The notes under the pieces: generated by a model
What the model was told of the DNA's origin: nothing
The model's input: the letters and a program-made list of their open reading frames with translations, nothing else
Databases searched by the model: none
Shown here: positions 1-64,000 of the stretch, piece after piece
How positions within the stretch are numbered: the stretch's first letter is position 1
Layout of the letters: every line of letters starts with the position of its first letter
NCBI GenBank assembly: GCA_025916675.1
Contig: CP098402.1
Coordinates: 1,359,205-1,423,204 of the forward strand
DNA from: Phycisphaera sp.
GTDB taxonomy: Bacteria; Planctomycetota; Phycisphaerae; Phycisphaerales; UBA1924
Length of the DNA stretch: 64,000 nt
Reading direction: 5' to 3'
Made by a program: the position numbers and the translations under genes

Positions 1-888
1 CGCGCTGTAGGCGAACTGGTTGACCACGCCGCCGGTGTCGAGGGTGGCCAGCCACACGAACCCCGCGATGGAGGCCGCGGCCAGCTCGAAGATCATGCCC
101 GCCGCGCCGACGGACATCCGCTGCCACTTGCTGGCGAAGGCCCAGGTGCTCGACGCGTCGACAAATGGTGCCGGGAACATGACGAGCATCATGATGCCGA
201 GTTCGGGCACTTGGCCGCCGAATCGCTTGCACACCAGGCCGTGGCCGCTCTCGTGGATGATCTTGCTAATCACGAACACGACCATGAGCCAGGGCCAGTT
301 GGCCGGGGCGATGGCGCCCTGGAAGCGGGTCGAGTCGAACAGCGCACCCGCCTCGCTCGCCAGGGCGAGCAGGGCGCTGAACAGCAGCACGCACCAGGCG
401 ATGAAGCCCCAGCGGTTGAGCAGCGGCCGCACGATGGGCTCGAGGGCCGTGAAGATCGAATCCGGATTGAACAGCCGGATGCGGAAGTACATGATGCCCA
501 TGGCCTGGCCGATGGCCTTCTTCTTCACGCGCTCGCGGCCGCGGCGCAGGAGCTGGTCGGTCTCGGGCGTGTCGTCGGCCTTCAGCAGGTTGGCGTTGTA
601 GAGCTGGCTGATGAGCTCGACCGTCTCCACCTGCGTCGGCGCCGCGTCGCCGTGGGTTTCCAGGCACAGGTGCCAGGTTTCTTCGACCGTGCGCTTGCCG
701 TCGAGCAGGCACACGAACTCGTAGGCCATGGGCGTGAGGCGGTAGAACTGGTTGCTGGCCGGGTCGTGCACCACGTGCCATCGCCGGCCGCGGTAGTGCT
801 GGCGGGTGATCTGCGTGTGCGAGCGCAGGCGCGGCTTCATCGCACGCACGCGGCTCCACATCGGGCTGAAGGTCGGGCGTTCGCTCAT
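1..888 (-). CDS. M50-family membrane metalloprotease, C-terminus cut by window edge
   Basis: This is the first 296 residues of a polytopic membrane protein that is still open at the window edge. The N-terminal ~100 residues form a small PqqD-like domain (FYRLTPMAYEFVCLLDG, then a helical stretch). Hydrophobic segments follow, with the zinc-binding HEXXH motif as HESGH at residues 212-216, typical of site-2-type M50 proteases. It is a paralogue of the 739-residue protein at 32715-34934, which has the same PqqD-like start and HELGH at 222-226. It is the third gene of a minus-strand set, 13 bases after a HlyD-like gene. Family knowledge: M50 proteins cleave within membranes, and some sit in export clusters. 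Its substrate here is unknown. The ATG at 888 gives the expected N-terminus. Confidence 0.8.
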   Translation of the reverse strand, partial: MSERPTFSPMWSRVRAMKPRLRSHTQITRQHYRGRRWHVVHDPASNQFYRLTPMAYEFVCLLDGKRTVEETWHLCLETHGDAAPTQVETVELISQLYNANLLKADDTPETDQLLRRGRERVKKKAIGQAMGIMYFRIRLFNPDSIFTALEPIVRPLLNRWGFIAWCVLLFSALLALASEAGALFDSTRFQGAIAPANWPWLMVVFVISKIIHESGHGLVCKRFGGQVPELGIMMLVMFPAPFVDASSTWAFASKWQRMSVGAAGMIFELAAASIAGFVWLATLDTGGVVNQFAYSA

Positions 889-901
889 GTTCGCGGGCCC
901 C

Positions 902-2896
902 CTAGTACCACAGCCACAGGCGGGCGGTATCGAGCAGGCGCCGGCTGAGCACCCAGATGATGCGCTTGTCGCCCGTGTCGATGTACGCGATGCCCTCCAT
1001 GCCCGGGCGCAGCCAGCCAGGCGGGTTGGTCAGCGTGCCGCGGAGCTCGAAGACGTTGCTGCCCTCGTCGGGCTGGCCCAAGGGCACGAGGCTGGTGGCG
1101 TTGAACTCGAACCGCTCGCCGGGTCGGGCTCGGGTCGCGAAGCCGCCGATGCTCTCGGGCGAGACGTAGCCGATGTCGTTGTCCGGAACGCGGGCGATGA
1201 CTTCGAGCTCGTCGAGGTTGGCGATGCGGAACACCGGCTCACCCACGTTGATGGCCGAGCCGATCATGCGCCTGGGGTCGCCCGAGACGATGGTGCCATC
1301 AATGGGCGCGACCATCACGGCGCGTTCGATCTGCACGTCGATGTACCGCAGGCGCGCTTGTTCCTGCTCGAGCCGGCCGAGCGCCTGGTCCGCGGCGTTG
1401 AGGTCGCCCTCCTTGCGGGCCTCGTCGGCTTCTCGCCTGGCCGCGGAAACCGAGGCTTGCGAGTCGATGCGGCTCTCGCGGAGTTCGGTCGTGTCCAGCA
1501 TCATGAGAACGTCGCCCTTGGCCACCTGGACGCCCGGCCTGATGCGCTCGGGCACGCTGGCGATGATGCCCGCGAAGGGCGCCGCCACCGCACGCTCGTG
1601 GACGGCCGACAACTCGGCCTGCGCGTCGATGCGGTAGGGAATCTTGACAAACGTGACAATTAATAGCGTTACGAGCGCGACGAGCGCGGCAACCTTCCAC
1701 GCCGTGTGCCGCGGGCCAACGAGCCAGGTGCCGCTCTTGAGCACGCTGTGCCAGGCGCGCTGGGGGATCGGCCGATCGTCGCTGCGGCGCAGTTCGATGA
1801 CCGGACCCACGAGGTCGAGCGTGGCCTGGAGCAGTTCGAGCTTGGCGGGTTCAAGCTGGTCTTCTTCGGAAAGCTCGATGGTGACCACACCGACGACGCG
1901 CTCACCCGCCCGGATGGGCAGCGAGGCGACCTTGAGGCGGGCGTCCGACGACGCGAGCTGCCGGTGGGCGTGCGTGACGGCTCCCGAGAGCGTGGGATCG
2001 ACCGCGGGCTCCAGATCACTCTCGGGATTTCCGCTGGCAACCTGCGGGATCGGATAGACCACCGCGTGGGCCTGGTCGTAGCACTCTTCCATCGCGGCTT
2101 GCAGCATGCGCACCATGTGCAGGCGGCGGTCGACGTGCTCGGTATCGCTGAGCGCCTGGACGCGGACGACACCCGAGTCGCCGAGTCCCTTGATCCAGCC
2201 GATGGCCGCGCGGTCGGCCGTGGCGGCGCGGGCTAGATCGTTGACAAGCTGGAGGCATGCGCCCTTGAAGCCGCTGGCCTCGTTGATTGACGCGATAAGC
2301 CGGCCGGCCAGGTCGAGTGCGGCCGAGGCCTGCCACGCGCCCTTGGCTTCTTGCCGTGCCGCATGCAGCTTGGCGTAGCCGCAGAGCACCTCGACGAGCG
2401 CCATGGTGGTTTGGGTTGCTTCGCGCGAGCGTTGCTCGATGGTCAGGCAGATGGCGGCCTTGTGCCCGCCGCCCAGCGGCAGGTCGATTGGGCCGGCGAT
2501 GACCGCCCCGCCCTCACTGCCTGCCCCGTACATGGGCGTTTCGGACGCGCTGAGCGCGAACACCCGGGCCTCGCCCTCGCGCGTTGCTTCGGCGGCAGCC
2601 GAGCGCACCCACGAGCCGTGCTCGATCTGGCTTGGGTCGATGCGCCTCGGCTCGCCGGCCTTGCCCGATTGCGGTTCGCCAGCGGTAACGGCGTAGGCAA
2701 TGGACGGCTCTTCGGTGCCCTGCCCCTCGGCGTCGGCGGCCGAAACGATGACCACCGAGCCCTGCCGGGCGTTGGCCACGCGTGTGAGCACGCCGCACAG
2801 GCGGGCGAGGAAGGTGGTTGCGTTGGGCGATTCGGCCGAGAGTTCCTCGACGATGCGCTTCCACGCTGGTGTTCTCAGATTCGAGATATCCGTCAC
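902..2896 (-). CDS. HlyD-type membrane fusion protein with large GAF-like N-terminus
   Basis: Predicted 664-residue inner-membrane adaptor. Residues ~1-395 are soluble and look GAF-like, with two similar halves. One transmembrane helix lies near residues 400-418. A HlyD/lipoyl-like barrel-hairpin region follows (GDVLMMLDTTELRES, then coiled coil, then APIDGTIVSGD). The start chosen is GTG at 2896, preceded by AGGAG at 5 bases; the reading frame stays open for 21 further codons upstream, but these lack a comparable site. The protein ends WLWY. It matches the architecture of the 656-residue protein at 30735-32705. It lies between an adaptor gene and an M50 gene on the same strand, so a joint export or efflux role is inferred. 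A cytoplasmic sensor half fused to an adaptor is unusual for HlyD proteins. Confidence 0.8.
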   Translation of the reverse strand: MTDISNLRTPAWKRIVEELSAESPNATTFLARLCGVLTRVANARQGSVVIVSAADAEGQGTEEPSIAYAVTAGEPQSGKAGEPRRIDPSQIEHGSWVRSAAAEATREGEARVFALSASETPMYGAGSEGGAVIAGPIDLPLGGGHKAAICLTIEQRSREATQTTMALVEVLCGYAKLHAARQEAKGAWQASAALDLAGRLIASINEASGFKGACLQLVNDLARAATADRAAIGWIKGLGDSGVVRVQALSDTEHVDRRLHMVRMLQAAMEECYDQAHAVVYPIPQVASGNPESDLEPAVDPTLSGAVTHAHRQLASSDARLKVASLPIRAGERVVGVVTIELSEEDQLEPAKLELLQATLDLVGPVIELRRSDDRPIPQRAWHSVLKSGTWLVGPRHTAWKVAALVALVTLLIVTFVKIPYRIDAQAELSAVHERAVAAPFAGIIASVPERIRPGVQVAKGDVLMMLDTTELRESRIDSQASVSAARREADEARKEGDLNAADQALGRLEQEQARLRYIDVQIERAVMVAPIDGTIVSGDPRRMIGSAINVGEPVFRIANLDELEVIARVPDNDIGYVSPESIGGFATRARPGERFEFNATSLVPLGQPDEGSNVFELRGTLTNPPGWLRPGMEGIAYIDTGDKRIIWVLSRRLLDTARLWLWY

Positions 2897-2992
2897 GGTC
2901 GCTCCTGTGTGGGGCAACGGGCCAATCGCGTAGCCCGCCGGCTCGCGACGGCCGGGCACGCTCGATTCGTTCTGGTTGGGCCGCCGGGCTGG

Positions 2993-3994
2993 TTAGCCGG
3001 CGTCGGCGGCCAGGGCGGGCTCGCCCTCGTGCTCCCCATCGTTATTGGGTGCCCGCTCGTCATGCTCCGCAAGGATGCGCATGAACGCCTCGGTCGGCTC
3101 GGTAAATCGGACCCACGCGGGCAGGCCCGACAGCAGCCGGTCGGGGTTATCCATCTCGACCTTCACCCAGACCTTGTCCGAGCCAAAGTCGGCCACGGGG
3201 CTCACCTCGGTCACGGTAGCCTCGAAGAGCTTGGGTTGGCCCGCCACGCTGACGGCCACCCACGCCTTGTCGCCGCGCTCCACCCCGGTGCTCAGCACGG
3301 TGCTGGTGGGCGTAGGCACCCGGACCTGGAGGGGGTCGATCGACACCAGACGCACGGCGGGCTCGCTGTCTTGCATGGCTTGGCCCGGCGTGACCTCGAT
3401 GGCCGCCACGGTGCCGTCGAACTGGGCGGTCACCGCGAAACGCTCGAGTTCGGCCTTCTGACGCTCTAACACGATGCCCTGCTCGATGAATCGTTCTTCG
3501 GCCGTGTCGCGTTCGATCTTCGCGTTCTCCAGGGAAGCCTTGGCACGCTCGAACTCCAGGCTGCTCCCGCCGCCCTGCTCTCGGGCCGAATTCTGGTTGT
3601 CGAACTCGATCTGGGCGAGTTTCACACGGTTCTCTGCGGCCAGAATCTCGAAGCGGTTCTTGGCCCGGCGTTGCTGGAGGCGGTAGGCGGCTTGGATATC
3701 GCCGTCGCGGGCCCGCACGAGCACGTCGCCCTTCTTGACGTGGTCGCCCACGTCGACCAGCACCGCACGGACCTCGCTGGGCTGGTTGAAACCCATCAGG
3801 GCATCCTTGCTGGGCTGGGTAAAGTGGTAGATGCCCCCGAACTCGGCCGCCCACGAGGGCTCGTAGGCGTAGCTTCGCGACTGCTCGGTGCCCTGCTGGG
3901 CGTTCGCCGAGGGCAGCAGGGCCGCCCCGGCAATTGCGGGCAGGGCGAGGATCAGGAGGAGGACGCGGGCGGTTTTGTGATTGGCATTGGCCAT
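2993..3994 (-). CDS. Periplasmic adaptor of RND/HlyD efflux type
   Basis: Predicted 333-residue secreted adaptor. An N-terminal signal sequence (LLLILALPAIAGAALLPSANA, cleavage near residue 32) is followed by a lipoyl half-motif (EVRAVLVDVGDHVKKGDVL), a long coiled-coil hairpin (residues ~100-190), the second lipoyl half (FAVTAQFDGTVAAIEVTPGQ) and a beta-barrel region. The ATG at 3994 is chosen because the signal peptide begins there; an in-frame ATG further upstream would add 39 non-signal-like residues. TATACT lies 9 bases before the ATG, so a very short leader is possible. No RND pump or ABC transporter gene is adjacent; the partners are the HlyD and M50 genes downstream. Confidence 0.8.
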   Translation of the reverse strand: MANANHKTARVLLLILALPAIAGAALLPSANAQQGTEQSRSYAYEPSWAAEFGGIYHFTQPSKDALMGFNQPSEVRAVLVDVGDHVKKGDVLVRARDGDIQAAYRLQQRRAKNRFEILAAENRVKLAQIEFDNQNSAREQGGGSSLEFERAKASLENAKIERDTAEERFIEQGIVLERQKAELERFAVTAQFDGTVAAIEVTPGQAMQDSEPAVRLVSIDPLQVRVPTPTSTVLSTGVERGDKAWVAVSVAGQPKLFEATVTEVSPVADFGSDKVWVKVEMDNPDRLLSGLPAWVRFTEPTEAFMRILAEHDERAPNNDGEHEGEPALAADAG

Positions 3995-4148
3995 GGTGAC
4001 CCAGTATACGGGTCGTGCGTAGGTCTTTGTTCCCCTGTTCATGCCAAATCGGAGCCGATAGCATGCCTCGGTGGTAGAAACCCTACCATTTTCCTGCCGG
4101 ATCTGGCTCACGTGTCAAGGGGCCGCGCGTGTAAAGGAGGACACTCCA

Positions 4149-5183
4149 ATGCGTCCGAACCACACCAATCGTGGATTCACCATTCTCGAACTCGTCGCGA
4201 TCATCGCAAGCCTTGTGATCGGCTACGTGGCGGCCGTGCCGCAGTTGGGGCAGGCCCGCGATCAGGCCCGCGAGTTGAAGGACTCGACGCAGCTTCGCGG
4301 CATCACCCAGGCGTGCGCGATCTGGGCGCAGAACAATCGGGAGCGATATCCGATGCCGAGCCGCATCGATCTCAACGGCTCGACCATCGCTAGGCCGGAT
4401 GGCCTCGTCGGCCGTGACCTGCGTCTCGACACCACCGGTAACACGCTTTGCCTGCTGATTTGGAACGGGTTCTTGCCGCCCGAATTAGCGGTGAGCCCCA
4501 ACGAAGTGGGCAACGTCGAGGTCATGGCGAATTTCAACTCTGCCGCGCCACAGTCGGCGATGAGGCCGCGCGACGCCTTCTGGGATCCCGCCTTCCGCGG
4601 CACACCGCTCGACGAATGGGGCGGCAAGGTGCCCGGTGCCGTGGGCGACGCGAGCCACAACTCGTATGCGCAGATGGCCTATCACGGTGCCCGCGAGGCG
4701 GTGTGGAGCAACACGTTCTCGTCGGCCGAAGTCTGCTGGGGCAACCGCGGCCCGGCCTACACGCTCGACCGCGGCGTCTGGACGCCGCTGGCGGGCAGCT
4801 CCTTCGGCGACGGGTCGACGACGCTGCGAATCCACGGCGCGCCCGAGACGTGGGAGGGCAACATCGCCTTCAACGATCAGCACGTCGAATTCCTGGATCG
4901 GCCTGATCCCATGCACCTGACCTGGGTGTTCCCCGGCCTCGAGGACCAGTTGAACCGCAGGCACCCCGACAATGTGTTCCACTCCGAGAATGACCACGAT
5001 CGCACGGTCATCGACGAGAACATCGCGCTCGTCGCCGGAAGCGACGGCCGGGGATCGCTGAAGGCCACCGGCAAGCCCGGCGGAAAGGGCGCTCTTGACC
5101 AGAAGAACAACTATCTCCGTCCGATCTCGAAGGTCGTGCCCGGCGAGAACGGCACGATCGAGACCCAGTTCTGGATCGATTAG
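4149..5183 (+). CDS. Prepilin-like protein with type IV N-methylation signal
   Basis: Predicted 344-residue protein starting with a short basic leader and RGFTILELV, the prepilin peptidase/N-methylation site, followed by a hydrophobic helix (residues ~11-30). The remainder is a soluble domain with little resemblance to short pilins. Planctomycetes encode many such proteins, often annotated near DUF1559 and presumed to be pseudopilins or surface proteins. The start is fixed by AAGGAGG 8 bases before ATG 4149. It is transcribed away from the adaptor gene at 3994. Its 3' end abuts the phosphopantetheinyl transferase gene. Function beyond surface location is not known. Confidence 0.82.
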   Translation: MRPNHTNRGFTILELVAIIASLVIGYVAAVPQLGQARDQARELKDSTQLRGITQACAIWAQNNRERYPMPSRIDLNGSTIARPDGLVGRDLRLDTTGNTLCLLIWNGFLPPELAVSPNEVGNVEVMANFNSAAPQSAMRPRDAFWDPAFRGTPLDEWGGKVPGAVGDASHNSYAQMAYHGAREAVWSNTFSSAEVCWGNRGPAYTLDRGVWTPLAGSSFGDGSTTLRIHGAPETWEGNIAFNDQHVEFLDRPDPMHLTWVFPGLEDQLNRRHPDNVFHSENDHDRTVIDENIALVAGSDGRGSLKATGKPGGKGALDQKNNYLRPISKVVPGENGTIETQFWID

Positions 5184-5236
5184 GCCCCATCTCGGTCTGG
5201 TCGCTGCGGGCAACGGGGCAGCGACGCTCGCCAGAG

Positions 5237-5770
5237 TTGGCGCGTGGGCTGCTCAGACGCGCCGTGGCCGATTACGCAGGGCAAGAGGTCCACGTCGAGA
5301 ACCGGCCCGGCCGGGCACCGGTTGCCGAGGGCTTGGCAATTTCATTGTCACGAACCGATGACGTGGCGATGTGCGCGGTGGCCCGGTGCGCGGCGATCGG
5401 TATCGATGTCGAGCGGCTCAGGCCTTGGCATGAACTTGCCGACATGGCGTCGCTGGTCGGCGAGTCATCGCCCGGTGACGCCCAAGGATTGCTGGCGTTG
5501 TGGACTCGCAAGGAGGCGATCGCCAAGGCGTTGGGCACCGGGTTGCCAGACGACGTGCGCACGCTCAAGACGCCGAAAAACCCACCCGAAACTGGTGAAT
5601 GGGTGCGCGAGCGTGAGCGGCTCTGGATCGGGTGCCCATGCGTGGAAGGTTGTGTGGCATCGCTCGTGCTCGGGCAACCTGGGCCGGACGCACGCGGCAT
5701 GGTTGGCATCACCGAAACTCGCTCCGATGAACCCGGTTTGCGCGGGTGGTCGATCGCGCTGCGGCACTAG
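5237..5770 (+). CDS. 4'-phosphopantetheinyl transferase superfamily protein
   Basis: Predicted 177-residue Sfp/AcpS-like enzyme that would transfer phosphopantetheine from CoA to a carrier protein. The two family signatures are present: GIDVE at residues 55-59 (Mg-binding D57 and E59) and WTRKEAIAKALG from W89 (K92-E93-A94). The position usually occupied by an S-H pair before the first signature reads LSRTDD here, so the CoA-phosphate-binding His appears replaced by Arg. The only ATG/GTG/TTG start in frame after the previous stop is TTG 5237. Plausible family-like sequence (SVWSLRATGQRRSPE) continues upstream, so a CTG start (for example 5204) cannot be excluded. No carrier-protein or polyketide genes lie nearby. 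Confidence 0.72.
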   Translation: MARGLLRRAVADYAGQEVHVENRPGRAPVAEGLAISLSRTDDVAMCAVARCAAIGIDVERLRPWHELADMASLVGESSPGDAQGLLALWTRKEAIAKALGTGLPDDVRTLKTPKNPPETGEWVRERERLWIGCPCVEGCVASLVLGQPGPDARGMVGITETRSDEPGLRGWSIALRH

Positions 5771-6855
5771 CCCAGATCGATGCCAAGCCGCTTAGCGGCG
5801 TCGTGGGCGTGGGTCGGGTCGAGGCCCAGCAGGTTGACGTGGCCAACCTTGCGGCCTGGGCGGGCGGGCTTGCGGTAGTCGTGCAACTTGGCCGAGGGTT
5901 CGGCGAGGAGTCCGGCTGGGTCGGGCATCGCGCCCACGCAATTCAACATAACCGTCGGCGTACGCACGGTCGTGGGGCCCAGGGGCATGCCCAGCACGGC
6001 GCGAATGTGGTTTTCGAACTGGCTGGTTTGCGCGCCATCGATCGTCCAGTGGCCGCTGTTATGGACGCGCGGGGCGAACTCGTTGGCAATCAGTTGGCCC
6101 TGGATCTCGAAGAACTCGATGGTGAGCATGCCAACATGGTCGAGGCTCGACATGAGTCGCTCGGCCATCGCTTCGGCCTGGCGTTGCAGGCCGGCGTCGA
6201 CGCCGGGGGCGGGGGCGATCGTGACACGGAGGATGCCCTGGCGGTGCTCGTTCTCGACCAGTGGGTAGAAGGCCATCGAGCCGTCCAAGCCGCGAGCGGC
6301 GACGAGTGAGAGTTCCCGGTTGAACTTCAGCATGGATTCAAGGATGGCCGGCCGGCCTTCGATCGAGGCCCAGGCGCGCGCTGCGTCGGCGTTCTCGGCG
6401 ATGATGGCCTGGCCCTTGCCGTCATAGCCGCCTCGGCGGGTCTTGAGGATTGCGGGGGCCCCGATGGCGAGGATGGAGCCATGGAGATCGTCTTCGGTGT
6501 CGATCTGTCGCCAGGGTGCGACCTCGAAACCGGCGTCGGTCAGGGCCCGCTTTTCGAGCACGCGATCTTGCGAGAGGCGGAGGCTCTCGGTGCCGGGACG
6601 GACCGGAGCGAGTGAGGCAAGCAGGTCCGCGGCGCCGGTGGGCACATTCTCGAACTCGTAGGTCATGGTGTCGAGGCCATCGGCGAATTCGCGCAGCGTG
6701 GCGTGATCGTCATAGCGGCCAACCACCAATTCGCACACGTCGCCCGCGCAGGCGTCGGGGCTCGGGTCGTACGCACGAACGCGCACGCCCAGCGGTGCGG
6801 CGGCCAGGGCCAGCATTCGCGCGAGTTGCCCGCCGCCGAGAACCCCCAGCCTCAC
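5767..6855 (-). CDS. purK: N5-carboxyaminoimidazole ribonucleotide synthase
   Basis: Predicted 362-residue ATP-grasp enzyme of purine synthesis that carboxylates AIR with bicarbonate and ATP. The N-terminal [16 protein letters not shown] is the PurK nucleotide-fold start, and YEFENVP follows near residue 70. [12 protein letters not shown] marks the ATP-grasp B domain, and [18 protein letters not shown] is the conserved PurK C-terminal part. It overlaps the upstream purE stop by four bases (ATGA), so the two are translationally coupled; the products act in consecutive steps. The 3' end overlaps the end of the convergent transferase gene by a few bases. Confidence 0.96.
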
Positions 6856-7394
6856 GCGCCGTCCTCGGCCTGGGGCAGGGTCGCGTCGAGCACGGTCTGG
6901 GTCTGGTTCTCGCGGAAGCGTTCGAGCGATTCAGCGACCTGGGGATCCGAGAGCGCGACGATCTGGGCGGCGAGAAGGCCGGCGTTGCGCGCGCCGGCGA
7001 CGCCGATAGCAAGCGTGCCGACCGGCACACCGGCGGGCATCTGGGCGATCGAGAGCAGCGAGTCGATGCCGCTGAGTGCTTTGCTCTGTACCGGCACGCC
7101 CAACACCGGCAGTGGTGTCTTGCTGGCGCACATGCCGGGCAGGTGGGCGGCACCACCGGCCCCCGCGATGATGACGCGGATCCCACGATCCCTGGCGGCC
7201 GCGGCATACTCGAAGAGCAGGTCTGGCGTGCGATGGGCCGAGACCACCTTGCACTCGTGGGGCACCCCCAGGTCGGTCAGTGCGGCCGAGGCGTGGGCCA
7301 TGGTGTCCCAGTCGCTCGTCGAGCCCATGATGACGCCAACTAGTGGCGGGCCGGGCGGGGACTTCGGGTGGCGGTTGGTGCCTGGGTCTGGCAT
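6852..7394 (-). CDS. purE: N5-carboxyaminoimidazole ribonucleotide mutase
   Basis: Predicted 180-residue class I PurE, which rearranges N5-CAIR to CAIR. Visible signatures are [13 protein letters not shown], the substrate loop SAHRTPDL, and [13 protein letters not shown] with [21 protein letters not shown]. The frame stays open far upstream, but the family begins about 20 residues before MGSTSDW, which fits ATG 7394; no strong Shine-Dalgarno sequence is seen. purE and purK overlap by ATGA. The Mrp antiporter operon lies just upstream on the same strand (38-base gap), so readthrough from it is possible. Confidence 0.94.
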
Positions 7395-7431
7395 CGGGCA
7401 GGGTAGGGTGTCGCGGCTTCGATGGCGTGGT

Positions 7432-7959
7432 TTAGCTGGCCTGGGATCGTGACTGGGGGCGTTTCGCCGGCCGGCTGGTGTCCTCGTCGTCCTCGTCGGC
7501 CATGACCTCGCGCGAGGTGCGGCCGGCGAGCATCGACGGGCGTGGGTCGCCGTTCCCGCTGGGTGCCCCCAGCGGGCAGTGATGGAGCACGTGGGAATCG
7601 GCGTCGTAGCAGCCGCGCATCTCGTCGTGGGCTGTGCCGTCCCAGAGCGGGCTGCCCACAAAATACGCGGCCCTGGCGATGAGGTGGCTGGCAATGGGGG
7701 CGGTAATGAACAGCATGCCGATGACCAGCACCGACTCGAGCACGACATGGAGGCTCGCAAAGTGGGTGGCAACGGCCAGCACCATGCACCCCACGCCGAG
7801 CGTGCCCGCCTTGGTGGCCGCCTGCATGCGGCAATACACATCGGGCATGCGAAGCAGCCCGACGGCGGCCAGCACGCAGAAGAACCCGCCTGTCAGCACA
7901 AGGGCGACGGTGAGGGCGTAATTGAGCCAGGCAACGGCTTGTGCGGCGAACTCGTTCAA
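7432..7959 (-). CDS. mnhG: Mrp/Mnh Na+/H+ antiporter subunit G
   Basis: Predicted 175-residue subunit of the Mrp cation/proton antiporter. Three transmembrane helices occupy the first ~100 residues with the family sequence [23 protein letters not shown] hydrophilic tail of ~75 residues, rich in Arg, Ser and Asp, extends beyond the usual MnhG length. The start is taken as TTG 7959, whose bases overlap the mnhF stop (TTGA), mirroring the ATGA overlaps elsewhere in the operon. It is the last gene of the operon. Confidence 0.88.
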
Positions 7960-8287
7960 GGCCGGGCCCTCCGCTCGAGGTACAGCGCGAAGGCGGCGGT
8001 GCCCAGGAACAGGATGAGTCCCATGATCAGGCACACGCTGAGCAACACGGGCTTGCCGATGAGGATCGCGAAGATGGCGATCACGGCGACCGCAAACATG
8101 CCCATCAGGTCGAGGGCAACGACGCGGTCGGGCAATGTGGGACCGATGAGCAGCCGGACGAGGCAGCCGATCATGGCCAGCGCGATCATGCCCAGCACGA
8201 TGAGGACAACGCCCTCGATGAAGTCGGGCCCTTCGTTCAGCGCGGGGGCGATGGTCTGGGCCAGCGGGAGGGCGTGGAGCACGGCGT

Positions 8288-8291
<4 letters not shown>
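7956..8291 (-). CDS. mnhF: Mrp/Mnh antiporter subunit F
   Basis: Predicted 111-residue three-helix membrane subunit. The family core RLLIGPTLPDRVVALDLMG is present at residues ~46-64, followed by two hydrophobic helices and a basic C-terminus. The ATG overlaps the mnhE stop by four bases (ATGA). In the known complex MrpF belongs with E and G to the smaller antiporter half. The start at 8291 puts ~20 residues before the first helix. Confidence 0.9.
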
Positions 8292-8728
<437 letters not shown>

Positions 8729-8760
8729 GAGCGCGAGAACAAGATTGAGAACGAGCGCGC

Positions 8761-10401
8761 CTATGGCTGGTCCTCCTCAGGAGTGTGACCGCTATCTTGA
8801 ACGGTAGCCAGTTCGCGGAGGGTCCCGTCGACGGCCCGCTGGTAGTTTTCGCCCAGCACGGCCCGCTGGTACTTTTCGGTATCGAGGAGCTGTTCACCCG
8901 CACGCTCGGCCATGCGGTACAGCGGGTCGACGAACACGCCCAGGCCGATGGTCGCCACAGCGAGCGCGATGATCGGCGCAGCCATGAGGCCGATCCGGAC
9001 GCGATCGTCCTTGCCCACCACAGGTGGCGGTTCGGGCATGTTCTCGGGCGGTTCCTTCCAGAAGGCCTCGGCCCAGATCTTGGTCATCGAGTAGAGCGTC
9101 AGGATGCTCACGCACAGCGAGGCGGCCACGAGCGCGAACGCTCCGGCGGCCAGACCGCTCTTGATGAGCACGAACTTGCCCCAGAAGCCGGTCGAGATCG
9201 GGATGCCCGCCAGCGACAGGGCCGAGGCCATGAACAGTACGCCGGTCCACGGGTGGGTCTTGATGAGCCCGCCCAGGTTCTTGAGTTCGCTTGTGCCAGC
9301 CAGACGCTGGATGAGCCCGCTGATGAGGAACAGGTTGCCCTTCACGATGCCGTGATGCAGCAGGAACATGGCCGAACCGGCGAGCGCCACGGTGGCGGTC
9401 TCGCGCGCAACGATGCTGTCGGGCTGGGCATTGGCGAGCGCGTACAGCGCGACAGCCAGGCCCATGAGCATGTAGCCGATCTGGCTGACGCTGTGGAAGG
9501 CCAGGATGCGGCGGATCTCGAACTGGCACGCCGCCCCGAGCACGCCGGTGACCATCGTCAATCCGCTGATCCACATCAGGATGAACGCCGTGATGTCCAA
9601 TTGTTGGTCGAACAACAGCGTGAACGTGCGCATGATGGAGTACACGCCCACCTTCGTGAGCAGGCCCGCGAAGAGCGCGGTGATGGCAACGGGCGGCGTG
9701 TGGTAGCTGGCCGGCAGCCAGAAGAACAGCGGGAACACCGCCGCCTTGATGCCAAAGGCGACCAGGAACAACATGGACAGGGCCGTGATGGCACCCGGGT
9801 TCTCGGCCCGGTCCAGCACGATCGACAAGTGGGCCATGTTCAGCGTGCCGGTCATGCCATAGAGCAGGCCGATGGCGGCCAGGAACATGCCGCTCGAGAG
9901 CAGGTTGAGCGTGACGTACTTGATGGCTCCCTCGAGCTGCCCCCGCTCGCCGCCCAGGGTGAGCAGCACGAAGCTGGCCAGCAGCATGATCTCGAACCAG
10001 ACGTACATGTTGAAGATGTCACCGGTCAGGAACGCGCCAGAGCAGGCCGCCAGCACGGCGTGGACGAGCGGGTGGTAGCCGAAGCTCTCGCGCTTGCTGT
10101 CGATCGCACCCAGGCTATAGATCGTCAGCGCCACCGCGACCACGCCCGTGAGCACCACCAGCATGGCGCTGAGCGTGTCGGCCACGAGGGTGATACCGAA
10201 GGGTGCCGGCCAGCCGGCAGCGTTGGACGTGACCAGTTGCCCATCGCTAGTCGCGTAGAGCAAGGAGATCGAGGCGGCCAACAGGCTCACCGAGCCGGCC
10301 ACACTGGCCCACCGCTGCATGGTTCGATCCTTCCACAGCCCGATGCACAGCACCGTGGTTGCAAGAGGGATCAGGATGGGTGCCACAACGGTCAGGTTCA
10401 T
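8761..10401 (-). CDS. mnhD: Mrp/Mnh antiporter subunit D
   Basis: Predicted 546-residue, ~14-helix subunit homologous to the NuoM/NuoN proton-pumping subunits of complex I. The proton-antiporter family core is visible: [13 protein letters not shown] with its conserved Glu, [19 protein letters not shown], a lysine-containing helix around [13 protein letters not shown], and [14 protein letters not shown]. Together with MnhA it is believed to carry ion translocation. The C-terminal ~60 residues are hydrophilic. Its ATG overlaps the mnhC stop (ATGA). Confidence 0.95.
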
Positions 10402-10745
10402 CGGTCGGTGGTCCGCATCGCGTCGAGGTCGTCGGTGCCAACCTCCTGGTAGGTCCGCTTCACGAGCACGATCGTGAACGCGAGGATGGCAAAGCTGATG
10501 ACGACCGCCGTCAGGATCAGCGCTGGGGGCAGCGGGTCGCTGAAATCGCCAACCAGTTGCTCCTCGCCCTCGGGGATGAGCGAGGGCTTGCCCCGCCGAA
10601 GCCCACCGGCGGCGAAGATGAGCAGGTTGGCCCCGTGGCTGATGAGCGCGAGCCCGATGATCAGCTTCACGAAGCTGCGGCGGAGGATCATGTAGATGCC
10701 CGTGGCGTACAAGAACCCAACGGCGATGGCGAGTAGTAATTCCAT
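10398..10745 (-). CDS. mnhC: Mrp/Mnh antiporter subunit C
   Basis: Predicted 115-residue NuoK-like subunit with three helices. The family features are [27 protein letters not shown] near residues 17-43 and [17 protein letters not shown] near residues 70-86. An AAAGGAGG ribosome-binding site lies about 8 bases before the ATG at 10745. This is the only junction in the operon with a real gap (19 bases after mnhB), which explains why it needs its own strong site. Confidence 0.94.
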
Positions 10746-10764
10746 GTGGCGATCCTCCTTTCTC

Positions 10765-11181
10765 TTAAGACTCTTCGGCCAATGTCAGGAGCATGAGCAA
10801 ACAAACACCCAGCACGGTGATGTACACGCCGATATCGAACAAGAACGGCGTGCCCACTTTGAGCGTACCGAAGCCCGCTAGATCGAAGCTGGTCCACATG
10901 CCGTACAGGAACGGCTCGCCCTCAATTAGGCCCGGCATGCCGCTGGCCAGGGCAATACCCAGGCCGACGGCGATGTAGGTGGTCAACGGGACGCGGAGGA
11001 TCCGTTGCATCGCCGGCACCCCGAAGGCCATGGCGTACAGGGCGAACGCCGAGGTGGCCAACAGCCCACCGACAAATCCGCCGCCTGGCTGGTTATGCCC
11101 GCGAAGCAGCACGACGATGCTGAACAGGATCAGTAGCGGCAGCATGAAGCGGGTGGCCGTGCGGAGGATGATGGAGTTCAT
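10765..11181 (-). CDS. mnhB: Mrp/Mnh antiporter subunit B
   Basis: Predicted 138-residue four-helix subunit of the MnhB family. Signatures are [24 protein letters not shown] at residues ~27-50 and [16 protein letters not shown] near residues 108-123. The ATG overlaps the mnhA stop by four bases. MnhB forms part of the interface between the large A subunit and the rest of the complex in known structures. Confidence 0.94.
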
Positions 11182-13577
11182 GCCACCTCTCCCGTTCTTG
11201 GGCGTTCTTGACGCAGCTTCAGCAGCGTGTACACGCCTACGGCGGCCAACCCCAGCACGGCAATCTCGCCCATCGTGTCCAGGGCACGGAAGTCAACGAG
11301 GATGACGTTGATCAGGTTGCGGCCATACGCGGCGTGCTCGCCGGGCGCATTGGGCATGGCGTGGTGGTTGTAGAACCACGAAATCCCGTCATCGGCGCTG
11401 ATCGCAAACGAGGAGACGACGAACGCGGCCATCATGAGGCCAAAGGCCGCGCCAACGCTGGCGTCGAGCAGCTTGCCCATCCGTGTGCTATACACGGCGA
11501 ACCGCGGCAGGTGGTACACGACCAGGACGAAGATGATGACCGTGAGTGTCTCGACGGCGAACTGGGTCATGGCGACGTCGGGAGCGCCGAAGAGCACGAA
11601 GATGATCGCAGAGCAATAGCCCACTACGCCGAGCACGGCGATCGTGGACAGGCGGCCGCGCATCTGCGTCGAAGCGACTGCCGCCACGCAGATCATGCCG
11701 ACGAGAACGGCCTCAAAAAGCAATTCGGTCCAAGGAATGTCACCAAATTGTGGTATGGCCTGTGAGACCGAATCGGTCAGGTCGCCCTGCCACAGCAGCA
11801 GCCCGCCGGCGAGAGCGAGCGCAGTAAGCACGGTGATTTGCACGTACACGCGCAGGTACCCACTCTGGAGCACCTTGGTCTGCACGGTGGCCAGCGAGAC
11901 CGGACCCACCGTGCCGCCGAAGAGCAGGTGATAGATGCGTTCGCAGCCAATGGCCGTGGTGACACGATCGAGGGGCGCGGTTATGGCGCGCCATGGCCTA
12001 CGCAACGCAAACAGGGCCGCCGCGCCGACAAGGGCTACGCCGCTCAGTAACAAGGCCGTGCTTGGGTGCGTGGTCAAGTAGATCGCGCTGAGCTTGACGA
12101 GTTCGACATCATGGCCGCCAGCGATCGACGCTGCCGTGCCGTTGATGAGCTGGTTGGCGAAGAGAGCCGGGAACAAACCACCGACGAGCGTCAGACCCGT
12201 CAGCACGACCGGGCCCAGCAGCATGGGTGGCGGTGCTTCGTGCGGGGTCTTCGGATATTTGCCCTCGGCCGTGCGAGCCATGAAGAACGGGCGCAGGCCG
12301 GCCTGCAAGCCCGCGACGCCCATGAAGGCGCCGGCGATGGTCGAGATCGTCGGCCAGAGCCACGCGATCTCGTGCGGGCCGCCGTGGGCGTGCAGGCTGC
12401 CCTTGAGCAGCAGTTCCTTCGCGACAAAGCCCAGCAGCGGCACCATGCCGGCCATCGACAGGCCCGAGATGATCGCCACCATCGCGGTCACAGGCATCTT
12501 GCCGAAGAGCCCGCCCATCTGCTCGGTATCCTTGACGCCGGCCTCGTGGTCGACGATGCCGGCCACCAGGAACAGGGCCCCCTTAAACAGGGCGTGGGCC
12601 AGGATGTACGCCGCAGCGGCCTGGGGCGCGCCCAAGCCGATGAGCATGACCATGATGCCCAGCGAACTCACGGTCGTGTAGGCCAGGACCTTCTTGAAGT
12701 ACGTTTGCCGTGTGGCCAGGTAGGCACCGATGAGCATGGTCGCCCCGCCGAAACAGGACAGGGCCCACTGCCAGGCGGGGGCGTCCATGAACGCGGGGTT
12801 GAGGCGCGCGACGAGATAGACGCCGGCCTTGACCATCGTCGACGAGTGCAGGTAGGCACTGACCGGCGAGGGGGCTTCCATCGCGTTGGGCAGCCAGAAG
12901 TGGAACGGGAACTGGGCGCTCTTGGTGAACGCGCCGCCCAGCACCAGGATCATGGCCGCCAGCGTGAGCGGGCTCTCGGTCAGGGTGTGGTGGTTCTCGA
13001 TGATGCCCGAGACTGAGAACGTGCCGGCGATCTGCCCCAGCAGGATCATGCCCGCGAGCATCGAAAGCCCGCCCAAACCTGTCACGACCAACGCCTGGAG
13101 CGCGCTCTTGCGGGCCTTCTCGCGCTCGTGATCGAAGCCGATAAGCAGGTAGCTCGTGATGCTGGTCAGCTCCCAGAAGATGAACAGCAGGATCAGGTCG
13201 TCCGCCAGCACCAAGCCCAGCATCGAGCCCATGAACCCCATGAGGTAGCCGAAGAAGCGGCCGCGCTTGGGATGACCGTCGAGGTAGCTGTTGGCGTACA
13301 GCACGATGGCCGTGCCCACCCCGGTCACCAGCAACGCAAACAGCGTGCTGAGCGAGTCGACGCGGAACGAGAACTCGACGCCCAGCGATTCGGCCCACGT
13401 CCAGGCCACAGATGTGGTCTCGCCGGAAGCGGTCGCCGTCATTTGGGTCAGGTAGTAGATGAATCCGACAAGCGGCCCGAGCGCCAGCACGTACCCGGTG
13501 GCCCTGCCCAGCACGCGGTGCAAGGAGGGGGCCAGCATGGCCAGTGCGAAGATGGCAGCAAGGGTGCCGACGATCAC
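11178..13577 (-). CDS. mnhA: Mrp/Mnh antiporter subunit A
   Basis: Predicted 799-residue first subunit, homologous to NuoL at its N-terminus and carrying the MbhD/MbhE-like C-terminal part that distinguishes MrpA. Visible features are FWELTSITSYLLIGFDHE (conserved Glu), AFTKSAQFPFHFWLPNAMEAPSPVSAYLHSSTMVKAG, and HEAGVKDTEQMGG; near the C-terminus are FGAPDVAMTQFAVETLTVIIF and ILVDFRALDTMGE. The length fits full MrpA. It opens the seven-gene operon A-B-C-D-E-F-G, all on the minus strand. The family exchanges Na+ (or K+) for H+ and supports pH and salt tolerance, which fits a marine habitat. Confidence 0.96.
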   Translation of the reverse strand: MIVGTLAAIFALAMLAPSLHRVLGRATGYVLALGPLVGFIYYLTQMTATASGETTSVAWTWAESLGVEFSFRVDSLSTLFALLVTGVGTAIVLYANSYLDGHPKRGRFFGYLMGFMGSMLGLVLADDLILLFIFWELTSITSYLLIGFDHEREKARKSALQALVVTGLGGLSMLAGMILLGQIAGTFSVSGIIENHHTLTESPLTLAAMILVLGGAFTKSAQFPFHFWLPNAMEAPSPVSAYLHSSTMVKAGVYLVARLNPAFMDAPAWQWALSCFGGATMLIGAYLATRQTYFKKVLAYTTVSSLGIMVMLIGLGAPQAAAAYILAHALFKGALFLVAGIVDHEAGVKDTEQMGGLFGKMPVTAMVAIISGLSMAGMVPLLGFVAKELLLKGSLHAHGGPHEIAWLWPTISTIAGAFMGVAGLQAGLRPFFMARTAEGKYPKTPHEAPPPMLLGPVVLTGLTLVGGLFPALFANQLINGTAASIAGGHDVELVKLSAIYLTTHPSTALLLSGVALVGAAALFALRRPWRAITAPLDRVTTAIGCERIYHLLFGGTVGPVSLATVQTKVLQSGYLRVYVQITVLTALALAGGLLLWQGDLTDSVSQAIPQFGDIPWTELLFEAVLVGMICVAAVASTQMRGRLSTIAVLGVVGYCSAIIFVLFGAPDVAMTQFAVETLTVIIFVLVVYHLPRFAVYSTRMGKLLDASVGAAFGLMMAAFVVSSFAISADDGISWFYNHHAMPNAPGEHAAYGRNLINVILVDFRALDTMGEIAVLGLAAVGVYTLLKLRQERPRTGEVA

Positions 13578-13733
13578 GGGCGGGGCTCCGTTCTATCGGA
13601 CCTTAGACGCGACCATCGCGGCGTAGGGTTCGATAACCGGGCGATGGTATCCGAAGATGCCGCTCCGCCGGCTCCTAGGAATCGGTTGTATGGGTTATCC
13701 GCTTGAAATGAATGCCGCCGAATTGGACGAAGC

Positions 13734-14393
13734 TCAGGCCGCGACCTCGGCCACCGAGTCGGCGATCAGGATCTCCGCCTCGGTCTTTTGCTTCACCTCG
13801 TCGACGGTGACGCCCGGGGCGACCTCGGTGAGCACGAAGCGGTGCTTGTTGACGTCCATCACCAGCACGCACAGGTCGGTGATGACCATGTTGACGCACC
13901 GCTGGCCGGTCAGCGGCAGCGAACACTGCTTGACGATCTTGGACTGGCCGTGCTTGTTGCAGTGCTCCATGGCCACGACGACCTTGCGGACGCCGGCGAC
14001 CAGGTCCATGGCACCGCCCATGCCCTTGACCATCTTGCCGGGGATCATCCAGTTGGCAATGTCGCCCTCCTGGCTGACCTCCATGGCGCCCAGGATGCAC
14101 ATGTCGATGTGCCCGCCGCGGATCATGCCGAAGCTGTCGGCGCTGCTGAAGAAGCTGGCGCCGGTGCGGGCGGTCACGGTCTGCTTGCCGGCGTTGATGA
14201 GGTCGGCGTCGACCTCGGCGTCGGTGGGGAAGGGGCCGATGCCCAGCAGCCCGTTCTCGGACTGGAGCCACACGTCCATGCCGTCGGGGATGTGGTTGGC
14301 CACGAGGGTCGGCATGCCGATGCCTAAGTTCACGACGTAGCCGTCACGCAGTTCCTGGGCCGCCCGCTTGGTGATCTGGTCTCGGGTAAGCAT
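13734..14393 (-). CDS. scoB: 3-oxoacid CoA-transferase, subunit B
   Basis: Predicted 219-residue B subunit of a succinyl-CoA:3-ketoacid (or acetoacetate) CoA-transferase. The active-site glutamate motif SENGLLG lies near residues 44-50, preceded by NLGIGMPTLVANH. GGHIDMCILGAMEVSQEGDIANWMIPG and GMGGAMDLVAG are family-typical. The ATG at 14393 gives the normal family N-terminus (MLTRDQITKRAAQEL). The A subunit is normally encoded next to B, but neither flank holds one: downstream is the Mrp operon and upstream a small membrane protein. The partner must be elsewhere or missing. Confidence 0.92.
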   Translation of the reverse strand: MLTRDQITKRAAQELRDGYVVNLGIGMPTLVANHIPDGMDVWLQSENGLLGIGPFPTDAEVDADLINAGKQTVTARTGASFFSSADSFGMIRGGHIDMCILGAMEVSQEGDIANWMIPGKMVKGMGGAMDLVAGVRKVVVAMEHCNKHGQSKIVKQCSLPLTGQRCVNMVITDLCVLVMDVNKHRFVLTEVAPGVTVDEVKQKTEAEILIADSVAEVAA

Positions 14394-14419
14394 GGGCAAG
14401 TGTACCCCGGAGCACCCCC

Positions 14420-14704
14420 CTAGCGGCGGGCTTGGTTCCTCGCCTTGATGCGGTCGATCCGGGCCTTCATCGCGAGGAACGCGCCGACCGCGGCAATGGG
14501 GGCACCTGCTATGCCCACGATCGCCCACTTGAGCATTGCCTTGGCCGCATCCTTCTCGGGCTCGGCGCTCGTGGCATGCTCGCCCAGCGGGTCGCTGGTG
14601 GCGTCGTAGTAAATCCCCGCGAACGTCTTGAAGGCCATGCCCAGACCGATCAGCATGACGACCAACCCGATGAGCAAGAGCAAGCGGCCCAGATTGCGCT
14701 TCAT
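14420..14704 (-). CDS. Small membrane protein of unknown function
   Basis: Predicted 94-residue protein with two hydrophobic helices (residues ~8-30 and ~62-82) separated by a ~30-residue acidic segment, and a strongly basic C-terminus (KARIDRIKARNQARR). The ATG overlaps the stop of the next small membrane gene upstream by four bases (ATGA), so the two are made together. I do not recognise a family. Topology suggests both termini are cytoplasmic. Confidence 0.6.
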   Translation of the reverse strand: MKRNLGRLLLLIGLVVMLIGLGMAFKTFAGIYYDATSDPLGEHATSAEPEKDAAKAMLKWAIVGIAGAPIAAVGAFLAMKARIDRIKARNQARR

Positions 14705-14994
14705 GACTGGGTTTCCTTCGGCTTGCCGCTCATCAGCAGGCCGGCGATGCCCAGGATCAGCACGGCCAGCCCCACGACGCTCGCTAGCGTGCAGACGGAT
14801 AGCGTCACGATCGCCAGCGGGCGGATCTCGTCGAGAGGCAAACGCGCCGCCCGGGCCGCGGTGATGCCAGCCGAGATCAGGCCCACAAACCCGAGAAACA
14901 TCCAAGGCGTGCAAGTGACGATGATGCCCAGCTTGATGCGCTGGGTATGTTTTCGGCGTACCGGATCGATGGAATGCGTGTGAGTATCAGACAC
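14701..14994 (-). CDS. Small membrane protein of unknown function
   Basis: Predicted 97-residue protein with two hydrophobic helices (IKLGIIVTCTPWMFLGFVGL and IVTLSVCTLASVVGLAVLIL). The GTG start at 14994 overlaps the end of the ABC-F gene by 8 bases; an ATG at 15021 further inside that gene is an alternative. It is coupled to the next small membrane gene through an ATGA overlap. No family recognised. The two small proteins appear to be one functional unit cotranscribed with the ABC-F gene. Confidence 0.55.
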   Translation of the reverse strand: MSDTHTHSIDPVRRKHTQRIKLGIIVTCTPWMFLGFVGLISAGITAARAARLPLDEIRPLAIVTLSVCTLASVVGLAVLILGIAGLLMSGKPKETQS

Positions 14995-16960
14995 GGCCAA
15001 GCCACTCCGTTTCCAGGGCATCGAGTTCCTCTTTCAACTCATCCCGCCGGGCGTTGATCTCGGCGGCCTTGATGGCGTTCTTCCAGACATCGGGATCGTC
15101 GAGCTTGGTATCGATGCGCGAGACCTCGCCCTCGAGTTCGTGGATCTTCTCTTCGATGGCCTCGACGGGCATCCAAGAGAACTTGCTCTTGGTCGCCTTG
15201 GGCTTTGGAGCTGCGGCTGTCGGTGGGGGAGGGGGTGGGGCGCGCTTGACGGGCTCCGGAACCGCGGGCGACCGCGCCCCGCCCGCCAGCCAATCGCTCC
15301 AGCCGCCCATGTGCAGGCTCACGCCGCCCTTGCCGTCAAAGACGATCAGGTGGTCGCACACCGCGTCGATGAGCGTTCGGTCGTGGCTGACCACGATGAG
15401 CGTGCCGTCGAAGGTTCCGGACTTCTTCGTTTCACCGCGTTCGAGCATGGCTTCGAGCCGTTCGGCACTTGGGATGTCCAAGTGGTTGGTCGGTTCGTCG
15501 AGCACGAGCACGTTGCGCGCACACGCGAGCAGCGCCGCGAGGGCCGCCCGGGCGCGCTCACCACCGGACATGTCGCCCAGCAGCGCCTCCTGCTGGTCTC
15601 CCGAGAACAGGAACGCGCCGGCCAGATCGCGGGCCTCCTGCTCGTTGAGTGTCTTGGGCTTGTCGGGGCCTTCTTCCGTGTCGGCCAGACGCGCGACGAC
15701 GCGCTGGATGTGGCGCGGCACGGTGGTCATGGGGTCCATGTCGCCGCGGCTCTGGCTAAAGTAGCCGACCTTAAGCCCCGCGCCGTGCTTGATCTGGCCG
15801 GCCGTGGCCTCGCGCTTGCCGAGCAGGCACTCGACCAGCGTGCTCTTGCCCGCGCCGTTGGGGCCCACGACGCCCCAGCGCTCGCCGCGGGAGATTACGA
15901 TGTCCAGTCCCTCGAAGAGCGTGAGCGTCGAACCATCATCGCGAGGGAATCGCATGGTCAGGCCGGTGGCCTTGGCCACGATGTCCCCCGTGCGTGGCGC
16001 GGGCGGCAGGCTGGGCTGGAAGACCGCCATCTCGACGGGCCGTTCGAGGGTCGACGTGTCGCGGGCCCGGTCGAGGCGGCTCTCGCGGCCCTTGGCCTGT
16101 TTCGAGCGCTGGCCGGCCCGGTACTTGTCGATGAACGCCTGCTCCTGCTTGAACTTGGTCTGCTGGCGTTCCCAGGCTTCCATCTGCGTGCGCAGGCGGT
16201 CGACGCGCAGGGTCCGGAAGGCGGTATAGCCGCCGGGATAGCTGATCACCCGGCCGCGCTCCAACTCGACCACGCGCTGGGCCACGCGGGTGAGCACCGA
16301 GCGGTCGTGCGCGATGAGCACCACGGCGCCCTTGAAGGTATCGACCAGGAAGTCCTCGAGCCAGATCCGGCCATGCACATCGAGGTGGTTGGTCGGCTCG
16401 TCCATGAGTAGGACATCGGGCTCGGTGAGCAGCGCGCGCGCGAGGGCCAAGCGAGCCTTCTGCCCGCCACTGAGCTTCTCGACGGGCAGGGAGAACTGGG
16501 CGTCGGTGAAGCCCAGCCCATGCAGCACGCTATCGATGAGATGGTCGACGTTGTACCCACCCGCGGCCTGGATCTGGGCCTCGATGCGAGACTGCTCGTC
16601 CATCACCTTCTTAAGGTCATCGTCCTTCGCGTCGGCCAGCTTGTGGAAGACGGCTTCGAGCTTGTCGTGGAGGTTGCTGAGCTCCTCGAACGCGCTCGCG
16701 GCGTGCTGGCGGAGGGTGACACCCAGCTCGACCTGCGGATCCTGGGCCAGGTAGGCGATCTTGGTGCCGCGCTGGAGCGAGACCTCGCCCGCATCGTGCT
16801 TGAGCACGCCGGCCATGATCTTGAGCAGGCTGCTCTTGCCGGTTCCGTTCGCGCCCACGATGGCCACGCGCTCGCGGGCCTCGACCGACAGCGAGCAGCC
16901 CCGGAGGATCACGTCGTCGCCGTACGAGAGGTCGAGATTGGCTACGGCGAGGACTGGCAC
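14987..16960 (-). CDS. ABC-F family ATPase
   Basis: Predicted 657-residue soluble protein with two ABC ATPase cassettes and no membrane helices, the ABC-F plan. Cassette 1 has GANGTGKSS near residue 36, LSGGQKARLALARAL and LLMDEPTNHLD; cassette 2 has GPNGAGKST, MSGGERARAALAALL and LVLDEPTNHLD. Between them is the basic P-site-tRNA-interacting linker (WERQQTKFKQEQAFI). After cassette 2 comes a proline-rich stretch (PPPPPP) and a charged coiled-coil C-terminus. ABC-F proteins act on ribosomes to relieve stalling, and some give antibiotic resistance. A second ABC-F gene lies at 20649-22493, so this one has a distinct role that the sequence does not define. Confidence 0.93.
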   Translation of the reverse strand: MPVLAVANLDLSYGDDVILRGCSLSVEARERVAIVGANGTGKSSLLKIMAGVLKHDAGEVSLQRGTKIAYLAQDPQVELGVTLRQHAASAFEELSNLHDKLEAVFHKLADAKDDDLKKVMDEQSRIEAQIQAAGGYNVDHLIDSVLHGLGFTDAQFSLPVEKLSGGQKARLALARALLTEPDVLLMDEPTNHLDVHGRIWLEDFLVDTFKGAVVLIAHDRSVLTRVAQRVVELERGRVISYPGGYTAFRTLRVDRLRTQMEAWERQQTKFKQEQAFIDKYRAGQRSKQAKGRESRLDRARDTSTLERPVEMAVFQPSLPPAPRTGDIVAKATGLTMRFPRDDGSTLTLFEGLDIVISRGERWGVVGPNGAGKSTLVECLLGKREATAGQIKHGAGLKVGYFSQSRGDMDPMTTVPRHIQRVVARLADTEEGPDKPKTLNEQEARDLAGAFLFSGDQQEALLGDMSGGERARAALAALLACARNVLVLDEPTNHLDIPSAERLEAMLERGETKKSGTFDGTLIVVSHDRTLIDAVCDHLIVFDGKGGVSLHMGGWSDWLAGGARSPAVPEPVKRAPPPPPPTAAAPKPKATKSKFSWMPVEAIEEKIHELEGEVSRIDTKLDDPDVWKNAIKAAEINARRDELKEELDALETEWLGRV

Positions 16961-16996
16961 TGGGAATCGTATGAGACGATCGGCGGGCGATTGGCC

Positions 16997-17458
16997 TCAG
17001 CCGGCCTTTTCCTGATCTTGCAGCAATTGGTAGATTTCTTCCGAGGTGCTGGCCGCGTAGATGCGGTCGCGGAAGTCGTCCATGGTCATCAGGCGGCTGA
17101 TGCGGGCCAGGGCCTGGATGTGGTCGCTGGTTCGGTCGGGCGGGCTGGCGAGCAGGACGATTAGGCGGACGGGCTGGCCGTCGATGGCCTCGAACTCGAT
17201 GGGGCTGGCGGGCTTGCCGATGGCCATCGCCAGGCCGGACAAACCCTCGCACTTGCCGTGGGGGATGGCCAGGCCGTGGCCGATGCCGGTGGTGCGGGTC
17301 TGCTCGCGGGCCCAGACGGCGTCCTTGAGGGCCTGCGGGTTATTCACGCGGTCGAGACCGGCCAGGAGGTCGACCATCTCGTCGATGACCGCGCGTTTGT
17401 CGGTCGACTCCAGGGGCGCTTTCACGCACTCGGGGGTCAGGATTTCCAGCAACTTCAT
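16997..17458 (-). CDS. PTS EIIA domain protein, PtsN-like
   Basis: Predicted 153-residue fructose/mannitol-type EIIA domain. The phosphorylated histidine is expected at H67 in GIGHGLAIPHGK (residues 58-69). The rest fits a single-domain PtsN-type regulator: IEFEAIDGQPVRLIVLLASPP and the C-terminal HIQALARISRLM. The frame is open much further upstream but the family start is the ATG at 17458. No sugar permease gene lies nearby, so a regulatory nitrogen-PTS role is more likely than sugar uptake. Confidence 0.88.
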   Translation of the reverse strand: MKLLEILTPECVKAPLESTDKRAVIDEMVDLLAGLDRVNNPQALKDAVWAREQTRTTGIGHGLAIPHGKCEGLSGLAMAIGKPASPIEFEAIDGQPVRLIVLLASPPDRTSDHIQALARISRLMTMDDFRDRIYAASTSEEIYQLLQDQEKAG

Positions 17459-17570
17459 GGGTGCCCCGCTCCGCCGCTTGCCCGCCCGGCGGCCCTCACG
17501 CGGCCCCGAACATCGATCGTGGGGCCACTGTAGACCCCCTGGCGCTCGCCTATCGGCCGGCCTATCGGTT

Positions 17571-19052
17571 CTACGAAGGCTCAGCGACCAGCAAGGCGGC
17601 GTACCCGCCGTCGCGATAGCCGGTCGGCGGCTGTCCTGGAAGGCCCGCGGGCGTTGTCGACGCTTCCTTGAGGACGCGGAAGTTCGCCGACTCGCACGCC
17701 CAGGCAGTGATGTGCTGGTTCTCTTCCTCGTCCATGCTGCATGTGGCGTAGACGACGTGGCCGCCAGGGGCGAGCATGGCGCGGCTCTGGGCCAGAAGGT
17801 CTCGTTGGATGGACACCAGTCGCTCGAGTTGCTCGGATGCCTTCTCGGTGCCCAGGCGATACCTGGCCTCGGGGCGCCGCGGGAGAACACCGGAATTCGA
17901 GCAGGGCACGTCGAGCAGCACGAGGTCGGCCTTGCCAGCCGCCTCGTAGCGCACGTCCTCGATATCCAGAACCTTGGTTAGGTCGTCCTTGGCGAACACG
18001 CGGCGCAGGCCCTTGGCCCGCGCGTCGTTGGTATCGCAGGCCAGGATGGTCGCCTCGGGATACATCGCGCGCAACTGGCGGGTCTTGGTGCCCAAACCGG
18101 CGCAAAGATCGACAATCAGGCCCGGCTTCAGGTCCAGGCCATCGAGCACGTCGAGCGCCGCGGCCGAGGTCGCGTCCTGCACCCAGATGTCCCTTCGCCC
18201 CTTGAGCATGTCTCGCGGGCTGGCGCCGGGGGGGCCCAGCACGCTCAGGCCCTCGCGCTCGTGGGGCGTGAGCGTGTGGCCCTCGCGCATGCTCACGGAC
18301 CAGTTGTCGGGATCATCGGCCTCGCTCGCGGCGTGGGCGTGGTTGATGACCACCGGTGGTTGCACGAGCGTGTGCAAGGCCTGCTCGACGACGCCCGCAT
18401 CTCCCAATCGCGAGTGCCAGCGCTCGATGAGCCAGCGGGGAGTACCCGTCGCGGCTTCGAGCCAGAGCAGGGTCTCGGTCGGGAAGATGTCCGTGGTGAG
18501 CTGGATCGCCCGGCCGTCGTGCAGCGGCAGGCGGTCGGCCTTGCCAACGTGCTCGGTCGCGGGACCGTCGATGATAACCGGCCAGCCTTCTTCCGCTCGG
18601 GCCACGCTCTCGGTGACGCGGCGGAGCAGGGCGTTGACCAGGCCGGTGGCCTTGGGCTTGCCCGCGCTGCGGGTCCAGTTGACGGCCTCGTTGATGGCCG
18701 CGTGGGGCGGGATGCGGTCGAGCAACAGCAACTGGGCGGCCCCGGCCAGCAGGGCGGCCCTCACGGTGCTGTCCATTTCATGGAGTGGTCGGGCTTTGGG
18801 GCCGGTGGTGTGGGGGGCGAACATCGCCTCAAGGGTGATCCATCGACGCATGACGGCGTCGTAGATCGCGTGGGCGAGGGCGGCTTCCCGACCGGCACCG
18901 GGGCCCTGGAGTTCGCTCGTGTCCAGCGGCTCGAGGCCCAGGTCGGGGTAGCGGTGGGCCTCCTCGCGCAGGCGGAAGTGGACCACCGAGCGGGCGCTGA
19001 TGGCGTCGGGGAAGCGGTTCGGACGGCGGCTTTGGGAGGTTGTGCGTGCCAA
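17571..19052 (-). CDS. rsmB: 16S rRNA (cytosine-C5)-methyltransferase, RsmB family
   Basis: Predicted 493-residue RNA m5C methyltransferase. The N-terminal half has the NusB-like RNA-binding helices (AALLAGAAQLLLLDRIPPHAAINEAV, GLVNALLRRV). The C-terminal half is the SAM domain with motif I DLCAGLGTKTRQL, motif IV DVPCSNSG, and the catalytic-cysteine motif YATCSMDEEEN. The start is uncertain; TTG 19052 is chosen because sequence before it is low-complexity Arg/Pro. It is divergent from the histidine kinase gene, with starts 33 bases apart. RsmB methylates C967 of 16S rRNA in E. coli. Confidence 0.88.
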   Translation of the reverse strand: MARTTSQSRRPNRFPDAISARSVVHFRLREEAHRYPDLGLEPLDTSELQGPGAGREAALAHAIYDAVMRRWITLEAMFAPHTTGPKARPLHEMDSTVRAALLAGAAQLLLLDRIPPHAAINEAVNWTRSAGKPKATGLVNALLRRVTESVARAEEGWPVIIDGPATEHVGKADRLPLHDGRAIQLTTDIFPTETLLWLEAATGTPRWLIERWHSRLGDAGVVEQALHTLVQPPVVINHAHAASEADDPDNWSVSMREGHTLTPHEREGLSVLGPPGASPRDMLKGRRDIWVQDATSAAALDVLDGLDLKPGLIVDLCAGLGTKTRQLRAMYPEATILACDTNDARAKGLRRVFAKDDLTKVLDIEDVRYEAAGKADLVLLDVPCSNSGVLPRRPEARYRLGTEKASEQLERLVSIQRDLLAQSRAMLAPGGHVVYATCSMDEEENQHITAWACESANFRVLKEASTTPAGLPGQPPTGYRDGGYAALLVAEPS

Positions 19053-19084
19053 GGGGGATGGTAGGGAGGGCGTACGATCAGATC

Positions 19085-20629
19085 GTGCCCGACCCGGCCA
19101 TCGACAGCCCGCCCGCGGAACGCCCCCGCCGCATGCCACCCAAGCTGCTGGGCACGATGCGCATCCGCAAGAAGCTCATCCTCTTGCACACGGCGTTCTC
19201 GGCGGGGCTGGCGGCCCTCATGTTCTTCATTCTGAGGCCCGAGATCCAGGCCCTGGTCCGCCAGGCCGAGGCCGAGGACGCCGCGTATGTGCTGGCCACG
19301 CTCGACGTGCTCGAACTGGCCGACGGGCGGGCGCAGGGCCGGGAGCGCCTGGCGGCGGGCGTCACGCTGCGGTGGGGGGGTGCCGAGGCGCTCGGCCTGG
19401 GCCCGGGTGCCATCGCCGCCATGCAGCGGGCCGCGACCGCGCCGGTCGTGCTGCCCGACGATGCCGGAGGCCAGACCGCCTCCGGGTCGCGCGTTGGCTC
19501 TGCTGGGCTGTACAGGCCCCACGCCGCGGGCGGGGGGTACTACATCATCGACCGCCAGCTTGACGGCGTGCGTGCCTCGGTCGCCCGGCTCGACCTGGTG
19601 CTGCTGCTGAGCATGCTGGGCGTGTACTTCCTGATCGCCGCCGCGCTCGAGGTCTTCGTGCTGCCCCGGCACGTCTACCAGCCCATCCGCCGGATGCTGC
19701 ACGCCGACCTGGCGGTGCAGCAGGGCGACCGCACGGGCGAGCTGATCGACCCCCGATTCATGCCGCAAGACGAGCTGGGCGAGATCATGCGCAGCCGCAA
19801 CCGGTCTGTTTCCGCCCTACGTCGCAACGAGGCCGAGCTGGCGCGCACGCTCGCGGAGCTCGAACGCGTCGCGGGCGACCTGAAGCGTAAGAACCACCTC
19901 TTAGAGAACGCCCGCCGCAACCTGGCCGACGCCGACCGGCTCGCGTCGCTGGGCATGCTCAGCGCCGGCATCGCCCACGAGATCAACACGCCGCTGGCGG
20001 TCTTGAAGGGCCTAGTCTCGGAAATCAACGACGCGCCCGGCGAGCCTGTGGCCGGGAGCAAGGCCAAGCTCATGCGCCGGGTGGTTGATCGCCTGGAACG
20101 CCTGGGCGAGGGCCTGCTCGACTTCGCGCGTGTGCGCTCGCCGCGCGTGGCGACGGTCGCGGTGTCCACGCTCGTGCGCCAGGCACTCGAGCTGCTGAGC
20201 CTGGACGACCCCGTCCGCCGCGTGCGTGTGGAAGATCGTGTGGCCGATGGCCTGAGCGTGCCCTGCGATGGCGACCGCATGGTGCAGGTGCTCGTCAACC
20301 TCGTGCGCAACGCCGCCGAGGCGCTCGTCGAGAGCGACTCCACGAACGCGGCCATCACGATCACCGCCGAGTCGCTGACACGCGAGGGATCGGGCTGGGT
20401 TTCGATCACCATTGCCGACAACGGCCCGGGCATCCCAGCCGAGCTGCTGCCGAGCTTATTAGAACCCTTTGTGAGCTCGAGGCTCGACGCGAAGGGCACC
20501 GGCCTGGGCCTAGCGGTCGCCGATGGCATCGTCCGCGAGCATGGTGGGGTGCTGATCGCTCGCAACAGCGAGGAGGGCGGGGCCGAGTTCGAGGTGCTGC
20601 TGCCGGCGTTCGAGAGCGCGGGGTCGTGA
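19085..20629 (+). CDS. Membrane sensor histidine kinase
   Basis: Predicted ~514-residue sensor kinase. One helix (KKLILLHTAFSAGLAALMFFIL), an extracytoplasmic domain of ~130 residues and a second helix (LVLLLSMLGVYFLIAAALEVFVL) lead to a HAMP-like linker and coiled coil. The H box is AGIAHEINTPL with H298 (counting from GTG 19085). The ATPase domain has N box NLVRNAAEAL, G1 DNGPGIP and G2 GTGLGLAV. No response regulator is adjacent, so it is an orphan kinase here. ATG 19058 and ATG 19133 are alternative starts. It converges on the Uup-like gene with a 19-base gap. Confidence 0.88.
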   Translation: MPDPAIDSPPAERPRRMPPKLLGTMRIRKKLILLHTAFSAGLAALMFFILRPEIQALVRQAEAEDAAYVLATLDVLELADGRAQGRERLAAGVTLRWGGAEALGLGPGAIAAMQRAATAPVVLPDDAGGQTASGSRVGSAGLYRPHAAGGGYYIIDRQLDGVRASVARLDLVLLLSMLGVYFLIAAALEVFVLPRHVYQPIRRMLHADLAVQQGDRTGELIDPRFMPQDELGEIMRSRNRSVSALRRNEAELARTLAELERVAGDLKRKNHLLENARRNLADADRLASLGMLSAGIAHEINTPLAVLKGLVSEINDAPGEPVAGSKAKLMRRVVDRLERLGEGLLDFARVRSPRVATVAVSTLVRQALELLSLDDPVRRVRVEDRVADGLSVPCDGDRMVQVLVNLVRNAAEALVESDSTNAAITITAESLTREGSGWVSITIADNGPGIPAELLPSLLEPFVSSRLDAKGTGLGLAVADGIVREHGGVLIARNSEEGGAEFEVLLPAFESAGS

Positions 20630-20648
20630 GCACGCTTCCATCCGCCAC

Positions 20649-22493
20649 TCAGCCACCGCCCCGCATCGCGTCCAACTCGGCCCACCGCGCATAGAGCTCG
20701 GTCACGCGCTGCTGGCCATCCTTGAGCTTGGAATACACCGTCGCGGCCTTCGTGTGGTCGGCGGTCAGCGCCGGGTCGGCGGCGTCGGCTTCGAGCCGCT
20801 CGACGTCGGCCTCGGCCTCGAGGATCGCCTCTTCCATGCTGTCGTATTCGCGTTGCAGCTTGTACGAGAGCTTCCCGGGCTTGGGCTGGTTCGACTTCTT
20901 CTGGGCGGGTTGGCCCGGTTCTGGCTTGGCTTCGGCGGTCTGGAGCTTCTCGGCCTTGAGAACCGCCGACTTCCACTGCTCCATCGACGCAAACAACTTC
21001 GCGTCACCCCGGCCATCGAGCGCGATGTACTCCGTCGCGACGCGCTCGAGTAGGAAGCGGTCGTGGGTGACCAGGACGATCGCACCGGGAAAATCGAAGA
21101 GGGCCTGCTCGAGGACTTCCAGCGAGGGGATGTCCAGGTCGTTGGTCGGCTCGTCCAGCAGCAGCACCTCGGCCGGCGAGAGCATCAAGTTCGCAATCAG
21201 CACCCGGGCCTGCTCGCCGCCCGAGAGGTCGGCGATGCGCATCGGCAGTTGCTCGGGCTCGAACAGGAACCGCGCCGCCCACCCCGCGATGTGGACCTTG
21301 TTGCCCCGGTAGTGGATCGTATCGCCGATCGCGCCCAGGGCCTCACGCAATGAGTGGTCCTGCGACAGCGAATCGCGGTGCTGGCTGAAGGTGATGATCT
21401 TGAGGTTGTCGGCCCGCTGGATCGTTCCGGTGTCGGGTTCGAGGTCGCCCGACATGAGCCGCATCAGCGTCGTCTTGCCCGAGCCATTGACGCCCATGAG
21501 CCCGATCCGCTGGCCGGGAGTGAGTGTCAGATCGAGCCCCTCGAACAGCCGCTTGCTTCCCAGGAATTTCGAGACGCCGCGGAGGGCCACGAGCTTGTTG
21601 GTCTTGCGCTCGGTCGCCTGGAAGGCGATCTGCGTGGTCTTCGTGGGCGCGAGATTCCGGTCGGTGGTGTCCTTGAGCTCTTCGCGGCGCGACGCCGCAG
21701 CCTGAACCTGGCTCTTGTTGCGAGTGCCGCGGCCCTTGACGCCCTGGTGCAGCCAGGCCGTATCGCGCCGCACTTTGCCCGCGACGGCCGACTGGGCCGC
21801 CCGCTGTGCGTCCAGGAACGCTTCCTTGCGCCGCACGAACTCGCTGTAGTTGCCCGCGGCCTCGAAGGCCCCGCCCGGGTACGCGGCCGAGAGCTCGACG
21901 ATGCGCGTGGCCGTGTTCTCGAGGAAGCGCCGGTCGTGGGTCACGAAGACCATCGCGATGGGCGACTGCCGCACGAAGCCCTCGAGCCACAGCACGCCCT
22001 CGAGGTCGAGGTGGTTCGTTGGCTCGTCAAGCAGGAGGACTTCCGGGTCGCCGGCGAGCGCCTTGGCAATAGACAGCCGCTTGCGCCACCCGCCCGAGAG
22101 CGTACCGACTGGTTGATTCAGGTCCACGAAGCCCAGCTTCGTCAGCGCGATCGACGCCCGCGTGGTCGCGTCGGTCTCGTGCGCGCCATCATCTGCCTGG
22201 TCATCGTCGTGGCCCTGAAGGCCGCCGCGCACCACCAACAGCGGCGTGGCGTCGCCATCGAAGCGGTCGTCCTGATCGACATACGCCGCGCGCAGGCCGC
22301 GCCGCCGCACGATCTCGCCCGCATCGGGCTCGAGCACGCCCGCGAGGATCTTCATGAGCGTCGACTTGCCCCCGCCGTTGGGCCCGATGAGCCCGATGCG
22401 CTCGCCGTCTTCGACATGCACCGACACGCCCTCGAACAGGGCCTTGGAGGGGTACATCTTGGTCAGGTTGCGGGCGGTCAGGAGCGTGGGCAT
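20649..22493 (-). CDS. uup: ABC-F family ATPase, Uup-like
   Basis: Predicted 614-residue protein with two ABC cassettes: Walker A GPNGGGKST and GVNGSGKTT, signature LSGGWRKRLSIAKAL and LSGGEQARVLIANLM, Walker B VLLLDEPTNHLD and VLLLDEPTNDLD. The C-terminal ~80 residues form a charged coiled coil (SMEEAILEAEADVERLEADAAD), matching the Uup C-terminal domain that binds DNA or RNA in E. coli. An inserted acidic stretch in cassette 1 (GHDDDQADDGAHE) is unusual. The ATG at 22493 is the family start, although the frame is open 84 codons further upstream. Confidence 0.9.
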   Translation of the reverse strand: MPTLLTARNLTKMYPSKALFEGVSVHVEDGERIGLIGPNGGGKSTLMKILAGVLEPDAGEIVRRRGLRAAYVDQDDRFDGDATPLLVVRGGLQGHDDDQADDGAHETDATTRASIALTKLGFVDLNQPVGTLSGGWRKRLSIAKALAGDPEVLLLDEPTNHLDLEGVLWLEGFVRQSPIAMVFVTHDRRFLENTATRIVELSAAYPGGAFEAAGNYSEFVRRKEAFLDAQRAAQSAVAGKVRRDTAWLHQGVKGRGTRNKSQVQAAASRREELKDTTDRNLAPTKTTQIAFQATERKTNKLVALRGVSKFLGSKRLFEGLDLTLTPGQRIGLMGVNGSGKTTLMRLMSGDLEPDTGTIQRADNLKIITFSQHRDSLSQDHSLREALGAIGDTIHYRGNKVHIAGWAARFLFEPEQLPMRIADLSGGEQARVLIANLMLSPAEVLLLDEPTNDLDIPSLEVLEQALFDFPGAIVLVTHDRFLLERVATEYIALDGRGDAKLFASMEQWKSAVLKAEKLQTAEAKPEPGQPAQKKSNQPKPGKLSYKLQREYDSMEEAILEAEADVERLEADAADPALTADHTKAATVYSKLKDGQQRVTELYARWAELDAMRGGG

Positions 22494-22650
22494 GGGGGTG
22501 GGGCGATCTGGAGCGTAGTGGTAGGCAGTGTGAGCATCCGTACTGAGGGATCCGTATTTTGGTTCAATACGATATCCGGTTCGCCTCCGAGGCGATCGGG
22601 CCGCAAGCACGAAGCCCGGCGTGTTGTGGTGGTCGAGATGCGTTTCACAG

Positions 22651-24300
22651 TCAACTCGGGTTTGCCAGCCGACGCCGCAGGTGCGCGGCCAAGCGAGTAC
22701 CGGTGATGGCTTCCTCATCAACCAACTCGTGTGCGCCACTCGCACGGATCTCCTCGACGAAACGATGGTATCGCGCGCGAGCGATGATGTATGCGTCCGG
22801 TGCGGTCACGCGAACCAAGCGGACGATCCGCTCTGCCATCGCCGGATCGGGAATGGTCACCACGACCGTGTCGGCGGCCCTCACACCGGCGTGGTGCAGC
22901 ACGTCCTCGTGTGTCGCATCGCCCACGTGGCCGACGAGCCCCATCGCCTGGGCGGCCTTGATCGCCTGGAAGTTCAAATCCAGCACAACCACCTCGCGGT
23001 CGTGGCCGGCGAGCATGCGGCCCACAGCCTGGCCCGCCGGGCCGAAGCCAACCACGAGGATGCGCCCGGCCGACTCGGTCGCGGGCGTGCCCACCGGCGG
23101 GGCGGGCGCGGACACCAACCGGATGCGGCGCAGCGAGGCGATGATCCGAGGGGCCAGCCACGGCGCGGTCGAGACGAGATACGGCGTCAGAAAGAGCGAG
23201 ATGATCGTCGCCGACACGAGCAGCCGCAAGGTGTCATCGCTAATCAGGGTCCCGCGGGCCGACATCGCCAGTATGAACGAGAACTCGCCCACCTGGGCCA
23301 GGCAGAGTCCGGCCATCAGTGCGCTCTCGTGGGCGAGGCCCAAGCCCCGCAGGACGGCCCAGACGATGACGGCCTTGCCCACGATGATGGCCGCCACGAC
23401 CCCGACCACCATGCCGAGGTTTTCGATTAACCAGGCGGGATCCCCGAGCATGCCGATGGAACCGAAGAATAGCGTCACCAAGAGCGTCTGGAGCGAGGCG
23501 ACATCGGCACGGACCTGTGTCGCGAAGGGGGAGGCGGCCAGGAGCATGCCCGCCACGAAGGCCCCAAGCGCGGGCGACAGGCCGAATTCGTGCGAGGCCC
23601 ATGCCGCGCCCAGGCCGACAACGACCGCCACCAGGATCGGAAGGTCGCGGCTGTGTCGCATGGCGTCCAGGCGGAGCAACCAGGGCATGCCGTACCGCAG
23701 GATCACGTACAGGCCCCCGACCAGCACCGCCGCGCCGCCGATCACGCGGGCCAGGGCCCATCCGGCATCGACCAGACCGCCCTCGCCGCCAAGCAGAGCC
23801 ACCAGGAGCACCAGCGGCACCACGGCTGCGTCTTGCACAAGCAGGATGCCCAGAGCGTGCCGGCCGTGGTGCGACTCGATCTCGGCGCGCGAGACCAGCA
23901 GTCGCAGCACGCACGCCGTGCTGCTCAGGGCGATGATCGCGCCGAGCGCCCAGGCCGAACGCACGGGCACGCCCACGAGCAGGCACACTGAGGCCACCAG
24001 CAACAAGGTCACAAGCACTTGCAAGAATCCGCCGCCGATGGCGACGCGTCCGAGCCCGATCAGCCGCCGCCAGGAGAATTCCAGGCCGATAGTAAAGAGC
24101 AAGAGCGCGATGCCCAACTCGGCGAGGATCTCTACTTCATCCCCCGAGCCGACGAACCCGAGCACGTTGGGCCCCATCAGCGTACCCGCGGCGAGATATC
24201 CGATGATCGGGCTCTGCTTAAGGCACGCGCAGGCGATACCCAGTGCCGTAGCGGTCGACAGCAGGAGGAGGACGTCCAGGAGCACGGACCACGATCCCAT
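22651..24300 (-). CDS. Kef-type K+/H+ antiporter with RCK domain
   Basis: Predicted 549-residue CPA2 antiporter. About twelve helices cover residues ~5-380, with the family core IGLEFSWRRL, LVQDAAVVPLVLLVAL (QDAAVVP loop) and LAQVGEFSFIL. The C-terminal ~150 residues are a TrkA-N (RCK) NAD-binding domain: RILVVGFGPAGQAVGRML, a terminal acidic residue in VVVLD, and GDATHEDVLHHAGV. Kef proteins exchange K+ for H+ during stress. GTG 24303 directly before ATG 24300 is an equivalent start. With the Mrp operon this gives the window two separate cation/proton antiporters. Confidence 0.92.
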   Translation of the reverse strand: MGSWSVLLDVLLLLSTATALGIACACLKQSPIIGYLAAGTLMGPNVLGFVGSGDEVEILAELGIALLLFTIGLEFSWRRLIGLGRVAIGGGFLQVLVTLLLVASVCLLVGVPVRSAWALGAIIALSSTACVLRLLVSRAEIESHHGRHALGILLVQDAAVVPLVLLVALLGGEGGLVDAGWALARVIGGAAVLVGGLYVILRYGMPWLLRLDAMRHSRDLPILVAVVVGLGAAWASHEFGLSPALGAFVAGMLLAASPFATQVRADVASLQTLLVTLFFGSIGMLGDPAWLIENLGMVVGVVAAIIVGKAVIVWAVLRGLGLAHESALMAGLCLAQVGEFSFILAMSARGTLISDDTLRLLVSATIISLFLTPYLVSTAPWLAPRIIASLRRIRLVSAPAPPVGTPATESAGRILVVGFGPAGQAVGRMLAGHDREVVVLDLNFQAIKAAQAMGLVGHVGDATHEDVLHHAGVRAADTVVVTIPDPAMAERIVRLVRVTAPDAYIIARARYHRFVEEIRASGAHELVDEEAITGTRLAAHLRRRLANPS

Positions 24301-24784
24301 CACGCGAGTCTACGGTGGGCGCGAGCGCGGGGTGATCGCCACCCGACCGGCCGGCGTGCTCCAGCCGAGCATCCCTCCGTTCGAGCCGGAGGTAGAGCAA
24401 CTGGCGTTGAGAGAGGTTGAACGCGAAGGGAGTGGGGATCGGAAGGGCTCCATCCGAATGAGGAAGCACGACCAGAGGGCCATCCGTAGGCGGTGACGGT
24501 TCGAATCCTGCTGGCTCATTTTTTTTGAGTCCTTCGGCGAGCACGCCGAGGGGATTCCTGTCGTGGGAACAAGATTTACGCGATGCAGGGTGCGTTCAAA
24601 TGCAGGATCAGGGTAAAGTCGGTGATGTAGCCGGGTTGGCGAGCGAGATGGTGATCAACTCGGTGCCGCGCAGGATGGCTCTGTCGCGACAATCTTGCAG
24701 ATCACTCGAAGTACCTCGCGATGGAGCACACGGGTGTGCTTGGATGAACTTAGCAGCCGAGCAATACCTAGTCATAAAACAGAC
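24301..24784. other. Intergenic stretch, no gene supported
   Basis: About 480 bases with no convincing coding sequence on either strand. It contains a tRNA-like 3' fragment: GGTTCGAATCC at 24498-24508 followed by TGC, TGGCTCA and a T-run at 24519-24526. The 5' acceptor and D-arm partners of a complete tRNA cannot be found. The T-run is followed by TGAG, which pairs with the preceding CTCA. Confidence 0.5.
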
Positions 24785-24810
24785 GAGCCGCATCCCATGG
24801 GATGCGGCTC
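24785..24810 (-). terminator. Perfect 26-bp palindrome, probable intrinsic terminator
   Basis: The sequence is a perfect 26-base palindrome (arms GAGCCGCATCCC...), 27 bases downstream of the minus-strand stop of the lamin-tail protein. On the minus strand it is followed by GTCTGTTTTAT, a weak U-tract. It can fold the same way on the plus strand, where TTTC follows. Confidence 0.7.
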
Positions 24811-24837
24811 TTTCGAGACTTGAGTTTTACGATCGGT

Positions 24838-27800
24838 TTAGCAGCCGGCGTCGAACTCGTTCTGGAAGGCCAGGAAGTCGAACAGGGTCAGGCTGCCATC
24901 GCCGTCGAAGTCGGCCAGCAGGTCGCCCGAGTCGAAGGCGTTCTGGAAGGCCAGGAAGTCGAACAGCGTCAGCACGCCATCACCATCAAGATCGGCCCGG
25001 CAGCCGGTGCCACCCAGGATGGCGTCGATCGCGTCCAGGTCGTCCTGGTTGACGATCAGGTCGCCCGTCACGTCGGCCGAGAGATCGAAGAGGACCGCCT
25101 CGGAGATGTCGTCCCAGTTGGCCTCGCCGTCATCGACGGCAGAGATCTGGGCGGCGATGTAGGCCCGGTCGAAGGCATCGACGATGCCGTCGGCACCGGC
25201 GCTCGGGCTCCAGCCTGGGGTGGTCAGGCCATCGATGTTCGAGACATCAAAGCGTGACCAGCCGGCTTCGTACGAGATCGAACCATCGCCGATCATGGTG
25301 TTGAAGAAGTTGCCGGTGGTCGACGCAACGTCGACCATCTCGAAGCCGGCGACGCGGTCGAGCATGCCGGTGCCGGTGTCCAGAGCCAGGCCGTCGGCGA
25401 AGTAGCGGGCGTCCTCGGCATCGAAGTTGCCATCACCGTTGAAGTCGCCGATGATCTCGAGCACGGCGTCGCTGCCGGGCTCAAAGGAGGCGCGATCTTC
25501 CAGGGCACCGATCATGGCGGCGGTGTCGCCGATGTTGCGCACGCCGTCGTTGTTGAAATCGCCGGCCAGGCTGTTGCGATCTGTTACTCGATCGCCGTAG
25601 AAGACCGTGTTCCCGGCCTGATCGACGTAGTTGCCGCCACCGGCCACGCCATCGCTGTAGGTGACGCCCGTGGTGCGGGTGGGGACGAGGCCGGTGGTGA
25701 AGCCCGAGCCGCCAAAGGTCGCGAAGCGCGGGTCGCCCAGGACGATGCTGTTGGCACGGATGAAGTCCTGGAGGCTCTGGTTAAAGTCGGGGTTGGCGAT
25801 CTGGTTCAACGGGTCGAGGGTGTCCTGGATGAAGTCCGTCGCCGCGATCAGCGTGAAGTTGCGGGCCAGGAACTCGGCGGGCGTGAACTCGACCTCGGGG
25901 ACGCTGGGGTCGTCCTCGAATGCCGAGATGCTCGCCGTGATGTTGTTGAGGTACGCCGCGGCCTGCTCGTTCTCCATCGGGGGCAAGCCGGTGCCGTTCT
26001 GACCACCCACCGAAGGGCTCACCGCGCGGGGGCTTCCGATCGACGTGAATGTCTCGGGACCACCGATGGTCCAGCCATCGGCGTTGTTGTCCAGCACGTT
26101 ATCGATCGTCGGACGGCTGAAGGCCGTGCCGCCCTGGAGGTCGTTGCGGACGGCCAGCACGTCGGCGCGGCCGTTGAAGAACCACCGGCTGGCACGCTCG
26201 GCACCGGTGTGGCCGATCGCCAGGCGGTGGTTGATGACCGTCGAATCAAGCGAGCCGGATCCGCCCTTGTTGCCGGGCAGGAAGTCGGGACCGAGCAGGT
26301 TGAACTCGGCGCGGTTGTTGCGCTCGCCAACGTTCTCGCCGCGGCCCCAGCTGGGGTCCAGGCCGATCGAGTTCTGGAAGCCGTTGCGGGTGCCCGAGCC
26401 GGAATCGCGGGTGACGAAGACCAGGTTCTCGCCATTGCTGCGGCGGCCGGTGGCGTTGCCGTAACGCAGGTCGCTCTGGTCGATCTGCTCGAGGCCGACG
26501 CCGTAGTTGACGATCGGAGCGATCGGCACGAAGGCGATGGGCGTATCGAAGATGGTGTCGCTGGCGGTCACGGCCGGGGGGTTGGCCGGGTCGAAGAGCT
26601 TCAGGCCGCCAAGATCGGCCAGGCTGTTGCCCTGCGAGATAATGTTACCGTCCTTGTCGCGAGCGAGGATGCCCGAATCGCCGTAGCCAACCGTGCCGGG
26701 GTTGGCGTCGAGCGCGCCCGTGCCCGAGATGGTCACGGCCCAGCTGGCGGGCACGTCGAGGACGCCCAGGTCGATCCGCACGCCGCCGATAGCCGACGTG
26801 CTGGGGAACGTGAACGGGCTGGCACGGAAGGTGCCGTCGGTCAGCGAGCGGAAGGGGCTGCCGCCGGGGTTGCCGGCATTGAAGACGCCCGCCACCGGGC
26901 CGCTCACCTCGTCGATGTAGACCTCGCGGTTGGCGAAGGCGTTTTCGGCAACGCTTCCCTCAAGACCGATCGCGGGGTTGTCGTCGTCGCGTGTGGTGTC
27001 GTAGAAGCCCGTCGCCGCGAACGGGCCATCGGGGTCGTTGGTTAGCACGAACTCGCGGAAGCCTTGCACCGAGCCCGTCGAACGATCGGTCACGATCCAG
27101 TGGGCGTCGGCGTCGTAGGTGGACTTGCGCTGGCCGCCGGGGGCGAGCTGGTCGATGCCCGGGCCGATGCGACGGGCAAAGCCGTCCAGGTCGGGATCAA
27201 GGTAGTCGTTGGTCGAGGCGGGGGCCTCAAAGAAGCTCGCGAACAGCGTGGCGCCCGAGATGTTGATCAGGAAGGGGCCCTGGAGGGCCGTGTCGGCCGG
27301 CGTGGTGCCGGGGCTGCCAACGCTCGTGTCCGGGCCAGCGCCGGCGGGTGCGCTCACGTAGCCGCCGTCGACACCATCTGTGCTCAGGGCCCAGTTCGTG
27401 CCGACGTTGCCGTCGACGAAGGGGTTGCCGAGGTAGATCGAGGCGACACCGTCATCGGCGGGCCAATCGCCGCCGTCGTCGTAGGTGATCGCGACGACTG
27501 CGGCGCCGAAGTCACGGCCGGCGTGGCTGGTGATGCTGTCCCACAGGCCGAACGTGTCGCCGCCGTTATTGAGGGCCTGCCAGTCGTCCACGGCAATGAA
27601 GTTGATGCCCGTGCCCCAAGCGGCCTCGACCGTGGCCAGCGTGAGTGCGCTGTTGTACAGCACGGCGGTACCACCGGCGGGGATCATGCCGCCGGGGATG
27701 TTCGCGGCCGTGATCGGTGCTCCGCCCTCGTCATCGAGGACCCAACCGGTCAGGTCGATGGCCGATCCGCCGGTGTTCATGATCTCGACATACTCCCACT

Positions 27801-27930
27801 CGTTGTTCGAATCGAACGCGGGGTTGTACATAATCTCGGTGACAGCGATGCTCTGGGCGCTGGCGCTCGCCGCCACGCCCGCCAGGCCGCAGGCGGCCAG
27901 CAAGGTCGAAATCCGGTTGCTCGTCTTCAT
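24838..27930 (-). CDS. Secreted lamin-tail-domain protein with GC-type dockerin tail
   Basis: Predicted 1030-residue secreted protein. A signal peptide (STLLAACGLAGVAASASAQS) is followed at residues ~27-130 by a lamin-tail domain (IAVTEIMYNPAFDSNNEWEYVEI, LTGWVLDDE). A long beta-rich region has several DG/DN turns. Near residues ~810-870 is a classic dockerin-like pair (GDFNNDGVRNIGDTAAMI and GDFNGDGNFDAEDARYF). The C-terminus carries two copies of the DGDG.LTLFDFLAFQN.FD unit, the second ending in GC at the very terminus. The start at 27930 is set by the signal peptide; GGAG lies 9 bases before it. It lies 189 bases downstream of a prepilin-like gene on the same strand. Role is unknown, presumably cell-surface or extracellular. 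Confidence 0.87.
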   Translation of the reverse strand: MKTSNRISTLLAACGLAGVAASASAQSIAVTEIMYNPAFDSNNEWEYVEIMNTGGSAIDLTGWVLDDEGGAPITAANIPGGMIPAGGTAVLYNSALTLATVEAAWGTGINFIAVDDWQALNNGGDTFGLWDSITSHAGRDFGAAVVAITYDDGGDWPADDGVASIYLGNPFVDGNVGTNWALSTDGVDGGYVSAPAGAGPDTSVGSPGTTPADTALQGPFLINISGATLFASFFEAPASTNDYLDPDLDGFARRIGPGIDQLAPGGQRKSTYDADAHWIVTDRSTGSVQGFREFVLTNDPDGPFAATGFYDTTRDDDNPAIGLEGSVAENAFANREVYIDEVSGPVAGVFNAGNPGGSPFRSLTDGTFRASPFTFPSTSAIGGVRIDLGVLDVPASWAVTISGTGALDANPGTVGYGDSGILARDKDGNIISQGNSLADLGGLKLFDPANPPAVTASDTIFDTPIAFVPIAPIVNYGVGLEQIDQSDLRYGNATGRRSNGENLVFVTRDSGSGTRNGFQNSIGLDPSWGRGENVGERNNRAEFNLLGPDFLPGNKGGSGSLDSTVINHRLAIGHTGAERASRWFFNGRADVLAVRNDLQGGTAFSRPTIDNVLDNNADGWTIGGPETFTSIGSPRAVSPSVGGQNGTGLPPMENEQAAAYLNNITASISAFEDDPSVPEVEFTPAEFLARNFTLIAATDFIQDTLDPLNQIANPDFNQSLQDFIRANSIVLGDPRFATFGGSGFTTGLVPTRTTGVTYSDGVAGGGNYVDQAGNTVFYGDRVTDRNSLAGDFNNDGVRNIGDTAAMIGALEDRASFEPGSDAVLEIIGDFNGDGNFDAEDARYFADGLALDTGTGMLDRVAGFEMVDVASTTGNFFNTMIGDGSISYEAGWSRFDVSNIDGLTTPGWSPSAGADGIVDAFDRAYIAAQISAVDDGEANWDDISEAVLFDLSADVTGDLIVNQDDLDAIDAILGGTGCRADLDGDGVLTLFDFLAFQNAFDSGDLLADFDGDGSLTLFDFLAFQNEFDAGC

Positions 27931-28086
27931 GGGAACTTTCTCCGCAAGTGTTCGGGAAGCGTGCTTGCTCGTGGTCCTGCCGGTCGGCACCAACCGCCCG
28001 GCGTCCTCTCTCACGGGGGGATGGACCTCGTCTCCCCCTGCGCCCGCGTGTGGCGGGACGTATTCTGTTGTGGGCCAGCAATGCGA

Positions 28087-28110
28087 ACGGCCGCGGTTTC
28101 CCGCGGCCGT
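28087..28110 (-). promoter_or_regulatory. Strong GC hairpin between two minus-strand genes
   Basis: A 10-bp perfect inverted repeat (ACGGCCGCGG / CCGCGGCCGT) with a 4-base loop starts 10 bases after the prepilin-like stop. There is no U-tract on the minus strand, so it may be an mRNA-stability or partial-termination hairpin between this gene and the lamin-tail gene rather than a simple terminator. Confidence 0.5.
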
Positions 28111-28119
28111 GGCAGTCAT

Positions 28120-29133
28120 TCAGTCATCGATCAGTACGCTGATATTGCGGCCGGTAAGGCTGTAGAACTGGTCGCCCCACAACCGCTGGCGGATGGTGTC
28201 ACGAACGTCGTAGAGCGCCACATGCCCGTCGGCGAACACGAAGTTGGCCTTGCCCCCGTGCTTGCGGCTGACCGCATTCAGGTTCGTACGGGGATCCTCG
28301 ATCACGCCCGGGCCGACTTCCTTCTCGTCGACAATGTCCCGGTCCGGATCGGGGTAGGCAAATCTGGGTTCGCTGCTGCTACCGGGGGCCTCGCGGTAGA
28401 CGTCCTGGCCCGCACTGCGGCCCAGGAAGGGCGTGATGGGCCTGTGGCTCTTGATCACCTGGCCAACCCGTAGCGTTTCCCAGTTCTTGCCCTCCTGGAA
28501 CTCGGTCCCCAGGATGGTCGTGCTGTGGCTGTTGATCCAATCAGGATTCACCAGTCGATTCCTGCGGGGCGTGCTCGTCGCGAACTTGTTCCGCGGGAAG
28601 ATCGCCGCGTTGCCCGTGAACGCCATGCGCTTCAACTGGCGGTCCTCGGGCTCGGGTGAGCCGGCCGAGCCCCCAAGGTCGTTCACCTGGCCGAGTTCCC
28701 AGTGATCCTCATTGCGGCCCGGATTGGTGGCGGGCGCACCGCCGTTGAGCGCGGCGGGCGAAGCGAACGCATCCAGCGGGACGTTGCCACCCTCGAACAA
28801 CGCCCACGACCAATGGATGTATCCATTGGCAGGAGTGGGGTTCGAGTCGAGTTGATCGCCAACGCGCCATTGCTCCCCGTCCCTGTCCTTGCCGTAGACA
28901 TACGACGGTGGGAACACGAGATTGTCGACGGTGTAGGTCGTCACGCCCTGGCCAACGGAGCGGAGCTGGGCGGCGGCCTTGATCTGCTGTGCTGCGGCAC
29001 GAGCCTTACCCAAACTGGGTAGCAGAATGCCGATGAGAAGCGCGATGATGGCGATAACTACCAGCAGTTCGATGAGTGTGAACCCGCTCTTGCTCGCCAG
29101 TCCTTGGCGGGTTTGCAATGTCGTCCGATCCAT
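28120..29133 (-). CDS. Prepilin-like protein with C-terminal DGHV motif
   Basis: Predicted 337-residue protein with a type IV prepilin signal: short basic leader, then SGFTLIELLVVIAIIALLIGILLPSLGKAR at residues ~15-44. The C-terminal region contains KHGGKANFVFADGHV, the H-x(n)-DGHV motif of planctomycete DUF1559-like prepilin proteins. The start at ATG 29133 leaves a 15-residue leader; a GGGGGA stretch precedes it. The downstream gene on the same strand is the lamin-tail/dockerin protein, so a shared transcript and surface role are possible. Confidence 0.84.
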   Translation of the reverse strand: MDRTTLQTRQGLASKSGFTLIELLVVIAIIALLIGILLPSLGKARAAAQQIKAAAQLRSVGQGVTTYTVDNLVFPPSYVYGKDRDGEQWRVGDQLDSNPTPANGYIHWSWALFEGGNVPLDAFASPAALNGGAPATNPGRNEDHWELGQVNDLGGSAGSPEPEDRQLKRMAFTGNAAIFPRNKFATSTPRRNRLVNPDWINSHSTTILGTEFQEGKNWETLRVGQVIKSHRPITPFLGRSAGQDVYREAPGSSSEPRFAYPDPDRDIVDEKEVGPGVIEDPRTNLNAVSRKHGGKANFVFADGHVALYDVRDTIRQRLWGDQFYSLTGRNISVLIDD

Positions 29134-29460
29134 GGGCGTCAATCCCCCAGCGTTTACTGTCTTTGTCTGATTCCGTTGGCCGACTCTGGCCACGGAACAA
29201 CTTCAAGACAATGGTCCGCAGGAATATGGGGAGATCAATAAAGCCGATGAGGACGGGAATCAGGCCGATTGTCAGAATGCCTGTCGTTCTTTAAGCATGC
29301 TTAATATGGACGGCCGCCACTGTACTCCTACATGGCAGTTGTTGGCGAAGCGCTAATTGTGATCGTGCGAGCGAGCAACGCAATCTTCATAGTATTTGCA
29401 CGAAATCTTGAGAGATTATTGAACAAATTGACAATGCGCCAGCACGCCACCGTGTAGGCC
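29134..29460. other. Non-coding, AT-richer stretch with 14-bp palindrome
   Basis: No convincing gene. The stretch is visibly AT-richer than its neighbours. It contains the perfect palindrome TTAAGCATGCTTAA at 29291-29304, 158 bases upstream of the prepilin-like ATG, and a TTGACA hexamer at 29428 with no clear -10 partner on the plus strand. It presumably contains the promoter of the minus-strand prepilin-like gene. Confidence 0.4.
29291..29304. promoter_or_regulatory. Perfect 14-bp palindrome, candidate operator
   Basis: TTAAGCATGCTTAA reads the same on both strands and lies in a non-coding stretch upstream of the minus-strand prepilin-like gene. Its symmetry and AT-rich ends fit a dimeric regulator site, but no regulator is encoded nearby. 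Confidence 0.3.
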
Positions 29461-29718
29461 GCCCGCCAGAGCGCGCCGCCCAAGCCGGTCGAGCTCGACC
29501 TGGTGAGCTTCCCCGATGGCACGCTGCGGCTGGGCTTCAAGGTCACCGCTGCCGGCTCGATCTTCGAGATCCAGCGCATCACTACCGACACCGAGGGCCA
29601 GGAGGGCGGGCCGATGGCGGCCGCCGAAGCGGCGTGCGAGAAGCCTCGTTCTTGCGCGCTCGAGTGGCAGGGCGCGTTGCTCGGAATAGTGGAAGACAAC
29701 AACCGATTGGCGGTATAG
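29461..29718 (+). pseudogene. Possible remnant of a coding sequence
   Basis: From 29461 the frame reads ARQSAPPKPVELDLVSFPDG then TLRLGFKVTAAGSIFEIQRI with the strongly GC-ending codons of genuine genes here. It is preceded by an in-frame TAG at 29457 and loses that codon character after about 65 codons. There is no plausible start (GTG 29503 is internal) and no ribosome site. A truncated leftover of a longer gene is the simplest reading. No family recognised. Confidence 0.3.
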
Positions 29719-29807
29719 GGGATTGGCCGAAACAAAGATTGGGTGCCAGCTCTTTTCCGTGCTCTTGGCCAAACCGCCCCGGCTGCCGTCTACTAACGTT
29801 GCTCGCC

Positions 29808-29990
29808 ATGAACATGATCCAGCTCAGGAATCTCGCGATGGTGCTGCTGGGGGCCTCGAACGTGCGCGTGCTCTCGGCCGGCGAGGCCGCGTCGCGCAAG
29901 AAGAACCCCCAGACGGCGACCGACCCGCGGAAGGTTGTGGTTGTGCCCGATCAGAACTCGCGGGCGGAATCCGACGCGACAGGGCCGTAA
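29808..29990 (+). CDS. Small hypothetical protein
   Basis: A 60-codon frame (MNMIQLRNLAMVLLGASNVR, then charged and basic) with GC-rich third positions like real genes in this window. There is no clear ribosome-binding site before the ATG. No family recognised. It may equally be a fragment. Confidence 0.3.
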   Translation: MNMIQLRNLAMVLLGASNVRVLSAGEAASRKKNPQTATDPRKVVVVPDQNSRAESDATGP

Positions 29991-30316
29991 CCCGCCCCCG
30001 ACCCGTATGAAACCCCATCCTTGCCTGGAACCCCCCGGGGAGCCGGGCCGTACCGACCGCCGGACACCAACGGGTGGCCATCCGGATCGGGCACCAGCAA
30101 TTGGGGCTCCTGTCCTGACCAACCTTCAAGGGGTGTGGGCATGACAATCCGGGTCGGCACCAATAGACTTGCGGCCCGAGGGAGCCCGGAACGTCCGGGA
30201 CACACACGGGCCGAACGCCTGACAGATCCCGATTTTAGCCGTTGGGCCTCATTGGCCCACGAGGCGGCTCCGTCCGGAGCGCGGCACGAGAGACCTTTCG
30301 AAAGGAAACGACTTCC
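29991..30316. other. Intergenic leader upstream of the DUF3467 gene
   Basis: About 325 bases with no supported gene. It holds a small hairpin (CCCGGA / TCCGGG near 30188-30202) and GC-rich inverted repeats near 30245-30285. It should contain the promoter of the cluster that starts with the DUF3467 gene, but no clear -35/-10 pair stands out. Confidence 0.35.
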
Positions 30317-30658
30317 ATGGCCGAGAATCAACAACAGCAGGTCCAGCTCCGCATCGACGAGAGCAAGATGCAGACCACCTACGCCAACACCATCCGCAGC
30401 AGCACCACCCAGGACGAGGTCGTGCTGGACTTCGGCATGAACCTGCCCATGCAGGGCAACGACGGCAAGCCCGTGCTCAACTTCAGCGTCGGCAGCCGCA
30501 TCGTGACCAACTGGGCCGGTGCCAAGCGCCTGGCGATCTCGATGGGCCAGATGGTCCGCCAGTACGAGGAGCGCAACGGCGAGATCGAGATCCAGCGTGG
30601 CCAGCAGGCTCCCCAGCCCGGTGCCGAGGGCGGCGATGGCCCCCGCCTGAGCGAGTAA
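30317..30658 (+). CDS. DUF3467 family protein
   Basis: Predicted 113-residue soluble protein. The core YANTIRSSTTQDEVVLDFGM and SRIVTNWAGAKRLAISMGQMVRQYEERNG match the DUF3467 family, whose function is not known. It has a glutamine-rich start and an acidic C-terminus. GAAAGGAAA precedes the ATG at 30317. It sits 76 bases upstream of the HlyD/M50/SecA-like genes on the same strand, so it may be a small cytoplasmic partner of that export-like cluster; this is inference from position only. Confidence 0.82.
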   Translation: MAENQQQQVQLRIDESKMQTTYANTIRSSTTQDEVVLDFGMNLPMQGNDGKPVLNFSVGSRIVTNWAGAKRLAISMGQMVRQYEERNGEIEIQRGQQAPQPGAEGGDGPRLSE

Positions 30659-30734
30659 GCGGGGCGAACCCCGTTCCCCTTATGAGCGGCCCCCGACCCA
30701 TTGGTGATGGGGGCCCCGGAGGCCCGGCGACCGC

Positions 30735-32705
30735 ATGAGCGCCTCAACGTCCGCTTCATCCAACCCGTCACTGCCCGGCAGATCTTCTCCCGGTGGCACA
30801 CCCGCCGCCCAGGGCGCCGGGTCGGGTGCGCCCAGCGCGCAGCAGGCCCTGGGTGAGTACCTCCAGGGCTTGCTCGAACGGCTGTGCGCGCTGTCGCGTG
30901 CTCAGGCTGGGTTGGCGTTCATCCGCCCCGGTCAGCAGCGTGCGGGCGGGCTCGCGGCGCTGCATGCCCCCGGTGGTGAACAACTCGCCGAGCAACTGCG
31001 TGCAGACGCGCAATTGTTGTCGCGGTTGTCGACACTTGCGGATCGCGCTGCGGCGCAGGCCGAGCAGAACGGCGTGATGGGGACCATCAGCGAGAGCGTG
31101 ACACTGGGCGGCGGAGCGCTCTACCACGCGCAGGCCACGCATCGGGCGACCGCCGTGCCGCTCGTCGCGCTGGGGCAGGCCGAGGGCGCGTGCGTGGTGC
31201 TTACGCCGATGGGCGAGAAGGGCACCGAGCTGACCGAGCGGTCGCTGCTCGTCGCCGCCGAGGGCTTCGAGGGATTTCTCTGGAGCCAGCGGGCGATGGC
31301 CGAGGCCGAGCGCACGGCCCGGCTGCGCGAGACTCTTGAGATGCTCGACGCCGCCCAGCGCGGCGCGTCAGCGTCGTCAATGGCCAGCCTCTTCTGCGAT
31401 GAACTCCGCCGACGGTTCGGCTGTTCGCGTGTCTCGGTCGGACTGGTCCAAGGCCACGACATCAAGGCCGTCGCGATCAGCGGTGCCGATATCATCGATC
31501 GCCGCAATCCGGCTGTTGAAGCGCTCGAAGCGGCCATGGAGGAGTGTGCCGATCAGGATATCGAGGTGGTGTTCCCTCAGAGCGAGGAGTTGGCACCGGC
31601 CGAGCGTCGTGTCGTCCGGGCGCATGGCGAGTTGTCGCGGAGCTTCGGGCCGTCGAGCATCGTGAGCCTGCCGCTACGTGTGGATGGTGATCTTGTCGGG
31701 GTCGCCGTGCTTGAGCGCGATGCCGACGATCCGTTCCCGGCTGGTTCGCTGGGTTTGTTGCGATTGGTCGCCGAGTTCATCGGGCCGGCGGTGTGGACGC
31801 GGCGGCTGGCCGACCGGGGCATCCTGGCCGTCTCGCGGGATCGGGTGCTCGACTTCGGTTCGGCCATCGTCGGTCCGCGGCACACGCTACTGAAGCTCGT
31901 GGGTGTGCTTGCGCTCCTGGTGTTCGTGGCGTTGGCCGCGACGCCGATTCCTGATGTTGTCAGCGCCCAGGCCGAGACCAAACCGGCGGCCCAGCGTGCG
32001 CTGACGCCGCCGTACCAGGGCTATCTGGCGTGGGTGGGCGTGAAGCCCGGCGATGCCGTCACCGCGGGCCAGGTGATCGCACGCATGGACACGACCGAGC
32101 GTGAGGCCCGCCTCACATCGCTCGAAGCGCAGTATGCGGCCAGACGCTCGGAGCGCGAGGCGGAGCTGTCTCGCGGCCGAATGGAGCAGGCCGATGTGCT
32201 GGACTTCCAGCTGGGCGAGTTGGACGCGCAGATCGGTCTGCTGCGATACGAGATCGAGCGTGCGCAGATGCGTGCGCCGATCGATGGCCGTGTGGCGGGT
32301 GCCGATCTCGAGCCGTGGCTCGACGCCTCTGTTGCACCGGACACACCGCTCGTGCGCATCGTGGGCGACCAGAGCGTGATCGTGCTGCGCGTGCCCGAGC
32401 GTGACATCGCGGCGGCCCAGAAGCGTTTGACAAATGAGGATGCCGAGGAAACGGACGGCACGTTCGCGCCGCGGGCCCGTCCCGAGGAACGCCTGCCGTT
32501 GCGATTGGTCCGCGTGAACCCGCAAGCCGAGGCGGTCTCTGGCGGCAATGTATATCTGGTTGAGGCGGAGTTGGTCGGTGAGGAGCCCTCGTGGCTGAAG
32601 CCGGGCATGACCGGCCGGGCCCGCGTGCGCTCGGGCTGGACAACACCGCTGGTTCGTCTTGCTCGACCGCTGATCGACCGGGCCCAGATGGCCTGGTGGT
32701 GGTAG
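30735..32705 (+). CDS. HlyD-type membrane fusion protein with GAF-like N-terminus
   Basis: Predicted 656-residue protein. Residues ~1-30 are Ser/Pro-rich, ~35-370 form a soluble region with two GAF-like segments, a single helix lies near 385-405 (LLKLVGVLALLVFVALAATP), and a HlyD part follows: lipoyl half GYLAWVGVKPGDAVTAGQVI, coiled coil, second half APIDGRVAGADLEP, then barrel. The last residues are AWWW. It is a paralogue of the protein at 902-2896, sharing order, size, the GPRHT motif before the helix and the aromatic C-terminus. The M50-HlyD gene starts 9 bases after its stop, so the two are cotranscribed. The role in export or efflux is inferred. Confidence 0.82.
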   Translation: MSASTSASSNPSLPGRSSPGGTPAAQGAGSGAPSAQQALGEYLQGLLERLCALSRAQAGLAFIRPGQQRAGGLAALHAPGGEQLAEQLRADAQLLSRLSTLADRAAAQAEQNGVMGTISESVTLGGGALYHAQATHRATAVPLVALGQAEGACVVLTPMGEKGTELTERSLLVAAEGFEGFLWSQRAMAEAERTARLRETLEMLDAAQRGASASSMASLFCDELRRRFGCSRVSVGLVQGHDIKAVAISGADIIDRRNPAVEALEAAMEECADQDIEVVFPQSEELAPAERRVVRAHGELSRSFGPSSIVSLPLRVDGDLVGVAVLERDADDPFPAGSLGLLRLVAEFIGPAVWTRRLADRGILAVSRDRVLDFGSAIVGPRHTLLKLVGVLALLVFVALAATPIPDVVSAQAETKPAAQRALTPPYQGYLAWVGVKPGDAVTAGQVIARMDTTEREARLTSLEAQYAARRSEREAELSRGRMEQADVLDFQLGELDAQIGLLRYEIERAQMRAPIDGRVAGADLEPWLDASVAPDTPLVRIVGDQSVIVLRVPERDIAAAQKRLTNEDAEETDGTFAPRARPEERLPLRLVRVNPQAEAVSGGNVYLVEAELVGEEPSWLKPGMTGRARVRSGWTTPLVRLARPLIDRAQMAWWW

Positions 32706-32714
32706 GAGTCCGCG

Positions 32715-34934
32715 ATGGCCCAGCCACCGATCAAGCGGCGCGGCCGCGACATCGCCTCGACCTTCAGCGACATGTGGTATCGCGTCGGGCCGACCACGCC
32801 CAGGCTGAGCGCACACGCCCGCGTGGTGCGGCAGCACTATGGGCCGACGATCGCCTACGTCGTCGAGGATCCCGCGAGCGGGCAGTTCTACCGCATGAGC
32901 GAGAGCGCCCACTTCTTCCTGGGCATGCTCGACGGGCGGACCACGGTCGACCAGGCCTGGGAGGCCTGCAACGACCAGCTCGGCGACGCCGCCCCCACGC
33001 AGCGCGAGGTCATCGACCTGCTCAGCCGGCTGCAGCTCTTTGGCCTCGTGCTGGGTGAGAGCGCGCTCGACGCCGAGATGCTCGAGCAGCGGCTCACCAA
33101 AGCCAAACGCCAGCGCACGCAGAAGCGCACCGGCAAGTGGATGTTCCCGCACGTCCCGATCGTGAATCCCGAGCCATTCCTTCGCCGGCACGAGAAGCTC
33201 TGCCGGGTATTGTTCGGCCGCACGGCCGGCGTGCTCTGGATCATCCTGGTCTCGATCGCGTTGGTCCTGGTCTTTGCCAACGTCCACCGCTTCGGTGACG
33301 AGCTCAACAAGGTCGCCCAGCTCTCGGCCTCGACGATCGCCACGCTCGGCGTGATCTTCCTGGTCTTGCGCGTCGTCCACGAGTTGGGCCACGCGATGGC
33401 GTGTAAAGCGTTCGGCGGCCGGAGTACCGAGATCGGCGTGATCCTGATCGCGTACGTCATGCCGCTGCCCTACTGCGACGCGAGCAGCGCGTGGCGGTTC
33501 GCGAGGGTGTGGCCGCGCGTGTGCGTATCGCTGGCGGGGATACTGGCCGAGACGGTGCTCGCGGCACTCGCGGTGGTCTATTGGGCCTTCGGCAGCGACC
33601 CGGTGTGGACGAGCATCGCCTACCAGGTCATGCTCGTCTCGGGCGTGAGCACGCTGGTGTTCAATCTCAACCCGCTGCTGCGTTATGACGGATACTACAT
33701 CCTGAGCGACCTGACCGGTACGCCTAACCTGGCCCAACGCTCACGCGAGATGCTCAAGTACCTGATCCAGTACTACGCGTATGGCGTCAAGGGCTCGCGC
33801 GGGCCCAGCCTGCGTTCGCTCGGTGAGGGCTGGTTGCTCGCGGTGTATGGGTTACTCGCCACACCCTATCGCGTGTTCATCGCGATCGCGATCCTGCTCA
33901 TTATCGCCAGCAAGTATCTGACGCTGGGCGTCGCGCTCGCGGTAGCGATGGGCGCGATCTGGCTGGTGTATCCGATCTTCAAGACCGCTGGATTCCTGTT
34001 GAGCGACCCGAAGCTGGAGGGGCACCGGGCGCGAGCTCTCAGCGTGACCCTCGCGGCGCTGGCCGTGGTGATCGGGCCCATCATGCTCGCGCCGCTACCC
34101 ACGCCGACGTACGCCGTGGCCACGATCGAGCCCGCGCGCATGGACGGCCTTCGCACGCTCGAGGGCGGCATCCTCGCCGAACTCCTCGTCGATCCCGGTG
34201 ACGCGGTCGAAGAAGGCCAGATCGTCGCGCGGCTCGAAAACCGTGGACTGCAGGCCGAGTTGGAAGCCACACGCGCCCGGCTGGCCCAGGCGCAGACGCA
34301 ATACCGGACTTCGCTCAAGGGTCCGGCGGCCGAGCAGGAAGAGTTCCGCCAGGCGGTGCGCGTCGTGGAAGAACAACTGGCCCGTGCCGAGCGGCGCGTT
34401 GCGAACCTACGCGTGCTGGCCCCAGTCTCCGGCGTGGTCTCGCCACTCAGCGAGCAGACCTCGGCGGACCTCCGATCCCGCATCGGCGCATGGGTGCCGC
34501 GCGGCACGGCCCTGGGCATGGTCGTCAGCGAGGGCGATCTGGTCGTGCGTGCGATGGTGCCCGATCGCGACCATGCGTTCGTATTCCGCGGCCAGGACGA
34601 GAGCGAGATCAACGCGAGGGTGCGGCTGGCCAGCGCGCCCGGCGACGTGATCAAGGCGGGGGTGCTGCGCACCGCCCCGCTGGGATCGAAAGAGCTCACC
34701 AGCCCGTCGCTCGCGTCCCAATCGGGCGGCGGCATCACCACCGATCCACGGACAACGGACCGAGCCATCGCGCTGACACCGAGCTTCGTCGTCGATCTTC
34801 GGCTCGCCAAGTTGACCCCCGGAACAGTTCCCGGCGTGCGGGCGTCGGTGCGGCTCGAAGGCCCGAACCGGCCGCTCGGCGTGCGCTGGTGGCGGCGGGC
34901 GAGCCAGTTCTTCGAGGGGCGAGCGTGGTGGTAG
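32715..34934 (+). CDS. PqqD-like/M50 metalloprotease/HlyD fusion protein
   Basis: Predicted 739-residue membrane protein. Residues ~45-120 form a PqqD-like winged-helix region (FYRMSESAHFFLGMLDGRTT). The M50 core follows, with HELGH at residues 222-226 and the third zinc ligand D325 in NLNPLLRYDGYYIL. After more helices, residues ~470 onward are a HlyD-like periplasmic part (GILAELLVDPGDAVEEGQIV, coiled coil, LAPVSGVVSPLSE). It ends in RAWW. All zinc residues are present, so it should be catalytically competent. The fusion puts a membrane protease and an adaptor in one chain, suggesting proteolysis coupled to export. The SecA-like gene overlaps its 3' end. Confidence 0.85.
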   Translation: MAQPPIKRRGRDIASTFSDMWYRVGPTTPRLSAHARVVRQHYGPTIAYVVEDPASGQFYRMSESAHFFLGMLDGRTTVDQAWEACNDQLGDAAPTQREVIDLLSRLQLFGLVLGESALDAEMLEQRLTKAKRQRTQKRTGKWMFPHVPIVNPEPFLRRHEKLCRVLFGRTAGVLWIILVSIALVLVFANVHRFGDELNKVAQLSASTIATLGVIFLVLRVVHELGHAMACKAFGGRSTEIGVILIAYVMPLPYCDASSAWRFARVWPRVCVSLAGILAETVLAALAVVYWAFGSDPVWTSIAYQVMLVSGVSTLVFNLNPLLRYDGYYILSDLTGTPNLAQRSREMLKYLIQYYAYGVKGSRGPSLRSLGEGWLLAVYGLLATPYRVFIAIAILLIIASKYLTLGVALAVAMGAIWLVYPIFKTAGFLLSDPKLEGHRARALSVTLAALAVVIGPIMLAPLPTPTYAVATIEPARMDGLRTLEGGILAELLVDPGDAVEEGQIVARLENRGLQAELEATRARLAQAQTQYRTSLKGPAAEQEEFRQAVRVVEEQLARAERRVANLRVLAPVSGVVSPLSEQTSADLRSRIGAWVPRGTALGMVVSEGDLVVRAMVPDRDHAFVFRGQDESEINARVRLASAPGDVIKAGVLRTAPLGSKELTSPSLASQSGGGITTDPRTTDRAIALTPSFVVDLRLAKLTPGTVPGVRASVRLEGPNRPLGVRWWRRASQFFEGRAWW

Positions 34935-36982
34935 GTGGCACGCCGAGCGTGACGACGGCACCAGGAGCCGATCGGCTGTGGCCCGCGCTGTCGCGCGAGG
35001 AGCGTCGTGAGGAGCCGCTCGAGGGTGTCGACCGCGTGGCGGCGAACCTCCAGGGACGGGTCATCCGCCGCCGCGTGAGCACGCACGAGCGGGACCTGGC
35101 CGGGGCGATCCTCGATACGGCTCGGGCCTGCCAGGACCTCACCGAAGCGTCCCTTGGCGAGCGGATCGATGCCGTGCGCCAGCACGCCCACCGGATCGCG
35201 CGGCAGGACTCGAAGCTGGACAGCGACGCGCTCCGCGAGGCCTACGCCGTGGGCGTCGAGGCCGTCCGGCGGACGACCGGGCTGACGCTGTACCCCGAGC
35301 AGGTGATGGGCGCGCTCGTGCTCCGCGGTGGGGCCGTCGCCGAGATGGCAACGGGCGAGGGCAAGACGGTGACGGCCATCCTGCCCGCCGCGCTCGCGGG
35401 GTGGACCGGGCGCGGCGTGCATGTCGCCACGGTCAACGATTACCTGGCCAAACGCGACGCGCAGTTGTGCGAGAGCGCGTACGCCCGGCTCGGCTTGCGC
35501 GTTGGCGTGCTGGAAGAGGGCATGAAGAAGGCCGACCGCCGCGCGCAGTACGATCTTGATATTACCTACGGGGCCGACAAGCAGTTCATCTTCGATTTTC
35601 TGCGCGACCGGCTCAGCCAGCCGCTCTCGCCGAGCGTCGCCGGCAGCGTGCTCGACGCCGTGACGCACGAGGACGACCGCCAGGCCTGGACGAACGATGT
35701 TGTCCAGCGCGGCCTGCACGCGGCGATCGTCGACGAGGCCGACAGCGTACTCATCGACGAAGCCGCCACGCCGGCGATCATCGCGCTGCCCGCCGGTGAT
35801 GGCATCGGGGCCGATTCCGCCGAGCGGTACGCGGCGGGCATCGAGCTCGCCCGGGAACTCGAGCCCGATCGCCACTACAAGGCCGACGCCCGCACCCACC
35901 GCGTCAGCCTCACACGCGCGGGGCACGAGAAGCTCGGCGAACTGGCGGCCGACCCCAATCGTAATCTGCCCGCGTTCTGGGCCGGCCCGCGTCGGCGCGA
36001 AGAACTCGTCAGCCAGGCCCTCAGTGCCATCGTGCTGCACCGGCGTGACGACGACTACATCGTGCGACCCAACAAAGAAGGCAAGCGCGAGGTCGTGATC
36101 GTCGACCGCTCGACCGGCCGCGTGCTCGAGGGCCGCCAGTGGCAGCTCGGGCTGCACCAGGCCGTCGAGGTCAAGGAGGGCCTAGACCCGAGCGAGCGCC
36201 GCCACACCGCCGCGCGCGTGAGCTACCAGCGCTACTTCGCGCGGTATAGGTCACTCGCCGGCATGACGGGCACCGGCTGGGAGGTCGCGCCCGAGCTGTG
36301 GCGGACGTACAACCTCCGCGTCGTCCGCGTGCCAACGCACCGCCCGATCGCGAGGGTGGAGCGGGCCGACCGCACGTTCGCCACAGAGGACGAGAAGTTC
36401 GCCGCCGTCGCCAAAGCGACGCGTCGCGCCCACGACAAGTCGCAGCCCGTGCTCGTGGGCTCGCGATCGGTGCACGACTCCGAGCGTCTGGCGGGCCTGC
36501 TCGCCGAACAGGGCCTCGAATGCAAGGTCCTGAACGCCCGGCACGAGGCCGAGGAGGCCGCGATCATCGAGGGCGCGGGGCGGGCCGGGGCGATCACGGT
36601 GGCCACGAGCATGGCCGGCCGCGGCACCGATATCAAGCTCGACGACGACGCGCGCGAGGCGGGCGGCCTGCTCGTCCTCGCCGTCGAACGCAACCACGAG
36701 CGGCGCGTCGACCGCCAGCTCTTCGGCCGCAGCGGCCGCCAGGGGGATGTGGGCGAGGCCGTCGCGTTCGTGTCGCTCGACGACGAGATGGTCGTGCGCT
36801 ACGGCCTGCCGCCCCTGCGCTGGCTCACCCGCGTGAGCCCAGACCCCGTGCGGAGCACCCTCACCCGCCTGCTCGTCCGCCAGGCCCAGCGCGCCGCCAC
36901 GCGCCGCTGGATGCTGATCCGCGAGGAGGCCGGGCGGATCGACGCGTGGGTGGACCTGGCGTTCCATCAGCGCAGCCGGTGA
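34925..36982 (+). CDS. Short SecA-like translocation ATPase
   Basis: Predicted 685-residue SecA homologue, against ~830-950 for housekeeping SecA. Present: Walker A ATGEGKT at residues 142-148 (K147), VATVNDYLAKRDA, ITYGADKQFIFDFLRD, DEAD box at 270-273 (VDEADSVLIDEA), the NBD2 motifs TVATSMAGRGTDIKLD and FGRSGRQGD. After the last motif only ~80 residues remain, so the helical wing and most of the helical scaffold, as well as the zinc-binding tail, are missing. The start is GTG 34925 (or 34928), with GAGGGG 5 bases before it and a 10-base overlap with the M50-HlyD gene, showing tight coupling. It is probably a dedicated accessory motor rather than the housekeeping SecA. Confidence 0.88.
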   Translation: MVVGGTPSVTTAPGADRLWPALSREERREEPLEGVDRVAANLQGRVIRRRVSTHERDLAGAILDTARACQDLTEASLGERIDAVRQHAHRIARQDSKLDSDALREAYAVGVEAVRRTTGLTLYPEQVMGALVLRGGAVAEMATGEGKTVTAILPAALAGWTGRGVHVATVNDYLAKRDAQLCESAYARLGLRVGVLEEGMKKADRRAQYDLDITYGADKQFIFDFLRDRLSQPLSPSVAGSVLDAVTHEDDRQAWTNDVVQRGLHAAIVDEADSVLIDEAATPAIIALPAGDGIGADSAERYAAGIELARELEPDRHYKADARTHRVSLTRAGHEKLGELAADPNRNLPAFWAGPRRREELVSQALSAIVLHRRDDDYIVRPNKEGKREVVIVDRSTGRVLEGRQWQLGLHQAVEVKEGLDPSERRHTAARVSYQRYFARYRSLAGMTGTGWEVAPELWRTYNLRVVRVPTHRPIARVERADRTFATEDEKFAAVAKATRRAHDKSQPVLVGSRSVHDSERLAGLLAEQGLECKVLNARHEAEEAAIIEGAGRAGAITVATSMAGRGTDIKLDDDAREAGGLLVLAVERNHERRVDRQLFGRSGRQGDVGEAVAFVSLDDEMVVRYGLPPLRWLTRVSPDPVRSTLTRLLVRQAQRAATRRWMLIREEAGRIDAWVDLAFHQRSR

Positions 36983-37032
36983 TCGCGGAGAGGCATGAAC
37001 GCAGAGGTCGCCGAGGGCTCGGAGGGGATCCG

Positions 37033-37062
37033 TCCGAGCCGCGTGCGTGAGCACGCGGACCA
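37033..37062. repeat. REP-like palindromic element, copy A
   Basis: CGAGCC leader and an 8-bp perfect stem (CCGCGTGC / GCACGCGG) around a GTGA tetraloop. A nearly identical inverted copy is at 41276-41306. It shares the plan of copies B and C: conserved GAGCC flank, variable but self-complementary stem, and GNRA-type loop. Confidence 0.7.
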
Positions 37063-37120
37063 ACGAATGCAAGCAAGAGCGTTGAACGGGAAGGCCGCGA
37101 AGGGCTCGAAGCAAGACCCA

Positions 37121-37146
37121 ACGAGCCCCTCGCGCGAGCGAGGGGA
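37121..37146. repeat. REP-like palindromic element, copy B
   Basis: ACGAG leader and an 8-bp perfect stem (CCCCTCGC / GCGAGGGG) around a GCGA tetraloop. The stem sequence differs from copies A and C but pairing is kept. Confidence 0.65.
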
Positions 37147-37203
37147 ATGGACGCAAGAAGAGAATTGAACGCAGAGGTCGCAGAGGGCGCGGAGGTATTC
37201 TTC

Positions 37204-37230
37204 AACGAGCCGCTGGCGTGAGCCAGCAGA
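37204..37230. repeat. REP-like palindromic element, copy C
   Basis: AACGAGCC leader and a 6-bp stem (GCTGGC / GCCAGC) around a GTGA tetraloop, 22 bases before the minus-strand stop of tcmP. Between the three copies are near-repeats of TGAACGCAGAGGTCGC (around 36996 and 37166). Confidence 0.65.
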
Positions 37231-37251
37231 CAGTATGCTGCATTCGTTTTG

Positions 37252-38388
37252 CTACGAGTCGAATAGTAACGGGGGAGGCTCGCACTGCCGAATCAGAGCG
37301 TTGTCATTGAGGGTTGTGCGTCCGTCCTTCGAAGCGAGATGCCCAGTTCGCAGCAACTCCTGGATCCGACTGCGAATTTCCTTCCGCAGCAAGTAGCCAA
37401 ACCAGCATTCGATCACATGTTGGATCAGTGTGCCTCGTTCGGTCCATTCTCGTGCACCCGCGAGGATCGTTGCATCAATGTCGGCACCATGTCTTGTCTT
37501 CTCCAGTTGCACAATATCAAATAAGCCAGAATCTCTTGGGTATTCGTTGGCCAAGAATTCTCGACGAGCATTGACTGCCTCGTCATTCATCAGGCTAAGT
37601 GCGGTATCACTGCGTGAGGCAAACACTAAAAAGTACTTGGGAATACGGTGGCTATCAGAGGCGAACACTTTGTAGAACTGTACATGTTTAAACCGGGTTT
37701 CAAGCGTTTTGCGAAAACCAAGGATGGTGTTGTCAACCTGATCTACAAAGCTCACATCTGGTGCCACAAACTCCTGCCACCAATCTCCACCAGCAATGGT
37801 ATTGAGAACGGCTGGGCTCAGCGTTGGTACGGGTGCCGCCTCCTCATCGATCTCTAGAGGCGCTTTAAGTGAGGCCCTAGCGCATCGGCAGAATGCGAAC
37901 GCGTTGAAGTTCAGTAGCAACTCGATGCTGCTGCCGGCCTCAAGTAGCCGAAACACATGGTCCAATGAAGCTAAATCAAGACCCTTCAACGCGAAAGGAT
38001 CAAGAAACAAGAAGACGGAATGCGTTTTGGATGCTTGCAGTATGTCGCCCAAATGCTCTTCGAAGCTGCCGTGCTTTGCCGTGGCGAACGAGAATGGGCC
38101 GAGAGTGTCGCATAGCTGTTTGTGTAAGGATGCATTAGCTTCTATTGCTATGAGTTTAGCACTGAATCGACTTCGTGCGATACATCTCGCGATCAATAAT
38201 GGGGAGCCATCCGAGTTGTCGCTGAACTTGCCTGGGCCGACAAAGCCATCAACAACAAGTATGGGTCTGCCAATCGCTTGCGAGACCTTGGGAAGATAAT
38301 TGGACAGATAGCCTTCGAGGATACGATCTTTCTGCTTTGACCACGATCGCTTAGCGACGAAGAACTGCTCATCTGCTTGATGCGTCAA
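37252..38388 (-). CDS. tcmP: Three-Cys-motif partner protein
   Basis: Predicted 378-residue protein. The N-terminal WSKQKDRILEGYLSNYLPKV and DGFVGPGKFSDNSDGSPLL, and later FLFLDPFALKGLDLASLDHV, match the TcmP family as I know it. These look methyltransferase-like, but no activity is established. TcmP genes are known beside genes for three-Cys-motif (Gp37/Gp68-like) proteins, and exactly such a gene lies 15 bases upstream. Base composition stands out: bases 37621-37680 count to about 42% G+C in a window otherwise clearly GC-rich, with many A/T-ending codons. This suggests recent acquisition. Confidence 0.85.
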   Translation of the reverse strand: MTHQADEQFFVAKRSWSKQKDRILEGYLSNYLPKVSQAIGRPILVVDGFVGPGKFSDNSDGSPLLIARCIARSRFSAKLIAIEANASLHKQLCDTLGPFSFATAKHGSFEEHLGDILQASKTHSVFLFLDPFALKGLDLASLDHVFRLLEAGSSIELLLNFNAFAFCRCARASLKAPLEIDEEAAPVPTLSPAVLNTIAGGDWWQEFVAPDVSFVDQVDNTILGFRKTLETRFKHVQFYKVFASDSHRIPKYFLVFASRSDTALSLMNDEAVNARREFLANEYPRDSGLFDIVQLEKTRHGADIDATILAGAREWTERGTLIQHVIECWFGYLLRKEIRSRIQELLRTGHLASKDGRTTLNDNALIRQCEPPPLLFDS

Positions 38389-38403
38389 TTCATCACCTCC
38401 CGT

Positions 38404-39156
38404 TCACGTAGCCGGCATCCCATCCCACGTCCTCCCTTCCAATTCCCTTCCCGTCTCCTTCTTCCTCACCCCACCCCATTGCTTGAAGAAGAACGGCACG
38501 CGCTTCTCCTCGCACTGGTTCTTGATCTGCAGCGCCCACGAGCCCTGCATGGGGCGGGCACCCGGGCCGCTCTCGCCGCCGACGATGACCCAGTGGATGT
38601 TCTTCAGGGGCATGCGTGCGAGCGGGCCGAGAAGCGGCTCGCACGAGAGGAAGCGGACGTGCGCGGGGGTCTTCTGCAAGAGGCGGATGCGCTCGTAGTA
38701 CCGGGCGCTCTCCACGCTCGTGCCCAGCCAGATGTTCTCCGGCCATGGGAGGCGGGCGGCCAGTTCGAGTGCGCGATGCGGGCGTTTGGTCAAGACCTGG
38801 AAGCTGTGCTGGGGGCACTCGGCCATCACTCGGAACACGCGCGCGACGAACGCCTCGGGCACGGCCTCGTGGAACAGGTCGCTCATGGAGTTGACGAAGA
38901 TCGTGCGGCCGAGCTTCCACGAGCGCGGCAGGTCGAGGGCGCCCTCGTCCAGGTTCACCCGGCCGGTGAAGACGGGGCGGCCATCCCTCGCCTTGCCCGC
39001 CGTGCCGACATATTTGCCGGTGCCCTTCTGCATCTTTTCCAACCGCAATGCCATGCGGGCGGCATAGCAATTGAGGCACCCCGGGCTGACCGGCGTACAC
39101 CCGGCGATGGGGTTCCACGTCGCGCTCGTCCACTCGATGGTCGATCCCTGGGCCAT
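38404..39156 (-). CDS. Three-Cys-motif Gp37/Gp68-like (DUF5131) protein
   Basis: Predicted 250-residue protein of the phage Gp37/Gp68 family. The three-cysteine motif is [13 protein letters not shown] near residues 19-31, after [48 protein letters not shown] and [12 protein letters not shown] are family-typical and suggest a radical-SAM-like barrel. ATG 39156 is chosen over an upstream ATG because GGGAGGG lies 8 bases before it. The pair with tcmP is known from phages and genomes; its function is not established. Confidence 0.88.
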
Positions 39157-39814
39157 GTCCGTTCCCTCCCTTTTGACGCTCGGCACGCATCCATGCGGCT
39201 ATACGAACATACGCCTATCGGCCTGAGGCTGTTTCGCGCTTGACACGGATTGCTGCGATCACGATCCCCAGCAGATCCTCATCGACGAGAACGTGGGGCG
39301 GATCTGCGGGCGACGCGAGCGCATCCATCGGTTCCGGCAAACTCCCAACCTGCCACGGCGAGTTCCTTCCTTGCCACCGTGAACTCCTCACATGCCACCG
39401 TGAACTCCTCACCTGCCACGGCGGGCTCCTTCCTTGCCATCGTGGGGAACCTCGGATCTCCCCTCACGGGCTTTGAGTGGCGTTTTTTTGCCTCTCGGAC
39501 CCATCTCGCCGTGCCACCAAGAGAGAAACTTTGCGGATCATTCGGATTGGGCTGGATCGCCGGCCCGATGCGTCCGATGCCAGGGGTGTGCCGGGCCACT
39601 CGGGCCCGGGAAGACTCGAACCGTGGCCCGCCGCTGGCGTCGTTCGCTTCGCTGCCCGCCGCACGGAGGCTTGCGTGATGCAGGTCCTTCTTCTGAAGCC
39701 GTCGGCGGCTCGGCGCGTTCTGCCCGCCAAACGTACTTTGACCAAGGCCCGGAATACCTTCCGCGCCGCGCCCGCGGCGCATGGCCCCGCTGGCGAAGCG
39801 ACAGGACAACGCTC
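39157..39814. other. Gene-free stretch with tandem repeat
   Basis: About 660 bases with no gene I can support. It contains five 21-bp tandem repeats (39351-39455) and, on the minus strand near 39606-39620, a tRNA T-arm-like GGTTCGAGTC without the rest of a tRNA. Long open frames here on both strands have no family features. Confidence 0.45.
39351..39455. repeat. Five 21-bp tandem repeats
   Basis: Five consecutive units begin with TGCCA(C/T)(G/C)G at 39351, 39372, 39393, 39414 and 39435. Units 2 and 3 differ at one base; units 1 and 4 resemble each other. The period is a multiple of three, so in any open frame it would give seven-residue repeats, but no credible gene contains it. There are no spacers, so it is not CRISPR. 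Confidence 0.8.
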
Positions 39815-40498
39815 ATGAGCACCATCCCTCCGAACCCCGACGACGCCATCCTCTGGCTCACCGACCACCTGGCCACCTGGGGCGCCGACCCCGCGGCCGT
39901 AGGCCTGGCCGAGGCGGACATCACGGAAATGCAGGCCGCTCTGGACGCCGCGATCGCGGCGCGCGGCCAGACGGTCGCGCTGCGCAGCCAGAGCAAGTCG
40001 GCCACGAGCGACTACCACACCAAGCTCAAGGACATGCGCTCGGACACGTCGCTGCGCGTGTCCAAGATCCGCACCTTCGCCCGCGGATCGGCGGACCCCG
40101 CCAGCGTGTACACGCTGGCCGAGATCCCCGCGCCGGCTACGCCTACCGAGGCGCCCGCCCCGGCGACGCCCTCGGACTTCCGCGTGTCGCTCGAGGAGAG
40201 CGGGGCGCTGCGCTTCACGTTCAAGTGCTCCAACCCGGCCCGCGTGAGCGGCGTGACCTACCGCGTCGAGCGGCAGGACACCCCTCCCCAGGGCGCCTTT
40301 ACCTTCGTGACCAACGCGAAGGAGAAGGCCTTTGTCGACCAGAGCTTCCCCAACACCAGCACCGCCATCACGTACCGCGTGACGGCGCAGACGTCCACCA
40401 AGGACAGCGCCGCCACGTACTTCACCGTGCGCTATGGCGCGGGCAACCAGGCGGCGATCCTGAGCGAGGGTCCAATGATCGGTGGGCAGGCGGCGTAG
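39815..40498 (+). CDS. Hypothetical protein with fibronectin-III-like C-terminus
   Basis: Predicted 227-residue protein without a signal peptide. Residues ~1-95 are helical (WLTDHLATWGADPAAVGL, ADITEMQAALDAAIAARGQ). A Pro/Ala/Thr linker (PAPATPTEAPAPATP) follows, then a ~95-residue beta-rich segment (VSGVTYRVERQDTPPQGAFTF ... TYRVTAQTSTKDSAATYFTV) with fibronectin type III character. ATG 39815 follows a poor ribosome site. I do not recognise a function; the two-part plan suggests binding to a surface or protein partner. Confidence 0.68.
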   Translation: MSTIPPNPDDAILWLTDHLATWGADPAAVGLAEADITEMQAALDAAIAARGQTVALRSQSKSATSDYHTKLKDMRSDTSLRVSKIRTFARGSADPASVYTLAEIPAPATPTEAPAPATPSDFRVSLEESGALRFTFKCSNPARVSGVTYRVERQDTPPQGAFTFVTNAKEKAFVDQSFPNTSTAITYRVTAQTSTKDSAATYFTVRYGAGNQAAILSEGPMIGGQAA

Positions 40499-41315
40499 CC
40501 GCAGTGCTTGTTTGATGTACCCAGTTTGATGCTCCTTGTTTGGGCGAGGGGGTCCGGTGCGAGCCGGGCCCCCTTGTTGTTTTGTTTCGCTACCGACGGT
40601 TCTTGCACGCTCGACGCTCTGGCGGAGCCGAAGACGGCTGCGCCAGAGCTGCCCCAACGGGGTTGTTCTTGAGCGGTCGCTTCGCTCCCTTGGCGGCCGC
40701 ATGAGCGGCCGGGCCCTTGCGGGCCGCGCCGGGGACATGCGCCCTGCGCCCGAAGACGGGCTGGTTCGGATGCCCCGTCGCAAACGTCCAAGACCCAATC
40801 GTGCGCCAAGGGCTCTTGACGCCGAAGCATCCGCCGAGCGAGTCTTCGAGCGAAAGCGCATGCGGGAGGCGCGGCCGCTTCTGCAGCCCGGGCGGTAGCC
40901 CGCAAGCGAGCAACGCGAGCGCCCAAGAACAACCAAACGGAGCGCAGCGCAGGCGCAGCCGTCCTCGGCTCCGCCGCAGCGTCGAGCGTTCGGAACGCGC
41001 CGGAGCACCCTCCCGAACCCCCGCGACCGCCCAACACCACGAGCGCCCCACGCCGAAGCATCCGCCGAGCGAGTCTTCGAGCGACAGCGCATGCGAGAGG
41101 CGCGGCCGCTTCTGCGGCCCGGCCGGGTAGGCCGCAAGCGAGCAAAGCGAGCGCCCAAGAGCAACCCCGTTGGTCGAGCGCTGGCGCAGCGGTCTTCCGC
41201 TCCGCCGAGCGGCGAAGAACCAGAAACGTTTATTCGACACAATGGAACAGCCCGAGGCGCACGGATACTCGGCCGTTGGTCCGCGTGCTCACGCCCGCGG
41301 CTCGGAAAGAGCCGG
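40499..41315. repeat. Repeat-rich non-coding block
   Basis: No supported gene in ~815 bases. Two direct near-copies of ~115 bases lie at 40821-40934 and 41052-41166 (shared GCCGAAGCATCCGCCGAGCG start and CGCCCAAGA.CAACC end). A 38-base inverted repeat with three mismatches joins 40607-40644 and 40952-40989. Another inverted relative of the repeat end is near 40660-40690. A REP-like hairpin closes the block at 41276-41306. Confidence 0.7.
41276..41306. repeat. REP-like palindromic element, copy D (inverted)
   Basis: Reverse complement of copy A at 37033-37062 with one substitution over about 30 bases. The stem is CCGCGTGC / GCCCGCGG (one mismatch) around TCAC. It lies just downstream of the lspA stop on the minus strand. 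Confidence 0.7.
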
Positions 41316-42002
41316 CTATTCGGCCGTGTCAGGCTCGCGCGCCGGCACGCCGTCGCGGGGCCCGCGCCACAGGAACACAACTAATATCGCCACCCCGATG
41401 ATCAGCCACAGGTCCGCAAGGTTGCTGACGTAGGGCCAGACCTCGCGGCCGCTCCAGGGGGTGCTGATGCCAAAGGGATACTCCATGCCCGGCAGCGGGT
41501 GCAGGAAGTCGCGCACGCAGGCGAAGCGGACGCGGTCGTAGAGGTTGCCCAGGCCACCGGCGATCACCAGGCCGATGGCCGCGTGCGCGACGCGGTCGCG
41601 GCGGCCGGTCCACTTGGCGAACATGAACAGCGCGAAGCCGATGGCGGCGGTGGTGGCGACGATGAAGAACACCCGCTTGCCCGCGCCGATGCCGAAGACG
41701 GCGCCGGGGTTGAGGACCAGCTGCAGTTCGAGCACGCGGGGGATGATCGTCGTGGGTTCGTGCCGGGGGATGAGGGCCTGGAGCTCGGTGGCGCCGACGA
41801 CCGCTTCGCGATCGATGGCCACGGGCGCCTCGGCCAGCGTGTTGAAGGCGATGGTCTTGCTGGCCAGATCGATGGCGGTGCCGATGGCGACGACCATCAA
41901 GAGGAAGAGCCACGCCGCTCGGCCCGGTTTGTGGGCGGGTCGTGTGCTTGGCGTGCCCTTGGCGGGTTGTTGCTTCGCCGACGCTCTCTTCGTGGGGGTC
42001 AC
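41316..42002 (-). CDS. lspA: Lipoprotein signal peptidase (signal peptidase II)
   Basis: Predicted 228-residue membrane aspartyl protease that cleaves lipoprotein signal peptides. Four helices are visible. Family motifs: IDLASKTIAFNTL, LNPGAVFGIG, GGLGNLYDRV (first catalytic Asp) and VSNLADLWLIIG (second catalytic Asp). A ~40-residue insertion before LNPGAVFG and a basic N-terminus make it longer than the ~160-residue E. coli enzyme. GTG 42002 lies two bases from the stop of the TraR/DksA-like gene, so the two are coupled. A lipoprotein candidate with a clear lipobox is encoded at 45138. Confidence 0.92.
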   Translation of the reverse strand: MTPTKRASAKQQPAKGTPSTRPAHKPGRAAWLFLLMVVAIGTAIDLASKTIAFNTLAEAPVAIDREAVVGATELQALIPRHEPTTIIPRVLELQLVLNPGAVFGIGAGKRVFFIVATTAAIGFALFMFAKWTGRRDRVAHAAIGLVIAGGLGNLYDRVRFACVRDFLHPLPGMEYPFGISTPWSGREVWPYVSNLADLWLIIGVAILVVFLWRGPRDGVPAREPDTAE

Positions 42003-42004
42003 GG

Positions 42005-42982
42005 CTAACGCCGCCCCTCGATCTCGCGGGCCGCATCGATCGAGTAGCGGGCCCAGGGCAGCTCGGCGAGGCGTTCCTCGCGGATGGGCTTGCCGGTCTG
42101 GACGCACAGGCCGAAGACGCCGTCCTCGATGCGCTTGAGCGCGGCGTCGATCTCGCGGATGAGGTTGCGCTCGGCGGCGGCCAGGTCGAGCGAGAGCGTC
42201 TGGTCGGCGGCATCGCTGCCCGCGTCGGCCATGTGCTGGGGCGTGTGGCTGAGGTTGCCCGATCCGCCGCCGGTGAGCGCGTCGCCCTCGAGGCCGGCGA
42301 CCTCGGCGAACACCTGGGCGCGCTTGGCCAGCAGCGTCTGGCGGAACTTGTCGAGCTCCCGCTTGCCGAAGGGGCTCTTGGTCGGGTATGCCTCGGCTTC
42401 GGCCTTGGCTTCGACCGCGCGGCGATCGGACGAAGAGATCAGCGGCTTGGGCGCCGGGCCACCCGGGCTCAGGAGCCCGCCGATGCCCTCGGGCATGACG
42501 GCCGCCGGCGGCTTGGGCCGCTTGGGCCGGCTCGGACGGCTGGGCGCGTCCTTGCCCTTGGCGTTCGCCGGCGGGGGTGGTGGAGGCGGTGGTGGTGGCG
42601 GAGGGGCGGCCTTCTTGGGCTTGCTCGACGAGGCGGCCTTGGTGGACGCGGGCTTGTTCGACGAGGCCTTCTTCTTGGTGGTCGTCGATTGGGTGGGCGT
42701 CGATGCCGGCTTGGCGAGCGCCTTCTTCGGAGCCGCCTTCTTGGTTGTCTTCTTCGAGGTCTTCGTTGTGGTCTTCTTTGTCGTCTTCGTTGCCGGGGGC
42801 TTCTTGGTTGTCTTCTTGGAGGTCTTCTTGGCCGCCGCGGCGCTCGGCTTCGGGGCCGTCGCCTTCTTCGTTGTGGTCTTCGCGGAGGGCTTCTTCTTCG
42901 TCTTCTTCGATGTGGCGGCGCGACCGCCCTTGGCCTTGGCCGCGGTTGAGGACTTGGAGGTGCTGGTCTTCTTCTTGGCCAC
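42005..42982 (-). CDS. TraR/DksA-type protein with long Lys/Ala-rich N-terminus
   Basis: Predicted 325-residue protein. Residues ~1-140 are a low-complexity Lys/Thr/Ala/Ser tail (KKTTKK, TKKAAPKK) resembling histone H1-like C-termini, then a run of 12 prolines. Residues ~215-325 are the DksA/TraR coiled coil and C-terminal part (GVFGLCVQTGKPIREERL, LPWARYSIDAAREIEGRR). Only one Cys remains of the usual four-cysteine zinc finger, so zinc binding is doubtful. GTG 42982 follows GGAG at 6 bases. DksA-like proteins bind RNA polymerase; the basic tail could add nucleic-acid binding. Confidence 0.82.
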   Translation of the reverse strand: MAKKKTSTSKSSTAAKAKGGRAATSKKTKKKPSAKTTTKKATAPKPSAAAAKKTSKKTTKKPPATKTTKKTTTKTSKKTTKKAAPKKALAKPASTPTQSTTTKKKASSNKPASTKAASSSKPKKAAPPPPPPPPPPPPANAKGKDAPSRPSRPKRPKPPAAVMPEGIGGLLSPGGPAPKPLISSSDRRAVEAKAEAEAYPTKSPFGKRELDKFRQTLLAKRAQVFAEVAGLEGDALTGGGSGNLSHTPQHMADAGSDAADQTLSLDLAAAERNLIREIDAALKRIEDGVFGLCVQTGKPIREERLAELPWARYSIDAAREIEGRR

Positions 42983-43115
42983 CTGGGCTCCGGTAAGGGC
43001 CGGAGGAGAGGGAACTGGCGCAAGCCCGCGCGGGCCCGCCGGCCGAAGGACGCCAACAGTAGGAGGCCTCTCGCTCGGCGTCAAAATGGGTGGCGGGGGT
43101 AGGGCTGGCGGCTCG

Positions 43116-44168
43116 CTAGGCCTCCTGATCGGCCTCCTCGGGTCCCGCTGGGACCCGTTCGACCACGCCGTAGCTGCCCAGCTTGCGGTACCGCTGGTAT
43201 CGCTGCTCGAGCAGGTCCTCGGTGCCCAATTCGGTCAGGGCCTCGAGCTGGGCCACGATCCACTGCTCGAGCCGGCGGGCGGCGTCGGCGGTGTCGCGGT
43301 GGGCCCCGCCGGCGGGCTCGTCGATCACGGCGTCGACCACGCCCAGTTCCAGGTTGTCGCGGGCGGTGAGCTTGAGGGCGGTGGCCGCCTGGCTGTTGGT
43401 CCGCTCGTTGGCCTGCTTCCACAAGATCGCCGCGCAGCCCTCGGGGCTGATGACCGAGTACCACGCGTGCTGGAGCATGGCCACGCGGTCGCCCACGGCG
43501 ATGCCCAGGGCGCCGCCCGAGCCGCCCTCGCCGATGACGATCGACACGATGGGAACGGGCAGCAGGCTCATCTCGCGGAGGTTGTACGCGATGGCCTCGG
43601 CCTGGCCGCGCTGCTCGGCTTCCAGGCCCGGGAACGCGCCGGGCGTGTCGACGAACGTCACGATCGGCACGCCGAACTTGGCGGCCATCTGCATCTTCTG
43701 GATGGCCTTGCGATAGCCCTCGGGGTGCGGGCAGCCGAAGTGGCAGCGGAGCTTCTCCTGCGTGTCGCGGCCCTTGTGGTGGGCCACGATCATGCACTTG
43801 AAGTCGCCGATGCGGCCGAAGCCGGTGACGATGGCGGGATCTTCCCCGCTGCGCCGGTCCCCGTGGAGCTCGGCGAAGTCACGGCAGAATGCCTCGATGT
43901 AATCGCGCCCCTGGGGACGGTCGGGATGGCGGGCGACGCGGACGGTGTTCCACGGGCTGAGCTGCTTGTAGAGCTCGGCCATGGTCTGGCTGTGGCGGGC
44001 CAGGCGATCGGCCAGCGCGTGCTCGGCCTCGGCCAACTCGGCAGGGTCGCCCGAGCCCGACGGGCTGGCCCCGCTGGTCAGGGCGTCGACGCGGCTCTTG
44101 AGCTGGCCGATCTCGTCGTCCAGGGCGCGCAGGGGCTGCTCGAAGTCGAGGGTGTAGTAGCTGGCCAT
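43116..44168 (-). CDS. accA: Acetyl-CoA carboxylase carboxyltransferase subunit alpha
   Basis: Predicted 350-residue carboxyltransferase alpha subunit of fatty acid synthesis. The N-terminal coiled coil (TLDFEQPLRALDDEIGQLKS) is followed by the crotonase-like domain: LHGDRRSGEDPAIVTGFGRI, GCPHPEGYRKAIQKMQMAAKF, FVDTPGAFPGLEAEQRGQ, GEGGSGGALGIAVGDRV and YSVISPEGCAAILWK. ATG 44168 is preceded by GGAGA at 5 bases. The frame is open further upstream but without family features. accD is not in the window. It is divergent from proC, with starts 52 bases apart. Confidence 0.96.
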   Translation of the reverse strand: MASYYTLDFEQPLRALDDEIGQLKSRVDALTSGASPSGSGDPAELAEAEHALADRLARHSQTMAELYKQLSPWNTVRVARHPDRPQGRDYIEAFCRDFAELHGDRRSGEDPAIVTGFGRIGDFKCMIVAHHKGRDTQEKLRCHFGCPHPEGYRKAIQKMQMAAKFGVPIVTFVDTPGAFPGLEAEQRGQAEAIAYNLREMSLLPVPIVSIVIGEGGSGGALGIAVGDRVAMLQHAWYSVISPEGCAAILWKQANERTNSQAATALKLTARDNLELGVVDAVIDEPAGGAHRDTADAARRLEQWIVAQLEALTELGTEDLLEQRYQRYRKLGSYGVVERVPAGPEEADQEA

Positions 44169-44220
44169 GTGGTCTCCGTGACTATTCGGCCAATCGTAGT
44201 GGCGGGCCGTACCGTGTGCC

Positions 44221-45093
44221 ATGAGCCCAGCATCCAAACATGTCGACGTCTGCCCGCTCCTGGTCATCGGCGGGGGGGCCATGGCTGGGGCCATCTTGGC
44301 GGGCGCGGCGAAGGCCGACCTGCTGGACGGACCCTGTATCGTCGCCGAGCCAGATCAGACCAAGCGGAAGGCCCTGAGCGCCATGGCCCCCTCGATCGAC
44401 GCGGTGGAGTCCATCGCCGCCGCCTTCGAGGCCTTGCCCTACGACGACGCCTCGGTACTCCTGGCCGTCAAGCCGCAGATGCTGCCGGGCGTCGCCGAAG
44501 AGATCGACGCGGCCGTCGGCGAGCGGATGCTGGAGGATCGCTGCATCATCAGCATCCTGGCGGGTGTGACCACGAGCAGGCTGTCAGGAGCACTCAAGGG
44601 CCGGGTCGTCCGGGCCATGCCCAACCTCCCGGCGAAGGTGGGCATGGGCGCGACGGCCATCAGCGGGAGCGAGAACGCCACCGGCGAAGACCTGGATCGC
44701 GCCCACCGGCTCTTCCGCGCCGCTGGCGAGGTCTACGACGTGCCCGAGAGCGCCATCGACGCGTTTACGGGCGTGGCGGGCAGCGGGCCGGCGTACGCGT
44801 TCCTGCTGGCCGAGGCGATGGCGGCCGGCGGGCTCGAGGCGGGTCAGGAAGCCGGACTCACCGGGGCCAGCATCCGCGCGATCGTCGCCCAGACCCTCCG
44901 CGGCGCGTCCGAGATGCTCCTTACTGAAGAGGACGGAAAACTCCCCGACCCCGCCGAGCTCCGCGCCGCCGTCACGAGCAAGGGCGGCACGACGGCGGCG
45001 GCGCTCGGCGTGCTTGAGGCCCGAGGAATGCGCGACGCGGTTCGAGACGCCGTGCTGGCGGCGGCGCGGCGGGCGGGGGAACTGGGGAACTGA
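44221..45093 (+). CDS. proC: Pyrroline-5-carboxylate reductase
   Basis: Predicted 290-residue enzyme for the last step of proline synthesis. The Rossmann motif is GGGAMAGAIL near residues 17-26. LLAVKPQMLPGV, VRAMPNLPAKVGMGATAI and the C-terminal signature FTGVAGSGPAYAFLLAEAMA with TSKGGTTAAAL match ProC. The length is a little above the ~270 norm, from a few extra N-terminal residues. Confidence 0.95.
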   Translation: MSPASKHVDVCPLLVIGGGAMAGAILAGAAKADLLDGPCIVAEPDQTKRKALSAMAPSIDAVESIAAAFEALPYDDASVLLAVKPQMLPGVAEEIDAAVGERMLEDRCIISILAGVTTSRLSGALKGRVVRAMPNLPAKVGMGATAISGSENATGEDLDRAHRLFRAAGEVYDVPESAIDAFTGVAGSGPAYAFLLAEAMAAGGLEAGQEAGLTGASIRAIVAQTLRGASEMLLTEEDGKLPDPAELRAAVTSKGGTTAAALGVLEARGMRDAVRDAVLAAARRAGELGN

Positions 45094-45137
45094 TCGCTCG
45101 CGGGCACGAATGGCTTGGCCCACACGAGGACACCGAT

Positions 45138-45863
45138 ATGCAGACTCTCAGACTCGCCCCCTTGGCGTTGACCACGATCTTTATGACCCTGGCCCTGGCC
45201 GCCTGCGGCGAATCCACGACGCCGCAAGCCCAACCCGCCGCGCCCGAAGCCGAAGCCACCCCCGCCGAGCCGCGCACCGACACGGCCGCGGTGGACGCCT
45301 TCAACGCCTACCGCCTCAACGCCAGTTCGGGCATGGGGGCGGAGGCGCTCGAGCACGTGCATCCGTCGTACTTCGATCTGGTCCAACGCCACATCGATCT
45401 GGCCCTGGACGCCGATCGCGCCACCATCGAGGCGTTGCCCTTCTTCGACCGCTTCATGGTCTTCGCCGTGCGCGTGCGCGTCGAGCCCGGGGTTCTGCGC
45501 ACGATCACGCCACATGCCTTCGCCAAGATGGCCATCGATCATGGTTGGATCGAGAGCGAATTGATCGCCGCCGTGATGGTCGAGTCGGTCGAGTTGCTCC
45601 CCGAGGGCTTGGCCGAGCCAGAGCAAGCCGAGATCACCATGAGCCTGGGCGGGCGCACCAACCCGACGACCATGCCATTGCTTTACGAGGACGGCCGCTG
45701 GCTGGTCGACCTGGCCACCCTGACCGAGCGCGGCGCCGCCTCGGCCGAGCAGATGGCCGAGTTGATGGGCGACGATGCCGACGACATCGTGGTGCGCGGC
45801 CTGGCCGCCAAGGAGGGCAAGCCCGTGCCCGAGGACATCTACGCCCCGATCGGGCGGGAGTGA
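45138..45863 (+). CDS. Predicted lipoprotein of unknown function
   Basis: Predicted 241-residue exported protein. The signal ends in the lipobox LALAAC with Cys23 as the lipidation site. A Pro/Ala/Glu-rich linker (residues ~27-48) precedes a ~190-residue mostly helical domain with no recognised family. LspA, which would mature it, is encoded in this window. The following gene remnant starts 6 bases after its stop. Confidence 0.75.
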   Translation: MQTLRLAPLALTTIFMTLALAACGESTTPQAQPAAPEAEATPAEPRTDTAAVDAFNAYRLNASSGMGAEALEHVHPSYFDLVQRHIDLALDADRATIEALPFFDRFMVFAVRVRVEPGVLRTITPHAFAKMAIDHGWIESELIAAVMVESVELLPEGLAEPEQAEITMSLGGRTNPTTMPLLYEDGRWLVDLATLTERGAASAEQMAELMGDDADDIVVRGLAAKEGKPVPEDIYAPIGRE

Positions 45864-45869
45864 GCGCTC

Positions 45870-46454
45870 GTGGCCAACACCGATCGAGCCCGGACGAAGC
45901 GCATGGCTGTGATCGCAACATGTATGGCGTTCGTGAGTCTGACGCAGGCCGGCCTGCATGTGTTGGACGCAGCCGAAGCCGGTCGGAGAACGAGCGAAGC
46001 TCTCGGCCAAACTCTTGAGACCGCCATGGCCGACGGCTCGATTACGATCGAGTACGACGGGCTCAACACGGATCTATTGGCGATCGACCCCGGGCGGGCG
46101 GTCGCTCCGGGATCTGGTTCGAGTGTGTGATTCCAAGAGAACTGGATCAGGCCGCGTGTGCGGTTGCTTGGGATCTCCAAGACGCTCATGTCGGTCTGGT
46201 TCGCCCTAGTGTTCGTCGTGTTCGCCTGGCGGCCTAATCGGAATCTGGGTATTGACAACGGTTATTGGCACGCTCGAATGCCACATGCCCACGGCCCTCC
46301 GCCTCTACCGCCGTGGCTGGATGCGCCTGGGTCTGTGCCCGGCTGCGTGTACCGCCTCTCCAAGATCGAACTCGAGCACGATGGCCGCCGAGTCTGCCCC
46401 GAGTGCGGCGCGGCGTGGAGGCTTGACGACTCTGTTGAGGGATCCTCTTCATGA
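45870..46454 (+). pseudogene. Decayed small membrane/zinc-ribbon protein
   Basis: The first frame (GTG 45870) encodes a helix and stops at 46128-46130. The same frame resumes with a helix (LMSVWFALVFVVFAW) and ends in VCPECGAAWRLDD. Between, the family segment LRLYRRGWMRLGLCP lies in another frame, 46288-46340. Joining it to GCVYRLSKIELEHDGRRVCPECG requires one lost base at about 46340 and another shift near 46290. The intact relative at 48245-48682 shows the expected order (GWCVVMRCCPGCSYDMDG ... CPECGAAWHLDG). At least one stop and two frameshifts mark it as decayed. Confidence 0.55.
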
Positions 46455-46637
46455 CACTCGCAACCTTCGCGTCGGACGAAGGTCGCAAGTGGCTCCAAGG
46501 CCGAAAGGGCGGGCCGCGGATGCTCGCGGAGGCCGCCTCCCGGTCCGATTTGGGGCCCGGCAAATCACTCCCGGCCGTGGGAGCGTGCGATCCCGATAAC
46601 GCATCAAGAGCCCGGCTGGGCAGGCCGATAGACGGGT

Positions 46638-47441
46638 ATGTTCATCATCATCATCGATACCCACCTGATGCACCGCCGGATCGGCCACACGGCCATGGCC
46701 TGCCCGCTGCGCCGGCGCGCCATGGCCTTCGAGGTCTGGGAGGCCCGGCGGCAATCCAGGTTGTGGTTCCTGCCCATCGGCCGCGGCCAGCGCGTGGGGC
46801 TGGACCTCCGCGATGCCCGCGAGCGCAAGCCGGGCGTGCTGGCCCGAGTGTTCGCCCGCCCGCCCCGGCCGATGCACGCGCTGGGCGACAGGCCGCCGGA
46901 GATGGTCAAGCGTTGGAAGCCCCTCGACGAGCTTATCGAGGCCACGTGCCCCACAGCGCCGGAAGACGCCGAGGCGATGCGAGCCGAGGATGCCGAGGTC
47001 GGAGCGCTCCAGCCGGGATGCGACGAGCGGCTGGCGGCGCTGGTCGACCGCGTCCAGCTCGCCGACTATGCCGCCGAGCAAGCGCGGGCCCAGGGCCCCG
47101 GGCAGGCGGGCACCGCGCTGCTCGTGCTGGCGGGCATCGTCGCGACGGTGTTCGCGCTGGGCGGATTCGTGGGCGGGCAATGGTGGTGGCCGCTGGCCAC
47201 GCTGGCGGCCGCGGCCCTGGTCGTGAAGACGATACACCGCGCGTGCGTGGGCGGGCGTGCCATGGCCCGCGCCGTGGTCGGCCCCGTGCTGAGCGAATCG
47301 CTCGCGCCGCTGGCACCGACCGACGCCGAGCTGGCCGAGGCCCTGTCCCTGGCCAAGGCCGACCGGAGCGACGCGGCTAAATCCCTGGGCGAGAAGGGCC
47401 CGATGCTGCTGCGACCGCCAGAGCATGCGATGGCCGCCTGA
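46638..47441 (+). CDS. Hypothetical protein with two transmembrane helices
   Basis: Predicted 267-residue protein. Residues 1-155 are soluble and charged, two adjacent helices lie at ~158-178 and ~185-203 (TALLVLAGIVATVFALGGFV, WWWPLATLAAAALVV), and a cytoplasmic tail of ~60 residues follows. No family recognised. The start is uncertain: several in-frame ATGs (46638, 46668, 46695) are possible and no good ribosome site is seen. Confidence 0.55.
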   Translation: MFIIIIDTHLMHRRIGHTAMACPLRRRAMAFEVWEARRQSRLWFLPIGRGQRVGLDLRDARERKPGVLARVFARPPRPMHALGDRPPEMVKRWKPLDELIEATCPTAPEDAEAMRAEDAEVGALQPGCDERLAALVDRVQLADYAAEQARAQGPGQAGTALLVLAGIVATVFALGGFVGGQWWWPLATLAAAALVVKTIHRACVGGRAMARAVVGPVLSESLAPLAPTDAELAEALSLAKADRSDAAKSLGEKGPMLLRPPEHAMAA

Positions 47442-47561
47442 CCCCATCGGCACGGCGCGCCAACGGCGTGGCGTGCGGCCATCCGATTGTGGAACTGGAA
47501 GCCCGGGCCGAAGGTCGCCACGGTTGCCCCGAGTGTGGGACGACGCCGCCACCCAACTAGG

Positions 47562-48248
47562 ATGCCCGCGATGTCCCGGCGACCCCCTCGCATCCTGGGC
47601 TGGCGGCTCGTGCTGGTGAGCGTGGTGGTGGGGGTAGCGGCCAACGCGGCGAGCATCGGCATGGGGACGTGGCGAGCCAACCACGGTTCGACAACGACTT
47701 ATTACGACGCCACGCGCTGGCCAGCCGGGCGGGCGAGTTGCGGCCGCGGGCATCAGGTCATGCAGACGCGGACGATCCTGTGGCGGGCATGGGCGTGCTC
47801 GTCTCTGGACAACGAGCTTTTCTTCGACGATGGATTCTCCGACATGCCCAGGCGAACGCCCAACGCGATGGTCCGCCGGGCGACCGGCGACCAAACGACC
47901 GTCGCGACCGTTATAGCTGTGGGTCTCCCGCTGCGCGCGACGTGGGCCTTCCAACGCATCACCGGCCCGCACGGAGTCGTCCAACCGTGGCGTGGCATCG
48001 AGCGTGTCACGTATCGCGGTCGCGAGTGGGGGATCCCGTTGCTGCCGCGTTGGAGCGGGCTCGTCGGCAACACGGTGGTGTACGCGGCCACCCTCCTTGG
48101 TGTCGTGTTGGCGATCCGTGGGCTGAGATTCTCGAGGCGACGCCACCAGAACCGGTGCATCGCCTGCGGGTATGACTTGGCGGGCGGAAATGGCATGTGC
48201 CCCGAGTGCGGAACCCTTGACCCCAAGGCCAACGGAGCCGTGGCGTGA
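47562..48248 (+). CDS. Membrane protein with C-terminal zinc ribbon
   Basis: Predicted 228-residue protein with an N-terminal helix (LVLVSVVVGVAANAASIGMG), a ~130-residue outside domain, a second helix (VVYAATLLGVVLAI) and a short cytoplasmic tail ending in a four-cysteine zinc ribbon, CIACGYDL ... CPECG. This plan recurs in Phycisphaerae and in two other genes of this block, but no function is known. ATG 47562 or 47571 may be used. The stop overlaps the next start (GTGA). Confidence 0.6.
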   Translation: MPAMSRRPPRILGWRLVLVSVVVGVAANAASIGMGTWRANHGSTTTYYDATRWPAGRASCGRGHQVMQTRTILWRAWACSSLDNELFFDDGFSDMPRRTPNAMVRRATGDQTTVATVIAVGLPLRATWAFQRITGPHGVVQPWRGIERVTYRGREWGIPLLPRWSGLVGNTVVYAATLLGVVLAIRGLRFSRRRHQNRCIACGYDLAGGNGMCPECGTLDPKANGAVA

Positions 48249-48682
48249 TCCATGGGCGTGTATGGGACGACTCGGGAGCCCGCGTTCAGCGGCGGGGCGA
48301 CGAGCAGAGCCGAAAGGCTGTGTGGCGGTCGCGGCCCAAGGCGCAGCGGCGTGCCGCGGATACTCGACGTGGGCTGGCAGTCTACGCGGCTTTGGGAGTC
48401 GTTAGCGTTCCGGTGATCGTCGTGATGCAGGGCATGTCGTGGTTTCTCAAGCCAAACATCCCGCACTGGTCGTTCACCCCGGTGAGCCTGACCGTCATCG
48501 CGTCGCTCGTCGTTGCGCTGTGCCCGATCGCCTATCGATTACTTTGGCGCGGCGAGCGGGGCTGGTGCGTCGTGATGCGATGCTGCCCGGGGTGCAGCTA
48601 CGACATGGACGGCCTCTCCCCGCGGGATGATGGTCTGACGATCTGCCCCGAATGCGGCGCGGCGTGGCATCTGGATGGGTGA
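48245..48682 (+). CDS. Small membrane protein with C-terminal zinc ribbon
   Basis: Predicted 145-residue protein with a basic N-terminus, two helices (GLAVYAALGVVSVPVIVVM and LTVIASLVVALCPIAY) and a zinc ribbon CCPGCSYDMDG ... ICPECGAAWHLDG. The GTG start overlaps the stop of the preceding zinc-ribbon gene by four bases (GTGA), so both are translated together. It is the intact counterpart of the decayed gene at 45870-46454. Function unknown. Confidence 0.65.
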   Translation: MIHGRVWDDSGARVQRRGDEQSRKAVWRSRPKAQRRAADTRRGLAVYAALGVVSVPVIVVMQGMSWFLKPNIPHWSFTPVSLTVIASLVVALCPIAYRLLWRGERGWCVVMRCCPGCSYDMDGLSPRDDGLTICPECGAAWHLDG

Positions 48683-48685
48683 CGA

Positions 48686-49894
48686 TCAGCCAAGACGCCG
48701 GGCGATGATCGTCGTCGCCTTCTGCCCCAGCTTTAAGATGAACACGACCAGCGGCTCGTCGCCCTTGCCACGCAGGGTCTTCTGCAACGCGTCGGGGTCG
48801 ACCAGCTTGGCCCGGGTCTTGACCGCGACCACGCCCGCGCCCAATTCATGAAGCCGGGAGCGAACGGCCTTGGTTCGCCACGGCATCGTGTCGAGCACCT
48901 CGAATGTGGTTAGCCATGAGCTCTCGATCTTGTTCTCGCTCGTGAGCAGCCCAACAGCCGGGTGGATCGGGCGCACGCCGAGCGTGCCAGCGAAGGGGCC
49001 AAGCAGGCCGGGGCGTTCGAGCGTTGGATCGGCCTCGTAGAGGTAGTCCAGCACAGGGGTCGCCGGGCCGTTCGAGTCGTACCACTCGTCGGCGTCGATG
49101 AGCGGGCCTGGCTGGGCGCTGAACGACTCGCCCGAGGGCAGCAGCGTGGCGCGTCGGTGGCCTTCGGGCAAAGCCGCGGTCGCGGCAAGAACGCCCGTCC
49201 ACAGCAACGCCTGCGTCAATCGACCGTGCTCGCTGACGAACTCGAGGTGCGAGCCCTCCGGCTCGGGCAACAGCGAGAGATCGACGCCCGGCCCGAGCTT
49301 CACGCATGTGCCGGCCGCCGCACCGATGATCGCCTCGATGATCGCCGGCCCGGGGCGGTATGCCTCGTAGTCGTGGCGACGCTTGGAACTGTCTCGGCGG
49401 CTGGGGTCAAGATGGACCAGGCCATCGGCGATGCGATCCAGCCATGCCGCCGAGCCCACGTCGCCAACCTCCGATGGGCAGCCCGCGTTGGCCTCAGCCA
49501 TCCACGCCCTCACCGGGTCCCGATCCACAGCGAGTGTGTCCACGCCAGAACGTACGAATTCGCACGCGTCAGCCCCGATGCCGCAGCACAGGTCGAAAGC
49601 CGGAGCGTTGGTCTGGGCGAATCGTGCCGCCTTGTGCTTGGCAGCGAGCAAGGACGACGCGACCATGACGCCCTGCTCGTCCGCGAACAGCCGGCGGGCA
49701 AACGTGGCGTCGAACTTGCTCGCCGCCCGGTTCCGCGCCCGCGCGTTCTCCACAGCCACGGCCACCACGCCCTGGGGCCAGGTCTTGCGCAACGCCGCGA
49801 GGTCGGCCACGGTCGGCTGCAAGGGCACGGCCAACAGCTCGGGCGCTGGTCCGCTGCTCGCGTAGGTCTGCCAGTCTTCGAGGGGGAAGCTCAC
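48686..49894 (-). CDS. SAM-dependent methyltransferase with THUMP-like C-terminus
   Basis: Predicted 402-residue class I methyltransferase. The SAM-binding motif is FDLCCGIGADACEF near residues 100-113, followed by DTLAVDRDPVRAWMAE and HLDPSRRDSSKRRHDYEAY. The C-terminal third (RSRLHELGAGVVAVKTRAK ... KGDEPLVVFILKLGQKATTIIARR) matches the THUMP-like domain seen with this family. The substrate is not known; RNA is likely by analogy. GTG 49894 is the preferred start, with a further start 10 codons upstream. It is divergent from pcp. Confidence 0.8.
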   Translation of the reverse strand: MSFPLEDWQTYASSGPAPELLAVPLQPTVADLAALRKTWPQGVVAVAVENARARNRAASKFDATFARRLFADEQGVMVASSLLAAKHKAARFAQTNAPAFDLCCGIGADACEFVRSGVDTLAVDRDPVRAWMAEANAGCPSEVGDVGSAAWLDRIADGLVHLDPSRRDSSKRRHDYEAYRPGPAIIEAIIGAAAGTCVKLGPGVDLSLLPEPEGSHLEFVSEHGRLTQALLWTGVLAATAALPEGHRRATLLPSGESFSAQPGPLIDADEWYDSNGPATPVLDYLYEADPTLERPGLLGPFAGTLGVRPIHPAVGLLTSENKIESSWLTTFEVLDTMPWRTKAVRSRLHELGAGVVAVKTRAKLVDPDALQKTLRGKGDEPLVVFILKLGQKATTIIARRLG

Positions 49895-49933
49895 GGCCCG
49901 ATCATTGCGCGTCCGAGCGGCCAAGGATGAGAC

Positions 49934-50539
49934 ATGGCCAAACCCCGTGTGCTCGTAACCGGCTTCATGCCCTTCGGCGGAAGCAACGACAACCCATCAA
50001 AGGTGGTGGCCGAGCGATTGGCCGCCGATCCCCCGTCGGGCATCAACCTGTTCACGGGGCTCCTTCCGGTCACTTGGTCGGGAAGCTGGCCAACGCTCCG
50101 CGGCCTCTTAGACCAGCACCGCCCCAGCCTCGTCCTGCTCATGGGCCAGAGCGGTAAGCGACCCCGTGTGACCGTGGAACGGTTCGCGCTCAATTTTGGC
50201 CAGGGCCGCATCCCCGACAACGACGGCGTGTCACGCGGGCCTTCGCCGCTCGTCGACGGGGCACCGCTCGCTCTCGCAGCGAGCATCGACGTCGACGCGA
50301 CGGTGGAAGCAATGCAGGATGCAGATGCACCGGCGGGGTCCAGCCACGAGGCGGGCACGTTCTTGTGCAACGCCGTTCTCTTCCACGCCCTGCTGCACGC
50401 GGCTCCAGGCCAGCGGGCCGGTTTCATTCACGTGCCGATGCTGCCCAGCCAGAGCGGTGCGGGCGACCACGAGCCCACGCTCAACGCGGAGACCAGCGAA
50501 CGATCCGTACGGGCCGCGATCGCGTCTGCCGTTGGGTAG
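49934..50539 (+). CDS. pcp: Pyroglutamyl-peptidase I
   Basis: Predicted 201-residue C15 cysteine peptidase that removes N-terminal pyroglutamate. The catalytic triad can be assigned: E82 in TVERFALN, C145 in HEAGTFLCNAVLFHALL, and H166 in GFIHVPMLP. The N-terminal VLVTGFMPFGGSNDNPS is family-typical. The length is slightly shorter than the ~215 norm. It probably acts in the cytoplasm on peptides. Confidence 0.92.
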   Translation: MAKPRVLVTGFMPFGGSNDNPSKVVAERLAADPPSGINLFTGLLPVTWSGSWPTLRGLLDQHRPSLVLLMGQSGKRPRVTVERFALNFGQGRIPDNDGVSRGPSPLVDGAPLALAASIDVDATVEAMQDADAPAGSSHEAGTFLCNAVLFHALLHAAPGQRAGFIHVPMLPSQSGAGDHEPTLNAETSERSVRAAIASAVG

Positions 50540-50679
50540 ATGGCCAAGATTCACACATTTTGCGTGATCCAGATCGCGGGTCTGCGCTCCTATCGGAGAC
50601 GAACTCCGAACCGCTCAAGACAAAGGCGGCCATGTAGCCGCCGGCACGACCGGAGCCGTCACAACGCAGGAGCATCCCA

Positions 50680-52038
50680 ATGAAACGCATCGTGAACACC
50701 AAGATCCTCTGTGGCGCTCTGGCCCTGTCGACACTCGCGGGCATCGCCACCACCGCCGTCGCCGAAGACTGTTGCCGGTGGGAGCTGAAGGTCAAGCGCA
50801 AGGCCATCCTGTCGGACAACTTCGAGGTGGAGCTGTGGGCCCACTTCCCCGATGACGGCCACGCCTTCGCCAGCGCACAGCTCGACCTGCTAACCAGCGG
50901 AGTCGATTGGATCGATATTGGCGGGGCGTGCATCATCGGTCCCGGCCTGAGTGACCCCGGCGACATCAACGGCGATGACGTCGAGAACATCGTTGTCGGC
51001 CAGATCCACTTTCCTCCCGGAGGTATCTTCGCGGACACGGCCAACCCGATCCGTGTCTGGTGCGGCGAGTTCGAGGCCTCGGGCGGCTTCCCGTATCGCA
51101 GCATCCTGACCGACACGGCCGAGTACAACTACTACGACGATGCGGGCACATCGACGACCGTCGAGTGCACCGCCAAGGAAGCGTTCCGCACCGTGTTTGT
51201 CGGTCCGATCGTCATCGGAGACTGGATCGCTACGCCCTTCGACGGCACCCTGGGCATTCCCCGCGGCGAAAGCCTCGTGCTCGAGGCCGAGAGCACGGCG
51301 GTGCCCGAGATCCGAGCAGCGCTGACCGTTGAAGATGCGGCCTGGGCGGCGGACACGCGGTTCGAGCACTCGATGGACGTCGACAGCCTGCCAACTGGCA
51401 CCCCGGTCGATCTCGAGTGGTACCCGTGGTGGAACTGCGGGGGGTTCTTCCGCGAGACGCTATCGGCCACGATGGTCAAGACCTCGATTCCGGGCGGCCC
51501 GCCCGTCGTCGAGGTCACGCCAGACTTCGGTGACGTGGGCGTGCCGCGCATCCCCACGCGCCTCCTGCTGGGGGGGCGTGAAGTCGGGGATCCCATCCTC
51601 GGCTCGGGCGCTTCGCTAAGCCTGTTCAACCCGTGCTTCGAGCTGACCTGGTGCTACGTGCTCAACCAGTTCGATGAGCTCGTGCTCGTGCTCAAGTGCG
51701 ATTCGCCATTCGACGTCGAGATCGGCGGACGCCGCTACACCGTCGACGCCATCGAGTTCGACCCGGGCCAGGGGTCAGGCGTCGTAGGCGGGATGGACCG
51801 CGTCGAGATCGCGTCCCGTGGCGCTCGGTCGATGACCATCGCCGGCGCCGGCTTCGTCGGTGAGACCGGCTGCCGCGCCGACTGCGACGGCGACGGCCGC
51901 CTGAGCATCTTCGACTTCCTGTGCTTCCAGAACCTGTTCGCCTCGGGCGACCTGGCGGCCGACTTCGACGGCGACGGCCGCCTGACCATCTTCGACTTCC
52001 TGGCCTTCCAGAACGAGTTCGTCGCCGGGTGCGCGTAG
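50680..52038 (+). CDS. Secreted protein with GC-type dockerin tail
   Basis: Predicted 452-residue secreted protein. The signal peptide is at residues 1-28 (ILCGALALSTLAGIATTAVA). The body (~30-385) is beta-rich with several cysteines and no recognised family. The tail has two Ca-loop units, DCDGDGRLSIFDFLCFQNLF and DFDGDGRLTIFDFLAFQNEF, ending in GCA. AGGAG lies 7 bases before ATG 50680. A strong terminator follows at 52079. It is the first of three adjacent plus-strand genes of the same type. Confidence 0.85.
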   Translation: MKRIVNTKILCGALALSTLAGIATTAVAEDCCRWELKVKRKAILSDNFEVELWAHFPDDGHAFASAQLDLLTSGVDWIDIGGACIIGPGLSDPGDINGDDVENIVVGQIHFPPGGIFADTANPIRVWCGEFEASGGFPYRSILTDTAEYNYYDDAGTSTTVECTAKEAFRTVFVGPIVIGDWIATPFDGTLGIPRGESLVLEAESTAVPEIRAALTVEDAAWAADTRFEHSMDVDSLPTGTPVDLEWYPWWNCGGFFRETLSATMVKTSIPGGPPVVEVTPDFGDVGVPRIPTRLLLGGREVGDPILGSGASLSLFNPCFELTWCYVLNQFDELVLVLKCDSPFDVEIGGRRYTVDAIEFDPGQGSGVVGGMDRVEIASRGARSMTIAGAGFVGETGCRADCDGDGRLSIFDFLCFQNLFASGDLAADFDGDGRLTIFDFLAFQNEFVAGCA

Positions 52039-52078
52039 CCCCCACGCGCGACGCTCCGAGAACCCGACCCATGTAACG

Positions 52079-52106
52079 CCGCTACGGGATCGCCCGTAGC
52101 GGTTTT
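52079..52106 (+). terminator. Intrinsic terminator
   Basis: A 10-bp perfect stem (CCGCTACGGG / CCCGTAGCGG) with loop ATCG, then TTTT. It lies 40 bases after the stop of the preceding dockerin-tailed gene. Confidence 0.88.
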
Positions 52107-52166
52107 CGTTGGATGGTGCGCGCTCTGCCGCGATCCACGAACGAGATCTTACCAAGGAGAGTGAAC

Positions 52167-52865
52167 ATGCAAAACCAAACCCTTTCCTCCCTCGCCATTC
52201 TTGCCTCCGTCGCCGGCCTTGCTCCGATCGCCATGGCCCAGACCTTCGTCGAGGGCGTGAACCACGAGATCCCGCTGGAGACCACCTGGACAGCCACGCG
52301 CGGCCACGAGCAGGCCTTCCTGTGGACCGCCCAGAACGACTTCAACATGGCCCAGATGCTCTGGCACACCAGCGCGATCGCCGATGGCATCATCCGCCTG
52401 CGCGAGAACGACGGCGGCCAGCCCGGCGCCATCCTGCGCGAGGCCACGTTCTCGACCACGACCACCGGCTGGGGCGGCGATCTGTTCGATGTGCCCTACG
52501 GCGTGACCGCGGGCGAGCAGTACTTCGTGACCTTCTCCAGCGTCACCAACGACTACCGTGACTTCGTCGCCGTCGACCATCCCGACGCCGTCCAGATGAC
52601 CTACTTCTGGCAGCCGGTCGACAGCGGCGGCGGCTGGAACGGCCCGTTCTTCGGCGACCCCGGCCGCCGGCCCATCATGTTCTATACCGGCGAGGCCTGC
52701 TACGCCGACCTGGACGGCGACGGCGACCTGACCATCTTCGACTTCCTCGAATTCCAGAACCTCTTTGATGCCGGCGATCCCGAAGCCGACTGCGACGGCG
52801 ACGGCGACCTCACCATCTTCGACTTCCTGTGCTTCCAGAACGCGTTCGACGCGGGCTGCGCGTAA
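52167..52865 (+). CDS. Small secreted protein with GC-type dockerin tail
   Basis: Predicted 232-residue secreted protein. The signal peptide ends near residue 25 (PIAMAQT). The body of ~140 residues is a jelly-roll-like beta domain (EQAFLWTAQNDFNMAQMLWH ... GVTAGEQYFVTFSSV) not assigned to a family. Two tail units, DLDGDGDLTIFDFLEFQNLF and DCDGDGDLTIFDFLCFQNAF, end in GCA. AAGGAGAG precedes ATG 52167. It has terminators before and after, so it is monocistronic. Confidence 0.85.
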   Translation: MQNQTLSSLAILASVAGLAPIAMAQTFVEGVNHEIPLETTWTATRGHEQAFLWTAQNDFNMAQMLWHTSAIADGIIRLRENDGGQPGAILREATFSTTTTGWGGDLFDVPYGVTAGEQYFVTFSSVTNDYRDFVAVDHPDAVQMTYFWQPVDSGGGWNGPFFGDPGRRPIMFYTGEACYADLDGDGDLTIFDFLEFQNLFDAGDPEADCDGDGDLTIFDFLCFQNAFDAGCA

Positions 52866-52890
52866 AGGTAACAACCGAATCCAGAACGTG

Positions 52891-52914
52891 GCCCGGGCGT
52901 GAGCCCGGGCTTTT
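52891..52914 (+). terminator. Intrinsic terminator with GTGA loop
   Basis: An 8-bp perfect stem (GCCCGGGC twice, self-complementary) with a GTGA tetraloop, then TTTT, 26 bases after the preceding stop. The loop is the same as in the REP-like elements. Confidence 0.9.
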
Positions 52915-53124
52915 CGTTCAATCACATATTTAGCAATACTCTTGTTCCAATATGGCCACGACAGGCCACTTGAATGGCCAGCACGAGCCAAATGCTAGAT
53001 TCGCTGTGGCTTGACCAAGCCGCTGGCTCCACGGAGGCGCGGTCATGAACGTGTGACAATGGCACGTGTTTTGCCATATCCGCGGTAAAGTGAGGATCAC
53101 GACCTTACCCGGAGGACGATACCA

Positions 53125-55146
53125 ATGCATACTCGGTTACACAATCTGGCACTCGCAGCCCTGCTCACCCCGGCTGTGGCGGTGGCACAGGCCGACCCGC
53201 CGGTGTACCACGTTACAGACATGGCCGCCCCGCTCGAAGCGCTGTTTGATTATGAGTTCCTCACCAGCCAGAGCCGGGCGATCAACAAGAACGGCGACCT
53301 GATCGGTGAAGTGGGCGTGGAGGGCGGCCTCCAGCACTCCTTCATCTTCACGTTCGAGTACGGCCTGGTGGTTCTTCCGTTGCTCGACGGTGCGCCCGCG
53401 ACGCAGGCCATGGACCTGACCGACCGAGACGAGAACGGCGACATCATCATCGTCGGAGGCAGCGTGCATGGCGTGCACGACTACGCGATCGACGCGGCCG
53501 TGTGGCGCTTCTCGACCGTCACCGGCGAAGTCATTGAGACGCGGAACGTGGGCAACCTGCCCGGCATGAACGAGGGCAAGCTAGTTGCCGTCAACAACAA
53601 CGGCAAGGCGGTCGGCTACCAGGGCCAGGACGTGCACGAAGCGGCTACCAAGTACGACATCGTGACCGGTGTGCTCGAGCCATTGAGCTTCCCAGTCCGC
53701 GCGACCGACATCAACAACGCCGACCAGATCATCGGAGACCGCTACCAGGGCGATCTCTTTGGGGGCTTCTTTGAGCTGGTCCTCCCGCCAGACTGCATCA
53801 GCCTGACGCTGACAGGCATCTCCGACGACGGCTCGCTCGCGGGTCGCGCGGGGCGGCCATACTCTGACGGTGCCGGCCGAACGCTGGCGAGCTGGGTTCG
53901 CCTCACCGACGCGGGTTGGCTGGTGCCAGACCCTGGGAGCCCGTGGGACACTGGCTTTGCCATCAACAACAACGGCGACTTCACGATCGGCTACGGCCGC
54001 GGCTGGGACGGCGGCATTTACATCGATGGTCAGCGCGACGAGTATGCGATCAACACCCTTCTGCCGGAGACGATCCGGTTCCGCTACTCGACCGACGTCG
54101 CGTACGGCATCAACGACAACTTGCAGATCGCAGCTGCCTCTAACCACGCGGTCCTGCTCACGCCTATCGGGACCATGATCATCCCCGGCGACGTCAACGG
54201 CGACGTGGCCGTGAACCACGACGACCACTGCGCGTGGACCGCCAACCCCATCGACCTGGACGGCGACGGCCGGGTAGGCCCCGAGGACGAGCAGTGGCTG
54301 ATCGATCGCCTGGCAGTCTTCGGATACGAGTACCGCGACTGCAACGGCAACGGCGTGAACGACCACTGCGACATCACCGGCGGCGTCAGCAACGACTGCA
54401 ACGGCAACGACATCCCCGACGAGTGCGAGCCGGACTGCGACGGCGATGGCATCCCCGATTCCTGCGAGTCGGACTGCAATGGCAACGGCATCCCCGACGA
54501 CTGTGACATCCGCAGCGGATTCAGCGAGGATTGCAACGAGAACGGCATCCCCGACGAGTGCGACGACGCGAACACCGTGGAAGGCCGCCTCGACTACGGC
54601 CCGGGCCTGTGGCTGTACGACGGCGTCCACTTCGTCGACTCGCTGACCGTCACCGAGGTGGGCACGATCGCCGACGTCGACTTCACGATCCACGACGACT
54701 TCCGGATCGGGCAGACCACGGTGCGCCTCTCGCACGCAGGCGTCACAGTCACGCTGATCGACCAGCCCGGGCACCCGGCCAGCCGCGACGGCTTCGTCAA
54801 CCTCGGCTACGACATCACCCTCGACGACGAGGGCGCGGGCCCGGGCATCGAGACGGTGGGTGACACGTGCTGCCGCTTCGGCCCCATCGTCTCACCGCCC
54901 TCGTACCGGCCGCACGAGCCGCTGAGCGCCTTCGACGGCCTACCGCGCGAGGGCGTTTGGACCGTCGAGTTCATCGGCGGCTTCGCGCAGGCCGCCGACC
55001 CGAGGCTCTATTCTTGGAGCGTGCTCGTCACCGACCAGGCCGCCGATCCGGGCGAGTGCTGTGCTGCGGACTTCGACGGCGATGGCGAGCTAACCATCTT
55101 CGACTTCCTGGCGTTCCAGAACGCCTTCGACTCTGGATGCGCGTAG
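53125..55146 (+). CDS. Secreted multi-domain Ca-binding protein with GC-type dockerin tail
   Basis: Predicted 673-residue secreted protein. The signal peptide is at residues 1-22. Residues ~45-340 carry repeats of the type AINKNGDLIG, AVNNNGKAVG, DINNADQIIG, AINNNGDFTIG and GINDNLQI, like extracellular HAF-type beta-propeller repeats. A dockerin-like pair (DVNGDVAVNHDD, DLDGDGRVGPEDEQWL) is at ~355-390. Then come six Cys/Asp repeats of the D-C-N-G-N-G-I-P-D type (~405-485), and a region with P-domain character (DVDFTIHDDFRIGQTTVRLS ... GVWTVEFI). It closes with a single tail unit DFDGDGELTIFDFLAFQNAF and GCA. GGAGGA precedes ATG 53125. Many calcium sites are expected; the ligand is unknown. 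Confidence 0.86.
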   Translation: MHTRLHNLALAALLTPAVAVAQADPPVYHVTDMAAPLEALFDYEFLTSQSRAINKNGDLIGEVGVEGGLQHSFIFTFEYGLVVLPLLDGAPATQAMDLTDRDENGDIIIVGGSVHGVHDYAIDAAVWRFSTVTGEVIETRNVGNLPGMNEGKLVAVNNNGKAVGYQGQDVHEAATKYDIVTGVLEPLSFPVRATDINNADQIIGDRYQGDLFGGFFELVLPPDCISLTLTGISDDGSLAGRAGRPYSDGAGRTLASWVRLTDAGWLVPDPGSPWDTGFAINNNGDFTIGYGRGWDGGIYIDGQRDEYAINTLLPETIRFRYSTDVAYGINDNLQIAAASNHAVLLTPIGTMIIPGDVNGDVAVNHDDHCAWTANPIDLDGDGRVGPEDEQWLIDRLAVFGYEYRDCNGNGVNDHCDITGGVSNDCNGNDIPDECEPDCDGDGIPDSCESDCNGNGIPDDCDIRSGFSEDCNENGIPDECDDANTVEGRLDYGPGLWLYDGVHFVDSLTVTEVGTIADVDFTIHDDFRIGQTTVRLSHAGVTVTLIDQPGHPASRDGFVNLGYDITLDDEGAGPGIETVGDTCCRFGPIVSPPSYRPHEPLSAFDGLPREGVWTVEFIGGFAQAADPRLYSWSVLVTDQAADPGECCAADFDGDGELTIFDFLAFQNAFDSGCA

Positions 55147-55247
55147 GGAAAACAAGACGGGAGACGACAGCGTGCTGGGTGGGGTGAGGCGGGTGTGGAC
55201 CAGTACCCGGTGCCCAGTCCCCGGCGGTCCGCTCCTATCCTCTGGCT

Positions 55248-55976
55248 ATGTCCCCCCGCCCCTCCCGCTCGACCCGCCCAAGACGCGTCCTCCACGATGA
55301 GTACTTCAAGAAGGCCAAGGCCGAGGGATACCTCGCCCGCTCGGCGTACAAGCTGCTGGAGATCCAGGAGCGGCGGGGCATCCTCAAGCCCGGCATGGCC
55401 GTGCTCGACCTGGGGTGCGCCCCGGGGAGCTGGCTGCAGGTGGCCGCCGAGATTGTCGGTGAGGACGGGCTGGTCGCCGGCGTCGACCTGAGCGACGTGC
55501 GGCACCCGATGCCGCCCTGCGTGGTCACGATGCGCGGCGACATGACCAAGCTGCCCGCCCAGACGCTGCTCGAGCCCGTGGTGGCGATGCGGGGCCATGA
55601 TCCGGACAAGCCCGCGCTCTACGACGCGGTCATCAGCGACATGGCCCCCAACACCAGCGGCGCGGGCGACCACTACCGGTCGGTCCGCCTGTGCGAGGCC
55701 ATCCTCGAGATCCTGCCCGGCGTGCTGCGGCCGGGCGGGGCACTCGTGTACAAGGTGTTCGAGGGCGAGGTGTACCCCGACCTGGTGAAGCGGACGCACG
55801 ACATGTTCGCGTGGTGCCGGGGCCTCAAGCCCCGGGCGACGCGCGAGGTCTCGACCGAGATGTACGTGATGGCGACGGGCTACGAGCCGGCGCTCAAGCA
55901 GGTGACGCGGCCCAAGGGTGTGGCGCCGCCCGCACCAGAGCCGGGCAAGGGATGGGGTGGGGGATGGGACTCGTGA
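55248..55976 (+). CDS. rlmE: 23S rRNA (uridine-2'-O)-methyltransferase
   Basis: Predicted 242-residue RrmJ/FtsJ-family enzyme. SAYKLLEIQERRGILKPG holds the first catalytic Lys, LDLGCAPGSWLQVA is the SAM site, and SDMAPNTSG holds the catalytic Asp. VYKVFEGE holds the second Lys and STEMYVMATGY the Glu, completing the K-D-K-E set. RlmE methylates U2552 of 23S rRNA in E. coli. A ~30-residue Pro/Gly-rich C-terminal tail is extra. Its end overlaps the start of the VWA gene. Confidence 0.94.
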   Translation: MSPRPSRSTRPRRVLHDEYFKKAKAEGYLARSAYKLLEIQERRGILKPGMAVLDLGCAPGSWLQVAAEIVGEDGLVAGVDLSDVRHPMPPCVVTMRGDMTKLPAQTLLEPVVAMRGHDPDKPALYDAVISDMAPNTSGAGDHYRSVRLCEAILEILPGVLRPGGALVYKVFEGEVYPDLVKRTHDMFAWCRGLKPRATREVSTEMYVMATGYEPALKQVTRPKGVAPPAPEPGKGWGGGWDS

Positions 55977-57997
55977 CCCTTCTCGCGCCCTGGGCCGCGC
56001 TTTTCGCCGCGGGGCTGACCGTGCCGCCCATCATCGCGTTCTACTTATTAAAACTCCGCCGCCGCCCGGTGCGCGTGGGCAGCGTGATGTTCTGGGAGCG
56101 GGCCGTCCGCGATGCGCAGGGCAACACGCCCTGGCGCATGGTGCGGCCGCACACCCAGCTGCTCCTGCAACTGCTCGGCCTGGCGCTCCTGCTCCTGGCC
56201 TTCGGCCGCCCCGCGATCCCCAGCGAGCTGGGCGGCCGCGTCATGCTCGTGCTCGACCGCTCGGCCTCGATGAACTCGACCGATGGCCCCGCGGGCATCA
56301 CACGATTCGAGCAGGCACGCGAACGGCTGCGCGAGCTCGCGTCCGATCTCGCCTCGGCGAACAACACGCGCGTCATGGTGGTCGCGCTCGGGTCCGAGGC
56401 GCTCCCCCTGACACCGTGGACGAGCGACCGATCCGTTCTACTTGGCGCCATCGATGCCGCCGAGCCAACCGATGAGGAAGGCTCGGCCAACGCGCTCGCC
56501 GGGCTCGTCCGGCTCGCGGCGGCCGGTGACGACGCAGCGGACGTAGCAGGTACCGAGATGGAACCGCCGTCGCTTATGGGCCTGACGGTCGTCCTGGCTT
56601 CCGACGGCGGGCTTGCTCCGCCGAGCGAACCGCTTGCAGCCAACATCGAACTCCGCCTCGAACCGGTTGGGGGCGCGATCGAAGACCCGCCGGGGAACGC
56701 CGGCATCGTGGCCATCGCCGCCCAGCGGTCGTACGAGGACCCCGCGATGGTCCGCGTCTTTGCCCGCGTGCTCGCGACGGGCGAGATGCGCCGCGATTTG
56801 CCCGTGCGCCTGGCCTTGGATGGCCAGGTTATCGCCGAGGGAATCGCGAAGCTCTCATCAACGGACGATACCGATGGCCCGATAGAAGCAACCGTCGGGC
56901 TATCCACGGTGACCGTTGACGGGGGCGTTCTCAGCGTGCTCTTGCCCGGTCAGGACGTTCTATCCGCCGATGATTCCGCCTCGCTCTGGCTCCGGCCGGC
57001 CGGCCGCCCGCGCGTGCTCCAGGTGATCCCCGAGACCGAGATCGTCGATCCCGATCGCCCGGGTCCGGTGCTGCTCATCGCCGCCGTGCTGGAAGCGATG
57101 GACCTGGGCACCCTGCGGATCGTGCGACTCAGCCGCTACGAGCAACTCGCCGCCGCGGGCGACCTGCCCTTCGATGCGATCGTGTTCGATCGTGTCAGCC
57201 CCAGCGTCCCGCCGCGCGTGCCCAGCTTGCACTTCGGGCCGCCACCACCGGCACCCGACGGAACAGCATGGCCCACCGCCGATCCCGGCACCCTCCCAGG
57301 AACAAGAGTCATTGCCTGGCGTCGCACGCACCCGGTCATGCGTGATCTCACGCTCGGCCAGCTCTCGGTTGCCGAACCAATCATTGCCGCCGACCTCCAG
57401 GATGGCGGGGGAGCGATGCAACACACCATCCTGGCCAGCGGCGAGCGAGCGCCGCTCATCATCGGGTTCGAGGACCAGCAACAGCGACGGATCTGGGTTG
57501 GTTTCGAGCCGGCGATGAGCAACTGGCCCAAGCTGGTGAGTTTTCCGCTCTTCATCGCCGAGGCCATCGATTACCTCTCGATGCGCGGCGCGCGGGACGC
57601 GGCCGACAGCATCCGAGCGGGTGATCTCGCGACGCCCATGCTCGCACAGGCGCGTAGCACGATCCGCCTGATCGGCCAGAATGGTGATTTCGAGCTTTCC
57701 GCTTCGTCACCAACGACCCGTCCTGCCATCGGACCGATCGAACGCGCGGGCGTCTACCTGCTCGAGGAGGCCTCAACCGGTGACCAGCGTGCCGTCGCCG
57801 TCAATGTGACGAGCGAACTCGAGAGCGAGGCGAGCGTGCGACCCGAGCTACCGTCTGGATTTGGTGGGCTCGTGGGTGGCTTCTCACGCGACGCCCGGTC
57901 TGGCGGCGAGCAGGAACTCTGGCCTTGGTTCCTTCTGGCGGGGCTTGTGGTACTGACGCTCGAGTGGTTCCTTTCGGCAAGGACCCTGGGGCGCTAG
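55964..57997 (+). CDS. BatA-like membrane protein with von Willebrand A domain
   Basis: Predicted 677-residue membrane protein. An N-terminal BatA-type segment holds two helices (LLAPWAALFAAGLTVPPIIAF and LLLQLLGLALLLLAF) with LLKLRRRPVRVGSVMFWERA between them. A VWA domain follows with the metal-site motif DRSAS near residue 95. A long periplasmic part leads to a final helix (ELWPWFLLAGLVVLTLEWFLSA). This resembles the aerotolerance/BatA-like proteins that sit near MoxR ATPases, but no moxR or DUF58 gene is in the window. Start 55964 overlaps rlmE by 13 bases; ATG 55952 is the alternative. Confidence 0.82.
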   Translation: MGLVTLLAPWAALFAAGLTVPPIIAFYLLKLRRRPVRVGSVMFWERAVRDAQGNTPWRMVRPHTQLLLQLLGLALLLLAFGRPAIPSELGGRVMLVLDRSASMNSTDGPAGITRFEQARERLRELASDLASANNTRVMVVALGSEALPLTPWTSDRSVLLGAIDAAEPTDEEGSANALAGLVRLAAAGDDAADVAGTEMEPPSLMGLTVVLASDGGLAPPSEPLAANIELRLEPVGGAIEDPPGNAGIVAIAAQRSYEDPAMVRVFARVLATGEMRRDLPVRLALDGQVIAEGIAKLSSTDDTDGPIEATVGLSTVTVDGGVLSVLLPGQDVLSADDSASLWLRPAGRPRVLQVIPETEIVDPDRPGPVLLIAAVLEAMDLGTLRIVRLSRYEQLAAAGDLPFDAIVFDRVSPSVPPRVPSLHFGPPPPAPDGTAWPTADPGTLPGTRVIAWRRTHPVMRDLTLGQLSVAEPIIAADLQDGGGAMQHTILASGERAPLIIGFEDQQQRRIWVGFEPAMSNWPKLVSFPLFIAEAIDYLSMRGARDAADSIRAGDLATPMLAQARSTIRLIGQNGDFELSASSPTTRPAIGPIERAGVYLLEEASTGDQRAVAVNVTSELESEASVRPELPSGFGGLVGGFSRDARSGGEQELWPWFLLAGLVVLTLEWFLSARTLGR

Positions 57998-58206
57998 TGA
58001 CCGCCGCTCAGGACGTGCTTGGCAAATGCGCATACTTCCTATCTTGCCAGGTCGTATCAGAATCTGGTCCAAATAAGGTCTGTCCTCACACTGAGTGAGC
58101 CAACTCGCGACGCTTTTGTACCGGATCGTGTAACATGAGCCAGGGTTGCTGTTGGCTTGGCCAAGAGCCCCGGTCTCGTGGAAGCATCACACCGGGAGAG
58201 ATCAGG

Positions 58207-60909
58207 ATGAACAACACGTCGAGCGTCGTGGTAGCCATTCTTGCCGCCGTCGGAACCATCGCCACCGCCTCAGCCCAAGATATCAACTGGGACAATGCCG
58301 CTGGCGGGTTCTGGAACGATACCGCGAACTGGAACCCGATGGAGGTGCCCAACGTGCCGGGTGAATCGGCGATCATTGGCCTGCCGGGCAGTTATGCGGC
58401 TCTTATCCGATCGCTCAATGTCAACATCGATGGGCTCTTCATCACGAACCCAACCGCGACGGTTGGCATCGGGGGCACCCGCGATCTTCGTATTAGTGGG
58501 CCAACGGCAACGATCGATGGAACGCTCGTGATCAACGACACCGGCAGCGCTAGTGCAGCCCGGCTCCTTCCCGGCAACACGACGGTAGCGTTCGATGGCT
58601 CTGGTGAAATTGTCATGAACGACACGACAACGACGGCTGCGGGTCGTGCTCAGATCCTCGATGCCTTTGGGGGCTTGTCAACCATTTTCGGCTCGGATCT
58701 GACCGTGCGAGGCTCGGGCCAGTTCAATACGAACGCGACGATCAACGGCCTGCTGCTGGCCGATGCGCCGGGTTTTGAACTGGCCATCCTCGGTACGCCA
58801 AAGACCAACAACGGTGTGTTCCGTGTCGACAACGACGGAGTCATGCGTTTGTCGGTGCCAGTCATCCAGGGCCCCGGGGGCCGAATTGAGGTCGTCGACG
58901 GCCGGCTAAACCTACGCAGCACCATCTCCGGCGGCGAGATCGACAGCACCGGCGGTATCTTCGAGATCGCTACCGGGAACGGCGTGTTCGACAACATCGA
59001 ACGCGTCACCGGCGACATCGCAATCGAGAACACACGCGATCTTCAGGTCGCCGGCGGTCTGACAATCGACGGCACCATCGTTGTGAATCGAGAAATGGGT
59101 GCGTCGGCCTCGCGTCTCCTGTTCACGACCAGCGGCACGCTGGACGGCGATGCAACGATCGTGATGAACGACACGTCAACAACGGCCGCCGGCCGAGCCC
59201 AGTTCATAGATGCAGCTGGCGGCCTCACGATCACGCTGGCCGATACCGTGCTCGTGCGCGGTTCCGGCCAGATGAACTCGAATCTGATCAACAACGGCGT
59301 CATCCGCGCCGACCGAGACGGCCTGGAGATGGCATTCGTTGGCACCCCCAAGACCAACAACAACCTGATCGAGATCAACGACGGTGGTGTGGTTCGCTTG
59401 TCCACCGTGATCAATCAGGGACCCGCCGGTCGCATTGTTGTGAACGATGGCAGGCTGAATCTACGCAGCACCATCTCCGGCGGCGAGATCGACAGCACCG
59501 GCGGTATCTTCGAGATCGCTACCGGGAACGGCGTGTTCGACAACATCGAACGCGTCACCGGCGACATCGCAATCGAGAACACACGCGATCTTCAGGTCGC
59601 CGGCGGTCTGACAATCGACGGCACCATCGTTGTGAATCGAGAAATGGGTGCGTCGGCCTCGCGTCTCCTGTTCACGACCAGCGGCACGCTGGACGGCGAT
59701 GCAACGATCGTGATGAACGACACGTCAACAACGGCCGCCGGCCGAGCCCAGTTCATAGATGCAGCTGGCGGCCTCACGATCACGCTGGCCGATACCGTGC
59801 TCGTGCGCGGTTCCGGCCAGATGAACTCGAATCTGATCAACAACGGCGTCATCCGCGCCGACCGAGACGGCCTGGAGATGGCATTCGTTGGCACCCCCAA
59901 GACCAACAACAACCTGATCGAGATCAACGACGGTGGTGTGGTTCGCTTGTCCACCGTGATCAATCAGGGACCCGCCGGTCGCATTGTTGTGAACGATGGC
60001 AGGCTGAACCTTCGCAGTACCATCAACGGCGGTGAGATCGACAGCACCGGTGGTGTCTTTGAGATCGCCAACGGCAACGGTGTTCTCAATGGCGTCGATC
60101 AAGTGACGGGCGACATCGAGGTCGAGAACACACGCGATTTACGGATCGGAGATGGCCTCACCATCGATGGCACCATCGTCATCAACAGCAACGGAGGCTC
60201 GTCCGCATCACGCCTCCTGACGACGAACAGCTCCACAGTCAATGGCAATGGCGAATTGTTCTTGAACGGGACCGCACCTAGAGCCACGCCGGGGCGGGCC
60301 CAACTTATCCGCGCCTCCGGTGGCGTCCAGAACACGTTTGGCCCGGACTTTTCTATCACGGGGAACGGCCAGATCAATGGCGATTTCATCGTGCAGGGGA
60401 CGATCGCTCCGGGCCGGTCGGGATCGGCGGTCGGCGAGACGGGCATCCTTACGGCATTCGTCGAACTGGCGATGGAAGACACGACCCGTGTCGAGATTCA
60501 GATCGGCGGCCGCGACGCTGGAGACTTCGATCACATCGCCGGAACGGCCACCATCACCGTCGACGGTACACTGGAAGCCTCGATCATCGACGGTTTTGAG
60601 GCGGGCGTCTGCGAGAACTTCGTCATTATCTCGGGAACATCCGTGACCGGCGAGTTCGATACTTTCATCCCGCCGGTGGCCACGAGCAACCGCAAGTGGC
60701 GACTCTTCTACACGGGGACGAGCGTCGACCTGCGCAACACATGCCTGGCCGACATCGACGGCGATTGCGAGCTGACGCTCTTCGACTTCCTCGGATTCCA
60801 GAACCTGTTCGATGCTGGCAGCCTCGAAGCCGACTTCGACGGCGATGGCTCACTGACCCTGTTCGACTTCCTGGCCTTCCAGAATGCGTTCAGCAGGGGT
60901 TGCGATTAA
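58207..60909 (+). CDS. Repeat-built secreted surface protein with GC-type dockerin tail
   Basis: Predicted 900-residue secreted protein. The signal peptide ends near residue 24 (ATASAQ), followed by an NWDNAAGGFWNDTANWNP start typical of autotransporter-like repeats. The body is built from four ~183-residue units (TIDGTLVIN, RLNLRSTISGGEIDSTGG, ENTRDL), predicted beta-helical. Units 2 and 3 are encoded by a 549-bp tandem duplication identical except for one base. A ~90-residue beta domain follows, then two tail units DIDGDCELTLFDFLGFQNLF and DFDGDGSLTLFDFLAFQNAF ending in GCD. GGGAGAG precedes ATG 58207. It converges with the reductase gene, 3 bases apart. Confidence 0.86.
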   Translation: MNNTSSVVVAILAAVGTIATASAQDINWDNAAGGFWNDTANWNPMEVPNVPGESAIIGLPGSYAALIRSLNVNIDGLFITNPTATVGIGGTRDLRISGPTATIDGTLVINDTGSASAARLLPGNTTVAFDGSGEIVMNDTTTTAAGRAQILDAFGGLSTIFGSDLTVRGSGQFNTNATINGLLLADAPGFELAILGTPKTNNGVFRVDNDGVMRLSVPVIQGPGGRIEVVDGRLNLRSTISGGEIDSTGGIFEIATGNGVFDNIERVTGDIAIENTRDLQVAGGLTIDGTIVVNREMGASASRLLFTTSGTLDGDATIVMNDTSTTAAGRAQFIDAAGGLTITLADTVLVRGSGQMNSNLINNGVIRADRDGLEMAFVGTPKTNNNLIEINDGGVVRLSTVINQGPAGRIVVNDGRLNLRSTISGGEIDSTGGIFEIATGNGVFDNIERVTGDIAIENTRDLQVAGGLTIDGTIVVNREMGASASRLLFTTSGTLDGDATIVMNDTSTTAAGRAQFIDAAGGLTITLADTVLVRGSGQMNSNLINNGVIRADRDGLEMAFVGTPKTNNNLIEINDGGVVRLSTVINQGPAGRIVVNDGRLNLRSTINGGEIDSTGGVFEIANGNGVLNGVDQVTGDIEVENTRDLRIGDGLTIDGTIVINSNGGSSASRLLTTNSSTVNGNGELFLNGTAPRATPGRAQLIRASGGVQNTFGPDFSITGNGQINGDFIVQGTIAPGRSGSAVGETGILTAFVELAMEDTTRVEIQIGGRDAGDFDHIAGTATITVDGTLEASIIDGFEAGVCENFVIISGTSVTGEFDTFIPPVATSNRKWRLFYTGTSVDLRNTCLADIDGDCELTLFDFLGFQNLFDAGSLEADFDGDGSLTLFDFLAFQNAFSRGCD
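58912..60009 (+). repeat. 549-bp tandem duplication inside the surface protein gene
   Basis: Copy 1 is 58912-59460 and copy 2 is 59461-60009. Base-by-base reading shows identity except the last position (T at 59460, C at 60009). The length is 183 codons, so the frame is kept. The flanking units are clearly diverged, so this duplication is recent or kept uniform by gene conversion. Confidence 0.95.
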
Positions 60910-60912
60910 TCC

Positions 60913-61866
60913 TCACAACCGGTCGGCCATCACGCCGGCCGTCCACTCCAATTCCTCGTCGAGCGTCCCGGGTTCAAATCCCAGGGTGCTCGCTGCGCGC
61001 GCACCATCGAGCGAAACATCCCTGGCTCGGGGCGCGGCCATTGGCACGTCGGCCTGCACACCCGGCCTCATCAGGCCCGCATCGAAACGCAGCGGCTCGG
61101 CCGCGAACCGGGCAAACCGCCGCCCCAGTTCCAGCCGATCGACCCGCTCGCCTCCAGGCACGTGGTACACCTCACCCGGTTCGCCCCGCTCCAAGCAGGC
61201 CAGCAAGCCGCGAGCCGCATCCCGTGCGCTCAGGGGCGTGCGCCATTCGTCGGTGAAAAGCACCAAGTCCTCACGCTTGCGCAAGTGCTCGACCCACGCC
61301 GATAGGAAGCATCCAGACGCGCCCTCGGCAGCGGGGGGGCCAAACAGCAACGGCAGCCGTGCGATAACGGCGTTCGATCCCATCTCGCGGAGCCGCCGTT
61401 CCATCGCCAGCTTGCTGCGCCCGTATGCGTTAATCGGGTGGGGCTCATCATCTTCGCGATACATGCCACCGGGCCTATGGCCATCGAACACGAGGTCGGT
61501 CGAGCACACCACCAGCGGGATGCCCTCGCACGCGAGCGCGAGCAACTCCGTCGCCAGCACGTTGTCACGCTGGGCGGCTTCGGGGAAACGCTCACACTCG
61601 TTCGTTCGGGCGTTGGCGGCGCAGTGGATGATCGCGTCGGGCGAGAGCCGATCGATGGCATCCTGAGCCGCCCGCGGCTCGGCCAGATCCGCGCGCACAA
61701 AGTCGGTCATGTTCGGCGTGGAACACTCTGGCGTAAAACGCAGCACACCCGTGATCTCGTAGCCCGCATCGTGCGCCACGCACGCGAGGTGCCGGCCGAG
61801 GAAGCCGGCGACGCCTGTGATGAGCAGGCGTTTAGAGTCATGAAGGTGGTGGGGTCGGTCGGGCAT
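60913..61866 (-). CDS. NAD-dependent epimerase/dehydratase, RmlD-like reductase
   Basis: Predicted 317-residue extended short-chain dehydrogenase. The NAD-binding motif GVAGFLGRH is near residues 18-26, and the catalytic Tyr/Lys are in NAYGRSKLAMERRL. DAIIHCAANARTNECERFPE and VVCSTDLVFDGHRPGGMYRE match dTDP-4-dehydrorhamnose reductase-like proteins. No other sugar-nucleotide genes are adjacent, so the substrate is not fixed. ATG 61866 starts about 11 residues before the fold. hisD lies upstream with a 105-base gap. Confidence 0.82.
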   Translation of the reverse strand: MPDRPHHLHDSKRLLITGVAGFLGRHLACVAHDAGYEITGVLRFTPECSTPNMTDFVRADLAEPRAAQDAIDRLSPDAIIHCAANARTNECERFPEAAQRDNVLATELLALACEGIPLVVCSTDLVFDGHRPGGMYREDDEPHPINAYGRSKLAMERRLREMGSNAVIARLPLLFGPPAAEGASGCFLSAWVEHLRKREDLVLFTDEWRTPLSARDAARGLLACLERGEPGEVYHVPGGERVDRLELGRRFARFAAEPLRFDAGLMRPGVQADVPMAAPRARDVSLDGARAASTLGFEPGTLDEELEWTAGVMADRL

Positions 61867-61971
61867 GGCGGGGGCACGGTAGCCGTCAGTCCCGATCCTG
61901 GGCTGGTGGTCGCGATCGCCGAACGCCCCGTTGATTCGTTAAGCCGCGCATGGGATAACCACCGACTCGCC

Positions 61972-63228
61972 TCAGGCACGCCGTTCGGCCGCGCGGGCGT
62001 GGGCCTCGAGCCCCTCGAGCCGCGCCATCGCCGTGGCGTCGGGAGCCAGCGCGCCGGGGTCTTCCAGGCTGAGCCACGTGCGGGCCCGCAGGAATGTGAG
62101 CACGGAGAGGCCCGCGCTCGACCGGGCGGTACCGCCGGTGGGCAGCGTGTGGTTGGGGCCGGCGCCGTAATCGCCGAACACCTCGGCGCTGTGCGGGCCA
62201 AGGAATACCGCTCCGCCATGGCGCATTCCGGCGGCGAAGGCCTCCGCATCGCGCACAAGGACCTCAACGTGCTCGGCGGCGATCGTGTCGGCCGCGTCTC
62301 GAGCCTCGTCAAGGCTTCCCACGACGCACGTAAATCCATTGGCTAGTGCTAGCAGGGCGGTGTCGCGGGTCGGCAGCGCCCTGAGCTGGCGATCGAGCGC
62401 GGCCTCCACGGCGTCGGGCATCGATCGATCCGTGGTCACGAGCATGGCCGACGCGTCGGGATCGTGCTCGGCCTGGGCCAGCAGGTCCGCGGCGATGAGC
62501 TCGGGATCCGCCGACTCGTCGGCGATGACCAGGAGTTCCGATGGCCCGGCCAGCATGTCGATGGCCACGTCGGCGCTGACGGCGTGCTTGGCCGCGGTGA
62601 CCCAGGCATTGCCGGGTCCGGCGATGATGTCTACCGGATCGAAACCGGCAAAGCCGTAGGCCAGGGCGGCGACGGCGTGGGCCCCGCCCAGCGGCAGATA
62701 GGCGTCGGCGCCCGACACGCCCGCCGCGGCGAGCATGAGCGGGTCGGTCGAGGGCGAGGCGACGACAACGCGCTCGCACCCGGCTGCGCGGGCCGTGACC
62801 GCCGTCATCAGCACCGAGGATGGCAGCGGGTACCGCCCCGCCGGCGCGTAGCACCCCGCCGCTTCGATCGGTACCAGCGTGTGCCCCGCGCGGCCGCCGG
62901 TGATAGATGTGTCCAGATCGGTGGTGGTCGCGCGCTGGGCTCGGGCGAAGGTCATGACGCGCTCGGCGGTGCGGTCCAGCACGCCGCGAGTTTCGGCGTC
63001 GAGCCCCGCCAGCGCCCGCTGCAGCGGTTCGGGCCCCAGCAGCAGGGGAGCGTCGGGCGCGACGCCATCAAACCGTTGGGCGTACCGCCGGACGGCCGGC
63101 TCGCCATCGCGGCGCACATCGCTCACGATCTCGGTGGCGCGGATCAGGACATCGGGATCCAGCGCGCCGCGACGGCGCGCGATGTCCCGGGCGTGCTTGA
63201 GTGGCAGCAGTCGTGTGGTGGTTTCCAT
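61972..63228 (-). CDS. hisD: Histidinol dehydrogenase
   Basis: Predicted 418-residue enzyme that oxidises histidinol to histidine in two NAD-dependent steps. Family sequences include PIEAAGCYAPAGRYPLPSSV, IIAGPGNAWVTAAKHAV, DMLAGPSELLVIADESADP, LLAQAEHDPDASAML and AAEHVEVL with the catalytic Glu-His, then GAGPNHTLPTGGTARSSAGL. The ATG at 63228 is 4 bases after the stop of the HisA-HisIE gene, so the two are one his operon. Confidence 0.96.
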   Translation of the reverse strand: METTTRLLPLKHARDIARRRGALDPDVLIRATEIVSDVRRDGEPAVRRYAQRFDGVAPDAPLLLGPEPLQRALAGLDAETRGVLDRTAERVMTFARAQRATTTDLDTSITGGRAGHTLVPIEAAGCYAPAGRYPLPSSVLMTAVTARAAGCERVVVASPSTDPLMLAAAGVSGADAYLPLGGAHAVAALAYGFAGFDPVDIIAGPGNAWVTAAKHAVSADVAIDMLAGPSELLVIADESADPELIAADLLAQAEHDPDASAMLVTTDRSMPDAVEAALDRQLRALPTRDTALLALANGFTCVVGSLDEARDAADTIAAEHVEVLVRDAEAFAAGMRHGGAVFLGPHSAEVFGDYGAGPNHTLPTGGTARSSAGLSVLTFLRARTWLSLEDPGALAPDATAMARLEGLEAHARAAERRA

Positions 63229-63232
63229 GGGT

Positions 63233-64000
63233 CTATCTCGCGGGCTTGGCGTGGCCCGGCCGGCGGGTCACGCGTTGGGATCGGGCGTCGAGTTCGCCTT
63301 CGATGGTCTCGAGTGACGCACCTTGCGCCCGAGCAGCCACCATGGCGAAGTACAATAAATCGGCAGCCTCATGGGCGGCGTGGCCGGGATCGCGAGCGTC
63401 GGCAAGCTCGGCGGCCTCCTCGGCGAGCTTGGCCGCGAGCAAGCGGCGATCGCCCAGCAGCCGTGCCGTGTACGAGTCCGGCGGTGGGGATTGCAGGCGC
63501 TGGGCGAGGGTCTGATCCAGAGCGGCAAGGCCCGAAGCATCGCCGAAGCAGGTGCGTGTCCCGGTGTGGCAGAAGCCCGGCCCGTGCTGGCGCACGGTGA
63601 ACCGCAGGGCGTCGCGGTCGCAATCGGCAGCAATACCCAGCAGGTCCTGGGTGTGGCCCGAGGCCTCGCCCTTGGTCCAGAGCCCGCCGCGCGAGCGAGA
63701 GTAGTAGATGCCGCGTTCTTGCTCGATGGCGGCCCGAACCGACTCGAGATTCGAGTACACCAGCCCGAGCGTGCGACCACCCGGATCGCACACTACCGTG
63801 GGCCACAGCCCATCGGGCCGATCGCTCCGCAGCGGGGCGCAGAAGCCCTCGGCAAGCCCGAACGCGCCCGTATAGAGCGCCATTCCCACCTGCACATCGG
63901 CACCCAGCCGGTCGAGCGCGGCGATGTCGGCGGGCGTGCGCACACCGCCGGCGACAGTGACGCGCGCGGGGGCGGCGAGGGTGACCAGATCCGCGACGCG
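63233..64000 (-). CDS. HisA-HisI-HisE fusion protein, N-terminus outside window
   Basis: The open frame enters from the window edge. The first ~60 visible residues read VADLVTLAAPARVTVAGGVR, TPADIAALDRLGADVQVGMA and LYTGAFGLAEGF, the C-terminal end of a HisA-type isomerase barrel. Without a stop it continues into HisI (LWPTVVCDPGGRTLGLVYSN, YYSRSRGGLWTKGEASGHTQ, zinc and Mg sites DCDRD and CHTGTRTCF) and then HisE (LLAAKLAEEAAELADA, HEAADLLYFAMVA). The chain would carry three histidine-synthesis activities: PRA-CH, PRA-PH and ProFAR isomerase. A GTG at 63943 is internal to the isomerase sequence and not a likely start. hisD follows directly. Confidence 0.87.
   Translation of the reverse strand, partial: RVADLVTLAAPARVTVAGGVRTPADIAALDRLGADVQVGMALYTGAFGLAEGFCAPLRSDRPDGLWPTVVCDPGGRTLGLVYSNLESVRAAIEQERGIYYSRSRGGLWTKGEASGHTQDLLGIAADCDRDALRFTVRQHGPGFCHTGTRTCFGDASGLAALDQTLAQRLQSPPPDSYTARLLGDRRLLAAKLAEEAAELADARDPGHAAHEAADLLYFAMVAARAQGASLETIEGELDARSQRVTRRPGHAKPAR

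Follow-up and report, generated by a model that had tools for sequence, protein, structure and literature searches.

The window analysed here is a 64,000-nt stretch of the genome of Phycisphaera sp. (G000:C1:1359205-1423204), which is assembled as a single contig of 3.6 Mb. Within it lie four consecutive plus-strand genes, whose products were assigned as follows.

30317..30658, plus strand: first gene, DUF3467 protein of 113 aa (PF11950, 60.8 bits; cut-off 25)
30735..32705, plus strand: GAF–HlyD protein with a cytoplasmic GAF domain, one membrane span and a periplasmic adaptor part (Pfam matches)
32715..34934, plus strand: PqqD–M50 protease–HlyD protein of 739 aa (Pfam matches)
34925..36982, plus strand: SecA-like ATPase consisting of NBD1, PPXD and NBD2 only (Pfam matches), with a GTG start at 34925 or 34928

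Gaps of 76 and 9 bases separate the first three genes, and the last two overlap by 10 bases if the SecA-like protein starts at the GTG at 34925. The gene 3' of the SecA-like ATPase sits on the opposite strand; thus, the unit appears to end at 36982. A first-pass annotation of this DNA had described the four genes with this spacing and with these identities, and all of it is borne out by the coordinates and Pfam matches. Three features were absent from that annotation: the PqqD domain of the M50 protein, a second copy of the module and the missing C-terminal parts of the SecA-like protein.

For comparison, a scan with an alignment of M50 proteins (A2) yielded 80 loci from many phyla; the closest named loci belong to Phycisphaerae and other Planctomycetota. 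The M50 protein joins a PqqD domain (residues 48–111; PF05402, 29.5 bits, cut-off 23.4) to an M50 protease domain (residues 213–309; 29.0 bits) and an HlyD_3 domain (residues 567–627; 30.3 bits). The protease had been called zinc-competent, and its active-site motifs are indeed intact (HExxH as HELGH, and the second motif as NLNPLLRYD). Both motifs, HExxH and NxNxLxRxD, are found in 79/80 homologs, and intramembrane cleavage by the protein is possible. The PqqD domain was detected at E ≤ 0.01 in 9 of the 15 aligned homologs. In the AlphaFold model (pLDDT 80.9), the HlyD half matches adaptors of the MexA/AcrA type. The protein scores below the cut-offs of two curated protease families: 158.9 bits with the daptide HExxH protease NF041824 (cut-off 300) and 45.9 bits with YydH/LiaK NF058609 (cut-off 225). 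The GAF–HlyD protein matches PF01590 (GAF, 36.1 bits) and PF13437 (HlyD_3, 31.6 bits), and its score with RND_mfp TIGR01730 (74.1 bits) is under the cut-off of 94.9. DUF3467 is a recurrent accessory of the module: its gene lies upstream of the GAF–HlyD gene in 19/80 loci, a lower bound obtained with one query sequence, and is also present in the clusters of genomes G107 and G121. Its predicted fold is β-β-β-α (model pLDDT 83.3). A SecB-like chaperone role was considered for DUF3467 but finds no backing in the model, which has no confident PDB match and is most similar to COMM domains (VIA Z 5.7), followed by PC4/Pur-alpha-like proteins.

The fourth protein (P0004) matches SecA_DEAD (279 bits), P-loop_SecA (165.8 bits) and SecA_PP_bind (82.6 bits), and the Pfam scan gave no match to SecA_SW. 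It aligns to residues 57–579 of Bacillus subtilis SecA only and then ends, a range that in SecA structures covers NBD1, the preprotein cross-linking domain (PPXD) and NBD2. Absent are the helical scaffold, wing and two-helix finger, almost in their entirety. The protein thus retains the regions with which SecA grips a chain but not those working on SecY. The ATPase motifs are present (Walker A GEGKT, DEAD and GRGTD), and GEGKT, DE[AV]D and GRGTD are each kept in 60–65 of 66 SecA-like proteins. With canonical SecA TIGR00963 it scores 524.6 bits, below the cut-off of 800, and it is also under the accessory SecA2 cut-offs of TIGR03714 (440.9 vs 930), TIGR04221 (388.8 vs 725) and NF012136 (346 vs 1100). 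The genome encodes three SecA_DEAD proteins: the housekeeping SecA, the operon's protein and one just before the window start. Pairwise identity of the operon's protein is 41% to this paralog and 37% to the housekeeping SecA. The housekeeping protein (L007:5572-9657, minus strand) is itself unusually long, with 1361 aa and large insertions, in line with the SecA_SW rearrangements reported for planctomycetes (Kamneva et al., 2015; PMC4452313).

The paralog belongs to a second, divergent copy of the module, lying some 26 kb upstream, inverted relative to the operon and partly inside the window, whose M50 protein is about 34% identical to that of the operon.

902..2959 (L006:14107-15996), minus strand: GAF–HlyD protein of the second copy
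1..888, minus strand: N-terminal part of the PqqD–M50–HlyD protein of the second copy, the rest being outside the window (whole gene, L006:11913-14093)
L006:9876-11909, outside the window, minus strand: SecA-like gene of the second copy
2993..4111, minus strand: additional gene for an HlyD adaptor, immediately upstream of this copy (PF16576, 42.4 bits)

No DUF3467 gene was seen beside this copy. Elsewhere in the window, the minus-strand gene at 24838-28119 encodes a lamin-tail-domain protein with a dockerin-like end and, by eye, an ordinary Sec signal peptide; with this apparent signal it contrasts with the LEPR proteins that the genome encodes (see below). The interval 37252-39186, also on the minus strand, holds the gene for a DUF5131 protein (318 bits) next to that of a 378-aa protein without a Pfam match, which by eye resembles a three-Cys-motif partner protein.

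The order of the module is conserved far beyond chance. A GAF–HlyD gene precedes the M50 gene in 77/80 loci and a SecA-like gene follows it in 70/80. This order is kept over Planctomycetota, Pseudomonadota, Desulfobacterota, Nitrospirota, Verrucomicrobiota and Omnitrophota. In 6 of the 10 loci without a SecA-like gene, the contig breaks off no more than 0.5 kb from the M50 gene; at least three others that are not cut short (L070, L115 and L132) have none nearby, and the SecA-like gene is thus not always co-encoded with the module. No ABC transporter was found at the window locus, nor by ABC motifs in the flanks of the 80 loci. About nine sites in the genome match the TolC family (PF02321), none of them in the operon.

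The first-pass annotation knew of no described system with this composition, which is incorrect. Modules of GAF/HlyD, M50/HlyD and SecA_DEAD proteins were described in Planctomycetes, Verrucomicrobia, Proteobacteria and others, with no ABC transporter at the locus; their broader role was called completely unknown, with the SecA-like protein put forward as the ATPase and the M50 protein as the pore (Kamneva et al., 2015; PMC4452313). The module described here is the same in its co-located GAF–HlyD, M50–HlyD and SecA_DEAD proteins, the last without SecA_SW. It differs in the addition of DUF3467, PqqD, a link to cargo and a wider range of phyla; DUF3467, PqqD, LEPR and giant proteins are all absent from the main text of the earlier paper. 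The gene core is thus already published, and the cargo link and its tag are new, as are the PqqD domain of the M50 protein, the recurrence of DUF3467 and the end of the SecA-like protein after NBD2.

LEPR-XLL proteins are giant and secreted-looking, which was the basis for choosing their N-terminal domain (NF012209) as a guess at the cargo. The model is short, with just 24 positions and a cut-off of 17 bits, and it had no match at E ≤ 0.001 in 14 control genomes. LEPR proteins occur in 43/48 genomes behind the loci (in five of which the motif had already been seen beforehand), with open frames of up to 18,012 aa. Within the phylum of the window, 8/149 genomes encode them, and all eight are among the 31 with an M50–HlyD homolog (Fisher p = 1.6e-6, optimistic as the genomes are related). 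Counted by taxonomic family, 6/6 families with LEPR have M50–HlyD (p = 1.2e-4, likewise optimistic owing to kinship). The search gave no match in the remaining 23 of the 31 genomes, and the set of 31 includes M50–HlyD proteins without an adjacent SecA-like gene; among these 23, G048, G069, G105 and G137 have no SecA-like gene beside the M50 gene. Many of the genomes compared are drafts. A motif model of our own (A4) had matches at E ≤ 1e-3 in 15 genomes, each of which belongs to the 31, and lends support rather than an independent test, having been trained partly on those genomes. PF07595 (Planc_extracel) looks like a planctomycete variant of LEPR, with LExR-x-L/V-L/M-AAD in G121, G081 and G048. 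It was tried as a phylum-wide cargo marker and set aside as too short (9/149 genomes at E ≤ 0.01; 2 over the cut-off, both with an M50–HlyD homolog). An exceptional expansion, with 32 LEPR-XLL matches, was seen in the genome of the L105 locus (G196), an uncultured planctomycete.

The same association is found in the alphaproteobacterial family of Tropicibacter sp. R16_0 (G163), represented by 149 genomes, 21 of which encode LEPR proteins; the expectation that an M50 search would match nearly the same genomes was recorded before that search. LEPR is present in 16/16 strict module genomes vs 5/133 others (p = 1.7e-17, optimistic owing to kinship), the strict set being the genomes whose M50 protein scores 480 bits or more, a line chosen after the scores had been seen. 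With all M50 matches at E ≤ 1e-20, the table becomes 18/8/3/120 (p = 2.5e-14). The next-lower class of M50 proteins (G248, G259, G288 and G294) has neither a SecA-like gene nor LEPR, and this second M50–HlyD class apparently belongs to another system. Five alphaproteobacterial genomes encode LEPR without the module and without a second SecA, with strong LEPR matches in G285 and G324. G226 has no SecA at all, and its genome is thus probably incomplete.

LEPR giants also often adjoin the module. The flanks of the 80 loci hold giant open reading frames rich in D, N, T, S and G, and several of those whose N-terminus lies in the flank carry the motif. For instance, the N-terminal motifs of the flanking giants at L081 (EAMEPRILLAADP), L109 (QELEPRVLYSADG), L115 (EAMESRILLSAND) and L132 (EALEPRLLFSATAD) are all over the NF012209 cut-off. 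In the Tropicibacter family, 14/17 LEPR giants on the same contig (6,400–17,800 aa) end 1.8–3.0 kb from the M50 gene, a distance that leaves room for the GAF–HlyD gene, and 13 of these are on the same strand as the M50 gene. At 19 named loci, the coordinates agree with a giant beside the M50 gene, the shared contig being taken from those coordinates. The planctomycete G107 carries a 5819-aa LEPR giant inside the cluster, where it separates the SecA-like gene from the other genes. RTX repeats were found in 3/3 neighboring giants scanned.

Among 59 collected N-termini, a basic stretch precedes the motif (median net charge of +5 in 40 residues), and the consensus of the tag is [LFV]-E-x-L-E-P-R-x-L-L-S-A-D, in which E, L and R are conserved by construction, being in the search pattern, and S-A-D lies outside that pattern. 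The mean hydropathy over 11 residues stays below 2.0 in all 59 leaders. Three of the four Escherichia coli signal peptides used as yardsticks reach this value (for example, PhoA with 2.5 and OmpA with 2.6), and MalE, with 1.92, does not. The hydropathy of the leaders thus speaks against a classical signal peptide and makes even a weak Sec signal less likely.

The proposal that follows starts from direct observations: the content and order of the genes, the conservation of the active-site motifs, a SecA that is cut short, an HlyD half folded like an adaptor, and the association of the module with LEPR giants across genomes. From these, the operon probably encodes a type I-like exporter of LEPR-tagged proteins that is powered by the SecA-like protein and has no ABC transporter, and the LEPR-tagged proteins are quite likely the cargo of the module. 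The several hundred genomes compared point to a cargo of very large proteins located at the cell surface or outside the cell. At its N-terminus the cargo would carry a basic leader of some 20–80 residues ending in [LF]E-x-LEPR-x-LLSAD, and this leader would be recognized by the PqqD domain of the M50–HlyD protein, by DUF3467 or by the SecA-like protein. The membrane-embedded M50 protein would provide the point of entry at the inner membrane and might also cleave the leader; the SecA-like ATPase would grip and push the chain. The two HlyD halves, together with a TolC-type channel encoded elsewhere, would then conduct the chain out, with the GAF part regulating the process. Each biochemical step, the cargo role of the LEPR proteins and the direction of movement are what we infer from genes and genomes. 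The chances seem evenly balanced for the broader claim of a distinct secretion system that is spread over six or more phyla. In this system, a truncated SecA-like motor devoid of the parts acting on SecYEG and a PqqD–M50–HlyD protein would replace the ABC transporter, and giant proteins (frames of up to about 18,000 aa) would be exported via a non-Sec N-terminal LEPR-XLL leader.

In the genome of the window, four LEPR-type proteins are the candidate cargo.

L184: 1911-aa subtilase with P-domain, PPC and Big_5
L185: 889-aa cyclophilin-domain protein
L186: 851-aa protein with a weak matrixin match below the cut-off
L187: 3278-aa protein without a Pfam match

Two NF012209 matches in this genome are over the cut-off of 17 (G000:C1:423043, 24.0 bits; 333321, 23.9 bits), and two further motif proteins were found by model A4 (E = 1.3e-4 and 3.2e-3). 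The motif of L187 rests on E = 0.003, and the protein has counterparts of similar length in both congeners. No LEPR gene was found near either module in this genome; thus, the link there rests on co-occurrence and the tag.

The first-pass annotation had proposed a possible export or signal-processing machine linking SecA-like ATP use, intramembrane cleavage and adaptor passage, and had noted that SecA pushes proteins through SecYEG. A dedicated exporter is upheld by the order kept across phyla and by a tagged candidate cargo that tracks the module and often adjoins it, whereas a role for SecYEG is doubtful because the elements with which SecA works on the SecY channel are missing from the SecA-like protein. 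An accessory Sec route, in which the SecA-like protein delivers cargo, LEPR-tagged or other, to SecYEG like mycobacterial SecA2 and the HlyD and M50 proteins process the cargo or carry it onward, is accordingly unlikely. Known SecA2 proteins do work with SecYEG, and NBD1, PPXD and NBD2 are well kept, as the SecA_DEAD score of 279 bits and the 41% and 37% identities attest; yet the protein stops after NBD2 without scaffold, wing or two-helix finger, the leaders have no hydrophobic core, and the curated SecA2 models are far under their cut-offs (440.9 vs 930). Likewise, site-2 proteases commonly act in signaling, and with an M50 site intact in 79 of the 80 homologs and a GAF domain at hand, the module might be imagined as a device for regulated membrane proteolysis, with GAF as the sensor, M50 cutting a membrane-bound regulator and the SecA-like protein as accessory motor. 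Neither two fused periplasmic adaptor parts nor so close a link to a single class of tagged giants would be expected of such a device, and we regard it as very unlikely. The least probable reading, for which we see hardly any chance, is the maturation or export of small RiPP-like peptides in the manner of the daptide or epipeptide metalloproteases. The PqqD domain and the matches to NF041824 and NF058609 point that way, but both scores are below the curated cut-offs, the candidate cargo consists of giant proteins and not short precursors, and no RiPP-modifying enzyme was among the recurrent neighbors examined. Export of LEPR-tagged proteins is favored because it joins all the parts.

As an exporter of this kind, the module would share several features with known systems. 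Like type I secretion (HlyB–HlyD–TolC), it has HlyD/MexA-type adaptors and a large candidate cargo, with RTX repeats in the three neighboring giants scanned, and TolC-family genes elsewhere in the genome might supply a channel, although its loci have no ABC transporter and its M50 protease is fused to an adaptor. Classical type I cargo carries a C-terminal signal, whereas an N-terminal tag, the LEPR-XLL domain NF012209, is proposed for the cargo of the module. NBD1, PPXD, NBD2 and the ATPase motifs are common to SecA and accessory SecA2; the module protein differs in lacking the scaffold, wing and two-helix finger, in falling below the model cut-offs and in being co-encoded with adaptors. With the daptide and YydH/LiaK proteases it shares an M50 membrane metalloprotease, and its PqqD–M50 part is similar to NF041824, but it adds an HlyD half, scores below the family cut-offs and has no known short precursor.

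LEPR-XLL was previously a bare annotation on giant proteins, and the link to the module names its likely signal, motor and cargo. A literature search, with subscription papers and preprints outside its range, found no published link of LEPR-XLL to a transporter and no paper tying LEPR-XLL, SecA, HlyD and M50 together. If true, the proposal would explain the export of proteins of 6,000–18,000 residues in many bacteria, perhaps with neither an ABC transporter nor the Sec channel involved, and would give annotators a rule for locating cargo. The link also makes both the module and LEPR-XLL testable. The best natural test case in the phylum is the cluster at G121:C10:3803000-3841950 (L190 and L191), where the whole module is surrounded by at least five proteins with LExR variants of the motif.
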